From assembly GCA_025774805.1 (NCBI GenBank), contig JALGZR010000008.1:22604-86603 (forward strand): a DNA stretch of 64,000 bases. The letters run 5' to 3'. How positions within the stretch are numbered: the first letter of the stretch is position 1; each line of letters begins with the position of its first letter. The translations under genes and the position numbers were made by a program. Shown piece after piece: positions 1 through 64,000 of this stretch. The stretch comes from a bacterium. Its GTDB lineage: Bacteria; ARS69. Under the pieces are notes generated by a model that saw only the letters and a list, made by a program, of their open reading frames with translations, was not told where the DNA came from and did not search any database.

Positions 1-2
1 AC

Positions 3-1322
3 CGGCGCGCCATCGGCGCCCACCTCGCGGTTCTCGCTCTTCTGACCCTTCTGGGGATCGCGGCGGCGAGCCTGCTCGTCCGGATCTATGCCCGGGACTG
101 GGAGAAGGACCCGGAGGGGTTCTCGTTCGCCGTGTTCCTCCTGCGGATTCTCTTCCCCTCGCTGCTCTTCGCGGGAGGAGCCGCGCTGACCGCAGCCGCA
201 CTGAACGCCCGTCGCCACTTCGTGGTGCCCGCGCTCTCCCCGATCCTCCTGAATGTCTTCTTCCTGCTGGGCGCGGCGGCCGCGCTGCCGTTCGGCACCC
301 TCGAGGAGCGGGCCGTTCTCTTCTCGATCGGAGGACTCGTCGGGGGGCTCGCGGCCTGGATCGTGCAGTTCCCGAAGGCGAGATCCCTGGGAGTGCCCCT
401 TCTGCCGGCGTGGAGACCGACGGATCCCGACGTGATCCGCATGGCTCGGCTGATGCTTCCGGGACTGGTGGCGCTCGGCGTGACGCAGCTCAATCTCTTC
501 GTCGACACGCTTCTCGCCCTCCGCCTGGAGGAGGGATCGCTGACGGCCCTGCGGCTGGCGAACCGGGTCACGATTCTTCCGCTCGGAGTGATCGGGGTCG
601 CCGTCTCCACCGCGTCGCTGCCCGCGCTGGCGCTGCGGGCCGCCCGCGACGACCGGCCCGCTCTCCTCGACGCGCTCGGACACACGATCCGACTTCTCCT
701 TACGCTGCTGGTTCCGGCCGGAGTCGGGTTGATCCTTCTCGCCGAGCCGATCGTCACCCTCCTCTTCCAGTACGGGGAGTTCTCGGCGGAGCGGTCGACC
801 CCGATGACGGTGGGGGCGATGCGCATCTACGCGCTGGGACTGCCCGCGTACGGCCTGGTCAAGGGACTGGCGCAGGGGTTCTACTCGGTGCAGGACACGA
901 AGACGCCGGTGAAGATCGCCGCCGTCGCCACCGTCGTGAACATCGGGCTCAATCTGGTGCTGATGGGTCCCTTCGGGCTGCAGGGCCTCGCGCTGGCCAC
1001 GGTGCTCGCGGCGTACCTGAACGTGAGTCTCCTGTTCTGGCAGCTCGGGCGCCGCGTGGGGCGCCCCCCCCGGGGAGCGGTCCGGCGTGCCGTGACCCGC
1101 TCTCTGATCGCGAGCGTGGCGCTGGCCGCGGCCGGATGGGCCGGGCTCGGGCTCGCGGAGCAGTTCGTCGTCGGCGGCTCCATTCTCGAGCGGGGCGCGC
1201 GGGTGTTTCTGGCGATCGGAGCGGCGCTCGCCGCGCTCCTCGCCGCCTACCGGGCGATGGGGCACGAGGAGATGCGCGAGGTCCTGGAGAGCCTTCCGGG
1301 TCGGAGAGGAGGGACCCGATGA
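3..1322 (+). CDS. murJ: Lipid II flippase MurJ/MviN (5' partial)
   Basis: Frame is open from the window edge; polytopic membrane protein with MviN-like segments (RILFPSLLFAGGAALTAAALNARRHF, FVDTLLALRL, GLVKGLAQGFYSVQDTKTPVKIA). The tracked GTG at 132 is internal. Confidence 0.9.
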   Translation, partial: RRAIGAHLAVLALLTLLGIAAASLLVRIYARDWEKDPEGFSFAVFLLRILFPSLLFAGGAALTAAALNARRHFVVPALSPILLNVFFLLGAAAALPFGTLEERAVLFSIGGLVGGLAAWIVQFPKARSLGVPLLPAWRPTDPDVIRMARLMLPGLVALGVTQLNLFVDTLLALRLEEGSLTALRLANRVTILPLGVIGVAVSTASLPALALRAARDDRPALLDALGHTIRLLLTLLVPAGVGLILLAEPIVTLLFQYGEFSAERSTPMTVGAMRIYALGLPAYGLVKGLAQGFYSVQDTKTPVKIAAVATVVNIGLNLVLMGPFGLQGLALATVLAAYLNVSLLFWQLGRRVGRPPRGAVRRAVTRSLIASVALAAAGWAGLGLAEQFVVGGSILERGARVFLAIGAALAALLAAYRAMGHEEMREVLESLPGRRGGTR

Positions 1323-3166
1323 GCCGCGGGGAGACGAGGGCGAAGCGGCGGGAGCGTCTGGCCGAGAGCGCGCGCCGTCTCCCGGCCAAGCCCGGCGCGT
1401 ACCTCTTCGTGAACCCCGCCGGACGGGTGATCTACGTGGGAAAGGCAAAATCGCTCCGGGCGCGCGTCCGGTCGTACTTCGGGAAGCCCGCCGACCTCAC
1501 CGCCAAGGTCCGGCGCACCGTCGAGGCGACGCACGACATCCAGTTCATCGTAACGCGCTCGGAGATGGAGGCGTTCCTGCTCGAGTACAACCTGATCAAG
1601 GAGCACCGACCGCGCTACAACATCGTGTATCGCGACGACAAACGGTATCCCTACGTCCGGGTCACCCTGGGAGAGAAGTTCCCCCGGGTCTTTCCGACCC
1701 GGAGAATCGAGGACGACGGATCCCGGTACTTCGGTCCCTACACCGACGTCGGTGCCATGCGCCGGACGCTGAGCATCCTGAGGTCGGTCTTTCCGCTTCC
1801 GACCTGCTCGATCCGACTCGAGGAGGGCATGTCGGAGCGGGGGTGCCTCGACTGGTACCTGGGGCGCTGCCTCGGTCCCTGCCGGGGCGACGTCGATCCG
1901 GACGAGTACCGCGCCATCGTCGAGGAAGTGATCCGCTTTCTGGCGGGAAAGCGCGAGGACGTCGTCGGGAAGCTCGAGCGGGACATGACGCGGGCGGCGC
2001 GCGACCTGCGCTTCGAGGACGCGGCAAAGCTCCGCGATCGCATCTTCTCCCTCCGTCGCACCGTCGCGAAGCAGCACGTGAGCATTCCGGGCGAAGGGAA
2101 CGTCGACGCTCTCGGGATCGAGCGACTCGGACGCACGGCGATCGGAGTCCTGATCCAGCTCCGGAACGGACGCGTCATCGGACGGGAACGTCTCGAAATC
2201 GGCTGCACTCCGGAGGACTCCGAGAGCGAGCTCGTGCGCGGTCTGCTCCTCGGCTTCTACGAGTCGCGCGAGACCGTGCCGCCCGACATCCTCGTTCCCG
2301 CCGAACCGGCCGACCCGGCTCTGTTGGGCGCGTGGCTGACCGGCAAGGCGGGGGCGAAGGTCCGTCTCCGGATCCCGAAGCGGGGCCGGCGGCGCCGACT
2401 CGTCGAGATGGCCGAGGAGAACGCGAGCGTCGCGCTCGCCGGGGAGGCGGGCGAGGGGGCGGGGGGGGAAGGGGCTCTGACGGAGACGCGCGAGCTGGCC
2501 CAGGCACTCGGTCTGCCCGATCCGCCGCGACGAATCGAGGGCTTCGACGTCTCCACCATCCAGGGAACCGACACGTACGCCTCCATGGTCGTGTTCGAGG
2601 ACGGCGTGCCGGCGAAGAGCGAGTACCGCACGTTCCGCATCCGGGAGGCCCCGAGACGGGACGATCCGCGGTCGATCGAGGAGGCGGTGCGGCGCCGCTC
2701 GCGGAGGATCCGGGCGGGCTGGGTCGCCCCCGACCTCCTGGTCATCGACGGCGGGCCGACGCAGCTGGGCGGAGCGACGCGGGCCCTCGAGGCGGCGGGC
2801 CTCGATGCCCTTCCCGTCGTTGCCCTCGCGAAGCGGGAGGAGCTCGTCTTTCGACGGGGGCGCACCGAGCCCCTGCGATTGCCCCGGGAGTCGGGAGCCC
2901 TGAAGCTGCTGCAACGCGTGAGGGACGAGTCGCACCGCTTCGCGCTGCGCGCCCACCGGCGACGGCGCGGAGGTCGGATCGCCGCGAGCGCGCTCGACGA
3001 GGTCCCGGGAATCGGGCCCCGGCGACGGCGGCTTCTCCTCGAGCGCTTCGGATCGGTGGCACGGATCCGGGAAGCGGGGTTCGAGGAGCTCGCGGCGGTC
3101 CCCGGGATCGGGAGGCAGATCGCCCTGGCCCTCTGGACCCACCTCGGCGGGGCGGAGGAGACATGA
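1319..3166 (+). CDS. uvrC: Excinuclease ABC subunit C
   Basis: ATGA overlap with murJ; GIY-YIG domain (PGAYLFVNPAGRVIYVGKAKSLRARVRSYF), UVR motif, C-terminal HhH. The ORF-track start at 410 is too long. Confidence 0.96.
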   Translation: MSRGETRAKRRERLAESARRLPAKPGAYLFVNPAGRVIYVGKAKSLRARVRSYFGKPADLTAKVRRTVEATHDIQFIVTRSEMEAFLLEYNLIKEHRPRYNIVYRDDKRYPYVRVTLGEKFPRVFPTRRIEDDGSRYFGPYTDVGAMRRTLSILRSVFPLPTCSIRLEEGMSERGCLDWYLGRCLGPCRGDVDPDEYRAIVEEVIRFLAGKREDVVGKLERDMTRAARDLRFEDAAKLRDRIFSLRRTVAKQHVSIPGEGNVDALGIERLGRTAIGVLIQLRNGRVIGRERLEIGCTPEDSESELVRGLLLGFYESRETVPPDILVPAEPADPALLGAWLTGKAGAKVRLRIPKRGRRRRLVEMAEENASVALAGEAGEGAGGEGALTETRELAQALGLPDPPRRIEGFDVSTIQGTDTYASMVVFEDGVPAKSEYRTFRIREAPRRDDPRSIEEAVRRRSRRIRAGWVAPDLLVIDGGPTQLGGATRALEAAGLDALPVVALAKREELVFRRGRTEPLRLPRESGALKLLQRVRDESHRFALRAHRRRRGGRIAASALDEVPGIGPRRRRLLLERFGSVARIREAGFEELAAVPGIGRQIALALWTHLGGAEET

Positions 3167-3693
3167 GGCTCGGCCACGTCGCGGTCCGGGGGCGCGGCCT
3201 CGTCGTGCACGCCTGGGGCTCGGACCGGGGGCTCGCCGCGACCCGCCTCGGAGAGGTTCCGGACGAGGCGACGCGGCTCGGGGGGCAACCCTCCGAGGGA
3301 CTCGTGATCGCGGAGCCGGACGAGCCGCTCCGGGAGCTCGCCCACGCGCTGGCCGGGTACCTCCGCGGTCGACCCCTGGAGTGGGACGGGAGCATCGACC
3401 TTCGGGGAACGAGCGCGTTCCAGAGCGAGGTCTACTCCGAGGTGAGGAGAATCCCGTACGGAGAGTCGGCGACCTACGGCGAGATCGCGCGCCGGATCGG
3501 CCGACCGAGCTCCGTTCGCGCAGTCGGTAACGCGCTCCACCGGAATCCGCTCCCCCTCGTGGTTCCGTGCCACCGCGTGCTGCGCGAGGGGGGCGGACTG
3601 GGAGGCTTCGCGGGGGGGACGGCGCTGAAGCGTCGACTGCTCGCACTCGAGCGGGGGCAAATCGAGCTCGGACTCGAGGAGTGGGAGCGATGA
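3163..3693 (+). CDS. ogt: Methylated-DNA--[protein]-cysteine S-methyltransferase
   Basis: PCHRV active-site motif, [21 protein letters not shown] overlap with uvrC. Confidence 0.93.
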
Positions 3694-4616
3694 GGATCAC
3701 GACCTGCGCCGGGCTCTACCTGGAGGAGCTCGGAATCGAACGGGGACTCTCGGCGAATACGCTCGACGCCTACCGTCGCGATCTCGAGATCTACTCCCGA
3801 CACCTGAGCCGGGCCGGCATCGAGGAGGTCGCCGACGTCGGTCCGGACGTCGTGTCCGGTTTCCTGCGACGCGAACGGCGGGCGGGGAGAAGTCCGGCCA
3901 CCGTGGGCCGGCGTCTCTCCGCCATCCGCGGACTGCACCGGTATGCGGTGGCGACGGGTGTCGCGCCGGACGATCCGACGAGCGAGGTCGTCGGTCCGAG
4001 AAAGGTCCGGCGCCTGCCCGACGCCTTGACCGTGCCCGAAGTGGAGCGGCTCCTCGCGTCTCCATCGGGGCGGGAGCCGCTGGCGCGGCGGGACCGCGCG
4101 CTCCTCGAGTTCGCCTACGCGACGGGGGTGCGGGCGTCCGAGGCCGTGGCGACCGACCTCGCGGATCTGGAGGACGATCCGGAGCTGCTCCGCGTGCGGG
4201 GAAAGGGAAGTGTGGAGCGATGGGTTCCGGTGGGCCGACCCGCCCGAAAGGCGATCGAGGCGTGGGTGGCGGGAGGGCGGTCCGGTCTCCTTCGGGGGCG
4301 CGCGGAGCCGGCGCTCTTTCTCAACGGTCGGGGGCGACGTCTGTCACGCACGGGTCTCTGGATGATCGTCAGACGTCACGCGAAGGCCGCGGGAATCACT
4401 CGCCGGGTGTCCCCCCACACGCTCCGCCACTCGTTCGCCACGCACCTGCTGGAGGGGGGAGCCGATCTCCGCGTCGTTCAGGAGCTGCTGGGCCACGCCG
4501 ATCTCACGACGACTCAGGTCTACACGCGCGTCGACACGACGTACCTGACCGAGGTGCATCGCACGTTTCACCCACGCGGCGGGGGGAGCCGGGTGCCGCG
4601 CGGGCCGAGCGCTTGA
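3690..4616 (+). CDS. xerD: Tyrosine recombinase XerC/XerD
   Basis: N-terminal SAM-like domain; catalytic [12 protein letters not shown] and [14 protein letters not shown] motifs. XerC versus XerD not resolved. Confidence 0.9.
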
Positions 4617-4641
4617 CGCCCATCCGTCCGCTGTCTAGGGT
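4613..4641 (+). promoter_or_regulatory. Sigma70-type promoter upstream of scpA
   Basis: TTGACG-17 bp-TAGGGT. Confidence 0.5.
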
Positions 4642-4694
4642 GACGCAATGCGCTCCGGACGCCGCATCACGCGCCCCGACGCAGGAGCCTCCGC

Positions 4695-5498
4695 ATGTCG
4701 TCTTCGAGTCCGTCTCCCGAGCCGGCCGCCCGGGTGAGTCCTCCCGACCCCGTCGAGGGGAACGGGTACCGGGTCCGCCTCGACGAGTTCGAGGGCCCAC
4801 TGGACCTCCTCCTCCACCTGATCAGGGAGGAGGAGGTGGACATCTACGACATCCCGATCGCGCGGATCACCGATCAGTACTTGGATTCGATCGGGGACGT
4901 GGAGACGCTCGATCTGGATCGCGCCGGGGAGTACCTGCTGATGGCCGCGACGCTCATGCGCATCAAGGCCAAGATGCTGATTCCGCGGGATCCGGAGGAG
5001 GAGGAGGAGGAAGAGATCGATCCGCGGGCCGAGCTCGTCCGGCGACTGCTCGAGTACCGCGAATTCAAGCGGATCGCCGAGGACCTGGGCGATCGCCAGG
5101 AGGCGTGGCGAGGCGTGTTCGGCCGCGGGGTCGCGGCTCTCGGGGAGGACGACGGAAACGGCCTCGTCGATCCCGGGATCTCGCTCATCGACATCTTCCG
5201 TGCGTTCCGGGGAGTCCTCGACCGGATGGAGCGGGACGCCGCGTACGAGATGGAGACGGAGGAGTACTCCGTCGACGAGCAGATGGAGTTCATCCGCTCC
5301 TCCTGCCTTAGAGCCCCCGAGGGGCTGCCCTTCAGTCGTCTGTTCGAAGGGGTGAGGTCACGGAATCTGGTCATCACCACGTTTCTCGCTCTTCTCGAGT
5401 TGATTCGCGAGCGGGAGATCCTGGCGGTGCAGGCCGAGCGTTTCGGAGAGATCTGGCTGCGATACTCCACGGAGGTCACCGGCGCGAATGAACCCTGA
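4695..5498 (+). CDS. scpA: Segregation and condensation protein A
   Basis: YRVRLDEFEGPLDLLLHLIREEEVDIYDIPIARIT motif. Confidence 0.95.
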   Translation: MSSSSPSPEPAARVSPPDPVEGNGYRVRLDEFEGPLDLLLHLIREEEVDIYDIPIARITDQYLDSIGDVETLDLDRAGEYLLMAATLMRIKAKMLIPRDPEEEEEEEIDPRAELVRRLLEYREFKRIAEDLGDRQEAWRGVFGRGVAALGEDDGNGLVDPGISLIDIFRAFRGVLDRMERDAAYEMETEEYSVDEQMEFIRSSCLRAPEGLPFSRLFEGVRSRNLVITTFLALLELIREREILAVQAERFGEIWLRYSTEVTGANEP

Positions 5499-6285
5499 GC
5501 CGCACGAGACCGAGTCGCCCGACAGGACCCTCCCTGCGGGCGAAGAGCCGATGGCGGCGTCCCCCGAGACCGAGGCGAGCCCGAAGGCGGGACCCGCTTC
5601 GACCGCAGCGGCGGAGGAGAGCGCCGAAGAGCGGGAGCGACGGGTCGAACGAAAGGTCGAGGCGCTGCTCTTCTCCTGCGAGGTGCCGCTGACCACGCGT
5701 CGTCTCCTCGCGCTCACGGGATCGGGCAAGGCGGAGATCCTCGCCGCGATCGACCGCCTCAACGTCTTCTACGGAGAGACGGGACGCGCGTTCCGGATCA
5801 GCCCCCTGGGCGGCGGATTCCAGGTGGTCACCCTTCCGGAGCACGCTTGCCTTCTCACGAAGCTCCACAAGGAGCGGATCCCCACCCGACTGTCGCGGGC
5901 CGCGCTGGAGACGCTCTCGATCATCGCGTTCAAACAGCCCGTGACCCGGGCGGAGATCGACGCGATCCGGGGGGTGAGCGCCAGCGACGGGGTGCTGCGA
6001 CATCTGATCGAGCGGAAGCTCGCGCGGATCGCGGGTCGGGCGGAGGCTCCGGGACGCCCCCTCCTCTACGGCACGACCCGGGAGTTCCTCGCCTACTTCG
6101 GTCTGTCGAACGTCACCGACCTCCCCCGCACCGACGAGCTCGACGCGCTTCTCGCCGGTGAGGTCCCCGCCTCCCCCGAGCCCGATGAGGTGGGCCCCGG
6201 GGAGGACGGTGAGCTCTTCCCGGCGGAACACCGGTCTCACTCCGGAGAGGAGTCGGACGATCATGAGCGCGCCCCTTCGCCTTAA
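5488..6285 (+). CDS. scpB: Segregation and condensation protein B
   Basis: Winged-helix ScpB motifs (LSRAALETLSIIAFKQPVTRAEIDAIRGV); follows scpA. Confidence 0.94.
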   Translation: MNPEPHETESPDRTLPAGEEPMAASPETEASPKAGPASTAAAEESAEERERRVERKVEALLFSCEVPLTTRRLLALTGSGKAEILAAIDRLNVFYGETGRAFRISPLGGGFQVVTLPEHACLLTKLHKERIPTRLSRAALETLSIIAFKQPVTRAEIDAIRGVSASDGVLRHLIERKLARIAGRAEAPGRPLLYGTTREFLAYFGLSNVTDLPRTDELDALLAGEVPASPEPDEVGPGEDGELFPAEHRSHSGEESDDHERAPSP

Positions 6286-7021
6286 CCGGTTCCTCGCCGC
6301 GGCGGGGGTGGCCTCGCGTCGGCGGTGCGACGACTTCATTCGTCGGGGTCGGGTCACCGTCAACGGAACTCCGATCGTCGAGCTCGGAACGCGTGTCGAT
6401 CCCGAACACGACGAGGTCGCGGTCGACGGCGTGCGGGTCGAACCTCCGCGCGACCGGCGGACTCTGGCCCTGCACAAACCCCCCGAGGTGCTCGTGGCCG
6501 CGACCGATTCCCGCGGACGCGCGACGGTGGCGGATCTGCTGAACGACGTTCCGGGGCGGGTCTTCCCGGTCGGACGCCTCGACTATCGGAGCGAGGGCCT
6601 TCTCCTCTTCACAAACGACGGAGACCTCGCGTACCGTCTCACCCACCCGCGCTTCAAGGTCGAGAAGCTGTACCTCGTCGACGTCGCGGGGACCGTTTCG
6701 CCAGGCGTCATCGAAGGTCTGCGTCGGGGCGTGATGCTGGAGGACGGCCCGACCCAGCCGGCGCGGGTGCGGCTGCTCGATCGGCGGAAGCGCCACGACG
6801 TCCTGGAGATCGAGCTGCGGGAGGGACGCAAGCGGCAGATCCGCCGCATGCTCGCCGTGTTCGGACACGAGATCCGGAGGCTGCGAAGGGTGCGCTTCGG
6901 TCCGATCGAGCTGGGCGGTCTGCCGCCGGGCCTTTGGAGATCCCTCGCGGCCGCGGAGGTTCTCGAGTTGAGACGGGCGGTCGGGCTCGCGGACGGAGAG
7001 GGGGAAGGGGGCCGATCGTGA
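6263..7021 (+). CDS. RluB/RsuA-family rRNA pseudouridine synthase
   Basis: S4 domain (LNRFLAAAGVASRRRCDDFI) and VGRLDYRSEGLLLFTNDGDLAYRLTHPRF catalytic motif. Confidence 0.93.
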   Translation: MSAPLRLNRFLAAAGVASRRRCDDFIRRGRVTVNGTPIVELGTRVDPEHDEVAVDGVRVEPPRDRRTLALHKPPEVLVAATDSRGRATVADLLNDVPGRVFPVGRLDYRSEGLLLFTNDGDLAYRLTHPRFKVEKLYLVDVAGTVSPGVIEGLRRGVMLEDGPTQPARVRLLDRRKRHDVLEIELREGRKRQIRRMLAVFGHEIRRLRRVRFGPIELGGLPPGLWRSLAAAEVLELRRAVGLADGEGEGGRS

Positions 7022-7048
7022 TCCTCTGGCCGCGCCCCGCCTGAGCGC

Positions 7049-8341
7049 ATGACGCGATCCTCTTCCCGCCTCAGCGGTCGGTTCTCCCCGCCGGGGGACA
7101 AATCACTCTCGCATCGGGCGCTCCTGTTCGCCGCGCTGGCGGGAGGGGAGACGGAGCTGACCGACCTGAATCCGGGGGCGGACGTCCAGTCGACGGCGGA
7201 CGCGCTCCGGGCGCTCGGGGTGGAGGTGGCCCGCCGCGGCCGTCACTGGCGAGTGCGGAGCGACGGGTTCGCGTCGCTGCGCCGGCCGCGGGCCGGGATC
7301 GACTGCGGCAACTCGGGCACGACGATGCGCCTGCTGGCGGGGGTGCTCGCGGGCTGTCCGTTCGCGAGCCGGCTCACGGGCGACGACTCGCTGTCGGCGC
7401 GTCCCATGGGTCGGATCGTTCGCCCGCTTCTCGGGATGGGCGCGGACATCGACGGTCGCGAGTCGCGCGGCCGGGTTCTCCCTCCGCTCCGGATCCGCGG
7501 CGGGGACCTGCGGGCCCTCCACCATCGCTCCCGGGTGGCGAGCGCGCAGGTCAAGTCGGCGGTGCTCCTGGCCGGCCTCGTCGGGGGCGTCTCCGTCGTG
7601 GCCACCGAGCCGCATCGCTCCCGGGACCACACCGAGCGGATGCTGCGGGCCATGGGGGCGCGCCTGCGCCGCGTGAAGGGCGGGGCCCGCCTCGATCCGG
7701 GGGGCGAGCTCCGACCGCCCGACGGCCGTGTCCCCGGCGATCCGTCGGCCGGGGCGTTCTTCGCAGCCGCGGCGGCGGCGCTCCCCGGTTCCGACCTCAC
7801 GCTCGCGGGGATCTGTCTGAACCCGACCCGCCTCGGCTTCTACCGGGCCTTGGCCCGGATGGGAGCCCGCACGGATCGGGTCGTCACCGGCACGTGGTGG
7901 GGAGAGCCGGTCGGAGACCTGCGGATCCGCGCCGCACCACTCGAGGGAATCCGCATTGCCGGCTCCTCCGTTCCCGCGCTCCTGGACGAGATTCCCGTGC
8001 TCGCCGTGCTCGCGGCGGGCGCCGCCCGGGGCCGGACCACGATCTCGGGGGCGGCCGAGCTCCGGGTGAAGGAGACCGATCGTCTCGCCGCCGTGGCCGA
8101 CGGTCTGACCGCGCTCGGCGCCCGGGTGACCGAACGGCCGGACGGTCTCCGGATCGAGGGGGGAGAGCTCCGGGGGGGCACCGTGGATTCCCGGGGCGAC
8201 CACCGGATCGCGATGGCGTTTCGCGTGGCGCGCCTTCTGTCCCCCGGACGCCTTCGCGTTCGGGGATCCGAGGCGACGAGAGTTTCCCACCCCTCCTTCG
8301 AGCGGGACTTGAGACGACTTCTGGCGGGGAGGGCCGAATGA
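7049..8341 (+). CDS. aroA: 3-phosphoshikimate 1-carboxyvinyltransferase
   Basis: GDKSLSHRALLFAALA, GNSGTTMRLLAGVLAG, KSAVLLAGL, LRVKETDR motifs. Confidence 0.96.
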   Translation: MTRSSSRLSGRFSPPGDKSLSHRALLFAALAGGETELTDLNPGADVQSTADALRALGVEVARRGRHWRVRSDGFASLRRPRAGIDCGNSGTTMRLLAGVLAGCPFASRLTGDDSLSARPMGRIVRPLLGMGADIDGRESRGRVLPPLRIRGGDLRALHHRSRVASAQVKSAVLLAGLVGGVSVVATEPHRSRDHTERMLRAMGARLRRVKGGARLDPGGELRPPDGRVPGDPSAGAFFAAAAAALPGSDLTLAGICLNPTRLGFYRALARMGARTDRVVTGTWWGEPVGDLRIRAAPLEGIRIAGSSVPALLDEIPVLAVLAAGAARGRTTISGAAELRVKETDRLAAVADGLTALGARVTERPDGLRIEGGELRGGTVDSRGDHRIAMAFRVARLLSPGRLRVRGSEATRVSHPSFERDLRRLLAGRAE

Positions 8342-9018
8342 GCCGATTCGTGGTGGCGATCGACGGTCCGGCCGGGGCGGGCAAGAGCACGACCGCACGC
8401 CGGGTGGCGGAGCGGCTGGGGTTTCTCTATCTCGACACGGGAGCCATGTACCGGGCCCTGACCTGGAAGGCACTGGAGGGGGGGATCGACCTCGCGGACG
8501 AGGAGGCGCTCGGGGAGCTGGCGGAGACGTCCCGGATCGACATCGATTCCGAAGGGCGGGGAGACCGCCTGCTCGTCGACGGCGACGACGTGACGGAGGA
8601 AATCCGCACCCCCGAGGTCTCGCGGGCGGTGTCCCACGTGGCGAAGGTTCCGGCCGTGCGCCGGGCGATGGTCCGACTCCAGCGGGCGATCGCCAACGAG
8701 GGGCGCTTCGTGGTCGAAGGTCGGGACATCGGCACGGTCGTGTTTCCCGACGCGGACGTGAAGGTCTATCTCGAGGCGTCTCTGGAAGAGCGCGCGGAGC
8801 GGCGGCGGCGCGAGCTCTCGGACCGGGGAGTGCAGCAGACCCATGGGGAGCTCGTCGAGGAGATCCGCCGCCGCGACGAGATCGACTCGGGCCGGGAGGA
8901 CAGCCCTCTGACCCGGGCCGACGACGCCGGCCCTCTCGATACGACCGGCCTCACGATCGAGGGGCAGGTGGACGAGGTGGTCCGCCGGGTGAGGGCGGCA
9001 CTCGAAGCGCAGCGCTAA
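8338..9018 (+). CDS. cmk: Cytidylate kinase
   Basis: AIDGPAGAGKSTTARRVAERLGFLYLDTGAMYRALT; ATGA overlap with aroA. Confidence 0.96.
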   Translation: MSRFVVAIDGPAGAGKSTTARRVAERLGFLYLDTGAMYRALTWKALEGGIDLADEEALGELAETSRIDIDSEGRGDRLLVDGDDVTEEIRTPEVSRAVSHVAKVPAVRRAMVRLQRAIANEGRFVVEGRDIGTVVFPDADVKVYLEASLEERAERRRRELSDRGVQQTHGELVEEIRRRDEIDSGREDSPLTRADDAGPLDTTGLTIEGQVDEVVRRVRAALEAQR

Positions 9019-9171
9019 ACGGCGTCTATCCTCAGGCTCCCCGGGGGACCGGGGAGGGGAAGGCCAGCCTCCGAAATGTCTCCCAAGGGGCCTTTTCCCC
9101 TTGGGCCGCCCGTCCCTCATCCAGTACCATGTCCGATTGGCTGGCCCACGAACGGAGGATTTCGCCCCGAG

Positions 9172-9906
9172 GTGAGTCTCTGGTACCGGTTCTGCCGGAG
9201 CCTGGTGTTCGCTCTCGGGCGGACTCTCTGGGGGCTCCGGTTGGAAGGAAGGGAGAACGTCCCCGCCACGGGACCCCTCCTCGTGACCTCCAACCACATC
9301 AGCTTGCTCGATCCGCCGATCTTGGGCTGCGTGTTCCCGCGCGAAGTGGGGTTCGTGGCCAAGCGTGAGCTGTTCGAGGTGCGCGGGCTCGGTGCGCTGA
9401 TTCGGTCGCTCAACGCGATTCCGGTCGACCGGGCTCGTCTCACCGTCACGACGCTGCGCGCCCTCGAGAGGTTTTTCTCGGCGGAGAAGGCGCTGGTCTA
9501 CTTCCCGGAGGGGACCCGCTCGAAGAGCGGTCGCCTCGGGAATCCGAAGGTCGGGATCGGGATGGTGCTGGACCGTTTTCCGGTCACCATCGTTCCGGTC
9601 CACATCGAAGGCACGAACTCTCTCCTCCGGTGCCTGTTCCGGCGGGAGCGAATGCGTGTGACCGTGGGTCGCCCGTATTCGCTCCCGAGGGAGGAGGGGG
9701 CCACCTCCGAGCGGCGGGAACGCTACCGTCGCACGGCGGAAGCGGTCATGGACCGGATCCGCCGACTGAAGGAGAGGGTCCCCCGTGCCGACGATCGGGA
9801 GACGGGTCCGCCGGCCGGGCGGGAGGACGAGGCCGCGATGCGCGGAATCGCCGATGCCGGCCGATCGGCCCCGAATACGAAGGAAGGGATGGAAACGAGC
9901 GAATGA
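9172..9906 (+). CDS. plsC: 1-acyl-sn-glycerol-3-phosphate acyltransferase
   Basis: Acyltransferase motifs (TSNHISLLDPPIL, FPEGTRSKSGRLG). GTG start at 9172 preferred over 9076. Confidence 0.88.
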   Translation: MSLWYRFCRSLVFALGRTLWGLRLEGRENVPATGPLLVTSNHISLLDPPILGCVFPREVGFVAKRELFEVRGLGALIRSLNAIPVDRARLTVTTLRALERFFSAEKALVYFPEGTRSKSGRLGNPKVGIGMVLDRFPVTIVPVHIEGTNSLLRCLFRRERMRVTVGRPYSLPREEGATSERRERYRRTAEAVMDRIRRLKERVPRADDRETGPPAGREDEAAMRGIADAGRSAPNTKEGMETSE

Positions 9907-11780
9907 CCGAGACGACCGGCACGGAGTCCACCTCCGTGCAGGGAAAGGGAAACCGAGAGTCGTCCCCGCGGACGATCGAGACGCGAGCTCCTCGCGTCGA
10001 GCCTCCGAAGTTCGTCAATCTGGCTGACGAGGAGGATGTCGACCTCGAGTCGCCCGAGATTCAGGAGCTGCTCGGGCTCTACGAGGAGACCCTGGGGGAT
10101 CTGTCGGAAGGCCAGATCGTCCAGGGGAGCATCATCAGCGTGGGCGAGAAGGACGTTCTCGTCGACATCGGGTTCAAATCGGAGGGAGTGATCAACCTCT
10201 CCGAGTTCGCCGATCCGTCCGAGGTGAAACCGGGCGACGAGGTTGAGGTCTATCTGGAGCGGATGGAGAACAACGACGGCCTCGTCGTTCTCTCCAAACA
10301 GCGCGCGGACTTCCTGCGGGTTTGGAACAACATCAAGGAGGCCTATGACGATCAGTCGGTCGTCGAGGGTCGTCTCGTGCGTCGGATCAAGGGTGGGGTG
10401 GTGGTCGATCTGTTCGGCGTGGACGCGTTCCTGCCCGGATCGCAGGTGGCGTTGCGCCGCGTACCGAATCTCGATGACCTGATCGGTCAGATTCTCCAGT
10501 TCCGTGTCATCAAACTGAACAAGCGACGCCGGAACATCGTCGTGTCGCGCCGCGTCGTCCTCGAAGAGGAGCGGGCCATCAAGCGCGCCGCCCTCATCAA
10601 GGAGCTGGAGAAAGGTCAGATTCGGGAAGGGCAGGTCAAGAACATCACCGACTTCGGCGCCTTCGTGGATCTCGGGGGAATCGACGGCCTGCTCCACATC
10701 ACGGACATGTCGTGGGGCCGCGTCAGTCACCCGTCGGAGATCGTCACCATCGGAGACACGATCAAGATCAAGGTGCTCGAGTTCGACAAGGAGCGCGAAC
10801 GGATCTCCCTCGGACTCAAGCAGCTCACTCCCTATCCGTGGGAGAAGGTCGAAGAGAAGTACCCGGTCAATACCCGCATCCGGGGTCGCGTGGTCTCGAT
10901 CACGGACTACGGGGCCTTCGTCGAGCTGGAGAAGGGCGTGGAGGGACTCATCCACGTGTCCGAGATGAGCTGGACCCGGCACGTGCGGCATCCGGCGAAG
11001 ATCCTCTCCATCGGCGACGTGATCGATGCGGTCGTGCTGAAGGTCGACCAGGAGAACGAGAAGATCTCCCTCGGCCTGAAGCAGGTCGAACCCGATCCGT
11101 GGCTCACCCTCGACGAAAAGTATCCGGTCGGGTCGAAGTTCACGGGAAAGGTCCGGAACCTCACGAACTTCGGGGCTTTCGTCGAGCTCGAAGAGGGCAT
11201 CGACGGTCTCGTCCACATCAGCGACATGTCGTGGACGAAGCGGATCCGTCACCCGAGCGAGGTGGTGAAGAAGGGAGACGAGGTCGAGGTCGTGGTCCTG
11301 AACATCGACAAGGAGGCCCGGAGGATCTCTCTCGGTCTCAAGCAGGTGCAGGACGACCCGTGGCTCGATCTCTCCGCGAAGTTCCAGCCCGGGTTCGACA
11401 CGCGGGGCACGATCAGCCGCGTGCTCGATCGCGGGGTCGTGGTGGATCTGGAGAACGACCTCGAGGGGTTCGTTCCCATCTCCCACCTGGGTTGGGAGAA
11501 CATCAACTCGCCGGCGGATCTCTTCACCGAGGGGGACGAGGTTCCCCTCAAGGTGATCAGCCTCGATCAGCAACAGCGCCGGATCGTGCTGTCCCTCAAG
11601 GACCATCTCGCCGAGCTGGACGACGAGGAGGAGATGAACTTCCGGGCCGAGGTGCAGCGGCGCGCCGGAGAGCGGGCCGAGGCGGGCCGGGCCGAGGCGG
11701 CCGAGGGGAAGGGAAAAGGCGACGGAGATCCCGACGCCTCCACCCTCGAGGAGATCGAGAAGTCGCTGAGTCCGGATTGA
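9903..11780 (+). CDS. rpsA: 30S ribosomal protein S1
   Basis: Six S1 repeats recognisable (e.g. GQVKNITDFGAFVDLGGIDGLLHITDMSWGRVSHP); ATGA overlap with plsC. Confidence 0.96.
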   Translation: MTETTGTESTSVQGKGNRESSPRTIETRAPRVEPPKFVNLADEEDVDLESPEIQELLGLYEETLGDLSEGQIVQGSIISVGEKDVLVDIGFKSEGVINLSEFADPSEVKPGDEVEVYLERMENNDGLVVLSKQRADFLRVWNNIKEAYDDQSVVEGRLVRRIKGGVVVDLFGVDAFLPGSQVALRRVPNLDDLIGQILQFRVIKLNKRRRNIVVSRRVVLEEERAIKRAALIKELEKGQIREGQVKNITDFGAFVDLGGIDGLLHITDMSWGRVSHPSEIVTIGDTIKIKVLEFDKERERISLGLKQLTPYPWEKVEEKYPVNTRIRGRVVSITDYGAFVELEKGVEGLIHVSEMSWTRHVRHPAKILSIGDVIDAVVLKVDQENEKISLGLKQVEPDPWLTLDEKYPVGSKFTGKVRNLTNFGAFVELEEGIDGLVHISDMSWTKRIRHPSEVVKKGDEVEVVVLNIDKEARRISLGLKQVQDDPWLDLSAKFQPGFDTRGTISRVLDRGVVVDLENDLEGFVPISHLGWENINSPADLFTEGDEVPLKVISLDQQQRRIVLSLKDHLAELDDEEEMNFRAEVQRRAGERAEAGRAEAAEGKGKGDGDPDASTLEEIEKSLSPD

Positions 11781-11799
11781 CTCCCCGGGGGGAATCATC

Positions 11800-11828
11800 T
11801 TGACGTCGCCGGCCCGCGTGGCCAGATT
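11800..11828 (+). promoter_or_regulatory. Promoter of tRNA-Val
   Basis: TTGACG-17 bp-CAGATT just upstream of the tRNA. Confidence 0.5.
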
Positions 11829-11855
11829 ACTGGCCGACACGTCGGGGGCGGGGGA

Positions 11856-11932
11856 GGGCGATTAGCTCAGTTGGTTAGAGTGCCTGCTTGACATGCAGGA
11901 GGTCACTGGTTCAAGTCCAGTATCGCCCACCA
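11856..11932 (+). tRNA. tRNA-Val(GAC)
   Basis: Cloverleaf: acceptor GGGCGAT/ATCGCCC, anticodon stem CCTGC/GCAGG with loop TTGACAT, TTCAAGT T-loop, encoded CCA. Confidence 0.97.
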
Positions 11933-12165
11933 TTTTGCCTCTCGCCGGTCGGTTCGGCCGCCGATCGGTAGGGTGGGTTCGTGTCTTCCCGGACAGCCGG
12001 CCGGAAGGGTCTCTCCCGCGCCCCGGGTACGAGCCCTGCCGTGACCGGCTTGCTTCTTTCGGGGGAGCACGGTGGTGGCGTCGCGTCCGAGGCCGCTCCC
12101 GACTCGGGGAGGCTCCCGTCGGCGTTTCACCGCGATGAGAGACGAAGGCCAGGAGGATTGAGTCC

Positions 12166-12735
12166 ATCGAACGAGAGCTGAGGGTCAACGAGAGGATACG
12201 CATCTCTCCCATACGCGTCGTCGACGAGGAAGGGGAGATGCTGGGAATCATGAGCGCGGACGAAGGCCGGGCCATCGCCCGCGAGCGGGGGCTGGACCTC
12301 GTGGAGGTCTCGCCGAACTCCCGGCCTCCCGTATGCCGGGTCATGGACTTCGGCAAGTACAAGTACGAACAGAACAAGAAGGACCGCAAGGCCCGGAGCA
12401 AGCAGCACCAGCAGCAGCTCAAGGAAGTGAAGTTCCGCCCGAAGATCGAGCGACACGACCTCGAGGTGAAGGTGCGCAACGCGCGGAGATTCCTCGGCGA
12501 GAATCACAAGGTCAAGCTCACGATGAACTTCCGGGGGCGGGAGGTCACTCACTCGGAGATCGGGAAGGCCATTCTCGATCGCGTGGCCGAGGAGCTGAGC
12601 GACGTAGGCAACGTCGAGACCGCGCCCCGAATGGAAGGGCGGCACATGCTGATGCTCCTGAGTCCCAAGAGCGGCGGCGCGAAGAAGCGGAAGGAGTCTC
12701 CGGAAGCCGCCCCGGAGGTCGAAGCGGAACGCTGA
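12166..12735 (+). CDS. infC: Translation initiation factor IF-3 (non-AUG start, AUC 12166 or AUU 12157)
   Basis: [48 protein letters not shown] is conserved IF3 N-terminus extending upstream of the tracked ATG (12238). No ATG/GTG/TTG between in-frame TGA at 12136 and 12238; AGGAGG at 12151-12156. Confidence 0.9.
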
Positions 12736-12847
12736 AATGGCGTTCCGGGTCCGGGACGCGAGAGTCGCGAGGTTCGGACCGACACGGGAAAGGGGTCGTT
12801 CAAAGTCTCCCGCTCGGGAGCCCCCCCACCGAACGAGGTGCAACGTC

Positions 12848-13219
12848 ATGGCACGAGCCGGACGATCGTACGATTCGCGTCGTCGGCGCAAGAGGATCCT
12901 CAAGGCCGCCCGAGGCTACTTCGGGGGCCGCCGCAAGCTCTACACCGTCGCCAAGCACGCCGTCGACAAGGGAAGGCAGTACGCCTACCGGGACCGGCGT
13001 GTGCGCAAGCGCGAGTTCCGGAGACTCTGGATCATCCGCATCAATGCCGCGGCCCGACTCCACGGCCTCTCCTATTCCCGATTCATGAACGGACTCAAGC
13101 AGGCGGGGGTGGACCTCGACCGGAGCGTCCTGGCCGATCTGGCGGTGCAGGATCCTTCGGCGTTCGCCGATCTGGCCCAGCTCGCCAAGGAACGTCTCGA
13201 AACCGCCTCCGCCGCCTGA
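12848..13219 (+). CDS. rplT: 50S ribosomal protein L20
   Basis: [62 protein letters not shown]. Confidence 0.97.
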
Positions 13220-13226
13220 GGCGCCC

Positions 13227-14255
13227 ATGTCCGAGTCGCCCCGGGAAACTCACGAGCAGGCCCTCCGGGAGATCGAGGCCGCCGAGACCCCCGAACACCT
13301 GGAGACGGTCCGGAGGCGCTACGTCGGCCGCAAGGGAGAGGTCACCGCCTCGCTCCGGGCCGTCTCGGGCCTCGACCCCGCGGAGCGGCCCGCGGCGGGC
13401 CGTGCCTGGAACGAGGTCCGCAAGGAGATCGAGGGCTCTCTCGACGCCCGCCGCGCGGCGCTGGAGGCGAAGGCCGCGGGCCAGGCGAAGCGACCGGCGG
13501 TCGACATCTCCCTGCCCGGGCGGCGACCGGCCTGCGGCGTCCCCCACGTTCTCAGGAGAACGATCGACCGGCTCGTCGAGATCTTCACCAGGATGGGGTT
13601 TTGGGTGGCCGACGGACCCGAGGTGGAGAGCGAGCGCTACAACTTCGAGGCGCTGAACATTCCCGTCGATCACCCGACGCGGGACGAGCACGATTCGTTC
13701 TACCTCGGTCCCGGCGTTCTCCTCCGGACGCAGATGTCCCCCGTGCAGATCCACGTGATGGAGAAGACACCTCCCCCGGTCCGTGTCATCAGCCCGGGGC
13801 GCTGCTACCGCCGGGACAGCTTCGACGCGAGCCACTCCCCGTTCTTCTTCCAGATGGAGGGCTTTCACGTCGCCGAGAACGTGACCCTCGGGGATCTCAA
13901 GGGAACGTTGCGTGAGTTCGTCCTCCGCTTCTTCGGGCGGGGAGTCGAGATGCGATTCCGCGGCAGCTTCTTCCCGTTCACCGAGCCGAGCCTCGAGCTC
14001 GACATCTCCTGCACGGTGTGCGGCGGCGCGGGGTGCTCCGTGTGCAAGCAGACCGGGTGGGTCGAGGTGCTCGGGTGCGGCATGGTGCACCCCCAGGTGC
14101 TCCGAAACGTCGGCTACGATCCGGAGTCGGTCTCGGGTTACGCGTTCGGAATGGGGCCCGACCGGATCACCATGCTCCGCCATCGAATCCCGGACATCCG
14201 TTACCTCTACGAGAACGACGTCCGTTTCCTCCATCAGTTCCGGGGTGCCCCGTGA
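13227..14255 (+). CDS. pheS: Phenylalanine--tRNA ligase alpha subunit
   Basis: Class II motifs (RTQMSPVQIHVM, GRCYRRDSFDASHSPFFFQMEGFHV, GFGMGPDRITMLRH-like end). Confidence 0.96.
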   Translation: MSESPRETHEQALREIEAAETPEHLETVRRRYVGRKGEVTASLRAVSGLDPAERPAAGRAWNEVRKEIEGSLDARRAALEAKAAGQAKRPAVDISLPGRRPACGVPHVLRRTIDRLVEIFTRMGFWVADGPEVESERYNFEALNIPVDHPTRDEHDSFYLGPGVLLRTQMSPVQIHVMEKTPPPVRVISPGRCYRRDSFDASHSPFFFQMEGFHVAENVTLGDLKGTLREFVLRFFGRGVEMRFRGSFFPFTEPSLELDISCTVCGGAGCSVCKQTGWVEVLGCGMVHPQVLRNVGYDPESVSGYAFGMGPDRITMLRHRIPDIRYLYENDVRFLHQFRGAP

Positions 14256-16645
14256 GAGTCCCGCTGTCCTGGTTGGAGTCCCTCGCGGAGATTCCGGGGG
14301 ATCGGAACGATCTCGCCGAGAAGCTCACGGCGGCCGGACTCGAGTGCGAGCTGGAGACGCCGGCCGCCGTTCCGGAGACGGTGGTCACCGGCCGGATCCT
14401 GACCTGCGAGAAACACCCGAACGCCGACCGGCTCTCGGTCTGCACGGTCGACGTGGGCGAGGAGACACCCCGCGAGATCGTCTGCGGAGCCCCGAATGCC
14501 GCGGCCGGGGCCGTCGTGTGCGCGGCGCTTCCGGGCACCGATTTGGGCGACGGGCTCATGGTCGCGCGCCGCAAGCTGCGCGGGGTGTTCTCGGACGGCA
14601 TGCTCTGCTCGGCGAAGGAGCTCGGCGTCGCCGAGGACGCGGACGGGATCCTCCTGCTCCCTCCCGAGACGCCGCTCGGGCGCCCGGTGGGCACGGTGTT
14701 CTCCGGGGAGATGGTTCTGGTGACGGAGCCGCCCTCGAACCGGGGCGACACGATGTCCGTCCGGGGCGTGGCGCGCGAAGTCTGCGCGCTCTCGGGAGGC
14801 CGCTTGGAGCGGCCGGTCCCCGACGTTACGGCGGTGGACGATCCGGGGGAGTGGTCGGTCGAGATCGAGGACCCCGCCGACTGTCCGCGCTACGCGGGAC
14901 GGATCGTCAAGGGGGTCGTCCCCGGTCCGTCACCCACCTGGATGGCGGACCGGCTGGCGGCGGCCGGTGTCCGGCCGATCCTCAATCTCGTCGACGTGAC
15001 GAACTACGTGCTCCTCGAGCTGGGCCATCCGCTGCACGCGTTCGACCTCGACAAGTTGACCGGACGCGCCATCGGCGTGCGCCGCGGAGAGCCGGGAGAG
15101 CGTCTGATCACGCTCGACGGCAAGGATCGCGCCACCGGGCCCGAGGTTCTCCTCATCACCGACGGAGCGGGAGGGATTGCCGCGGGGGGGATCATGGGAG
15201 GGGAGGCGACGATGGTCTCGGACTCCACGACCGGCATCTTCCTCGAGGGGGCGAGCTTCTCGCCGGTGCGCGTTCGCGGCGGGGCGCGCGCGATGCGCCT
15301 CGTCACCGACGCGTCGGCCCGCTTCGAACGGGGGGTCGATCCGGAGGGCGTGGCGCCGGCGCTCGATCGGTGCGTCGAGTTGCTGCTCGCGCTGTGTCCC
15401 GGCGCGCGTCTCGTCCACGGAGTCGACAACTATCCCGCCCCGCGGACGGGTCGGGACATCGGCCTGCGCCGCCGCACGCTGCGCCGCATCCTGGGGGTCG
15501 AGATCCCTCCCAAACACGTCCGGAGGATCTTCGCGAGTCTGGAGATCGAGGTGCGGGACGAGACGGAAGAGGGGTGGGAGGTCACCGCTCCGACGTTTCG
15601 TCCCGACCTTCTCGCGGAAGAGGACCTGATCGAAGAGGTCGCCCGGATCTGGGGGTACGATCGCATCCCGGAGCGGAGACAGATCCACGCTTCGGCGAAT
15701 CCGGTGCTCGAGCGACGGGTCGAGGATCAGCGGCGGGCGCGCTCCGTTCTCCTCTCGCTGGGACTCACGGAGGTCGTCACTCCGACCATGGTCGACGGTG
15801 CGCGCGAAGAGCGGGCGGTCGCCGGCGACGACTTCTTCTCCGCTCCCGTCCGGATCGTGAACCCCCTCTCCCAGGATCGAGGCCATCTTCGGGGCTCACT
15901 CGCGCCGTCGCTGCTCACGGTGCTGGCGGCGAATCGAGCCCGCTCGACCTCCGACCTCGCGATCTTCGAGGTGGGCCGCGCCTACGGCGGCGACGTGACC
16001 GAAGGGATCGAGGAGGGTCACCGCGTGGGCGTATTGCTCGCGGGGAGGGGAGCGTCCCCCGGCGCGGTCGGAAGCCCGAAGTCCTGCGATTTCTTTGACA
16101 TGAAGGGTTTGCTGGAAGTATACGTCGAGGAGTACTGGGGTTCGTCGCTTCGTCTCGAGGCGTCGGCTCCGGCCCCCCTGGATCCGACCGGCAGCGCGAT
16201 CATTTTCGTGGAGGGCGTTCGGGTCGGCTACTGCGGGGAGGTCGGAGCCGAGGCCCGACGGATCTGGGAGATTCCCCCCGATCTGCCGGTCGTGATCGCC
16301 GAGATCGATCTCGACGCCTGCCTGCCGCGACCACGGGTCGAGCCGACCTATGCGCCGCTTCCCCGGTTCCCCGGGGTCCACCGTGACCTCGCGTTCGTGG
16401 TCTCGAACGACGTGCGGCACGGGGAGCTCGAGGCGGCCTTGCGCGAAGCGGGAGGAGATCTCCTGGCGGAAGTCGACCTGTTCGACGTCTACGAAGGAGC
16501 TCCCCTGGCCGAAGGGGAGAAGAGCCTCGCGTACACTCTCGTGTTCCGGTCGACCGATCGCAGTCTCGCCGGCGAGGAGGTCGACGTTCGGATCGCGGAC
16601 ATCGTGAACCTCCTCGGGGAGAGACATGGCGCCAAGATCCGCTGA
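14252..16645 (+). CDS. pheT: Phenylalanine--tRNA ligase beta subunit
   Basis: GTGA overlap with pheS; VPLSWLESL N-terminus, tRNA-binding domain, B5 domain, C-terminal FDX-ACB. Confidence 0.96.
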   Translation: MRVPLSWLESLAEIPGDRNDLAEKLTAAGLECELETPAAVPETVVTGRILTCEKHPNADRLSVCTVDVGEETPREIVCGAPNAAAGAVVCAALPGTDLGDGLMVARRKLRGVFSDGMLCSAKELGVAEDADGILLLPPETPLGRPVGTVFSGEMVLVTEPPSNRGDTMSVRGVAREVCALSGGRLERPVPDVTAVDDPGEWSVEIEDPADCPRYAGRIVKGVVPGPSPTWMADRLAAAGVRPILNLVDVTNYVLLELGHPLHAFDLDKLTGRAIGVRRGEPGERLITLDGKDRATGPEVLLITDGAGGIAAGGIMGGEATMVSDSTTGIFLEGASFSPVRVRGGARAMRLVTDASARFERGVDPEGVAPALDRCVELLLALCPGARLVHGVDNYPAPRTGRDIGLRRRTLRRILGVEIPPKHVRRIFASLEIEVRDETEEGWEVTAPTFRPDLLAEEDLIEEVARIWGYDRIPERRQIHASANPVLERRVEDQRRARSVLLSLGLTEVVTPTMVDGAREERAVAGDDFFSAPVRIVNPLSQDRGHLRGSLAPSLLTVLAANRARSTSDLAIFEVGRAYGGDVTEGIEEGHRVGVLLAGRGASPGAVGSPKSCDFFDMKGLLEVYVEEYWGSSLRLEASAPAPLDPTGSAIIFVEGVRVGYCGEVGAEARRIWEIPPDLPVVIAEIDLDACLPRPRVEPTYAPLPRFPGVHRDLAFVVSNDVRHGELEAALREAGGDLLAEVDLFDVYEGAPLAEGEKSLAYTLVFRSTDRSLAGEEVDVRIADIVNLLGERHGAKIR

Positions 16646-17000
16646 CCGCAAACGGAAGACGTCCCGCCCCGCGAGTCGGGATCGCTCGACGTCGACGGCT
16701 CGGGCGGTGCCCGAAGGAAGGGGAGTGGATCTGGCACTCCTGGACCAGCTCGAGGGCAAGGTCGACGCCTGTGTCTCGACCATGGCCGAGCTGCGCAAGC
16801 AGAACGGTCTCCTCGAGGAGGAGATCGAGGGGCTCGAGCAGAAGGTCGCGGAGCTCACCGGCGCCCTTGACGAGGCGGGAGACTCCGGCCGCCGTTGCGA
16901 GGAGCTCCTGTCGCGGTGCACGGAGCTCGAGAAGAAGATGGCGCAGGTCCGCGGTCGGATCGGGCGCATGGTCGAGAGGATGAAGGCCCTCGAGGAGTGA
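16626..17000 (+). CDS. Small coiled-coil protein, ZapB-like
   Basis: Heptad-rich (LLDQLEGKVDACVSTMAELRKQNGLLEEEIEGLEQKVAELTGAL); sits directly before zapA. Confidence 0.65.
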   Translation: MAPRSADRKRKTSRPASRDRSTSTARAVPEGRGVDLALLDQLEGKVDACVSTMAELRKQNGLLEEEIEGLEQKVAELTGALDEAGDSGRRCEELLSRCTELEKKMAQVRGRIGRMVERMKALEE

Positions 17001-17074
17001 CGCCGAAGAGCGGCACCGGCGCGTCGCCGGGCCGAACCGTTCCGGGCCCCACCCGGGAAGATCGAGGAGGTGAC

Positions 17075-17425
17075 ATGAGCTCCGATGCGCGGACGGTGTC
17101 GGTCCACATCCTCGGTCGCGAGTATCGGATCCGATCGACCGAGGACGGGGATTTCGTACGTGAAGTGGCCCGTTACGTCGACGAGCTGATGCGCCAGATC
17201 TCGGAGAAGATGACGTCCGGCACGACGACGCAGATCGCCGTGCTGGCCGCGCTCAACGTGGCGGAAGAGCTGTTCCGGGGGCGGCGCGACGGGGGCGGCG
17301 AGGCCGCGCCCGACGAGCTGGAAGCGCGGATGCGGGGTATGCTGGAACGGCTCGACGAGATCGTCGATCCGACGAGGAAGAGCGACGCGACCGAATCCGT
17401 GTCGACTCCGCTCACCTCGCGATAG
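17075..17425 (+). CDS. zapA: Cell division protein ZapA
   Basis: VSVHILGREYRIRSTEDGDFVREVARYVDELMRQI...TTQIAVLAALNVAEELF. Confidence 0.88.
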   Translation: MSSDARTVSVHILGREYRIRSTEDGDFVREVARYVDELMRQISEKMTSGTTTQIAVLAALNVAEELFRGRRDGGGEAAPDELEARMRGMLERLDEIVDPTRKSDATESVSTPLTSR

Positions 17426-17497
17426 GGGCTCGCCCTGCCTAGTCTTCTCGGGGCCCCCTGAGACGCGGGAAGCGACAGGCACGTTCCGAGGGCCGGG

Positions 17498-18307
17498 GTG
17501 GGGAACTCGCCGAAATCGTTCCGAATTCTCTTCATCGCCGATGTCGTCGGGCGTCCGGGCCGGCGCGCGCTGCGGGAGCTCGCGCCCGAAGTCCTCGAAG
17601 AGGAGCGCCCGGACTTCGTGATCATCAACGCGGAGAACTCGGCCGGCGGGTTCGGGCTGAACCGTCGGTCGGTCACCGCGCTGTTCGAGGCGGGGGCCGA
17701 CGTCCTGACGAACGGCAACCACACCTGGGACAAGGCCGAGGCCGTCGAGATCATCGACGAGGACGATCGGATCCTCCGGCCCGAGAACTACCCGCCGGGC
17801 ACGCCGGGTCACGGGGCCGGGATCTTCGTCTCTCGCGACGGTACGAAGATCGGGGTCGTGAACCTCATCGGGCGCGTCTTCCTCGGCTCGCACGACGATC
17901 CGTTTCGCGCCGGGCGGCTGGCGCTCGAGGAGCTGGGCCAGGAGACCCCGATTCTCGTGGTCGACTTCCACGCGGAGGCGACTTCGGAGAAGGGGGCGTT
18001 CGCCCACCACGTGGACGGGCTGGCCAGCGCGGTGATCGGCACGCACACGCACGTTCCCACCGACGATGCGCGCATACTCCGAAGGGGCACCGCCTTCCTG
18101 ACGGACGCGGGGATGACGGGCGGCTACGACGGCGTCATCGGCATGAAGAAGGACGGATCTCTCCGCCGCTTCCTCACCGGATTCCCCGCGCACCTCGAGC
18201 CCTCGACCGCGGATCTCCGGATGGACGGGGTGCTGATCGACGTGGACCGCGACACCGGCCGGTCACTCGGAATCCGCCGGTTCCAAAGGCAACTCAAAGG
18301 AGATTGA
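17498..18307 (+). CDS. ymdB: YmdB-family metallophosphoesterase
   Basis: RILFIADVVGRPGRRAL, VINAENSAGGFGL-type, NGNHTWDK, GTHTHVPTDDARIL, DAGMTGGYDGVIGM motifs. Confidence 0.92.
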   Translation: MGNSPKSFRILFIADVVGRPGRRALRELAPEVLEEERPDFVIINAENSAGGFGLNRRSVTALFEAGADVLTNGNHTWDKAEAVEIIDEDDRILRPENYPPGTPGHGAGIFVSRDGTKIGVVNLIGRVFLGSHDDPFRAGRLALEELGQETPILVVDFHAEATSEKGAFAHHVDGLASAVIGTHTHVPTDDARILRRGTAFLTDAGMTGGYDGVIGMKKDGSLRRFLTGFPAHLEPSTADLRMDGVLIDVDRDTGRSLGIRRFQRQLKGD

Positions 18308-18312
18308 CCTCG

Positions 18313-19218
18313 ATGGCCGCAAAGATCCTCGACGGCAAGCAGACCGCCCGCGAGGTGAGGCAGGAGCTCGGTGGGCGCGTGGAGCGGCTCGCGGAGTCCT
18401 TCCGCGCTCCCCGGTTGGCGGTGGTACTCGTGGGGGAGGATCCCGCCTCCCGCGTGTACGTCCGGAACAAGGGCCGGGCGGCGAAGCGTATCGGAATCGA
18501 CGCGGAGACGCACGAGCTGCCCGCCACCGTGAGCCAGGAGACGCTCGAGGCCCGGATCGGCGAGCTCGGAGCCGATCCCGGAGTCGACGGGATCCTGGTA
18601 CAGCTTCCGCTGCCCGGCGATCTCGACGCGGAGAGGGTCGTTCGCCGCATCCCCCCCGAAAAGGACGTCGACGGCCTGCACCCGGTCAACGTCGGCGACC
18701 TGGCGCGCGGGACTCCGCGGTTCGCCCCGTGCACCCCGGCGGGAGTGCTCGAGCTCTTGGACCGCCACGACATCCCGATCCGCGGCAGTCACGTCGTGAT
18801 CGTCGGCCGGTCGAACCTGGTGGGCCGACCGCTCGCCTCGCTGCTGCTCCTCAAGGGGGACCGGGGGGACGCCACGGTCACCGTGTGCCACTCCCGTTCC
18901 CGCGACCTGGCCGAGATCGTGCGAACGGGCGACGTGGTGGTGGCGGCCGTCGGACGACCGCACACCGTGACCGCCGACATGGTGAAGCCGGGCGCGGTCG
19001 TCGTCGACGTGGGCATCAATCGCATCGACGACCCGACGACCGAGAGCGGGTCGCGTCTCGTCGGAGATGTCGACTTCGAGGCCGTTCGAGAGGTCGCGTC
19101 CTGGATCAGCCCCGTGCCCGGAGGGGTCGGTCCGATGACCATCGCGATGCTGCTGGCGAACACCGTCCGGGCTGCGGAGGCCCACGAGGGCATCGGTGAC
19201 CTTGCCGGCTCCCGATGA
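18313..19218 (+). CDS. folD: Bifunctional methylenetetrahydrofolate dehydrogenase/cyclohydrolase
   Basis: VLVGEDPASRVYVRNK, VDGILVQLPLP, PCTPAGVLELL, VVIVGRSNLVGRPLASLLL, PVPGGVGPMTIAML. Confidence 0.96.
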   Translation: MAAKILDGKQTAREVRQELGGRVERLAESFRAPRLAVVLVGEDPASRVYVRNKGRAAKRIGIDAETHELPATVSQETLEARIGELGADPGVDGILVQLPLPGDLDAERVVRRIPPEKDVDGLHPVNVGDLARGTPRFAPCTPAGVLELLDRHDIPIRGSHVVIVGRSNLVGRPLASLLLLKGDRGDATVTVCHSRSRDLAEIVRTGDVVVAAVGRPHTVTADMVKPGAVVVDVGINRIDDPTTESGSRLVGDVDFEAVREVASWISPVPGGVGPMTIAMLLANTVRAAEAHEGIGDLAGSR

Positions 19219-20440
19219 GCTGATCTACACGGTCTCGGAGCTGACCCGGCGCGTGAAGCGGCTGCTGGAGTCGCACTGGGCCGCGCTCTGGGTCGAGGGG
19301 GAGCTCTCGAACGTAAAGCTCCACACGTCCGGGCACCTCTACTTCACGCTCAAGGACGAACAGGCCGCCCTGCGCGGGGTGATGTTCCGCGCGAAGGCAT
19401 CCCGTCTGCGATTCGAGCCGGAGGACGGGCAGAAGGTCCGCGTGTTCGGAGGCCTCACCGTCTACGAGCGCCAGGGCTCCTACCAGATCCTCGCGACCAA
19501 GCTCGACCCTTTGGGCGTCGGGGAGCTGGAGATCGCGTTCCGGCAGACCTTCGCGCGCCTGGAAAAGGAGGGTCTCTTCGATCCCGCCGGGAAGCGATCG
19601 ATTCCCCGCTTCCCGCGGGTCGTCGCGATCGTCACCTCCGAGACCGGAGCCGCGATCCGGGATCTCATCAGCGTTCTCGGACGGAGGGCGCCCCACGTCG
19701 ACGTCGTCCTGCGGCCGGCGCGGGTTCAGGGAGAGGGGGCGGCGGAGGATATCGCCCGGGGCGTGGCCGAGGTCGACGCCTGGGGCGGGGCCGACGTCCT
19801 GATCGTCGGGCGAGGGGGAGGATCACTCGAGGACCTCTGGGCCTTCAACGAGGAGACGGTGGCGCGGGCCATCCACGCCAGTCGGACTCCGGTGATCTCG
19901 GCGGTCGGCCACGAGGTGGACAGGACGATCTCCGACTTCGCCGCGGATCTGCGGGCGCCGACGCCGAGCGCCGCCGCGGAGCTGGCCGCGCCCGACCGGA
20001 CGGCTCTGCTCGAGGATCAGGCCGGCACCGCGCGTCGCCTCGCCGCGGCCGTGACGCGCCTCTTGCGCGACCGACGGGATCGGGCCATGCTTCTCTCGTC
20101 TTCAGCCGCGTTTCGAGAGCCCCTGGAGCTCTACCGTCGCCGTTCACAGGACGTCGACGGCCTGGCGGACAGAACGACCGCCGCGATCGACCGCATGCTC
20201 GAGCGGCGCGGGCTCCGCCTCACCGCCGCGTCGGGCCGGCTCTCGGCACTCTCGCCGCTGGCCGTCCTCGAACGGGGATACGCGCTGGCCCGCCGGGCCG
20301 ACGGGAGAATCCTGCGACGCGAGGGGGAGGTCTCCCTCGGCGTGCGGGTAGACGTCCGGCGGGCGAAAGTGGAGATCTCGTGTACGGTGAAGAGCCTCCG
20401 GGAGGAGATCCCGGAGGAGGCGGGGGAGAATGAGCGCTAG
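19196..20440 (+). CDS. xseA: Exodeoxyribonuclease VII large subunit
   Basis: OB-fold LWVEGELSNVKLHTSGHLYFTLKD; VIVGRGGGSLEDLWAFNEE; SAVGHEVDRTISDFAADLRAPTPSAAAEL. Confidence 0.96.
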   Translation: MTLPAPDELIYTVSELTRRVKRLLESHWAALWVEGELSNVKLHTSGHLYFTLKDEQAALRGVMFRAKASRLRFEPEDGQKVRVFGGLTVYERQGSYQILATKLDPLGVGELEIAFRQTFARLEKEGLFDPAGKRSIPRFPRVVAIVTSETGAAIRDLISVLGRRAPHVDVVLRPARVQGEGAAEDIARGVAEVDAWGGADVLIVGRGGGSLEDLWAFNEETVARAIHASRTPVISAVGHEVDRTISDFAADLRAPTPSAAAELAAPDRTALLEDQAGTARRLAAAVTRLLRDRRDRAMLLSSSAAFREPLELYRRRSQDVDGLADRTTAAIDRMLERRGLRLTAASGRLSALSPLAVLERGYALARRADGRILRREGEVSLGVRVDVRRAKVEISCTVKSLREEIPEEAGENER

Positions 20441-20699
20441 AGGGAAGAGGGGCGATGAGAAGGCGCCCGAACCCACGTTCGAGGAGGCCCTGAGCCGTCT
20501 GGAGGAGATCGTGGGGGATCTCGAGGGGGGGGAGGTCGAGCTCGATCGAGGACTCGAGCTCTTCGAAGAGGGGGTGAAGCTGAGCCGCCGGTGCCACGAG
20601 ATGCTATCGGCGGCGGAGCAGAGGATCCAGCGCCTCGTCCGCGAGGAGGAGGGGGGGCTCACGCTCGAGCTGTTTCCCCGGGAGAGCGATTCGGCGTGA
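20430..20699 (+). CDS. xseB: Exodeoxyribonuclease VII small subunit
   Basis: TFEEALSRLEEIVGDLEGGEVELDRGLELFEEGVKL. Confidence 0.94.
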   Translation: MSARGKRGDEKAPEPTFEEALSRLEEIVGDLEGGEVELDRGLELFEEGVKLSRRCHEMLSAAEQRIQRLVREEEGGLTLELFPRESDSA

Positions 20700-21592
20700 C
20701 GACACGATCGGATCCGGCAGCAGGCGTCCTGGAGCGATACGGAGACCTGATGGCTCCGGCGCTGGATCGCGCTCTGCGGGAGGGCACAGGAACGCCGCGA
20801 ACCCTGCACGAGGCGATGCGCTACAGTCTTACCGGGGAGGGGAAGCGAGTGCGCCCGGCGCTCTGCCTCGCGAGCTGCGAGGCGGTCGGGGGGCGGGTGG
20901 AGGACGCGCTGGCCCCCGCGGTCGGACTCGAGCTCGTACACACGTACTCGCTGATCCACGACGACCTCCCCTGCATGGACGACGACGACCTGAGGCGCGG
21001 CAAGCCGACGAATCACCGGGTCTACGGAGAGGCCATGGCGGTCCTCGCGGGGGACGCGCTGCTGACCCGGGCCTTCGAGGTGGTGGCGGAGGCGGACCTT
21101 CCCGTGGAGGCCCGTCTCGACTGCGTGCGGATCCTGGCGGAGGCGGCCGGCCCCGCCGGGATGGTCGGCGGCCAGGCCCTGGACCTGGAGACGGAGGGAT
21201 CGGAAGATGTCGATCTCCCGACTCTCCAGTACATTCACACGCACAAGACCGGGGCGCTCATCGGGGCGGCCTGCCGGCTGGGCGGTCGGGCCGGTGACGG
21301 GCGGGCCGAGGAGATCGCGGAGCTGGGCCGGTACGGGGAGAAGATCGGTTTGGCCTTCCAGATCGTGGACGACATCCTCGACGAGACGGCCGGCCCGGAC
21401 CAGCTCGGAAAGGAGTCCCACAAGGACCGGGCCCGGGGCAAGGCGACCTATCCCCGTCTGTTGGGGCTGCGCGAATCGCGGGCCCGCGTCGAAGAGCTCG
21501 GAAAGGCGGCCGTCGAGACGGCCGGGCGGTTCGGGGATCGGGGCATGAGCCTCGAGGTTCTCGCCCGGTTCATCATCCAAAGGTCGCGCTGA
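20696..21592 (+). CDS. ispA: Polyprenyl (farnesyl/geranylgeranyl) diphosphate synthase
   Basis: GTGA overlap; DDLPCMDDDDLRRG (first Asp-rich motif), GEAMAVLAGDALLTRAFE, IVDDILDETA (second). Confidence 0.93.
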   Translation: MTTRSDPAAGVLERYGDLMAPALDRALREGTGTPRTLHEAMRYSLTGEGKRVRPALCLASCEAVGGRVEDALAPAVGLELVHTYSLIHDDLPCMDDDDLRRGKPTNHRVYGEAMAVLAGDALLTRAFEVVAEADLPVEARLDCVRILAEAAGPAGMVGGQALDLETEGSEDVDLPTLQYIHTHKTGALIGAACRLGGRAGDGRAEEIAELGRYGEKIGLAFQIVDDILDETAGPDQLGKESHKDRARGKATYPRLLGLRESRARVEELGKAAVETAGRFGDRGMSLEVLARFIIQRSR

Positions 21593-21599
21593 GGATCGC

Positions 21600-22049
21600 A
21601 TGCCTTCGTTTCCGCTGAGTCTCCCGTTGGCCCTCGCGCTGGGGAGCTCGATCGCCGCCCAGTTGACCAAGTTCCTGGTGACCCTCGGACGGGATGGAAC
21701 GGTCAACTTCAAGCGGTTGGTCGAACTCGGCGGAATGCCGAGCGCTCACTCGGCGTCGGTGGCGGCGCTCTCCACCGGCGTCGGGCTGGAACAGGGGTTC
21801 CAGTCGCCGCTCTTCGGCGTCACGGTGTTCTACAGCCTGATGACGATGTACGACGCCGCCGGAATCCGGCGTTCCGCCGGAAGGCAGGCCGAGGTGCTGA
21901 ACCGGATCGTGGATGATCTGCAGGTTTCGGGGAAGGTCCGGGAGGAACGCCTCCTCGAGCTCCTCGGTCACACTCCCTTCGAGGTGCTCGCGGGGGCGGC
22001 CCTGGGCATCGCGTTCGCTCTGGCGGGCACGCAACTTCTCGAACTCTAG
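21600..22049 (+). CDS. Divergent PAP2 family (YuiD/DUF212-like) membrane protein
   Basis: GGMPSAHSASVAALSTGVGLEQGF, YDAAGIRRSAGRQAEVLN motifs. Confidence 0.88.
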   Translation: MPSFPLSLPLALALGSSIAAQLTKFLVTLGRDGTVNFKRLVELGGMPSAHSASVAALSTGVGLEQGFQSPLFGVTVFYSLMTMYDAAGIRRSAGRQAEVLNRIVDDLQVSGKVREERLLELLGHTPFEVLAGAALGIAFALAGTQLLEL

Positions 22050-22229
22050 CCCGGACTCGTCATGAAGGATCTACTACGATCGCAGAGACGCTCCACCGGA
22101 CGGGCGTCCTCGCAGTCCGTATTCTGCGACGTATCATCGAGATACGCCTCGGGTCCGGGCCCCTGCGGGCGCCCGACCGGTGGGCGTCTCCACGATCTCG
22201 CAACGATCTTCGTGACGGGTCCGGGCTAG
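22046..22229. repeat. Long imperfect palindrome (about 184 bp) with CTAGCCCGGA...TCCGGGCTAG ends; element D of the window's repeat family
   Basis: Left end CTAGCCCGGACTCGTCATGAAGGATC versus reverse complement of right end CTAGCCCGGACCCGTCACGAAGATC. Internal arms also pair (GAGACGC.CACCGG.CGGGCG), with central CGTATC-ATCGA-GATACG. Confidence 0.85.
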
Positions 22230-22245
22230 CCGGACGGAGACCTCC

Positions 22246-24156
22246 ATGGAACGAGTGCTCGATCGCATCGAAAGCCCTGCCGACCTGAAGACGCTCGAAC
22301 CGTCCGAGCTGAACGCGCTCTGCGCCGAGATTCGCGAGCAGATCATCGAGACGGTCACCCAAACCGGAGGACACCTCGGCGCCAGCCTCGGCACGGTCGA
22401 GCTGACCGTGGCCGTTCACCGCGTCTTCGACAGTCCCCGCGATCGAATCGTCTGGGACGTCGGACACCAGGCCTACGGCCACAAGCTGTTGACCGGTCGC
22501 CGCGACCGGTTCTCCACGATTCGACAGTTCGGGGGACTGTGCGGTTTTCCGGTCCGGACCGAGAGCGAGCACGATGCCTTCGGAGCGGGACACGCGGGGA
22601 CGTCGATCTCCGCCGGGCTCGGGATGGCGACCGCCTTGGAGGCGCGCGGCGAGAAGGCACGGGTCGTCTGCATCATCGGAGACGGAGGGCTGACGTGCGG
22701 CATGGCCCTCGAGGCCCTGAATCAGGCTGGCCATCTCCGAAAGAACCTGGTGGTCATCCTCAACGACAACGAGTGGTCCATCTCGAAGAACGTCGGTGCG
22801 CTGTCCACCTACCTGACCCGTCTGACCTCCGCCCCGCTCTACCGCCGTCTCGAGCAGGACGTCTACGAGCTGCTCGGGAAGATCCCGAAGGCGGGAGGAA
22901 AGGCCCAGGAGATCGGTCACCGGATCAAGGAGAGCCTCAAGAACCTCGTCGTCCCCGGGGTGATGTTCGAGGAGCTCGGGTTCAAGTACTACGGACCGAT
23001 CGACGGGCACAACGTCGGCGAGGTCATCTCCACGCTCGAGCACCTCAAGGCCCTGCGCGGCCCCATTCTCCTGCACGCCGTCACGGAGAAGGGACGCGGC
23101 TATCCCTTCGCCCCGCAGTCGAAGACTCGATCGCACGCGTTGTCACCGCCGGTCCCCTCGGCGGATCGGTCGCGGAAGGACCCGCCTCCCGCCTATACCC
23201 GCGTGTTCGGAGAGGCGCTCGTCGAGCTCGCGGAGCGGGACCCGTCCATCGTGGCGATCACTGCGGCCATGCCCGACGGGACCGGAACCGTGCAGTTCGC
23301 CGAGCGGTTTCCCGAGCGGTTCTTCGACGTCGGCATCGCGGAGCAGCACGCGGTGACGTTCGCGGCCGGTCTCGCCTGCGAGGGGATCAAGCCGGTGTGC
23401 GCGATCTACTCGACGTTTCTCCAGCGCGCCTTCGATCAGGTGATCCACGACGTGGCGCTCCAGAAGCTGCCGGTGACGTTCGTGCTCGATCGGGGAGGGG
23501 TGGTCGGAGACGACGGTCCGACCCACCACGGCGTGTTCGACCTCGCCTATCTCCGGTTGATCCCCGGCCTCGTGGTGATGGCCCCGAAGGACGAAAACGA
23601 GCTCAGGAACATGCTCTTCACGCAGCTCCAGTATCGGGACGGGCCCACCGCGTTGCGGTATCCGCGGGGGTCGGGCCCCGGCGTCGAGCAGGAGAAGGAG
23701 TTCCGACTCCTTCCGATCGGAAAGGCGGAGTGCCTCCGGGACGGGAGCGACGTGGCCTTGGTCGCCCTCGGCTCCCTGGTCCACACGGCGGCGTCCGCCG
23801 CGAACCGCCTCGCGGAGGAGGGAATCTCCGCCGCGGTGATCAACGCGAGGTTCGTGAAGCCGCTGGACGAGGAGATGATTCTCGAGCTGGCGGCTCAGGT
23901 CGGTCGCATCGTGACCCTCGAGGAGGGAAATCGACCCGGAGGCTTCGGCAGCGCCGTCGCGGAGCTGCTCCAGGATCACGAAGCGGGGGAGACCCGGTTG
24001 GCGTCCCTCGCCCTTCCCGATGCGTTCATCGAGCACGGCCGACCGGAGGTTCTGAGACGGAACGCCGGTCTCGACGTCGAGTCCGTCGTCGCGCGCGTGC
24101 TCGAGCTTTTCCGGACGCCGAGCCGGGTGGAGGAGCCCGCGGGGCGCAGAGTCTGA
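22246..24156 (+). CDS. dxs: 1-deoxy-D-xylulose-5-phosphate synthase
   Basis: TQTGGHLGASLGTVELTVAVHRVFDSPRDRIVWDVGHQAYGHKLLTGRR; full-length DXS features. Confidence 0.97.
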   Translation: MERVLDRIESPADLKTLEPSELNALCAEIREQIIETVTQTGGHLGASLGTVELTVAVHRVFDSPRDRIVWDVGHQAYGHKLLTGRRDRFSTIRQFGGLCGFPVRTESEHDAFGAGHAGTSISAGLGMATALEARGEKARVVCIIGDGGLTCGMALEALNQAGHLRKNLVVILNDNEWSISKNVGALSTYLTRLTSAPLYRRLEQDVYELLGKIPKAGGKAQEIGHRIKESLKNLVVPGVMFEELGFKYYGPIDGHNVGEVISTLEHLKALRGPILLHAVTEKGRGYPFAPQSKTRSHALSPPVPSADRSRKDPPPAYTRVFGEALVELAERDPSIVAITAAMPDGTGTVQFAERFPERFFDVGIAEQHAVTFAAGLACEGIKPVCAIYSTFLQRAFDQVIHDVALQKLPVTFVLDRGGVVGDDGPTHHGVFDLAYLRLIPGLVVMAPKDENELRNMLFTQLQYRDGPTALRYPRGSGPGVEQEKEFRLLPIGKAECLRDGSDVALVALGSLVHTAASAANRLAEEGISAAVINARFVKPLDEEMILELAAQVGRIVTLEEGNRPGGFGSAVAELLQDHEAGETRLASLALPDAFIEHGRPEVLRRNAGLDVESVVARVLELFRTPSRVEEPAGRRV

Positions 24157-24200
24157 TCTCGAAGCCTGATTCCGTCGTCTCCCCGGGAAAGGAAGTCTGC

Positions 24201-25904
24201 GTGCTCACGGAGCTTTCCATCCGGGACATCGCGCTGATTCCCTCCGTCGTCATGCGGTTCGGTCCCGGTCTCAACGTTCTCTCGGGAGAGACGGGGGCGG
24301 GCAAGTCCCTCATCGTCGGCGGCCTCCGTCTCCTCTGCGGGGAGAGACCTCCCGAGGACTTCGTGCGCTCCGGCGCGGAGCGGGGCGTCGTCGAGGGTGT
24401 GTTCCGGCTCGATCCGGGAGGATGGATCGCCGGCGAGCTGGCGGAGATCGGCATCGAGATCCGAAAGGGTCGGCTCGTCCTCCGGAGGGAGATCCCCCTT
24501 CGGGGCAAGGGACGCGTCCGAGCCAACGGAGAGGCGATCACGCTCTCGACCCTGGCTCGGGCCTCGGAGATCCTCATCGACCTCCACGGGCAGCACGATC
24601 ACCAGGCTCTCCTGAGGCGCGAGCGCCAGCGGGAGGCGCTCGACGACTACGCGGGCGTGGCCGCGGCCCGGCTCGGGTTCGCCCAGCAGCTCGCCGAGTG
24701 GAAAGAAGCTGCCGCCCGCCTCCGGGAGGAGATCGCGGTGACCCGGGAGGAGAGCGGTCGCCAGGAGCTCCGCCGGTTCCAGCTCCGGGAGCTGGAGGCG
24801 GCGGCGGCGACGCCGGGCGAACTGGAGGCGCTGGAGATCGAGCGGGGCCGGCTGGAGCAGGCGGAGCTGCTGCGGACCACTGCGGCGCGCCTGGAGAACC
24901 GTCTCCTCGAGGGCGAGGGCTCGATTCACGACGAGCTGTCGGAGCTGGCCGCCGGAGTCGATCCGGCCCGCACCCACGATCCCGCCTGGGATGGGGTGGC
25001 GGAGTCGCTGAGATCCCTCGCCATCGGAGCGGCCGAGCTCGCGCGGGACGCGCGAGCCCTGGGAGAGCGGGCGATCGACGACCCCGCGCGCCTCGAAGTC
25101 GTTCGGGAGCGGCTGCGTCTTCTCCGGGATCTTCTGAAGAAGTACGGTCCCGAGGAGTCCGATCTCTTTCTGTTTCGGGAGCGGCTGCGGAGCGAAGAGG
25201 CCGATCCGGAGGCACGCGACCGGAGGGTCTCGGCTTTGCGAGAGCGGGTCGGAATGATCTCTGATAGACTCACGACGAGCGGAGCGAGGCTCACGCGAAA
25301 GCGCTCGGCATCCGCGCGCCGCCTCCGACGGGCGATCGAGTCGGCCCTCGCGGAGCTCGGTATGGAGGGAACTCGATTCGAGCCACGGGTCGATCCCCGC
25401 ACGACCGGAGTGGACGTCGGCGATGGAAGCGCGTCCCGTAAGGCCGGACCGTCGGGCTTCGATGCGGTCGAGTTCCTGCTCGCTCCGAACCGGGGCGAGG
25501 AAGCGAGGCCGCTTCGGCGGATCGCGTCGGGCGGAGAGATCTCCCGCATCATGCTCGCCCTCAAGTCGGTTTTGGGAGAGTCGCGCGGTACCGCCACGAT
25601 GGCCTTCGACGAGATCGATCTCGGCGTCGGCGGTCGCGTCGCCGGTCGGGTGGCCGAGACGCTCGCCTCGATCGCGGCGCGGCGACAGGTGCTCTGCGTC
25701 ACGCACCTGGCGGTCATCGCGTCCCGCGCGTCCGTGCACCTGAGGGTGAGCAAAGACGAGGTCGGAGGGAGGACGATCACCCGCGTCGAGCCGGTCGAGG
25801 GTGAAGAGCGGGTGCGGGAGATCGCGCGGATGCTGGGCGGGGAGGAGACGGGGGGCGTGGTCGTGGAACATGCGCGGGAACTGCTGGCGGGGGAGAAGCC
25901 GTGA
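24201..25904 (+). CDS. recN: DNA repair protein RecN
   Basis: LTELSIRDIALIPSVVMRFGPGLNVLSGETGAGKSLIVGGLRLLCGER, LIDLHGQHDHQALLR, SGGEISRIMLALKSVL, FDEIDLGVGGRVAGRVAE. Confidence 0.95.
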   Translation: MLTELSIRDIALIPSVVMRFGPGLNVLSGETGAGKSLIVGGLRLLCGERPPEDFVRSGAERGVVEGVFRLDPGGWIAGELAEIGIEIRKGRLVLRREIPLRGKGRVRANGEAITLSTLARASEILIDLHGQHDHQALLRRERQREALDDYAGVAAARLGFAQQLAEWKEAAARLREEIAVTREESGRQELRRFQLRELEAAAATPGELEALEIERGRLEQAELLRTTAARLENRLLEGEGSIHDELSELAAGVDPARTHDPAWDGVAESLRSLAIGAAELARDARALGERAIDDPARLEVVRERLRLLRDLLKKYGPEESDLFLFRERLRSEEADPEARDRRVSALRERVGMISDRLTTSGARLTRKRSASARRLRRAIESALAELGMEGTRFEPRVDPRTTGVDVGDGSASRKAGPSGFDAVEFLLAPNRGEEARPLRRIASGGEISRIMLALKSVLGESRGTATMAFDEIDLGVGGRVAGRVAETLASIAARRQVLCVTHLAVIASRASVHLRVSKDEVGGRTITRVEPVEGEERVREIARMLGGEETGGVVVEHARELLAGEKP

Positions 25905-26428
25905 ACGGGCCGAACCTCCTCTCCCTGATCCGGCTCCTGCTCGGGCCGGCCGTGGCCGCGGCAATCCTCGCCGGCTCCGACACGTATGCGATCGTCCTCT
26001 TGGGCGTGGCTCTCGCCACCGACTTCCTCGACGGGTGGTGGGCCCGTCACGCCGGCCTCTCCACGGAGCTGGGCCGGGTGCTCGATCCGCTCGCCGACAA
26101 GGTCCTCGTGGCTGCGACACTCGTGGCGCTCCTCCTGGAGTCCCGCGTACCGCGCGAGCTCGCGTTTCTCGTCCTGCTCCGGGACGCCACGCTCCTCACG
26201 TTGGCCTGGCTCCGGATCCGCGGCGGGGGCGCGGTGCCGGCGGCCGAGCTTCCGGGCAAGGTCGGGTTCAGCGTGCTCGGGGGCTACGTGTTCGGAATCG
26301 TGGTGGGGATTCCGTGGCCGTCCTGGGTGCCCGCCTTCGTCGGAGCGCTCTACCTGATTACCGGCGCGACGTACGCGAAGCGCGTTCCCGGACTCCAACC
26401 GACCCGGGTGCTCGAGGAAGAGCGGTGA
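25901..26428 (+). CDS. CDP-alcohol phosphatidyltransferase family (PgsA-like)
   Basis: N-terminal PNLLSLIRLLLGP; DFLDGWWARHAGLSTELGRVLDPLADKVL CDP-OH-P motif. Confidence 0.9.
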   Translation: MNGPNLLSLIRLLLGPAVAAAILAGSDTYAIVLLGVALATDFLDGWWARHAGLSTELGRVLDPLADKVLVAATLVALLLESRVPRELAFLVLLRDATLLTLAWLRIRGGGAVPAAELPGKVGFSVLGGYVFGIVVGIPWPSWVPAFVGALYLITGATYAKRVPGLQPTRVLEEER

Positions 26429-26553
26429 TCCGATCCCTGCCGGAAAGTCCCCGGTGATCCTCGAAACCACCGAAGGGCGGAACATCCTCGAGAACTTCCT
26501 CGCCGTCTGAACCGGGCGTGCCGGGATTCCGACCGCACCTCCGGAGGGAGACA

Positions 26554-27942
26554 TTGATCCGATCGACCGCGCTCGTGACCGGCGTGGTGGGGGCCGTCCT
26601 GGCGGCGCTCCCCGGCTGCGATCGCGCGCGCGAGGACCCGCGACTTCCGAACGTCCTCCTCGTGTCGGTGGACACCCTGCGCCCCGACTTCCTCGGGATG
26701 GGAGGGGATCCGAACGGAACGAGCCCGGTCCTGGATCGGCTCTCGGCCCGGGGAGTTCTCTTCACGGGAGCCCGGGCGACCTCCTCCTGGACGCTTCCCT
26801 CGCACATGTCCCTTTTCACCGGGCAGTACCCCTCGAGTCACGGCGTCTTCGGGGACGGACGCTCCCTGCCCTCCGACCGGCGGACGCTCGCGCAGCTCCT
26901 CCGGGAAGAGGGATATCGGACCGGGGGGTTCGTGAGCGGTCCCTATCTTCACCGGGCGTACGGCTTCGACCGGGGCTTCGACGTCTACGCGCACTGCATG
27001 GACTACGTCGTGGAAGTGACCCCGGAAGGGAGGGTCGCGAACCTGCTTCGGGCGCGACAGCTCTCCCACCGGGGAATCACCGGTCCGGCCGTGGACGAAG
27101 AGATCGGCGAGTGGCTGGACGGAATCCCGCCGGGAGAACCCTACTTCCTCTTCGCCCACTACTGGGACCCGCACTACGACTTCGAGCCGCCGTTCCCGTG
27201 GGACACCTGGCTCGATCCGGATTACGGAGGCCGTTTCCGCGCGATCGGCTTCCTCAACAACCGCCGGATCTCTCCGGACATGCCGGCGGAGCGGAAGAAG
27301 CGTCTTCACGACCTCTATCGCGGTGAGATTCGATACACCGACGGGTGGATCGGAGCGCTCCTCGACCGGGTGGAGGCACGCGGCGAGACGGGCCGCACGC
27401 TCGTGATCGTGGTGGGGGATCACGGAGAGGAGTTCTTCGAGCACGGGGAAAAGGGCCACCGCAACAACCTCTACGAGGAGACGCTGCGCATCCCGATGAT
27501 CGTCTCTCTGCCCGGTCTCTTCGCGGGCGGCCGGATGATCGCGGAGCCCGTCAGCCTCGTCGACGTGTGGTCGACCGTGGAGGGACTTCTCGGCCGGGCG
27601 CCGTCCGCCGAGGGACAGGGCGTCGATCTCGGGGCCGTCCTGGCGAGGTCCGTCCCGCGCGACGGGATCGTGGCGGAGCTCCACCGGGACCTCATCGCCT
27701 TCGTCACCGCCGGATGGAAGGCCATCGCCGATCGGGAGGGGGGAGGCGGGGAGCTCTACTCGCTCGACGACGACCCGGGGGAGAGACGCGATCTCCGGGA
27801 GACGGAGGGGGAGACCTACGGGCGGCTGATGTCCGAGCTCGAATCGACGCGGCACGATCGGTTCGCGCCGGAGGACCTTCCGATCCCGGCGCTCGACGAG
27901 GGGACGGAGGAGAGACTGCGCGCGCTCGGCTACACCGAGTGA
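26554..27942 (+). CDS. Sulfatase/alkaline phosphatase-superfamily lipoprotein
   Basis: Signal plus lipobox-like LAALPGC; NVLLVSVDTLRPDFLG; SSWTLPSHMSLFTGQYPSSHGV; VVGDHGEEFFEHGEKGHRNNLYEE. TTG 26554 preceded by GGAGG. Confidence 0.85.
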   Translation: MIRSTALVTGVVGAVLAALPGCDRAREDPRLPNVLLVSVDTLRPDFLGMGGDPNGTSPVLDRLSARGVLFTGARATSSWTLPSHMSLFTGQYPSSHGVFGDGRSLPSDRRTLAQLLREEGYRTGGFVSGPYLHRAYGFDRGFDVYAHCMDYVVEVTPEGRVANLLRARQLSHRGITGPAVDEEIGEWLDGIPPGEPYFLFAHYWDPHYDFEPPFPWDTWLDPDYGGRFRAIGFLNNRRISPDMPAERKKRLHDLYRGEIRYTDGWIGALLDRVEARGETGRTLVIVVGDHGEEFFEHGEKGHRNNLYEETLRIPMIVSLPGLFAGGRMIAEPVSLVDVWSTVEGLLGRAPSAEGQGVDLGAVLARSVPRDGIVAELHRDLIAFVTAGWKAIADREGGGGELYSLDDDPGERRDLRETEGETYGRLMSELESTRHDRFAPEDLPIPALDEGTEERLRALGYTE

Positions 27943-27944
27943 GT

Positions 27945-28008
27945 CCCGGCCGGGGCCCGGCGCGACGTGCCGCGGTGTCGCGACGAGCCTGACGAGAAAT
28001 GCCGGCTA
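27945..28008 (-). repeat. Element C of the dispersed repeat family (between convergent genes)
   Basis: Minus strand reads TAGCCGGCATTTCTCGTCAGGCTCGTCGCGACACCGCGGC, alignable to element A's reverse complement TAGCCTGCATTCCTCGCCGGGTTCGTCACGAGGACGCGGC (only the leading T differs in A). Confidence 0.65.
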
Positions 28009-30690
28009 GTCGCCCGCGCTCTCGGCGCCTCCCGACCCCGGGGGCAGCCCGAGCTCGGCCCGCGCTCGCGCGACGTCCTCGAGCGGGATCGCCCCGGCGA
28101 GACCGAGCCGGTGCAGCGTCGCCGCCGCGATTCCCTCGGCGTCGATGCCGAAGAGACGACGCAGGGCCTCCCGGGTGTCGCTCCGCCCGAAGCCGTCGGT
28201 TCCCAGGGAGTGGTAGGGACCGGGCACCCACCGCGCGATCTGATCCGGAACCGATCGCACCCAGTCGCTTGCCGCGATGGTCGGTCCCTCGAAATCCTGC
28301 AGAAGACGCGTGACCCGAGGCACGCGGGGTGGATCCGACGGGTGCTCGAGATTGTGGCGTTCGCACTCGAGCGCTTCGCGGCGGAGCTCGGTGAAGCTGG
28401 TCGCGCTCCAGACGTCGGCGGCCACGTCGTACCGCTCGGCCAGGATCTCCTGCGCGCGGAGCGCCTGATTGAGGATCGGTCCGCTGCCGAGGAGCCGGGC
28501 CCGGTGGACGCGGGGCTGCGGAGCGGGCCGGAAGCGGTAGAGCCCCCGGAGGATTCCCTCGCCGACCCCCTCGGGCATCGGGGGTTGCGTGTAGTTCTCG
28601 TTGTAGATCGTGATGTAGTAGGAGACGTCCTCGTTCTCGCCGTACATCCTCCGCAGGCCGTCCCTCACGATCGTCGCGAGCTCGTAGGCGTAGGCGGGGT
28701 CGTAGGCCACGACGGAGGGAACCGCGGAGGCGAGAAGATGGCTGTGGCCGTCGTCGTGCTGGAGCCCCTCGCCGGCCAGGGTGGTGCGCCCCGCGGTGGC
28801 CCCCATGAGGAATCCGCGCCCGCGGGCGTCGGCGAAGGCCCAGATCTGATCCATGGTCCGCTGGAAACCGAACATCGAATAGAAGATGTAGAAGGGAATC
28901 GTGGGCTCGCCGTGCGTGGCGAAGGAGGTTCCCGCCGCGGTGAACGACGCCATGGACCCGGCCTCGGTGATTCCCTCCTCGAGGATCTGTCCGTCCTCTC
29001 CCTCCGAGTACGAGAGCAGGAGCTCCGCGTCCACGGGCTCGTAGCGTTGGCCGAAGGGCGAGTAGATCCGGAACTCCCGGAAGAGCCCCTCCATTCCGAA
29101 CGTCCTCGCCTCGTCGGGAACGATCGGAACGACGCGGGGACCGAAGTCCGGAGTCCGCAGGAGCCCGCGCAGGAGCCGCACGAAGGCCATGGTGGTCGAG
29201 ACCTCCTGCCCGGATTTCGTACCCGACTCGAACTCCGCGAACACGTCCTCCGTGGGCAACGGGATCGATGCGGGGCGCACGATCCGTTTCGGCAGACAGC
29301 CGCCGAGCGCCCGGCGCCGCTCGAGGAGATACCGGATCTCCTCGCAGTCCGGGCCCGGCCGGTAGTACGGCGGGTGTTCCTCCAGACGGGAGTCGGGGAT
29401 GGGAAGCTGGAGCCGGTCCCGGAACGCCATCAGCTCCTTGCGGCTGAGGCTCTTCATCTGGTGCGTGACGTTGCGGGCTTCGAACCCCTCGCCCAGCGTC
29501 CACCCCTTCACGGTCTTCGCGAGGATCACCGTGGGCGCGCCCCGGTGCTCGACCGCCCGCCGGTACGCGGCATAGAGCTTGCGGTAGTCGTGGCCTCCCC
29601 GTCTCAGCTTCGTGAGGGCGTCGTCGGAAAGGTCCTCCACCAGACGGGTGAGCCGGGGATCGGGTCCGAAGAAGTGCTCACGGATGAAGGCGCCCGACTC
29701 GACGGTGTATCTCTGGTACTGGCCGTCGAGCGTGTCCATCATCTTCTGTCGCAGGGCCCCGTCGCCGTCGCGGGCGAGAAGATCGTCCCACTCGCGACCC
29801 CAGATCACCTTGATCACGTTCCAGCCGGCGCCCCGGAACGTCCCCTCGAGCTCCTGGATGATCTTCCCGTTCCCGCGAACCGGGCCGTCGAGACGCTGCA
29901 GGTTGCAGTTCACGATGAAGACGAGGTTGTCCAGCTTCTCCCGGGCCGCGATGCCGAGCGCTCCGAGCGTCTCGGGCTCGTCGGTCTCCCCGTCCCCGAG
30001 AAACGCCCAGACCCGGGTCTCGTCGCTCCCCAGGATCCCCCGCGCCCTCAGATATCGATTGAACCGCGCCTGGTAGATGGCCGCGATCGGACCGAGACCC
30101 ATCGAGACGGTGGGGAACTCCCAGAAGTCGGGAAGGAGTCGGGGATGGGGATACGAGGGGAGACCCGGATGCGAGCCCGCCTCCCGACGGAAGTGATCGA
30201 GGTCCTCTTCGCCCAGGCGTCCTTCGAGATAGGCGCGGGCGTACAGTCCGGGGGCGGCGTGTCCCTGGTAGAAGATCTGATCGCCCGGTGCCCCGTCCTT
30301 CCCCCGGAAGAAGTGGTTGAATCCGACCTCGTAGAGACTCGCGGCGGACGCGTACGTCGAGATGTGACCGCCGAGGCCCGGAGAGCGGTGGTTCGCGCGC
30401 GTCACCATCGCCATCGCGTTCCATCGTATGAGGCGGCGGATGCGACGTTCCATCTCCTCGTCGCCGGGGAAATCGGGCTCCTCCGCCGGGGAGATCGTGT
30501 TGACGTAGGCCGAGCGCGTGAGGGCGGGCAGATCCACTTCGCGGCGTCGGGCGTGCCGCAGGACGTGCAGGAGAAGATCGCGAGCCCGCTGGGGACCGGC
30601 GGTGTCGAGCACGGCGTCGAGGGACTCGATCCACTCTCCGGTCTCCTGCGGGTCGGAATCCGCGATGCGATCGGGGGACGGCGGCGACAT
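28006..30690 (-). CDS. aceE: Pyruvate dehydrogenase E1 component (homodimeric type)
   Basis: [87 protein letters not shown]. Start [13 protein letters not shown] at 30690. Confidence 0.95.
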
Positions 30691-30728
30691 GCGTGACTCC
30701 CGTGAGAAGGAAGAGCGAGAGGGGAAGG

Positions 30729-30762
30729 GGTCCCCGGGGAGGAAGGGACCTCCTCGGGGGTC
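30729..30762. promoter_or_regulatory. Strong hairpin in aceE 5' leader
   Basis: CCCCGGGGAGG-AAGGGA-CCTCCTCGGGG; about 11-bp stem (one wobble), 6-nt loop. Confidence 0.5.
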
Positions 30763-30779
30763 GCCGGGACGAGGTGAGC

Positions 30780-30809
30780 AAGATAGGGCCAAGCCCGGGA
30801 CGCTGTCCA
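30780..30809 (-). promoter_or_regulatory. Putative aceE promoter
   Basis: Minus strand TGGACA-N18-TATCTT. Confidence 0.4.
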
Positions 30810-30842
30810 CGGGGGCGCGGGGGCCGCGACGACCCCTCCGCC

Positions 30843-30871
30843 TTGACACCGGAGCGGGCAGCCCCTACCGT
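30843..30871 (+). promoter_or_regulatory. Promoter of tRNA-Arg
   Basis: TTGACA-17 bp-TACCGT. Confidence 0.6.
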
Positions 30872-30883
30872 CTTCTGCCGCGC

Positions 30884-30960
30884 GGGCCCGTAGCTCAGTT
30901 GGATAGAGCGTTGGTCTCCGGAACCAAAGGCCGGAGGTTCGAATCCTCTCGGGCCCGCCA
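30884..30960 (+). tRNA. tRNA-Arg(CCG)
   Basis: Acceptor GGGCCCG/CGGGCCC, anticodon stem TTGGT/ACCAA with loop CTCCGGA, TTCGAAT T-loop, encoded CCA. Confidence 0.97.
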
Positions 30961-30969
30961 CGCGCTCCG

Positions 30970-30997
30970 CCGCGCCCGGCCGGTCGGTCGGGCGCGG
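30970..30997 (+). terminator. Possible terminator after tRNA-Arg
   Basis: Perfect 9-bp stem CCGCGCCCG...CGGGCGCGG; only a weak T-run follows. Confidence 0.4.
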
Positions 30998-31038
30998 CCG
31001 CGTTTCGGGCCCGCATGCCTCACCAGGCTTGGGCCCCG

Positions 31039-31067
31039 TTGCCTCCCGGGAGGGGCGATGCTAGATT
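31039..31067 (+). promoter_or_regulatory. Promoter of the dpp-like operon
   Basis: TTGCCT-17 bp-TAGATT. Confidence 0.45.
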
Positions 31068-31094
31068 GTTTCCTCCCAGTGCGGGGGGAAGTCG

Positions 31095-32684
31095 TTGAAG
31101 CGATTCGCCTTGTCGATCCTCCTCCTCGCCCTCCTCGGACGGGCGACTCCGAGCGAAGCCCAGGAACCCGACCCGGTGAGCGGGGGGACCCTGATCTACG
31201 GTCGGGGCATGGACGCCGTGGGACTCGATCCCGCCCACGAGTCCGATGGGGAGTCGTTCAAGGTCTGCGACAACGTCTACGAGTGTCTTCTCCGCTTCGC
31301 CGACAACGGAACCGACATCGAGCCCGGGCTGGCGACGCACTGGGAGGTCAGCGAAGACGGGCGCGAGTGGACGTTCCATCTGCGGCGGGGGGTGCGTTTC
31401 CACAACGGAGACCCCCTCGACGCGATGGCGGTCGCGTACTCGTTCGAGCGCCAGTGGGGCGCGCGTGAGCCCCGGCACGAGGACTACGGCGTCGGCGGGC
31501 CGTATCCCTTCTGGGGATACCTCGGGATGGACGACATCCTGGAGAGTATCGAGATCCTCGATCACCTGACGGTCCGGTTCGTTCTCAAGACTTCGAGCGC
31601 CCCCTTTCTCTCCAACCTCGCCTGCAACTTCGCGGCCATCGTGTCGCCGCGGGAGGCGCACCGCTGGGGCGAGGAGTTCTTCCGCCACCCCTGCGGAACG
31701 GGACCCTTTCGCTTCGAGGAATGGAAGCGGGCCGAGACGATCACCCTCGTTCGGAACGAGGACTACTGGGGCCTGCCGCCCTATTTGGACCGCATCGTCT
31801 TCCGGTCGATACCGGAGAACTCGACCCGCTTCTTCGAGCTTCTCTCGGGCTCCATCCACATGATGGACGGCATCCCTCCCGACGACGTCCCCGCCATCCA
31901 GACGGACCGGAGCCTCAAGCTGCACGGGTCGCCGGGCATGAACGTCGCCTACCTGGCGATGAACCTCGATCACGAGCCGTTCGGGAATCCGCGGGTGAGA
32001 CGCGCCGTGAACCACGCCGTCGACAAGGAGATGATCGTCTCCGCGCTGTACGGACATCTCGCGGAGATTGCTCTCGGCCCGCTCCCCCCCAATGTCTTCG
32101 GAGCGCACGAGGACCCGCCCGCGTACGGGTACGACCCGGAGTTCGCGCGCCGTCTGCTGGAGGAGGCTGGCTACCCCGACGGTTTCGAGACGACCCTGTG
32201 GACGATGTCGGGTCCGCGACCCTACATGCCGCAGCCGGTGCGCCTCGCCCAGGTGATTCAGGCCGACCTCGCGCAGGTGGGGATTCGGGCCCGGATCGTC
32301 TCCTACGAGTGGGGGACCTACCTCGGAAGGGTTCACCGGGGGCACCACGACATGGCCCTCCTCGGCTGGCAGGCGGACAACGGAGATCCGGACAACTTCC
32401 TCTTCGTCCACTTCGACAAGTCGTCCGCGGTCCCCCCCGCCGGCAACATCGCCTTCTACCGGGACGAGACGGTCCACGAGCTCCTGCTCGCGGGCCAGCG
32501 GACCGTGGATCCCGATCTCCGGTTGCCCTACTACCGAGAGGCCCAGGAGATCATCCACCGGGACGCCCCTTGGGTTCCCCTGGTACACACCATGGAACTG
32601 GCAGCGCTGCGACGGGGAGTCTTCGGATACCGCCTCCATCCGACGGGACGGGTCCTTCTCTCTCGCGTCTGGCTCTCCCGGTGA
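31095..32684 (+). CDS. Peptide/nickel-type ABC transporter substrate-binding protein (SBP_bac_5)
   Basis: GTLIYGRGMDAVGLDPAHESDGESFKVCDNVYECLL; WTFHLRRGVRFHNGDP; NPRVRRAVNHAVDKE. TTG start with signal peptide. Confidence 0.92.
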   Translation: MKRFALSILLLALLGRATPSEAQEPDPVSGGTLIYGRGMDAVGLDPAHESDGESFKVCDNVYECLLRFADNGTDIEPGLATHWEVSEDGREWTFHLRRGVRFHNGDPLDAMAVAYSFERQWGAREPRHEDYGVGGPYPFWGYLGMDDILESIEILDHLTVRFVLKTSSAPFLSNLACNFAAIVSPREAHRWGEEFFRHPCGTGPFRFEEWKRAETITLVRNEDYWGLPPYLDRIVFRSIPENSTRFFELLSGSIHMMDGIPPDDVPAIQTDRSLKLHGSPGMNVAYLAMNLDHEPFGNPRVRRAVNHAVDKEMIVSALYGHLAEIALGPLPPNVFGAHEDPPAYGYDPEFARRLLEEAGYPDGFETTLWTMSGPRPYMPQPVRLAQVIQADLAQVGIRARIVSYEWGTYLGRVHRGHHDMALLGWQADNGDPDNFLFVHFDKSSAVPPAGNIAFYRDETVHELLLAGQRTVDPDLRLPYYREAQEIIHRDAPWVPLVHTMELAALRRGVFGYRLHPTGRVLLSRVWLSR

Positions 32685-33685
32685 CCCCCTATCTCATCCG
32701 GCGGATTCTCCTCATTCTGCCCACGCTGTTTGGGGTGTCGATCCTCGCCTTCCTGCTGATCCACTGGATGCCCGGTGACCCCGCGGAGATCCTTGCCGGG
32801 GAGCACGCCTCGCCGGAGGTCGTGGAGCAGCTCCGCAGGGACCTTCACCTCGACCGTCCGCTTCCCGAGCAGTACCTGACCTACGTGGAGGGGATCTTCC
32901 GGGGCGAGCTCGGGCGCTCCGCGAAGACGCACGAGGCCGTCGCGGACGAGATTCGACGCTACTTCCCGGCGACCGTCGAGCTGGCGACGGCGGCCCTGCT
33001 CATCGCCTGCCTGATCGGGGTTCCCGCCGGCTTTCTCGCCGCTCGGCGGCCGGGCGGTCCGGTCGACGCCCTCAGCACCGGTCTCGCCTCCCTCGGCGTC
33101 TCGATGCCGGTCTTCTGGCTGGGGCTGATCCTGATGTACCTGCTGGCCGTGCGCTTTCCGGTCTTTCCCGTCTCCGGTCGCGCGCCGGCGATCTTCTCCC
33201 ATCCCCCGGTGACCGGGTTTCTCCTGCTCGACTGCCTGGTCGCGGGGGACGCGCGCATGGCCGTGCGGGTGCTGCATCACCTCGCCGTTCCCGCCTTCGT
33301 TCTGGGGACGGTTCCGATGGCGGTCATCGCGCGGATGACGCGCTCGAGCCTTCTCGAGTCCCTGGGTCGGGACTACATTCGCACGGCGCGGGCCAAGGGG
33401 TTGACGGAGCTTCCGGTGCTCCTGCGGCACGCGGGGCGCAACGGGATTCTACCCACCCTCACGGTGATCGGCCTCCAGTTCGGAGTGCTTCTGGGAGGGG
33501 CCATCATCACCGAGACGGTGTTCTCGTGGCCGGGAATCGGCCGCTGGATCCTCCTCGCCGTCGAGTCGCGCGACGCCCGGGTGCTCCAGGCCGGAGTGCT
33601 GCTCATGGCCATCTCCTTCGCGCTCGTGAACCTGGTGACCGATGCGGCGTACGCGGCGCTGGACCCGCGGATCAAGCTGCGATGA
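32681..33685 (+). CDS. ABC transporter permease (DppB-like)
   Basis: YLIRRILLILPTLFGVSILAFLLIHWMPGDPAEIL; EAA-loop YIRTARAKGLTELPVLLRHAGRNGILPTLTVIG. Confidence 0.93.
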   Translation: MTPYLIRRILLILPTLFGVSILAFLLIHWMPGDPAEILAGEHASPEVVEQLRRDLHLDRPLPEQYLTYVEGIFRGELGRSAKTHEAVADEIRRYFPATVELATAALLIACLIGVPAGFLAARRPGGPVDALSTGLASLGVSMPVFWLGLILMYLLAVRFPVFPVSGRAPAIFSHPPVTGFLLLDCLVAGDARMAVRVLHHLAVPAFVLGTVPMAVIARMTRSSLLESLGRDYIRTARAKGLTELPVLLRHAGRNGILPTLTVIGLQFGVLLGGAIITETVFSWPGIGRWILLAVESRDARVLQAGVLLMAISFALVNLVTDAAYAALDPRIKLR

Positions 33686-33695
33686 GGCGGGGTCG

Positions 33696-34628
33696 ATGAC
33701 AGATACGAGAAGCCGCCGGGCATTCGAGAGAGAGCTCCGGGTCCTCACCCGGCTGCAAAGACGGCGATCCACGGCCACGGCGATGGCCCTGCTCGCTCTC
33801 TTTCTTCTCGGGGCCATGTTCGGCCCGCGGGTGGCGCCCCGGGATCCGTACGAGCAGAACCTGGCGGAGCGCCTGCTGCCTCCGGGAGGGGAGCATCTCC
33901 TCGGAACGGACGAGTTCGGGCGCGATGTCTTCTCCCGTCTGGTTCACGGAACCCGGATCTCGCTCTTCATCGGGGTGGTGTCCGTGCTGATCGGAGTGAC
34001 CGTGGGCGGTGCGATCGGACTCACGACCGGCTACTTCGGAGGATGGATCGATCTTCTGGGAATGCGTCTCGTGGATATCCTCCTGGCGTTCCCGAGCATC
34101 CTGCTGGCGATCGTCGTGGTCGCCGTGCTCGGGCCGAGCCTCGAGAACGCGATGATCGCGGTGGGCATCGTGGGGGTGCCCCAGTACGCGCGCATCGTGA
34201 GGTCCGCCGTGCTCGCGGTGCGGGCGCTCCCGTTCGTGGAGGCGGAGCGGGCCCTGGGGGCCCGCGACGACCGCATCCTCCTCCGCACGGTGCTCCCGTT
34301 CTGCACGGCCCCGCTGCTCGTGCAGGCGAGCCTCGGCCTCGCCACCGCGATCCTGGACGCGGCCGGTCTCTCCTTCCTCGGGCTGGGGGCGCAGCCTCCC
34401 CTCCCCGAGTGGGGGGCCATGCTGGGCCACGGTCGGGAGTACGTCGTGCACGCCCCGTGGATCCTGGTGGCCCCGGGGGGGGCGATCCTTCTCACCGTGC
34501 TCGGGTTCAACCTGCTGGGCGACGGACTGCGCGACGCCCTGGACCCGCGGCTCGCCGCCACCTTCGGACACCGGCCGGCGGGCGGCCCGGACGTCCCCTC
34601 TTGGAAGCGAATCGAAAGGATGACATGA
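33696..34628 (+). CDS. ABC transporter permease (DppC-like)
   Basis: LLGTDEFGRDVFSRLVHGTRISLFIGVVSVLIGVTVGGAIGLTTGYFGGWID; EAA-loop. Confidence 0.93.
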   Translation: MTDTRSRRAFERELRVLTRLQRRRSTATAMALLALFLLGAMFGPRVAPRDPYEQNLAERLLPPGGEHLLGTDEFGRDVFSRLVHGTRISLFIGVVSVLIGVTVGGAIGLTTGYFGGWIDLLGMRLVDILLAFPSILLAIVVVAVLGPSLENAMIAVGIVGVPQYARIVRSAVLAVRALPFVEAERALGARDDRILLRTVLPFCTAPLLVQASLGLATAILDAAGLSFLGLGAQPPLPEWGAMLGHGREYVVHAPWILVAPGGAILLTVLGFNLLGDGLRDALDPRLAATFGHRPAGGPDVPSWKRIERMT

Positions 34629-36328
34629 TCGCCACTCGCCTCCGGCGTCTCCTCGCGACCGCGACTCCCGCGCTTCTCTTCCCGCTCCTCCTCTCCGTCG
34701 CGGTCGGAGCGCGCGCCACGGAGCTCCCCGAGGAGAGTGCGCGCGAGGAGATCTCCTTCGACGCGCTCGAGCACTACTCGCTGGGCTCGCTCTTCGAGGC
34801 GCGGGATCGACTGCGGGAGGCGATCCACGAGTATCGTCTCGCACTTCAGCAGACCCCGGACAACGCGAACGTCTACGGCAGTCTCGCTCGCGTCCACCTT
34901 CGACTGCAGGAGGCGGAGGAGGCCGAGGGCGCGGCCCGCCGAGCGCTCGAGCTGGACCCCTCGAACCGTGAGGCCCTCGACGTCATGGTCGATCTCCACC
35001 TCGCGCGACGGGATCTGCCGGCCGCCGTGGAGACGCTCCGGCAAGTGGTGGCCTCCGATTCGACCGATCTCCAGACGCGCATCCGGCTCGCGGAGATCCT
35101 CGAGCGCACGGGGGATCTGGAGGGGGCGCTCGGGGAGCTTCAGGAGGCCTCGCGGCTGAGCCCCGGGCTGGCTCACGTTCACTATCGAATCGGGTCGCTC
35201 TACTCCCAGCTCGGCCGGCTCGAGGAGGCGCTCGACGAGTTCGACACGGTGGTGCGGATCGATCCCTCGTTCACCGAGGCGCTCATCAACGCCGCGACCG
35301 TGCGCGAGATGGAGATGAACCTGGAAGGCGCGGCCGATCTGTACAAGCGCGTGCTCGAGCTCGAGCCGGAGAATCTCGCGGTCCACCGGCGTCTGCTGCG
35401 GGTCCAGCTCCTGCTCGACGACACCGAGAGAGCGGGGGAGACCGCCCGCTGGATCCTCGAGCGGAACCCGGCCGACGCGGACGTGCGCGAGCAGTACGGC
35501 CTCCTCCTGCTCCGTGCGGGCGACGTCGAGGGGGCGATCCAGGAGCTGGAGCGGGTCCGATCGGAGTCGGAGAAGCGAATGAGCGTGCGCCGCCACCTGG
35601 GCCGGCTCTACTGGGACGAGGAGGAGCACGAGAGGGCCCGCGAAGCGTACCGCGAGGCCCTCGAGATCGACCCCAGATTCACGGAGGGGTGGGTGTCGCT
35701 GGGCTACCTCCACGCGCAGCTCGACGAGCCCGCGGAGGCGGCCGCGGCCTTCGAGAGGGCGGTGGAGCAGACGCCCGGCCGGCCCGTGCTCCACTTCCTT
35801 CTGGGGGTCTGCCGGAACGATCTCGGCGAGTACGAGAGCGCCCGGGAGGCCTTTGAAGAATCACTCGAACTCCGTCCGGGAAACGCCCAGGCGCACTATG
35901 GATTGGGCGTTGCCCTCGAACGCCTCGGCCGGACCGAGGACGCCGCGGCCGCTCTCCGCAAGGTCCTGGAGATCGAGCCGGAGAACGGGGAGGCACTGAA
36001 CTACCTGGGCTACATGTTCGCCGAAAGAGGGGTGCATTTGAACGAGGCGGTCGAGCTGCTGGAGCGGGCGGTCGCTCTCGAGCCGGAGAACGGCTACTAC
36101 CTCGACAGCCTCGGTTGGGCCCACTTCCAGCGGGGGGAGTTCGAGAAGGCCCTGGGATACCTGGAGCGGGCGACGCGGCGGTCGGAGGGGGACGCCGTGA
36201 TCCTCGAGCACTTCGGCGACGTGCTCGAGCGCCTGGGCCGGTCCGAAGAGGCCCGGGAGGCGTGGAAAAGGGCTCTCGAGGCTTCTCCGGACGCGGAGGG
36301 GGCCCGGCGGAAGCTCGGAAACCCTTAG
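34625..36328 (+). CDS. Exported tetratricopeptide repeat protein
   Basis: Signal peptide; many TPR units (e.g. AIHEYRLALQQTPDNANVYGSLARVHLRLQEAEEAEGAARRALELDPSN). Confidence 0.88.
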   Translation: MIATRLRRLLATATPALLFPLLLSVAVGARATELPEESAREEISFDALEHYSLGSLFEARDRLREAIHEYRLALQQTPDNANVYGSLARVHLRLQEAEEAEGAARRALELDPSNREALDVMVDLHLARRDLPAAVETLRQVVASDSTDLQTRIRLAEILERTGDLEGALGELQEASRLSPGLAHVHYRIGSLYSQLGRLEEALDEFDTVVRIDPSFTEALINAATVREMEMNLEGAADLYKRVLELEPENLAVHRRLLRVQLLLDDTERAGETARWILERNPADADVREQYGLLLLRAGDVEGAIQELERVRSESEKRMSVRRHLGRLYWDEEEHERAREAYREALEIDPRFTEGWVSLGYLHAQLDEPAEAAAAFERAVEQTPGRPVLHFLLGVCRNDLGEYESAREAFEESLELRPGNAQAHYGLGVALERLGRTEDAAAALRKVLEIEPENGEALNYLGYMFAERGVHLNEAVELLERAVALEPENGYYLDSLGWAHFQRGEFEKALGYLERATRRSEGDAVILEHFGDVLERLGRSEEAREAWKRALEASPDAEGARRKLGNP

Positions 36329-36405
36329 CCTGCATTTCTCACCGGTCTCTGCTGCGCCGGCGGCTCGCCGCGTCCTCGTGACGAACCCGGCGAGGAATGC
36401 AGGCT
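36327..36405. repeat. Element A of the dispersed repeat family, 79-nt imperfect hairpin
   Basis: AGCCTGCATTTCTCACCGG...CCGGCGAGGAATGCAGGCT: 19-nt arms with two mismatched/wobble positions; contains CCTCGTGACGAA. Confidence 0.8.
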
Positions 36406-36516
36406 CCGAGGGGGCGGGGGGGGGGCGGAGGGGTTAGAGTGAGTTCTGCGGACGCCGGACGGCCCTCCGGGCGGAACCTCACCCCGGGAGGGGGGTATGC
36501 AGCGCAGGAGGTGGAC

Positions 36517-37257
36517 ATGCACCCGCTGCGCGTCGTTCGGCCGGTCTTGGAGGCGACAGAGCGCGTGAAGGACGAACGGGCCGACGAAGACCTGATGCTG
36601 GCGCTCAAGCGCGGCGAGGAGTCCGCGCTGACCGAGCTCATGCGGCGGCATCGGGGACCGATCGTGAACTACGTGAATCGGTTGATCGGTGACCGGGACC
36701 GGGCCGAAGACCTCGCCCAGGAGGTCTTCCTCCGGGTCTACCGGCACGCCGGCACGTACCGTGTGACCGCCCGGTTCACGACGTGGCTCTATACGATCGC
36801 GTCGAATCTCGGGAAGAACGAGCTGCGCAATCGGGCGCGCCGGCGCAACGTGTCGATGGAAGACACTCCCCGGGAGCTGAGACAGGAGGACTACCACCTC
36901 GGAACGCGCGAGGACTTCCTGGCTCCCGACCGCATCACCGATCTGAACGATCGGCAGCGCAAGGTCCGGTGGGCGATCGACACCCTGCCGGAGCACTTCC
37001 GAATCATGCTCGTGCTACGGGATCTCGAGGGCTTCTCCTACGAGGAGATCGCGGGGATGATGGAACTTCCCCTCGGGACCGTGAAATCCCGGATCAATCG
37101 GGCGCGGATGGAGTTCAAGAAGCGGGTCGAGCCGTTGCTCTCGGCCTCCCGGAGGAACGACCCGTCGATCTTCTGGAGGAACTCGCGCCCCGCCGCCGAC
37201 CCGGAGGGAAGCAAGACGTCCCGGACGCGCTCGAACGATGGAGGGAAGAAGCATTGA
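36517..37257 (+). CDS. ECF-type RNA polymerase sigma factor
   Basis: DRAEDLAQEVFLRVYRHAGTYRVTARFTTWLYTIASNLGKNELRNRARRR; region 4 GFSYEEIAGMMELPLGTVKSRINRAR; AGGAGG before ATG 36517. Confidence 0.92.
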   Translation: MHPLRVVRPVLEATERVKDERADEDLMLALKRGEESALTELMRRHRGPIVNYVNRLIGDRDRAEDLAQEVFLRVYRHAGTYRVTARFTTWLYTIASNLGKNELRNRARRRNVSMEDTPRELRQEDYHLGTREDFLAPDRITDLNDRQRKVRWAIDTLPEHFRIMLVLRDLEGFSYEEIAGMMELPLGTVKSRINRARMEFKKRVEPLLSASRRNDPSIFWRNSRPAADPEGSKTSRTRSNDGGKKH

Positions 37258-38099
37258 AGTGTGATCGGGCTCGGAAGCTCGTTTCTCACGCTCTTGACCG
37301 CGCCCTGCCGGCCGGCGAGAGCGATGAGCATCACCGCCACCTGGAAGACTGTCCCCCCTGTCGCACGTTTGCCGCCGAGCTGAAGGAGTCGCTGCTTCTC
37401 CTCGAGGAGCTGCCGACGATCGAGGTGGACGAACGCTTCAACGCCGCCGTCTGGGCCCGGATCCGGCGCGACGATCGGGCGGTGTCGCTGGCCGCCCGCC
37501 TGAGGGAGGGATTGGCCGAGGTCGTCGACCGTCTCGATCTGTCGGGCGCCGCACTGAAATGGAGTCCGCTGGCGATCGCCGCGGCGCTTCTGTTGATGTT
37601 CGGGATCTTCTCCGGGCCTCTGCCCGGGGACCAGGAGTCCTCTCTCGCCGATCGACGGGGAGATGCGAGGATCGGCGACTCCGCTCCCCCGGACGAGGGG
37701 AGACGGCCGTCCGACGGGCTTCGAGCGGGGGAGGAGTTGGCCTCCGCCGGAGCGGGCGACTTCGGCACGGCGGGGATGACGGGAGTGGAGGGCACGGTCG
37801 AGGAGGGCCGTCCGTACACCCTGGCGAGCGACGAGGAGACGCCGGGCGGGATCCCCGCCGCCGTCGAGCGCTATCTTCTGCGGAACTCCCGAGAGCTCCG
37901 AATCGACCGGGATCAAGATCACGACCCGGAGCGATTCCGCCGGGCGAACTACAGCTATCCGTTGCGTCGCGTTCCGGATCCCTCCGCGTTCTGGTCGGAT
38001 TTCGGCATTCGCCCGGTGACGGGGGGAGCTCCCGCCTCGGCCTCCCCGCCGGTACTGCGTCCCGCCGGCGGCCCGAAGCCGACGGTCATCTCGTTCTGA
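37254..38099 (+). CDS. Membrane anti-sigma factor with zinc-finger-like N-terminus
   Basis: HHRHLEDCPPCRTFAAEL (H-x3-C-x2-C type), single TM WSPLAIAAALLLMFGIF; overlaps the sigma gene. Confidence 0.8.
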   Translation: MKCDRARKLVSHALDRALPAGESDEHHRHLEDCPPCRTFAAELKESLLLLEELPTIEVDERFNAAVWARIRRDDRAVSLAARLREGLAEVVDRLDLSGAALKWSPLAIAAALLLMFGIFSGPLPGDQESSLADRRGDARIGDSAPPDEGRRPSDGLRAGEELASAGAGDFGTAGMTGVEGTVEEGRPYTLASDEETPGGIPAAVERYLLRNSRELRIDRDQDHDPERFRRANYSYPLRRVPDPSAFWSDFGIRPVTGGAPASASPPVLRPAGGPKPTVISF

Positions 38100-38119
38100 C
38101 CCCGAGGGTCCTTTCTCCG

Positions 38120-39322
38120 ATGGGAGATCTCGTCCGACCCCGACTCCCGTTCCTGTTGGGCGGGTTGCTCGTGGCCCTCTGTCCGCTTCTCGTCACCGCG
38201 GGGGCGACCGCGCCGGCGACGCCTCCTCCGTCCGACACCCCCGAGCCCGGCCCGCTGCAGGAGGAGGAGATCCTCCGCGTGGCGGGGGGCTGGAAGGACC
38301 GGGTCTTCCTGGTCGTCGCCGACGGAGGTCCGTGCCGGGTCCCCGTGCAGGAGGTGCTGGAGAATCCCCGGGCGCTGTTCCGGAACCGCCGGGTGGGGTG
38401 CGCGGTCTACGTGGGGCACGGAAACGAGTTGCTCACGACCTCCTCCGTCGTGCACGGCAACACCGAAGTCGAGATCTTCAGCGAGAGCGGATTCCACACC
38501 GTGGCGCGGGTGGCGGGACGCGATCCGTACCTCGACCTCGCTCTCCTCGTGGCCATGACGGAGCTGCCGGAGGTCGGATCGCTCTCTCCTCCGGAGATCG
38601 CCTCGGATCCCGTTCCGGGCTCCTCCTGCCTGGTCCTCGGCAACGCGTACGGGCGCTCGCTGTCGGCCACGCTCGGCACGATCGGCTCCACCGTCGAGAT
38701 CATGCCCACCGGCCTGCCCATCCGGGTGATTCGTGTCGAGGTGCCGGTCTTTCCGGGAGACTCCGGAGGGCCGATCCTCGACGGCCGGGGACGCTTCGTC
38801 GGCATCGTGACGGCCGCCATCCAGTCCGGCTCCCACCCCGGACTGGTGCTCGAGGGAACGATCGGGGAGCGGGAGATCCGGGCCCGGCACGCCGTTCCGG
38901 CCGGCCGGGCCGGATTCGCCGTTCCCGCCGCGCAGTGCGAACGCGCGTGGCAGGACCTGCGGCAGCACGGACGGGTTCGCCGCGGCTACCTCGGCGTTCG
39001 GATGGCGCTCGACGACGGCAGCGGCGGGGGGGCCCACATTCTCGGCACGCTGCCGAACAGCCCGGCGGAGGCGGTGGGCATCCAGCCCGGGGACCTCATC
39101 GTCCAGTTCGGGTCGATCCGGATCACGACACCCCAGCAGTTCGTCGCCCTCGTCGCGGCGAACTCTCCCCGGACGCGCCTGGAGATCCATCTGATTCGTG
39201 ATCGAGCGAAGCGCCGCGTCTCGGTGGAGCTGGGGGAGGCGGGCCGCCCGATGGGCCTGAGGTCGCTCGGCACGCCCTCCGAGCTCGGGGCGGCTCCGGA
39301 GACGGCGCGCACCCCTCGTTGA
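38120..39322 (+). CDS. HtrA/DegP-like trypsin-fold protein with PDZ domain
   Basis: DPYLDLALL, FPGDSGGPILDGRGRFVGIVTA, PDZ GYLGVRMALDDGSGGGAHILGTLPNSPAEAVGIQPGDLIVQFGS. Confidence 0.85.
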   Translation: MGDLVRPRLPFLLGGLLVALCPLLVTAGATAPATPPPSDTPEPGPLQEEEILRVAGGWKDRVFLVVADGGPCRVPVQEVLENPRALFRNRRVGCAVYVGHGNELLTTSSVVHGNTEVEIFSESGFHTVARVAGRDPYLDLALLVAMTELPEVGSLSPPEIASDPVPGSSCLVLGNAYGRSLSATLGTIGSTVEIMPTGLPIRVIRVEVPVFPGDSGGPILDGRGRFVGIVTAAIQSGSHPGLVLEGTIGEREIRARHAVPAGRAGFAVPAAQCERAWQDLRQHGRVRRGYLGVRMALDDGSGGGAHILGTLPNSPAEAVGIQPGDLIVQFGSIRITTPQQFVALVAANSPRTRLEIHLIRDRAKRRVSVELGEAGRPMGLRSLGTPSELGAAPETARTPR

Positions 39323-39347
39323 CCCCCTTTCCCCCCCATGCTAGCGT
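39319..39347 (+). promoter_or_regulatory. Promoter of the DUF4837-like gene
   Basis: TTGACC-17 bp-TAGCGT. Confidence 0.5.
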
Positions 39348-39370
39348 GCGGCCGCTTTCGGGAGAGCCCC

Positions 39371-40396
39371 ATGTACCGAACCGCCGCCACCCTCCTGATT
39401 CCCGCACTCGGCGCGCTCCTCGGCTGCTCGGAAGGCAAACGGATTCCCGCGATCGGGCCGGGTTACGAAATCGTCATCCTGTCCCCCGCCGACGACCGGG
39501 CCCTGGGCAAGCGCGTCGCCACGATCCTCTCGAAGGAGATCCGTCTCGTCCGGTATGAGCCGACGTTCGCGACGATCGACGACGCGCTCGAGGAGTACTC
39601 CTTCTACCGGACGCGCAAGCTCCTCTTCGCCGTCGCCCCCGCCGGTCACGATTCCCTCGTCCGGATGATGAAGCGCGCCACCGGAACCGAGGTGCCCACG
39701 TCCTTCCCCGGTCTCTGGGTCGTGAAGGAGCCGTTCGCCGCGGGGCAGGTACTTCTCGTCCTCACCGGAGAGCGGCCGGCGCTCGTCGAGGTTCTCACCA
39801 CGCGGGGGGACGAGCTCCTCGAGATCGCGGAGGAGACGGCGGTGACGTTGTTGCTCACGAACCTCTTCCGGGCCGGCGAGATGGCCGGGGCGCGCGAGCG
39901 GATGCTCGATCTCTGGGGATGGGGCGTTCGCCTGCCGCCCGAATGGGTGGTCGACGATCGCTTCGCCTCGCAGAGCTTCGTCAGGGTCTGGCGGGACGGA
40001 CCGGTGGCTCAGCTCTTCGTATCGTGGGAGCCGGGGCGGGTCGAGCGATCGCCGCAGGAGTGGCTGTCGCGCCGCGACGAGCTGACCGGTCTGTTCTACC
40101 AGGGAGACATGGTGTCGCGCGTTCCGGACCGGGTTCACGCGTCCCGAGGCGAGACGCCGTTCGGAATCGAGGGGGTCGTCCTGAGCGGTCTCTGGGAGAA
40201 CGAGATCTACGTGATCGGAGGGCCTTTCGCATCCTGGACATTTCACTGTCCGCAGGACGATCGCACGTACTTCGTGGACATCAGCGTGTACGCACCCGAT
40301 CGGGACAAACGGCCCCTGATGCGGATGCTCGAGGCGGTGGTCCGGACGTTCCGGTGCGGCTGCGTCGCGCCCCCGCCTCCGGAGGCCGCGACGTGA
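39371..40396 (+). CDS. DUF4837-like lipoprotein
   Basis: Lipobox LGALLGC; overall resemblance to DUF4837 (tentative). Confidence 0.6.
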   Translation: MYRTAATLLIPALGALLGCSEGKRIPAIGPGYEIVILSPADDRALGKRVATILSKEIRLVRYEPTFATIDDALEEYSFYRTRKLLFAVAPAGHDSLVRMMKRATGTEVPTSFPGLWVVKEPFAAGQVLLVLTGERPALVEVLTTRGDELLEIAEETAVTLLLTNLFRAGEMAGARERMLDLWGWGVRLPPEWVVDDRFASQSFVRVWRDGPVAQLFVSWEPGRVERSPQEWLSRRDELTGLFYQGDMVSRVPDRVHASRGETPFGIEGVVLSGLWENEIYVIGGPFASWTFHCPQDDRTYFVDISVYAPDRDKRPLMRMLEAVVRTFRCGCVAPPPPEAAT

Positions 40397-41475
40397 CCCG
40401 GATTCCCGCGGTTCGGGTCGAGCTGGGAGAGCGGTCCTACGACGTCCTCGCCGGAGAGGGCGCCGCCGACGCACTGCTCGACCACGTGGCGAGCACCGAC
40501 GCGGGCCGGATCGCCGTGGTGGCGGCGGGGAACGTGTTCGACATCCACGGAGAAGCGGTCATTGCCGGTCTCGATCGGCGGGGGAAGCGCTCGACCGTGC
40601 ACCGCCTGCCGCCGGGCGAGCAGGGCAAGTCGCTCCCGGTCGTGGGCGGGATCATCGACGAGATCCTCTCCGAGGACTTCGAACGGCGGGACCTCGTACT
40701 GGGGCTGGGAGGCGGCGCCGCCACCGACGTGGCGGGCTTCGTCGCCTCCCTCCTGTTGCGGGGAGTGCGGTGGGTGGTCCTGCCCACCTCCCTCCTCGGG
40801 CAGGTCGACGCCGCGGTCGGGGGCAAGACGGGAGTGAACGTCCGCCGGGGAAAGAACCTCGTCGGCACGTTTCACCAGCCGCGGGCGGTGGGTTGCGACA
40901 CCGGCTTCCTCGCGACTCTTCCCGCGCGGGAGTTCCGGGCCGGGATGGCGGAGGTCGTCAAGACCGCGTGGATCGGCGATCCGTCCCTCTTCGAGGCATT
41001 GGAACGGGATCCGCCGAAGGACGCGTCCCATCCCCGCCTCCCCGAGACGATCCGTCGTTGCATCGCCGTGAAGGCCGACATCGTCTCACAGGACGAGCGG
41101 GAGGCGGGACGGCGGGCAAGTCTCAACTTCGGCCACACGCTCGGTCACGCGATCGAGACCGAGAGCGGGATGAGCTACCTCCACGGGGAGTGCGTGTCGC
41201 TCGGTATGGTGGCGGCCCTCCACATCTCCGTCGAGACCGGCCGTTGCGAAGCGAGCCTCCTCGAGCGTCTGCTCGCGCTGCTCGAAGACCTCGGGTTGCC
41301 CGTCCGCGATCCGTCGCTCGACACCGACGCGATCCTCGCGCGCACCCGCGCCGACAAGAAGCGGAGGGAAGGCGGCGACCGCTACCAGTTGACACGCGGT
41401 TTGGGCTTCGTTAGCGTGGCGCGCGATCTCCCGGCCGGAGCTCCCCGTGCCGCCATCGAGTTCCTCCGCCGCTGA
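40393..41475 (+). CDS. aroB: 3-dehydroquinate synthase
   Basis: GGGAATDVAGFVASLLLRGVRWVVLPTSLLGQVDAAVGGKTGVN; NFGHTLGHAIE. Confidence 0.96.
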   Translation: MTRIPAVRVELGERSYDVLAGEGAADALLDHVASTDAGRIAVVAAGNVFDIHGEAVIAGLDRRGKRSTVHRLPPGEQGKSLPVVGGIIDEILSEDFERRDLVLGLGGGAATDVAGFVASLLLRGVRWVVLPTSLLGQVDAAVGGKTGVNVRRGKNLVGTFHQPRAVGCDTGFLATLPAREFRAGMAEVVKTAWIGDPSLFEALERDPPKDASHPRLPETIRRCIAVKADIVSQDEREAGRRASLNFGHTLGHAIETESGMSYLHGECVSLGMVAALHISVETGRCEASLLERLLALLEDLGLPVRDPSLDTDAILARTRADKKRREGGDRYQLTRGLGFVSVARDLPAGAPRAAIEFLRR

Positions 41476-41482
41476 GGTGCAC

Positions 41483-42082
41483 ATGCGACCGGAAACCCGG
41501 ACCATCCCCGGGCTGGCCGGGGCGCTTCCCGAGCTGGAATCCTCTCTCGCCGAAGACGACTCACCCCGGAACGTGATGAAGGTCGCCGATGCGTTCTGGC
41601 TGACCGGGAGGTGCCGGCAGGCGATCCGTCTACTGGAGACGTTGATCGATGAGCATCCGGCGGCCATCTCCCCGAGGGTCCTCCTGGGCTGGTGCTACGA
41701 GGACACCGGACGGGGCGAGGACGCGCAACGCGTCTTTGCCGCGGCCCGGGAGCTCGATCCGGCGAACCCGTACGCCCGGCATCCGGACGGGGCGGCCGAC
41801 CCGGCCCGACCCGGGGCGGGGCGCGAGGAGGGGGCGCCCTCTCCGGAGGGCGGCGAGCGCGAGGCGGAGCCGGAACGGGCTCTGACGGAGGAGGAGCTTC
41901 GGGGCGTTCCCCCCGATCCACTGTACTCCGCGACGCTGGCCGAGATGTTCGGCCGGCAGGGATTCGAGGGGAAGGCCATCGAGATCTACCGCGAGCTCCT
42001 CCGCAACTACCCCGACCGGCGGGACTTCGCCCGCCGAATCGAAGAGCTCTCGCGGCGCGAGCCGGAGGGCGGCGAGGCATGA
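41483..42082 (+). CDS. TPR-containing hypothetical protein
   Basis: AIRLLETLIDEHPAAISPRVLLGWCYEDTGRGEDAQRVFAAARELDPANPYA. Confidence 0.65.
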   Translation: MRPETRTIPGLAGALPELESSLAEDDSPRNVMKVADAFWLTGRCRQAIRLLETLIDEHPAAISPRVLLGWCYEDTGRGEDAQRVFAAARELDPANPYARHPDGAADPARPGAGREEGAPSPEGGEREAEPERALTEEELRGVPPDPLYSATLAEMFGRQGFEGKAIEIYRELLRNYPDRRDFARRIEELSRREPEGGEA

Positions 42083-42086
42083 GTCC

Positions 42087-42560
42087 GTGAGTCTGAACGT
42101 GTTGGTGATCCACGGGGCCAATCTGGAGCTGCTCGGACGCCGGGAGCCGGAGATCTACGGAGGCACCGGGCTGGAGGTGATTCGCGAGGCCATCGAGCAC
42201 CGCGCGGAGCGGCGCGGGCACCGCGTCTCGTGGTTCAGCTCGAACCACGAAGGGGAGATCGTGGACGAGCTCAACCGCGCCGTCGGAAAGGTGGACGGGA
42301 TCCTGATCAATCCGGGAGCGTTCACGCACACCTCGATCGCGCTCCGGGACGCGGTTCTCGCGGTCGCCGTGCCGACGATCGAGGTTCATCTCAGCAACAT
42401 TCACGCGCGCGAGGAGTTCCGTCGCCGCTCGATGTTGTCCGACGTCGTCACGGGCCAGGTGACCGGCCTCGGGGCGACCGGCACGGTGCTGGCCTTCGAC
42501 GCGCTGCTCGATCTCCTCGAGGGGAAGTCCCTCCCCGAGGCGAAGCACGCGGAGGAATGA
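42087..42560 (+). CDS. aroQ: 3-dehydroquinate dehydratase, type II
   Basis: VLVIHGANLELLGRREPEIYG; SNHEGEIVDELNRA; INPGAFTHTSIALRDA; EVHLSNIHAREEFR. Confidence 0.95.
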   Translation: MSLNVLVIHGANLELLGRREPEIYGGTGLEVIREAIEHRAERRGHRVSWFSSNHEGEIVDELNRAVGKVDGILINPGAFTHTSIALRDAVLAVAVPTIEVHLSNIHAREEFRRRSMLSDVVTGQVTGLGATGTVLAFDALLDLLEGKSLPEAKHAEE

Positions 42561-43123
42561 TGGCGACGACGAACGACTTTCGGAACGGAATGACGCTGAG
42601 CCTGGACGGAAAGCTCGTCACCGTCGTCGAGTTCCAGCACGTCAAGCCGGGCAAGGGGGGGGCGTTCGTCCGCTCCAAGCTGAAGGACGTGAAGACCGGG
42701 GCGGTCGTCGAGAAGACCTGGCGGGCCGGGGCGAAGGTGGAGGAAGTCCGCCTCGAGCGGGTCGCGATGCAGTACCTGTACAACGACGGGGACCTCTTCC
42801 ACGTCATGGACCAGGAGACGTTCGACCAGTTGACGCTGCCGAAGGAGCTCTTCGGGTCCTCCGTGGATCTGCTCAAGGAGAACGAGGTCGTCACGGTGCT
42901 CATGCACGGGTCGGATCCGGTTCTCGTCGAGCTGCCCAACTTCGTTCTCCTGACCGTGGCGAACACCGAACCGGGTTTCAAAGGCAACACCGCGCAGGGC
43001 GCCACGAAGTCGGCCCGGATGGAGACGGGGGCCGAGATCGCCGTGCCGCTCTTCGTCGAGGAGGGTGACGTCCTGAAGATCGACACGCGCTCCCGCGAGT
43101 ACGTGGAGCGAGCGAAGAGCTGA
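42557..43123 (+). CDS. efp: Elongation factor P
   Basis: FRNGMTLSLDGKLVTVVEFQHVKPGKGGAFVRSKLKDVKTG; EFP C-terminal domain. Confidence 0.96.
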   Translation: MMATTNDFRNGMTLSLDGKLVTVVEFQHVKPGKGGAFVRSKLKDVKTGAVVEKTWRAGAKVEEVRLERVAMQYLYNDGDLFHVMDQETFDQLTLPKELFGSSVDLLKENEVVTVLMHGSDPVLVELPNFVLLTVANTEPGFKGNTAQGATKSARMETGAEIAVPLFVEEGDVLKIDTRSREYVERAKS

Positions 43124-43186
43124 AAGTTCCGCAGCATTCCCAGTCCTTCCCGTATTCGACGAGGATGGACCAGCGTTGGAGGATCC

Positions 43187-43657
43187 ATGGACGAGGGCAA
43201 GCTCAAGCGTCTGATTCGGATGGTCGAAGAGAGTGACATCGAAGAGCTCGAGATCGGCCAGCCCTTCGGCCGGATTCGGATCGCGAAGCGGCGGGAACAG
43301 GCCCCGGGTCTCCCGTCGCCCCCCGTCGCGATCGGTTCCGCCCAACCCGTGCCCCCTCCGACTCCGGCTCCGGCGGCCGAGGCTCCGGCGCCGAAGAAGG
43401 AGGACCGGGATCCCGGCCTCGTCGCGATCGTGGCTCCGATGGTGGGAACGTTCTATGCGGCGCCGGCTCCCGGAGCGAAGCCCTACATCGCCGTCGGGGA
43501 GACGGTGAGCGTGGGGCAGGTGGTCTGCATCGTGGAGGCCATGAAGCTCATGAACGAGGTCCAGTCGGAAGTGTCCGGTCGGGTCGCCGAGATCCGGGTG
43601 GAGAACGGGCAAGCCGTGGAGTACGGACAGGAGCTCTTCCTCGTGGCATCGCGGTAG
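43187..43657 (+). CDS. accB: Acetyl-CoA carboxylase biotin carboxyl carrier protein
   Basis: Biotinylation motif VEAMKLMNEV; Pro/Ala linker. Confidence 0.95.
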   Translation: MDEGKLKRLIRMVEESDIEELEIGQPFGRIRIAKRREQAPGLPSPPVAIGSAQPVPPPTPAPAAEAPAPKKEDRDPGLVAIVAPMVGTFYAAPAPGAKPYIAVGETVSVGQVVCIVEAMKLMNEVQSEVSGRVAEIRVENGQAVEYGQELFLVASR

Positions 43658-43690
43658 ACGCGGTGTCGTCCATGCATCGACGCGGGGGAG

Positions 43691-43747
43691 CCCGACCGCG
43701 GGGTCGGGGGTCGCGCACGGCCACCCCAGCCGCCGCCCGGGGCGGCG
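43691..43747. terminator. Tandem GC-rich hairpins between accB and pilT
   Basis: CCCGACC-GCGG-GGTCGGG (43691-43708) and CGCCGCC-CGG-GGCGGCG (43731-43747); no T-tract. Confidence 0.4.
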
Positions 43748-43759
43748 CACGGAGATCCC

Positions 43760-44902
43760 ATGAAGCTCAGATCAGTCCTGGAAGAGATGATCCGCCGCGG
43801 GGCCTCGGATCTGCACGTGTTCGTCGGGTTCCCGCCCGTCATCCGGGTGAACGGAGAGCTCGAGCCCTGTGAGCACGAGGTCGTCGGGCCGCCGGACATG
43901 GTCGCTCTCGCCGAGCAGATCCTCACGCCGAATCAGCTCAAGGAATTCGAGACGAAGAAAGAGATCGACTTCGGGTTCGGCGTGCCGGGCCTTGGGCGGT
44001 TCCGGGCCAACGTCTCGAAGCAGCGCGGCACGCTCGCCATGGTCTTTCGTCTTGTGCCGATGGAGATCCCGCCGCTCGAGACGTTGATGCTTCCCCCGAT
44101 CATCGCGGACCTGTGCAACAAGCCCCGGGGGCTCATTCTCGTGACCGGGATCACCGGCTCGGGCAAGTCGACCACCCTCGCGTCCATGCTTCAGCTGATC
44201 AACCAGATCCGCCGCGCGAAGATCATCACGATCGAGGACCCGATCGAGTTTCTGCACGCCCGGCGAACGGGTCTGGTGGCCCAGCGGGAGGTGGGCACCG
44301 ACACGAACTCGTTCTCGTCGGCGCTCCGGCACGTGCTGCGGCAGGATCCCGACGTGATCATGGTGGGCGAGATCCGGGATCTGGAGACCATGGAGATCGC
44401 CATCACCGCGGCGAACACCGGCCACCTGCTCCTTTCGACCCTCCACACGATCGACGCGAGCCAGACGGTCAACCGGGTGATCTCGTTCTTCCCGACGCAC
44501 CAGCACCAGGAGGTCCGTCTTCTCCTGGGCTCCTGCCTCGAGGCCATCGTCAGCATGCGGCTGGTCCCCCGGGCCGACGGGACGGGGCGCGTCCCGGCGG
44601 TGGAAGTCATGCTTTGCACCCCGACCATCCGAGAGTTTATCATCGACCCCGAAAAGACGGTGATGATCCGCCAGGCGATTCAGGAGGGGCATCTCCAGTA
44701 CGGGATGCAGACCTTCGACCAATCGCTGATGAAGCTCTACCGGGAAGGGCTCATCAGTTTCGACGACGCGATGATGAACAGCACGAGCCCGGACGAGTTC
44801 ACCCTTCGGGTGAAGGGAATCGAGGCGACCTCGGACAATACGTGGAACCAGTTCGAGACGGCGGGTTCCGACCTCGAACGGAGCATCTCCCAGACCGAGT
44901 GA
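43760..44902 (+). CDS. pilT: PilT-family twitching motility ATPase
   Basis: Walker A GITGSGKSTTLASML; DPIEFLH; LRQDPDVIMVGEIRDLETMEIAITAANTGHLLLSTLHT. Confidence 0.92.
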   Translation: MKLRSVLEEMIRRGASDLHVFVGFPPVIRVNGELEPCEHEVVGPPDMVALAEQILTPNQLKEFETKKEIDFGFGVPGLGRFRANVSKQRGTLAMVFRLVPMEIPPLETLMLPPIIADLCNKPRGLILVTGITGSGKSTTLASMLQLINQIRRAKIITIEDPIEFLHARRTGLVAQREVGTDTNSFSSALRHVLRQDPDVIMVGEIRDLETMEIAITAANTGHLLLSTLHTIDASQTVNRVISFFPTHQHQEVRLLLGSCLEAIVSMRLVPRADGTGRVPAVEVMLCTPTIREFIIDPEKTVMIRQAIQEGHLQYGMQTFDQSLMKLYREGLISFDDAMMNSTSPDEFTLRVKGIEATSDNTWNQFETAGSDLERSISQTE

Positions 44903-44950
44903 CCGAGGGGCGCTCGCCCGAACGAGTCCTCCCGGGAAGCGCAGGTGACG

Positions 44951-46288
44951 ATGTATCGCAAGATCCTCGTGGCGAACCGGGGAGAGATCGCGGTTCGCAT
45001 CCTTCGGGCCTGTCACGAGATGGGCATCGAGACGGTCGCCGTGCACTCCGAGGCCGATGACGATGCGCTGCACGTCCATCTCGCGGACGAGGCCGTCCGG
45101 ATCGGCCCGGGGCCGGCCTCCGAGAGCTACCTCAACATCCCGCGACTCATCAGCGCCGCGGAGATCACGAACTGCGACGCGATTCATCCCGGGTACGGCT
45201 TCCTGGCCGAGAGCGCGAGATTCGCCGAGGTCTGCGAGTCCTGCGATATCGCGTTCATCGGCCCCTCTCCGGCCACGATCCGGGGCGTGGGGGACAAGGC
45301 GCTGGCCCGCTCGACGATGCTCGGATCGGGGGTTCCGGTCCTTCCAGGATCGGACGGACCGGTCGAGGACTTCGGAATGGCCCTCCGGGTGGCGGAGAAG
45401 ATCGGCTATCCGCTTCTGCTGAAGGCCTCGGCCGGGGGAGGGGGCCGAGGGATGCGGCGCGTCCACTCGGCCGACGAGATGGAGGCGGCGTACCGCTCCG
45501 CGTCGGCCGAGGCGCTCGCGGCGTTCGGCAACGGCGAGATGTACGTCGAGCGGCTCGCCCTGAACCCGCGTCACATCGAGGTGCAGATCATGGGCGACTC
45601 CGAGGGGGATGTCGTCCATCTGTACGAGAGGGAGTGCTCGATCCAGCGAAGGCACCAGAAGCTCATCGAGGAGAGTCCGAGCACCGCTCTCGACGACGAG
45701 ACCCGGCGCCGGATCTGCGAGGCGGGGGTCAAGGCCGGCCGCGTGCTCCACTACACGGGTGCGGGGACGGTCGAGTTCCTCCTCGACCGCGAGGGCCGGT
45801 TCTACTTCATGGAGATGAATGCCCGGATCCAAGTGGAGCACCCGGTGACCGAGCTGGTGACCGGCCGGGATCTCATCAAGGAGCAGATCCGGGTCGCGGC
45901 CGGCTACCCGCTCTCGTTCCGTCAAGAGGACATCACGTCGCAGGGCCACGCGATCGAGTGCCGGGTGAACGCGGAGGATCCCGATCGGGGGTTCGCTCCC
46001 TGTCCGGGAACGGTCGAGAATCTCCACATTCCGGGCGGAGTCGGGGTCCGTGTCGACACCCACCTCTTCACCGGGGCGATGATTCCCCCTTACTACGACT
46101 CGATGATCGCCAAAATCCTCGCGCACGGACGGGACCGCGATGAGGCCCTCGTGCGAATGCGGCGCGCCCTCGAGGAGTTCTCGCTGGAGGGAGCCAAGAC
46201 GACCGTGCCGCTCCTCCTCGAGGGACGCTCCTTTCGTCTCGGGCAGGTACGACACGGGCTATCTCGACGCGCGGATGGCGCCGGCTGA
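44951..46288 (+). CDS. accC: Acetyl-CoA carboxylase biotin carboxylase subunit (3' end apparently frameshifted; likely true end 46352)
   Basis: [51 protein letters not shown]. The expected C-terminal region [18 protein letters not shown] is in the +1 frame from 46224. Confidence 0.9.
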
Positions 46289-46348
46289 CTCCGCCGAGGA
46301 GGAATCGGAGCGCCTCGCCGCCGTGGCCTCCAAGAGGTCGAGCTCCCC

Positions 46349-47110
46349 GTGACCGGGACGGAACCGTCGATCGAGGTGTTCGTGACGCCGGCCGGCATCG
46401 GCGATCTCGAGGCCCGCGACCGGTTCTGCTTCGTGATCGATGTGTTGCGGGCCTGCACGTCGATCGCGTTCGCGCTCGAGGCGGGCGCGAAGGGTGTCAT
46501 CCCCGTCGGGACGATCGAGGACGCCACGCGTCTGTTCGGCACGCTCGATCGGGAGTCGACTCTCCTGTGCGGAGAGAGGGGCTCGGTACCGATCGAGGGG
46601 TTCCACCTCGGGAACTCGCCCGGGGAGTACGTCTCCGCCGCCGTCGAGGGGAAGACCCTCATTCTCGCGACGTCGAACGGGGCGAAGGCGCTCGCGGCGC
46701 TGAGCGGCGCGAAGGGCTGCGCGGCCGCCGCTCTCGTCAACGTGAGCGCGTGCGCTCGAGTCGCGCGCGGAGAGTCCCGGGTGACGATCGTCTGTGCCGG
46801 ATCGGCGGGTCGGTTCTCGCTCGAGGACTTCCTCTGCGCCGGAATCCTCGTCGAGGAGATCACGCGCCGATCGCCCGGGGAACCGAACCTGGACGACGGG
46901 GCGCGGACCGCCCTCCGGGTCGCGCGCGCCCTCACCGGAGATCTCCCCGGCTTCCTGAGCCGCACCGATCACGGTCGGACCCTGGTCTCCCTGGGCTCGG
47001 GCGAGGATCTCGTCCTGTGCGGTGAGCGGGATCGGTTCTCCACCGTCCCGGTCCTGCGCGACGGACGGATCGTCGCGGAGCGCATCCCGGAGCCCTCTCC
47101 GCCACGTTGA
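46349..47110 (+). CDS. 2-phosphosulfolactate phosphatase family (ComB-like)
   Basis: VIDVLRACTSIAFALEAGAKGVIPV; LLCGERGSVPIEGFHLGNSPGEY; LATSNGAKAL. Confidence 0.88.
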   Translation: MTGTEPSIEVFVTPAGIGDLEARDRFCFVIDVLRACTSIAFALEAGAKGVIPVGTIEDATRLFGTLDRESTLLCGERGSVPIEGFHLGNSPGEYVSAAVEGKTLILATSNGAKALAALSGAKGCAAAALVNVSACARVARGESRVTIVCAGSAGRFSLEDFLCAGILVEEITRRSPGEPNLDDGARTALRVARALTGDLPGFLSRTDHGRTLVSLGSGEDLVLCGERDRFSTVPVLRDGRIVAERIPEPSPPR

Positions 47111-47226
47111 CGGACCGCCCTCTCCCGGGGTATCAAGATCCGGGGTCGGGGCGGACGACGACGACGGGCCCCGAGGCCGCGCCCCGGACTGCGTGCCTCG
47201 GGAAGCCGGAGCGATCGGCGGATTCC

Positions 47227-49673
<2,447 letters not shown>

Positions 49674-49677
<4 letters not shown>

Positions 49678-52364
49678 GCGCTGCGGATCGTCCGGAGACC
49701 TTCGTTGCCGTCGACGGGACCGCGCTCGCCTATCGCTCCCATTTCGCGTTCATCAACCGCCCCCTGACCACCCGGTCGGGTGAGGTGACGAGTGCGGTCT
49801 TCGGTTTCATTCTCGCCCTGCGCCGCATCCTCGAGGCCCTCGAGCCGGACGCCGTGGTCGTCGTCTTCGATCCCCCGGGGCCGACGTTTCGTCACGAGAT
49901 GTATCCGGAGTACAAGGCGACCCGCGAGCGCATGCCCGACGACCTGAGGTCGCAGCTTCCCCGGATCGACGAGTACCTGGACGCGGCCGGAATCCCCCGG
50001 CTGGCGGTCGCGGGGTTCGAGGCGGACGACGTCATGGCCACCCTCGCAAGGCGGGCGGTGGAGGTGGGGATGACGGGACGCATCGTGTCGAACGACAAGG
50101 ATCTGATGCAGATGGTGGGGGGGAAGCTCGGCGTCGTGACCCTGGGCAAGGCGAGCGAGCCCCCGCGGCTGATGGAGGCCGGGGACGTCAAGGAGTCCTA
50201 CGGGGTCGAACCGGACCAGATCGTCGACTTCCTCGCCCTCACCGGGGACAGCTCGGACAACGTGCCCGGCGTCCCGGGGGTCGGGCGGAAGACCGCGGCG
50301 AAGCTCCTGGCCGAGCATCGCACGCTCGAGGCGCTCCTGGACGCCGCGCCGGAGATGAAGAAGAGCAAGTTGAGGGAGAATCTGCTCGCGAACCGAGACA
50401 CGGCCCGGAAATCCCGGCGACTGGTCGAGCTCGTCACCGACGTCGAGGTCGACGATCCCGGGTCCTTCCGTCCCCGGCCCGAGGACGCCGCAGCGCTGAA
50501 CGCGCTCTTCGAGGAGCTCGAGTTCCACTCGCTGAAGCGGGAGATTCCGACCGTCCGCCCGTCCGACACGTCCGGCTACGAACGGGTGGACGACGGGAAG
50601 ACCCTGGCGGCGCTGGCGAAGAGGCTGCGTGCGGCGAAGGCGTTCGCGTTCGACACCGAGACGACCGGGCTCGATCCGCTCCGCTGCGATCTCGTCGGAC
50701 TCTCGTTCTGCACCGAGGAGGGTCGGGCCTGGTACGTCCCGGTCGGCCACCGGGACGCCGCCAACGTTCCCTGGGACGAGTCCCGCACGATTCTCAAACC
50801 GCCTCTCGAAGATCCCGCGCTTCGGAAGTGGGGACAGAACGCGAAGTTCGATCTGCTCGTCCTGCGCCGGCACGGAATCGAGGTGAGGGGCATCGACTTC
50901 GACACCATGCTCGCCTCGTACGTGCTCGATCCGTCCCGCCGGTCGCACGGCCTCGACGACCTCGCCCGCGATTTCCTCGAACGGGAGATGATTCCCCTCA
51001 AGAGCCTGATCGGAACCGGAAAGTCGCGGATCCCGATCTCCGAGGCCCCGATCGACGAGGTCGTGAACTACGCCGCGGAGGACGCGGAGGTGACCTGGTG
51101 CCTTCGTCGGAGGCTCGAACCGGAGCTCGAGGCCGCGGGGCTGGACGGTCTCCTGCGGGATCTGGAGATGCCCCTGCTGGGGGTGCTCGCGGACATGGAG
51201 GAGTCGGGCGTTCGGCTGGACACGGAGTTCCTGCGGACCCTCTCCGCGCGAATGGAGCGGGAGCTCGACGTGGTCCGCGGGAAGGCGTGGAAGGCGGCGG
51301 GGGAGGAGTTCAATCTCGCGAGTCCGAAGCAGGTGGCCGGGCTGCTGTTTGAAAAGCTCGGCTTGAAGCCGCGTCGCCGCACGAAAACGGGACTCTCCAC
51401 GAACGCGGAGGTCCTCGCGGAGCTGAGCGCGGAGCACGAGGCGCCCGCCCTCGTCCTCCGTCACCGGGAGATCGCGAAGCTCAAGTCGACTTACGTGGAC
51501 GCGCTTCCGCAGATGGTGAATCCCGCCACCGGAAAGGTGCACACCAGCTTCCAGCAAGCGGTCGCCGCCACGGGAAGGCTCTCCTCCTCCGATCCGAATC
51601 TCCAGAACGTCCCCGTCCGCACGTGGGAGGGGCGGGAGATCCGGAAGGCGTTCGTTCCGTCGGAACCGGACTGGGTTCTGGTCTCGTGCGATTACTCCCA
51701 GATCGAGCTGCGCATCCTCGCCCACATGGCGCAGGACGCTCCACTGCTCGAGGCGTTCCGGAACCGTGTCGACGTCCACCGGTCGACGGCAGGGCTCATC
51801 TTCGACGTTCCCGTCGACGAGGTGACCGACGAGCAGCGGGCGCAGGCGAAGACGATCAACTTCGGCGTCATCTACGGAATGGGCGCGGTGAATCTCGGAC
51901 GATCCCTGGGGATCTCGACCCGGGAGGCGAGCCGCTTCATCGACGCGTACTTCGGGCGCTATCCGGGAGTGCGCGAGTTCATCGACCGGACGCAGGCCCG
52001 GGCCCGCGAGACGCTGACGGTGGAGACGCTCGCGGGTCGGCGCCGCCCCGTCCCCGAGATCGCGAGCGCGGATCACCGCACCCGCGCGTTCGGCGAGCGG
52101 ATCGCGGTGAACACCCCGATCCAGGGGACCGCCGCCGACATCCTGAAGATGGCGATGCTCGACGTGGCGAAGGCCCTGAAGCGGGAGAAGCTCCGCGCGA
52201 GGATGATCCTCACGGTGCACGACGAGCTGGTGTTCGACTGTCCCGAGGAGGAGCGGGAGGATCTCGTCGACGCGGTGAAGCGGGCCATGGAGGGAGCGAT
52301 GGAGCTCGCCGTCCCGCTCGAAGTCGACGCCGGGTGGGGCGCGAACTGGAGCGAGGCGCACTGA
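49674..52364 (+). CDS. polA: DNA polymerase I
   Basis: 5' nuclease domain, DETTG-type exonuclease motif AFDTETTGLDP, polymerase motifs DYSQIELRILAHMAQD and VHDELVFD. Confidence 0.96.
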
Positions 52365-53002
52365 TGGGGGGCGACCGGGCGGAGAGCGGACCGTTCGTTC
52401 TCGGGGTGACCGGGGGCATCGGGTCGGGGAAGACCGCGGTCGCCGCCATTCTGGAGAATCACGGCGCGCGCGTTCTGGACGCCGACCGCATCGTCGGGGA
52501 GATGTATGCGGGGGGGGAGCTCTCGGAACGGATCCGGGAGCGGTTCGGACCGGAGGTGATCGCGGAGACCGGGGCGGTCGACCGGACCGCGCTCGGTCGC
52601 ATTGTCTTCTCCTCCGACGAGGCGCGCCGGGCCCTCGAGGCGGTGGTCCACCCCGAGGTGCGGAAGAGGATCACCCGGGAGCTCGAAGGACTCCGGGAGG
52701 AGGGCTTCGACGGTCTGGCCGTGGTGGACGCGGCCCTGCTCGCGGAGGCGGAGCCGCCCTATCCGGTCGACGCCCTGCTCGTGGTGACGGCGCCGCTCGA
52801 CGTGCGGCTGGAGCGTCTGGAGGCGCGCGGGTTCCCCCGGGGGGAGGCGCTCCGCCGGATGGTCGCCCAGGCGAGCGATCCGGAGCGGCTCGCCCGCGCG
52901 GACGTCGTCGTCGACAACGCGGGGACGCTTGAGGAGCTGGAGAAGGCTGTGCGGCACGGCCTCGAGGGAATCGGACGGGACCTGAGGGGACGGCCGATCT
53001 GA
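52364..53002 (+). CDS. coaE: Dephospho-CoA kinase
   Basis: LGVTGGIGSGKTAVAAILENHGARVLDADRIV. Confidence 0.94.
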   Translation: MGGDRAESGPFVLGVTGGIGSGKTAVAAILENHGARVLDADRIVGEMYAGGELSERIRERFGPEVIAETGAVDRTALGRIVFSSDEARRALEAVVHPEVRKRITRELEGLREEGFDGLAVVDAALLAEAEPPYPVDALLVVTAPLDVRLERLEARGFPRGEALRRMVAQASDPERLARADVVVDNAGTLEELEKAVRHGLEGIGRDLRGRPI

Positions 53003-53149
53003 CCGCGCGGCGGGCGCGGGTCGTCCGCGTCTCGCTCCCGTCCCTCACCCGGCTCGGCTCCGTCGCGCCGCCGCGGAGACGGCCGGGATCCGCGGGCTTG
53101 CCTCCCCCTCGACCGCGCCTCCGATTCCTCGCCACCCGGATCTCGGCGG

Positions 53150-53178
53150 TTTCCTGGACCCCGGCTTCCCGCTAGACT
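53150..53178 (+). promoter_or_regulatory. Weak candidate prfB promoter
   Basis: TTTCCT-17 bp-TAGACT. Confidence 0.3.
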
Positions 53179-53254
53179 GCGGGGCAAAGCGAAGACGGCA
53201 CCCCGGTCCGCCCGGTGAGACCTGCGGGCGAGGACCCAAGGGAGGAGGGACCCC

Positions 53255-54386
53255 GTGAACGAGGAAGTGCGGAGGAAGATGGCCGACCTGGGGAAGCGGA
53301 TCGCCGACCTCGGGAGGTTTCTTTGACGTCGAGGCCCGGCGGAAGACGATCGAGGACCTCGAGGAGAGGACGACCGCCCCCGGCTTCTGGGATCGGACCC
53401 GGGAGGCCCAGAAGGTTCTGCGGGAGCTGAAGCTGGAGAAGGCCCGGGTCGCGTCGTTCGAGGATGTCGCGGGCGGGCTCGAGGACCTGACCGTTCTGGC
53501 CCAGCTCGCGGACGAGGAGGAGGACGACTCCGCGGCGGACGAGGTCCGGGAAGGACTCGAGGAGCTCGAGCGGACCCTGCAGGCCCTGGAGATCCGGAGC
53601 CTGTTCCACGAGGAGACGGACAGTCGGGCGGCGATTCTCACGATCAACCCGGGCGCGGGGGGCGTCGACTCCCAGGACTGGGCCGAGATGCTCCTCCGGA
53701 TGTACCTGCGCTGGGCCGACCGGCGCGGCTTCGAGACCGAGATCGTCAACGAGCAGCCCGGCGAGGAGGCGGGCCTCAAGGGCGCGGCCGTGGTCGTCCG
53801 GGGCGACTACGCCTACGGGTACCTCAAGGTCGAGTCGGGGGTGCACCGCCTCGTCCGGATCTCTCCCTTCGACGCGCAGCACCGCCGTCACACCTCGTTC
53901 GCGTCCGTCTACGTCTACGCGGAGGCCGACGAGGACGTGGAGGTCGAGATCGTCGACTCGGACCTCCGGTGGGACACTTATCGCGCCTCCGGAGCCGGCG
54001 GCCAGCACGTCAACAAGACGGACTCCGCGGTGCGCATCACGCACCTCCCCACCGGGATCGTGGTGACCTGTCAGACCGAGCGCTCCCAGCATCGGAACCG
54101 GGACACGGCGCTCAAGCTCCTCCGCTCGCGCCTGGCCCACCTCGCGCGGGAGAAGGAGAAGCGGAGGCGCCAGGAGCTGGAGGACGAGAAGAGCGAGATC
54201 GCCTGGGGCAATCAGATCCGCTCCTACGTGTTCCAGCCGTACACGATGGTGAAGGATCACCGTCTGAATCTGGAGAACGCGAACGTGCAGGCCGTGATGG
54301 ACGGCGATCTCGATCTGTTCATCGAGGCCGCCCTGCGGCGGGGAATCGGCGGCGCGCGGGTCGGCGCCGGGGAGGGAGGCCCGTGA
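53255..54386 (+). CDS. prfB: Peptide chain release factor 2, programmed +1 frameshift: join(53255..53323,53325..54386)
   Basis: GTG start after GGAGGAGG; N-terminus ...DLGRFL then CTT TGA C at 53321-53327 preceded by GGGAGG; +1 frame continues DVEARRKTIEDLEERTTAPGFWD through GGQ motif GAGGQHVNKTDSAVRITH. Confidence 0.95.
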
Positions 54387-55912
54387 CGGAGCGGATCGAG
54401 ACCCCTTCGACGGAAGAGGAGAACGACCAGATCCGGGCGCGCCTGGAGAAGCGGCGGCGGCTCGAGGAGGCCGGAGTCCCCGTCTATCCGAGCTCGTACC
54501 CCCTGACCCACTCCGCGGCCGAGGCTGTCGCCGCGTACGCGGACGACGCCGATCCGGTCGACGTGACCGTCGCGGGCCGGATCGTGGCGAAGCGGAAGAT
54601 GGGACGGTCCACGTTCCTCCACCTCCAAGATCGGAGCGGGCGGGTCCAGGTCTATCTGCGGAAGGACGGGGTCGGTGAGGAGGCCTACGAGAGGCTCGGT
54701 CTCCTCGACCTGGGGGACTTCCTGGGTGCGAACGGAGAGATGTTCCGTACGAAGACGGGCGAGATCACGGTCCACGCTCGGGAGTGGACGTTTCTCGGGA
54801 AGACCCTCCGCCCCCTTCCGGAGAAGTGGCACGGCCTCACCGACAAGGAGATCCGCTTCCGGCAGCGCTACCTCGATCTGATCGTCAACGAGGACGCGCG
54901 CCGGATCTTCGAGGCGCGGACGAGAATGATCTCCGCGATGCGGCGCATGCTGGACGGGAAGGGCTTCCTCGAGGTGGAGACGCCGATTCTGCAGCCGATC
55001 TACGGCGGGGCCGCGGCCCGACCCTTCCGGACGACGCACAACGCGCTCGGCGTCACGTTCTACCTGCGAATCGCGGACGAGCTCTACCTCAAACGCTGCC
55101 TGATCGGCGGTTTCGATCGGGTCTACGAGTTCGGCAAGGACTTCCGCAACGAGGGGATGGATCGCACTCACCAGCCCGAGTTCACGATGCTCGAGGTCTA
55201 TGAGGCGTACGCCGACTACACCGCCGGCATGGCTCTCATGGAAGAGCTGGCGCGCGAGGCCGCGCTCGCGGCGAACGGCTCCACTGTCCTCGAGCGGGAC
55301 GGACGGAAGATCGACCTCGGGTCGCCGTGGCGGCGGGTCGCGTTCTTCGAAGGTCTCGAGTCGACGCTCGGAGTGGATCTCTCGTCGATGGACGAAGGCC
55401 TCGTGCGGCGGACGTGCGAGGATCGGCTTCCCGAGATGCCCCCGGGGAATCCGTCGGTGGCGAAGATGCTCGACGAGCTCTTCTCCGAGCTCGTCCAACC
55501 GGAGCTGATCGAGCCGACGTTCGTGTACGACCACCCGCGGGTGATGTCCCCTCTCGCGAAGGCGAAGCCGGGGGCCCCCCACCTCGCGGAACGGTACGAG
55601 CCGATCCTGATGGGGGTGGAGGTCGGCAACGGCTTCTCCGAGCTGAACGATCCCTCCGAGCAGCGGGCCCGTTTCGAGGAGCAGCTCCGGCTCGCCGCGC
55701 GCGACGAGGACACGATGGTCCTCGACGAGCCGTTCCTGCGCGCGATGGAGCACGGAATGCCGCCGGCGTCCGGGCTCGGAGTCGGGATCGATCGCCTCAC
55801 CATGATCCTCTGCGGGATGGAGCAGATCCGCGAGGTGATTCTCTTTCCGGCGATGCGGTCGGAATCCTCCGACCCGACCTCTCCGCCGGCCTCCCCGGAC
55901 CGGTCGCCGTGA
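54383..55912 (+). CDS. lysS: Lysine--tRNA ligase (class II)
   Basis: RFRQRYLDLIVNED, PILQPIYGGAAARPFRTTHNAL, GFDRVYEFGKDFRNEGMDRTHQPEFTMLEVYEAYADY, GLGVGIDRLTMIL. Confidence 0.96.
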   Translation: MTERIETPSTEEENDQIRARLEKRRRLEEAGVPVYPSSYPLTHSAAEAVAAYADDADPVDVTVAGRIVAKRKMGRSTFLHLQDRSGRVQVYLRKDGVGEEAYERLGLLDLGDFLGANGEMFRTKTGEITVHAREWTFLGKTLRPLPEKWHGLTDKEIRFRQRYLDLIVNEDARRIFEARTRMISAMRRMLDGKGFLEVETPILQPIYGGAAARPFRTTHNALGVTFYLRIADELYLKRCLIGGFDRVYEFGKDFRNEGMDRTHQPEFTMLEVYEAYADYTAGMALMEELAREAALAANGSTVLERDGRKIDLGSPWRRVAFFEGLESTLGVDLSSMDEGLVRRTCEDRLPEMPPGNPSVAKMLDELFSELVQPELIEPTFVYDHPRVMSPLAKAKPGAPHLAERYEPILMGVEVGNGFSELNDPSEQRARFEEQLRLAARDEDTMVLDEPFLRAMEHGMPPASGLGVGIDRLTMILCGMEQIREVILFPAMRSESSDPTSPPASPDRSP

Positions 55913-57138
55913 GCTTCGAGTGGTTCGTGGCGTCGCGGTACCTCCGCGCCCGCGGTCGGTCCCGGTTCCGTTCCCTGATCACGGGACTCGCGGTCGGGGG
56001 GGTGACCGTCGGCGTGGCGGCGGCGATCATCGTTCTCGGAGTGATGAACGGCTTCACGCGGGAGGTCCGCAGTCGCATCGTCGGCACGAACGCCCACGTG
56101 GTTCTCCTGGATCCGGCCGAGGAGGGCATCGAGAACGCCGACGAGGTCCGGGTCCGCGTGGAGGAGGTGGACGGGGTGGTCGCCGCGGCTCCCTTCAACT
56201 TCGGCAAGGTGATGCTCTCCTCGGACTCGGAGGTGGAGGGAGGGATCCTGCGCGGTGTGAATCGGGAGGCCGAGAGCCGGGTGACCGACGTGCCGGCCCG
56301 GATCCTCCCCCAGGACGCGGGATTCGGCCGGCGCCCGACCGCGAGTGGAGACTCTCTGCCCGGAGTCGTCCTCGGGGTCGATCTCGCCGCCAAGCTGCGG
56401 GCCGGAATCGGGGAGACGATCGTGAGCACGGTTCCGAACGTCCGGCGCCGGGGGCTTCCCCGCATGCGCAGCTTCGTCGTCACCGGGCTCTTCGAGTCGG
56501 GAATCTACGAGTACGACGCCGCGCTCGCCCTGACCTCACTGGAGGCGAGCGCGGAGGCGCTCGGTACGGGAGACCGGGTCACGGGAATTCTCGTCCGGGT
56601 GGACGACATGGACGAGGCACCCGAGATCGGCCGGCGGATCGTCCGGGAGCTCGTGACCCCCGCCCTCTGGTCGAACGACTGGGTCCGGCAGAACCGGCAG
56701 CTCTTTCTCTGGATGAAGATCGAAAAGCTCGTGGGCTATCTGCTGTTCACGATCATTCTCGTGGTGGCCGCATTTCTCATCGCCTCCACGCTCATCATGA
56801 TCGTGCTCGAGAAGACGCGCGAGATCGGGGTGTTGATGTCCCTCGGAGCGGGGAGGCGGGGCGTGAGAAACGTCTTCCTACTCGAGGGGATCGCGATCGG
56901 GGGGACGGGGACGGTGCTCGGCTGTCTTCTCGGATGGCTGGGCTGTCTCGGCCTCGATCGATACCGCCTGCCGCTGCCCGGAGACGTCTACTTCATCGAC
57001 ACGCTGCCGGTGGCGCTCTGGTGGGGCGACGTCGCCCTCGTGTCGCTTCTGTCTCTCGGGATCTGTCTGGTCTCCGCGACCTATCCCTCGTGGCGGGCCT
57101 CCCACCTCGCCCCGGTGGAGGCGATACGGTATGAATGA
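55909..57138 (+). CDS. Lipoprotein-releasing ABC transporter permease (LolC/LolE family)
   Basis: FVASRYLRARGRSRFRSLITGLAVGGVTVGVAAAIIVLGVMNGF; C-terminal FtsX-like TM segments; followed by lolD. Confidence 0.92.
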   Translation: MSFEWFVASRYLRARGRSRFRSLITGLAVGGVTVGVAAAIIVLGVMNGFTREVRSRIVGTNAHVVLLDPAEEGIENADEVRVRVEEVDGVVAAAPFNFGKVMLSSDSEVEGGILRGVNREAESRVTDVPARILPQDAGFGRRPTASGDSLPGVVLGVDLAAKLRAGIGETIVSTVPNVRRRGLPRMRSFVVTGLFESGIYEYDAALALTSLEASAEALGTGDRVTGILVRVDDMDEAPEIGRRIVRELVTPALWSNDWVRQNRQLFLWMKIEKLVGYLLFTIILVVAAFLIASTLIMIVLEKTREIGVLMSLGAGRRGVRNVFLLEGIAIGGTGTVLGCLLGWLGCLGLDRYRLPLPGDVYFIDTLPVALWWGDVALVSLLSLGICLVSATYPSWRASHLAPVEAIRYE

Positions 57139-57877
57139 GAACGGGAGGGGGACGGCGGTTCTCGATGCCGAGGCGCTCCGGCGGGACTTCGTCTCCGGGG
57201 AGGAGACGCTCGAGGTCCTCCGGGGGGTCGACCTGCGGATCGAGGCCGGGGCGTTTCTCGCCGTCGTCGGGCCCTCCGGCTCGGGCAAGAGCACACTGCT
57301 CCACTGCCTGGGCGGTCTCGATCGTCCGACCGCCGGGTCGGTGCGGCTGCGAGAGACCGATCTGGCGACCCTCGGCGACGGCGCGCTGGCGCGCCTTCGC
57401 AATCGGGAGGTCGGGTTCGTGTTCCAGTTCCACCATCTGTTTCCCGACTTCACCGCCCGCGAGAACGTGATGCTCCCGCGACTGATCGCGGGGGAGTCCC
57501 GCGTCGAGGCGGAGGAACGGGCCCGGAGGCTCCTCACCGAGGTCGGTCTGGGGGGTCGGCTCGATCACGCGCCGGGAGAGCTCTCCGGAGGGGAGCAACA
57601 GCGGGTGGCGGTGGCACGCGCTCTCGTGAACGAGCCGTCGGTCGTCTTGGCCGACGAGCCGTCGGGAAACCTGGACCTGGCGTCGAGCCGCGCGCTGCAC
57701 GACCTGCTCGCGGAGCTTCGCGAGCGGAGCGGGGTGGCGATCCTGATCGCGACGCACGATCCCGTGCTCGCCCGCCGGGCGGACCGCGTGCTCGCGATGC
57801 GCGAGGGTCGGCTCGAGGCGGTGACGAGCGACGATCCGATGGAGTGGGTCACGTCCCCCGGGGAGGGGATCGCATGA
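57131..57877 (+). CDS. lolD: Lipoprotein-releasing ABC transporter ATPase
   Basis: GPSGSGKSTLLHCLGGLDRPTAG; LSGGEQQRVAVARALVNEPSVVLADEPSGNLD. Confidence 0.93.
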   Translation: MNENGRGTAVLDAEALRRDFVSGEETLEVLRGVDLRIEAGAFLAVVGPSGSGKSTLLHCLGGLDRPTAGSVRLRETDLATLGDGALARLRNREVGFVFQFHHLFPDFTARENVMLPRLIAGESRVEAEERARRLLTEVGLGGRLDHAPGELSGGEQQRVAVARALVNEPSVVLADEPSGNLDLASSRALHDLLAELRERSGVAILIATHDPVLARRADRVLAMREGRLEAVTSDDPMEWVTSPGEGIA

Positions 57878-58473
57878 AGTGCGAGCGCTGCGGAGAGAAC
57901 CCGGCCGAGATCGATTACACCGAGTACCGCGAGGGGCGTGCCTCGAAGCTCAAGATCTGCTCCGAGTGCGCCCGCAAGCTCGGCTTCGAAGAGGAGTCGG
58001 CTCTCCCGGAAGACGCGCCCGCGGGGGAGCCGCCGCCGGGTCCCGAGACGTCAGGGTCCTCGCCGCCCTCGCCGCCGAAGATCGTGGCCGCCACGGTGAA
58101 GGTCGTCGGGGTCCTCGGTGGCGGGGGGACCGCGTCCGGGGCGAAGCCGGAGAGCGAGGCGTTCGGACACCGGACCTGCCCGGGCTGCGGGCTCACCGCC
58201 GCGGAGCTGAAGGCGCAGTCCCTGTTCGGCTGCCCGAGGTGCTACGAGACGTTCGCCGAGGCGCTCGATCCCCTGCTCAAGAGAGTCCACGGAGCCACGA
58301 CCCACCGCGGGCGGCTGCCCGGCGGTGCCGTCGCGGACGCGGCGGACCCGGACGAGCTGCGTCGCGACCTGCGCGAAGCGCTGTCGCGCGAGGACTACGA
58401 AACGGCGGCCCGCATTCGGGATCGGCTTCGCCAGGCGGGAGAGCCGTTCGAGCCCGAGGGAGAAACGGAGTGA
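57874..58473 (+). CDS. mcsA: McsA-like zinc-finger/UVR-domain activator
   Basis: MKCERCGENPAEIDYTEYREGRASKLKICSECARKLGF; second CPGCG...FGCPRCYETF; C-terminal UVR LREALSREDYETAARIRDRLR. Confidence 0.88.
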   Translation: MKCERCGENPAEIDYTEYREGRASKLKICSECARKLGFEEESALPEDAPAGEPPPGPETSGSSPPSPPKIVAATVKVVGVLGGGGTASGAKPESEAFGHRTCPGCGLTAAELKAQSLFGCPRCYETFAEALDPLLKRVHGATTHRGRLPGGAVADAADPDELRRDLREALSREDYETAARIRDRLRQAGEPFEPEGETE

Positions 58474-59546
58474 ACCTCGACGCGCTCGCCAAGAGCACCG
58501 CCGGTTGGCTCGAGCCCACGGGCCCCGAGGCCGCGGTCGTGCTCTCCAGCCGGGTCCGGCTGGCCCGCAACCTTCGGGGGATTCCCTTTCCCCATCGGGC
58601 GACGGACGAGTCGCGGCGAATCACCTTCGATCGGGTGACCCAATCGGCCCTCGAGACGGGGCTTCTGACCCAGGGCGCGGTCTGGGACTTCGGCGAGCTG
58701 CCGGAGGAGGACCGGCGCCTGTTCGTGGAGCGGCATCTGGCGAGCACGCGCCTTCTGGAGGGCCGGGGACCCCGCGGTGTCGTGACGAGCGTGGGCGAGA
58801 CGCTCGGGCTCCAGGTGAACGAGGAGGATCACGTAAGGATCCAGGCCATGGTCTCGGGGTTGAACCTCCCACAGGCCCTGAAGGAGGCCGTCGATCTGGA
58901 CCGGGCCCTGGAGACGCGCCTCGACTACGCGACCCTTCCGGAGAGGGGGTACCTGACCGCCTGCCCCACGAACGTGGGGACCGGACTGCGAGCCTCGGTT
59001 TTGATCCACCTGCCCGCACTCGTGCTGGCCGGTGAGGTGAAGAAGGTCCACCGCGCCGTCAGCGAGATGGGAATGGCGGTGCGGGGATGGTCCGGGGAGG
59101 GCTCCGCGGCGCTGGGGGACTACCACCAGCTCTCGAATCAGCGCACTTTGGGCAAGACGGAAGAGGAGTCCGTCCTGGGGCTCGATCGGGTGGTCCGCCG
59201 GGTGCTCGAGCTGGAGCTGGAGGCGCGCCGTAAGCTCCGGGAGGATCGCTTTCGGCGTCGCCGCCTGGAGGATCGAATCCATCGCTCGCACGGTGTCTTG
59301 ACGCACGCGCGACTTCTCACGATCGAGATGGTGATGACGTGCGTGTCCGACCTGCGACTCGGTCGATGGATGGGGATCGTCGAGGACTTCTCGGAGTCGT
59401 TCCTGGGCCGCATCTCGCTGTTTTCCCAGTCGGCTCATCTCGCGCGCTCGGGCGGTGGAGAGATGGACGAAGAGGAAGAACGGTGGCGCCGGGCCGAGTG
59501 GATTCGCGCCATGATGCGGTCGGAGGGGAGCCGGAGCGCGGGCTGA
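58470..59546 (+). CDS. mcsB: Protein arginine kinase McsB
   Basis: ATP:guanido phosphotransferase motifs VVLSSRVRLARNLRGIPFPH, TACPTNVGTGLRASVLIHLPAL; overlaps mcsA. Confidence 0.92.
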   Translation: MNLDALAKSTAGWLEPTGPEAAVVLSSRVRLARNLRGIPFPHRATDESRRITFDRVTQSALETGLLTQGAVWDFGELPEEDRRLFVERHLASTRLLEGRGPRGVVTSVGETLGLQVNEEDHVRIQAMVSGLNLPQALKEAVDLDRALETRLDYATLPERGYLTACPTNVGTGLRASVLIHLPALVLAGEVKKVHRAVSEMGMAVRGWSGEGSAALGDYHQLSNQRTLGKTEEESVLGLDRVVRRVLELELEARRKLREDRFRRRRLEDRIHRSHGVLTHARLLTIEMVMTCVSDLRLGRWMGIVEDFSESFLGRISLFSQSAHLARSGGGEMDEEEERWRRAEWIRAMMRSEGSRSAG

Positions 59547-59708
59547 GAACGGCGGTCCCGGAGCGCGTCTTCAAGGTGTTCCCGGGTCTGGACGATGAAT
59601 CCCTCAGGCGGGAGCTGTGTCCAACCAATGAGCAACCGACCCTCCGGACGCGGACTGCCGGTTCTTCTTTGAGCGAAAGGCGGGTTTCGAGGGCGAAATG
59701 GGTGTTTC

Positions 59709-59717
59709 TGGTATAAT
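59709..59717 (+). promoter_or_regulatory. Extended -10 promoter of clpC
   Basis: TGGTATAAT 44 bp upstream of the ATG. Confidence 0.6.
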
Positions 59718-59760
59718 CGCGCCGTACCCAGATGTCCGGGAGGACGGGAGGTAAGAACGC

Positions 59761-62262
59761 ATGCAGGACCGCTTCACGGAGCGCGTGAGAAAGGTGATGT
59801 ACCTCGCCCGGGAGGAAGCGGGTCGCCTTCACCACGACTACATCGGAACGGAGCACCTCCTGCTCGGGATCATCCGGGAGGGGGAGGGGATCGCTGCGAC
59901 GGTTCTCAACAATCTCGGGCTGGATCTGGATACGATCCGGCAGTCCATCGAGAACATGGTCCCGACGTCGGGGGGAACGCTGACGATCGGCGAGATTCCG
60001 TTCACGCCTCGGGCCAAGCGCGTTCTCGAGCTCTCGGTCGAGGAGGCCCGCCTCTTCGGACACAACTACGTGGGGACGGAACACCTGCTGCTCGGCCTGA
60101 TTCGTGAGGGCGAGGGGGTGGCGGCCCGCGTGCTCATGGAGCTCGGCGCCGACCGGAAACGCGTGCGCGAAGAGACGCTGAAGCTGCTCGGCGGCAGCGC
60201 CCAGGGGACCGCCAAGCAGGCGGAGAAGAAGAGCGAGACCCCCGCGCTCGATCAGTTCGGCCGGGATCTCACCCACCTGGCGGTCGAGGGGAGCCTCGAC
60301 CCGGTGATCGGTCGGGAGGATGAGATCGAGCGCGTCATTCAGGTTCTCTGCCGGCGCAAGAAGAACAACCCGGTCCTCATCGGAGAGCCGGGCGTGGGCA
60401 AGACGGCGCTCGTGGAGGGGCTGGCCCAGCGGATCGTCGAGAACAAGGCCCCGGAGCCTCTGAAGGACAAGCGCCTGCTCACGCTGGATCTCGCCTCGGT
60501 GGTGGCGGGAACCAAGTACCGCGGGCAGTTCGAGGAACGCCTCAAGGCGGTGATGAACGAGATCCGCGATTCCGACAACGTCATCATCTTCATCGACGAG
60601 CTCCACACGATCGTCGGAGCGGGCGGCGCGGAGGGCGCGATCGACGCGTCCAACATGCTCAAGCCGGCCCTGGCGCGCGGGGAGCTCCAGTGCATCGGCG
60701 CCACCACGCTGGACGAGTACCGCAAGTACATCGAGAAGGACGGGGCCCTGGAGCGTCGGTTCCAGCCCATCACCGTCGATCCCCCGACCGTCGAAGAGAC
60801 GATCGACATCATCCGGGGGCTGCGCGACAAGTACGAGGCGCACCACGGCGTCAAGATCACCGACGAGGCGATCGAGCTGGCGACGAAGCTCTCCGAGCGC
60901 TACATCTCCGACCGCTTCCTTCCCGACAAGGCCATCGACGTGATCGACGAGGCGGGCTCGCGGGCCCGGCTCTCCGTCTCCGCGATCCCCTCCGAGATCC
61001 GGGAGCTCGAGAAGGAGCTCGAGCAGATCACGAAGGAGAAGGAGTCGGCCATTCAGTCCCAGGAGTTCGAGAAGGCGGCTCAGTTTCGGGACACCGAGAA
61101 GAACCTCCGGCGGAAGCTGCGCGAGATCCACAAGAACTGGCGGGAGTCCAAGGAGGAGATCAAGGCCATCGTCGACGGCGAGTCGGTGGCGACGGTGATC
61201 AGCATGATGGTCGGCATCCCGGTGGTCCGGATCGAAGAGGAGGAGTCCCAGAAGCTCCTCCGGATGGAGGACGAGCTCCGGAAGCGGGTCGTCGGACAGG
61301 AGCCTGCGCTCAACGTCGTCTCGAAGGCGATCCGGCGGAGCCGGGCGGGACTGAAGGATCCGGCCCGTCCGATCGGCTCGTTCATCTTCCTCGGTCCGAC
61401 GGGGGTGGGGAAGACCGAGCTCGCGCGGACGCTCGCGGAGTTCCTCTTCGAGGACGAGAGCGCCCTCATCCGCGTCGACATGTCCGAGTACATGGAGAAG
61501 TTCGCCGTGTCGCGGCTCGTCGGGGCGCCTCCCGGCTACGTCGGATACGAGGAGGGCGGTCAGCTCACCGAGAAGGTGCGGCGCAAGCCTTACAGCGTCG
61601 TTCTGCTCGACGAGATCGAGAAAGCGCACCCGGACGTGTTCAACATCCTCCTCCAGGTTCTCGACGACGGGCAGCTCACCGACAGCTATGGGCGGCGGGT
61701 CGACTTCAAGAACTGCGTGCTCATCATGACGTCCAACATCGGAGCCCGGAAGGTGAAGTCGGGGGCCGTCATGGGGTTCGGCGCGGCGGACGACGAGGAA
61801 CAAAATCGCAAGCGCCTCCAGTCGAAGTTCATGGAAGAGGTGAAGAAGACGTTCAATCCGGAGTTCCTCGGTCGGGTGGACGAGATCCTGATCTTCGACC
61901 CGCTGGGACGCGAGGAGATCCACCAGATCGTCGACATCCTGATGGCCCGCTCCATGGAGCGCCTCGCGGAGCAGAACCTGAAGATCAAGACGACCGAGAG
62001 GGCCAAGAAGTTCCTCATCGAGAAAGGCTTCGATCCGGCGGCCGGAGCGCGCCCCCTGCGGCGCACGATCCAGCGCATGGTCGAGGATCCCCTCTCCGAC
62101 GAGATGCTGAAGGGCTCCTTCAAGGACGGGGACACGATCAAGATCGACCACAAGGCGGGGGCGGAGGAGCTGTCCTTCGAGAAGGTGACCACCCGCCGCC
62201 GCCGGACCGCCGCGGCGGAGTCGAAGAGCGCGAGCGGCGACAAGATCGAGACCAAGGGCTGA
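59761..62262 (+). CDS. clpC: ATP-dependent Clp protease ATP-binding subunit ClpC
   Basis: [40 protein letters not shown]; two AAA+ domains; central UVR motif. Confidence 0.97.
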
Positions 62263-62330
62263 TCGAGGCCCGACGCGCTCCGGGACCTCCGGACGGAGCG
62301 CTCCCGATCGGCCGGTCTCGGGAACCGGAA

Positions 62331-62358
62331 GACCGGGTCGGGGTTCCATCCCCGGCCC
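62331..62358 (+). terminator. GC hairpin downstream of clpC
   Basis: CCGGGTCGGGG-TTCCAT-CCCCGGCCCGG; no long T-run. Confidence 0.4.
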
Positions 62359-62437
62359 GGTTCTCGTAGAGCCCCGGACCGCCCCCTCCGCCAATCGCTT
62401 ACCCGGTTTTTTGTCGCGGGCCCTCGGGGCCGGTGCT

Positions 62438-62515
62438 AGCCTGCATCCCTTGTCGACCTCGTCACGAGGCCGTGGATCGTCGTGCCGCGGCAAGAACCGG
62501 CGAGCGGTGCAGGCC
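62438..62515. repeat. Element B of the dispersed repeat family (reverse orientation relative to A)
   Basis: AGCCTGCAT...GTGCAGGCC ends with CCTCGTCACGAGG core; its reverse complement aligns to element A along its length. Confidence 0.75.
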
Positions 62516-62551
62516 CGTCTCTCCGGTCGACCGAACGGCGGAGTGCAGATC

Positions 62552-64000
62552 ATGCCGACCATCCTGGACCGCCCGTGGCCCGGCGGAACCCTGTTCGCCC
62601 TCCTCGCCTCGATCCTCGCCGTGACGGCCCTTTCCCCCGGTGCGGCCGAGGGCCAGACCTCCGGGACGATCGCGGAGGTCCGCGTCGCGGGGAACGCGCG
62701 CGCCGACGAGACGTTGATCTTCGAAACTCTCGGGGTGAAGCGGGGCGACCCGTACCGGATCGAGGAGGTTCGAAGGGGTATCCGCAATCTCTACCGACTC
62801 GGCCTCTTTCGGGACATCCGAGTGACCGGGGAGCCCACCGAGGACGGACTCGTGTTGATCGTGACCGTTCAGGAGAACCCCACCCTCCTCCGGATCCGGT
62901 ACGACGGCGCCGACAAGCTCGACACCGACGACTTCGAGGAGGTCGTGCAGCTCGTCCCGGGGCAGACGGTGACGCGTCGGGCGGTGGATCAGGCTCGGCG
63001 CGACATTCTCGATCTCTACCGGGAGAAGGGGTACCTCCTGGCCGAGGTGGATCCGGAGCTCCGGGGGGACCGACGGGCCGATCTGACCTTCCGGATCCGC
63101 GAGGGCAAGAAGGTCCAGGTGAAGAGAATCGAGTTCACCGGCAATCGCGCCGTCTCCTCCGACGACCTCCGGGACGCCCTGGAGACGAAGGAGGACCGGT
63201 GGTGGCGCGGGGGCGACTTCAAGGAGGACGTCTTCGAGCAGGACCGCGAGCGGCTGGTCGCCCGAATGGGGCGCGAGGGCTACGTCGACGCCCGGGTGGT
63301 CGGGGTGAAGAAGACGTTCAGCGACAACCGGGAGGAGCTCTACCTCGAAATCGAGGTCGAGGAGGGGCCGCTCTACACGATGGGCTCCGTCGCCCTGAAC
63401 CACGGCGGGGTCCTCCCGGAGCGGAAGCTGCGGTCGTCCATCCTGATGCTCGAGGGGGAACCGTTCGACACCGGGCTGTTCGAGGAGTCGACGGCCAACC
63501 TCTACTCGCAGTTGCACGAGGAAGGGTACATCTACTGCCAGATCGACGTGCGAAAGAGCCCGCGGGAGGATCGCGTGATCGACGTCGAGTACGTGATCGA
63601 CGAACGGCAGCCGGCCCGCATCAACCGGATCCTGATCGCCGGGAACACCCGGACGAAAGACAAGGTGATCCGGCGCGAGCTCCGGGCGGCGCCGGGAGAC
63701 CTCTTCAAGCGCTCCCGCGTGATTCGGAGCCAGCGTGAGGTTTTCCAACTCGGCTTTTTCAACGACATCCAGCTCGACAGCCGAACCGCCGACCGGAAGA
63801 CCGGGGCCATCGACCTCATTCTCGACGTGGAGGAGCGTCAGACCGGCACCGCGAGCCTCGGGGCCGGCCTGAACTCTCAGGCGGGGCTCACCGGCTTCCT
63901 TCAGCTCTCCCAGAGCAACTTCCTGGGGAACGGCCAGGTCATCGGCCTCCGGGCGGAGTTCGGGGACTTCCGGGAGTACGAGCTCTCGTTCACCGAACCC
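62552..64000 (+). CDS. bamA: Outer membrane protein assembly factor BamA (3' partial)
   Basis: Signal peptide then POTRA repeats (IAEVRVAGNARADETLIFETLGVKRGDPYRIEEVRRGIRNLYRLGLFRDI; VKRIEFTGNRAVSSDDLRDAL; INRILIAGNTRTKDKVIRRELRAAPGDLF). Frame runs off the window, so it is absent from the ORF track. Confidence 0.93.
   Translation, partial: MPTILDRPWPGGTLFALLASILAVTALSPGAAEGQTSGTIAEVRVAGNARADETLIFETLGVKRGDPYRIEEVRRGIRNLYRLGLFRDIRVTGEPTEDGLVLIVTVQENPTLLRIRYDGADKLDTDDFEEVVQLVPGQTVTRRAVDQARRDILDLYREKGYLLAEVDPELRGDRRADLTFRIREGKKVQVKRIEFTGNRAVSSDDLRDALETKEDRWWRGGDFKEDVFEQDRERLVARMGREGYVDARVVGVKKTFSDNREELYLEIEVEEGPLYTMGSVALNHGGVLPERKLRSSILMLEGEPFDTGLFEESTANLYSQLHEEGYIYCQIDVRKSPREDRVIDVEYVIDERQPARINRILIAGNTRTKDKVIRRELRAAPGDLFKRSRVIRSQREVFQLGFFNDIQLDSRTADRKTGAIDLILDVEERQTGTASLGAGLNSQAGLTGFLQLSQSNFLGNGQVIGLRAEFGDFREYELSFTEP

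Follow-up and report, generated by a model that had tools for sequence, protein, structure and literature searches.

The palindrome between a yuiD-like gene and dxs in the window (the whole 64,000-nucleotide stretch of DNA analysed here) is a copy of a small mobile element that carries no genes and is present about 40 times in the genome of an uncultured bacterium, and we consider it very probable that this element is a non-autonomous, nearly wholly palindromic MITE of ~180 bp with a preference for CTAG as its target. The copy discussed here occupies positions 22046–22229 (no strand assigned), as delimited by an alignment of 24 near-full-length copies and by BLASTN against the organism's own genome, and it is full-length, measuring 184 bp with both terminal CTAG or, on the assumption of target duplication, 180 bp and one duplicated CTAG. 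On the forward strand it begins with the left terminal CTAG (22046–22049), presumably one copy of the target, which holds the stop codon TAG (22047–22049) of the yuiD-like gene (21600–22049, +). The natural stop of this gene, which has homologues in three sister genera, is the insertion point. The left terminal inverted-repeat arm CCCGGACTCGTCATGAAGGATCTACT (22050–22075, +), the inner left stem (22093–22114, +; its partner lies roughly at 22167–22191), the apical hairpin CGTATCATCGAGATACG (22130–22146, +), the right terminal inverted-repeat arm ending in CTTCGTGACGGGTCCGGG (22200–22225, +) and the right terminal CTAG (22226–22229, +), presumably the second target copy, follow in this order. 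The dxs gene (22246–24156, +), 72–73% identical in the three sister genera, has both its ATG and its GGAG ribosome-binding motif outside the element.

A near-complete palindrome of 184 bp between these genes had been reported in the preliminary description, and its coordinates and sequences are as claimed: RNAfold assigned 22030–22250 a free energy of −126.4 kcal/mol, whereas shuffled sequences averaged −86.1 (sd 4.8; z = −8.4) and none of 200 folded as well. The outer arms, described there as almost perfectly inverted, were recovered independently at 22046–22067 and 22208–22229 with 91% complementarity, and the pairing envisaged for the interior segments and the centre is seen in the inner stem and the apical hairpin. 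Taken without flanks, the 184 bp fold end to end (−120.7 kcal/mol) into the single long hairpin that had been proposed, which ends 16 bp before the dxs start codon, counted from the right CTAG to the ATG at 22246. The palindrome had also been treated as the spacer between the two genes, which is accurate for most of its length and fails at the left end, where the yuiD-like stop sits inside the terminal CTAG. The G+C content of the element is 65%, that of the host genome 69%.

A 193-bp query found dozens of further matches by BLASTN in the organism's own genome (5.1 Mb in 284 contigs, a 96% complete but fragmented draft from a metagenome), and most full-length copies proved 86–98% identical to the consensus when this served as the query; the figure of about 40 takes the pieces of an N-gapped copy once. 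The 24 near-full-length copies have sharp ends, typically CTAG-CCCGGA…TCCGGG-CTAG, and their flanks are unrelated past the terminal CTAG. As in other MITEs, we have a short sequence dispersed over many places (184 bp, ~40 sites) that carries no transposase gene and is bounded by terminal inverted repeats with sharp ends. Many other copies have internal deletions and keep both ends, while others stop at the apex. In subfamily B the left arms are 93–100% identical (mean 97%), therefore its spread appears to be recent. No copies were found by BLASTN in four genomes of the same family or in 36 others. An open reading frame running through the element was also spotted by eye; its frame is shifted in one subfamily.

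An N gap interrupts the hairpin apex of one copy, and two copies are found at contig ends, so some of the truncations may stem from the assembly. Breaks or N gaps at the apex were noted in L034, L031, L044 and the copies truncated near element position 113, which suggests that sequencing or assembly failed at the palindrome. These irregularities would also be expected if the whole palindrome were a chimeric inverted duplication created during assembly, but the chance of this is close to negligible, as the dozens of independent copies each have their own unique flanks and their arms have diverged, and matching gene junctions in relatives are free of the element.

The comparison with relatives shows what the site looks like when it is empty. 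Three genomes from other genera of the family also have yuiD next to dxs but lack the palindrome, and the distance from the last aligned yuiD codon to dxs is 44, 30 and 49 bp (in the third genus the alignment ends a few codons short of the yuiD stop), compared with 199 bp here. Therefore, the window carries an insertion of ~180 bp. The yuiD-like homologues are 75–85% identical and stop at the corresponding residue in two of the sister genera, the third protein being a few residues longer. The pattern extends to six further loci, namely those whose C-termini formed one concatenated query (seven more elements of the same geometry were left out): the abutting gene has a homologue in relatives that ends 0–8 residues from the corresponding position, and five of the six loci have a conserved downstream match that lies ~170–215 bp closer in the relatives. 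The sixth adjoins a peptide chain release factor gene (identified by sequence), and its downstream region is not conserved in relatives. The gene beside the element thus ends at about its natural C-terminus, right at the edge of the element, in all seven comparisons with relatives. Filled and unfilled sites are distinguished here between genera rather than between strains. The preliminary description had raised a MITE-like insertion as one option, and this is where the evidence leads, as the element is multicopy, has sharp ends and covarying arms, and is absent from the same junction in three sister genera. It had also named what would speak against insertion, that is, an identical spacer in sister genomes and arms free of covariation; we find element-free yuiD-dxs junctions and arms that covary.

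The position of yuiD relative to the element is not an isolated case. With gene calls from our own approximate codon model seeded with dxs, not a standard gene finder, 20 element ends coincide with the stop of a neighbouring gene inside the terminal 4-mer, or 17 once weakly scored genes are dropped; four genes end 20–24 nt from the start of the terminal 4-mer, within the arm, and one runs deeper. Hence 17 of the 22 well-scored genes that enter an element end stop in its terminal 4-mer (p = 3e-5 against an expectation of 1/3). This model was the third tried. The first two mistook antisense frames for genes, the second also calling yuiD outward, and were set aside; the stop-codon pattern was already visible with the first, and all counts reported are from the dxs-seeded one. 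The target itself is scarce: base composition predicts ~183 CTAG in the window and 10 are present, a deficit of about 18-fold. Among 39 ordinary CTAG sites, nine are stop codons, 18 are intergenic and 12 lie in genes. The share of stop codons at elements (17/39) is not significantly above that at ordinary non-coding CTAG sites (9/27; p = 0.28). It follows that a CTAG target combined with selection against gene disruption suffices, and dedicated homing to stop codons is not needed.

Was the target duplicated on insertion? Cutting the element out in silico with one CTAG kept yields …GAACTC TAG CCGGACGGAGACCTCC ATG, a normal junction, while removal of both CTAG leaves yuiD without a stop and open in frame into dxs; a normal yuiD junction needs one CTAG, which argues for duplication. 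Which CTAG supplies the stop of the neighbouring gene varies, the left one at some copies and the right one at others, and this also fits a duplicated target. The terminal 4-mers, which were compared by hand as direct or inverted repeats, do not discriminate between the two: one copy has TTAA/TTAA, consistent with duplication, several have pairs with one mismatch such as TTAG/CTAG, and in a copy with CGAG/CTCG inverted rather than direct symmetry fits better, the non-palindromic targets giving no clean direct repeats. As CTAG is itself a palindrome and the ends other than CTAG are few and diverged, the 4-bp duplication is likely rather than proven.

It is conceivable instead that both CTAG belong to the element and that it is a REP/BIME-like or IS200/IS605-like hairpin, moved as single-stranded DNA by a Y1 (RAYT) enzyme with no duplication. 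The arms vary freely as long as they pair and, together with the CGAG/CTCG copy, this would be expected if structure and not sequence is recognised; a second short palindromic family is also abundant in the genome. We nevertheless regard such an origin as improbable: REP/BIME units measure 20–40 bp and come with a RAYT, while this element has 184 bp and the 96% complete genome has no Y1_Tnp; yuiD would have been stopless before the insertion, in frame into dxs, and the excess of 17/22 in the stop frame would be left unexplained.

The MITE reading calls for a transposase acting in trans. Four families were searched for in this fragmented draft, and Y1_Tnp (PF01797), DDE_Tnp_1 (PF01609), DDE_3 (PF13358) and rve (PF00665) had no match in the assembly. 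No long parent element with these ends (CTAGCCCGGAC) lies at the other exact GTCCGGGCTAG sites, which by reading of the surrounding sequence are isolated matches or 14-bp remnants. Metagenome bins often lack multicopy insertion sequences. Most bacterial repeat elements likewise had no known parent (PMC2229807).

The remnants just mentioned are exact 14-bp copies of CTAGTCCGGGCTAG or its reverse complement at five sites (L141:2001–2014, L143:1043–1056, L144:1998–2011 and 2360–2373, L145:1998–2011), with the stop codon of a gene in the CTAG at all five. From their sequence they look like near-precise excisions, which might arise if DNA were deleted between the TAG at one end and the TAG located within the opposite arm, a few bases in. 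Transposons with inverted repeats show a similar outcome when they excise near-precisely. Separately, the genome contains a second dispersed palindromic family of ~80 bp, AGCCTGCATTTCTCACCGG...GAATGCAGGCT, present in the window at 36326–36406 and at ~40 further matching places, and it often adjoins the ends or the 14-bp remnants of the first family.

The arms have changed in concert. In an alignment of 22 copies 97.1% of the cells pair, against 34–44% when partners are slid, and 11 pairs (29 cells), mostly in the outer arms, are altered on both sides, compared with a shuffle mean of 5.9 and a value never reached in 500 shuffles. This alignment also supplied the structure, the copies share ancestry, and repair templated by the hairpin could equally preserve the match between the arms. 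For these reasons the covariation is evidence for maintenance of the palindrome and not for selection on an RNA function. If the latter were the case, the element would be an RNA with a job at gene 3' ends (an mRNA stabiliser, RNase III site or terminator) and mobility would be secondary, as the strong, conserved and covarying fold and the stop codons directly preceding many copies might suggest. We give this view a very low probability, since the T-tract is absent, several copies precede genes or sit well away from 3' ends, many have internal deletions, none were found in sister genera, and the insignificant excess of stop codons is explained by target choice.

Nor is the element a dxs regulatory element by origin or a dxs-specific switch. 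Termination or attenuation of transcription into dxs, as the preliminary description had it, finds no support, because a search of 21950–22350 returned 0 Rho-independent terminators (GC stem plus T run) and no sigma-70-like promoter match, and other copies lie beside unrelated genes. The yuiD-dxs spacer also has no match in Rfam. Placed between yuiD and dxs, a stem of 180 nt could still be cut by RNase III or alter mRNA decay; if transcribed, the hairpin would most likely act on the yuiD-dxs mRNA in one of these ways.

As far as our searches reach, with five genomes of this phylum among those covered, the element represents a new family within a well-known class of bacterial repeats, and it fits the definition of a MITE, with the duplication deduced and no parent identified. 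MITEPsy1 of Pseudomonas syringae (100 nt, 18-nt TIRs related to ISPsy2) targets CTAG or YTAA and duplicates 4 bp on insertion (PMC3189936). Our element is likewise short, non-autonomous and bounded by terminal inverted repeats at a CTAG target, but it has 184 bp, is palindromic throughout, has the TIR CCCGGAC and no parent IS was found. ERIC, Correia (NEMIS) and RUP are multicopy, 100–200 bp long, have TA termini and form a long hairpin in transcripts; ERIC at gene 3' ends affects mRNA decay, and RNase III cutting or decay effects have been reported for Correia and ERIC (PMC2229807, PMC10969869). Size, copy number and hairpin architecture are shared with these, which are described as mostly A+T-rich (PMC2229807), in contrast to the 65% G+C, CTAG ends and lack of an Rfam match at the site here. 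IS630 is cited as targeting the TA in 5'-CTAG-3' (Tenzen and Ohtsubo 1991, cited in PMC2170065), and going by that citation its CTAG preference would give the same ends if only TA were duplicated, but DDE_3 was not found in this genome. QMITE2 of Coxiella burnetii is concentrated just downstream of ORFs and has a very stable stem (PMC5896051, PMC10969869), both as here; it belongs to another organism and is not known to insert exactly at a stop codon or CTAG.

We propose that the MITE spreads as DNA, moved by a transposase in trans, into CTAG and less often YTAR/TTAA, duplicating the target. In a 69% G+C genome the rare CTAG would be tolerated chiefly where it forms a TAG stop codon or falls between genes. 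Since the duplicated CTAG would restore the stop codon, insertion at a gene end would leave the protein intact, and the present copy probably entered the stop codon of yuiD within the yuiD-dxs pair. A more elaborate variant, in which the palindrome recognises its own ends by base pairing, homes to translation stops, preserves the stop by duplication and leaves the 14-bp scar on excision, possibly with an unrecognised transposase of this uncultured phylum as mobiliser, seems unlikely to us. On the MITE reading, the case shows how selfish DNA can multiply without harm in a compact and gene-dense genome, by way of a rare site, CTAG, that is often a TAG stop and is duplicated. Covariation can come from the copies of a palindromic transposon, and a strong, conserved and covarying hairpin beside a gene like dxs is therefore not necessarily a riboregulator.
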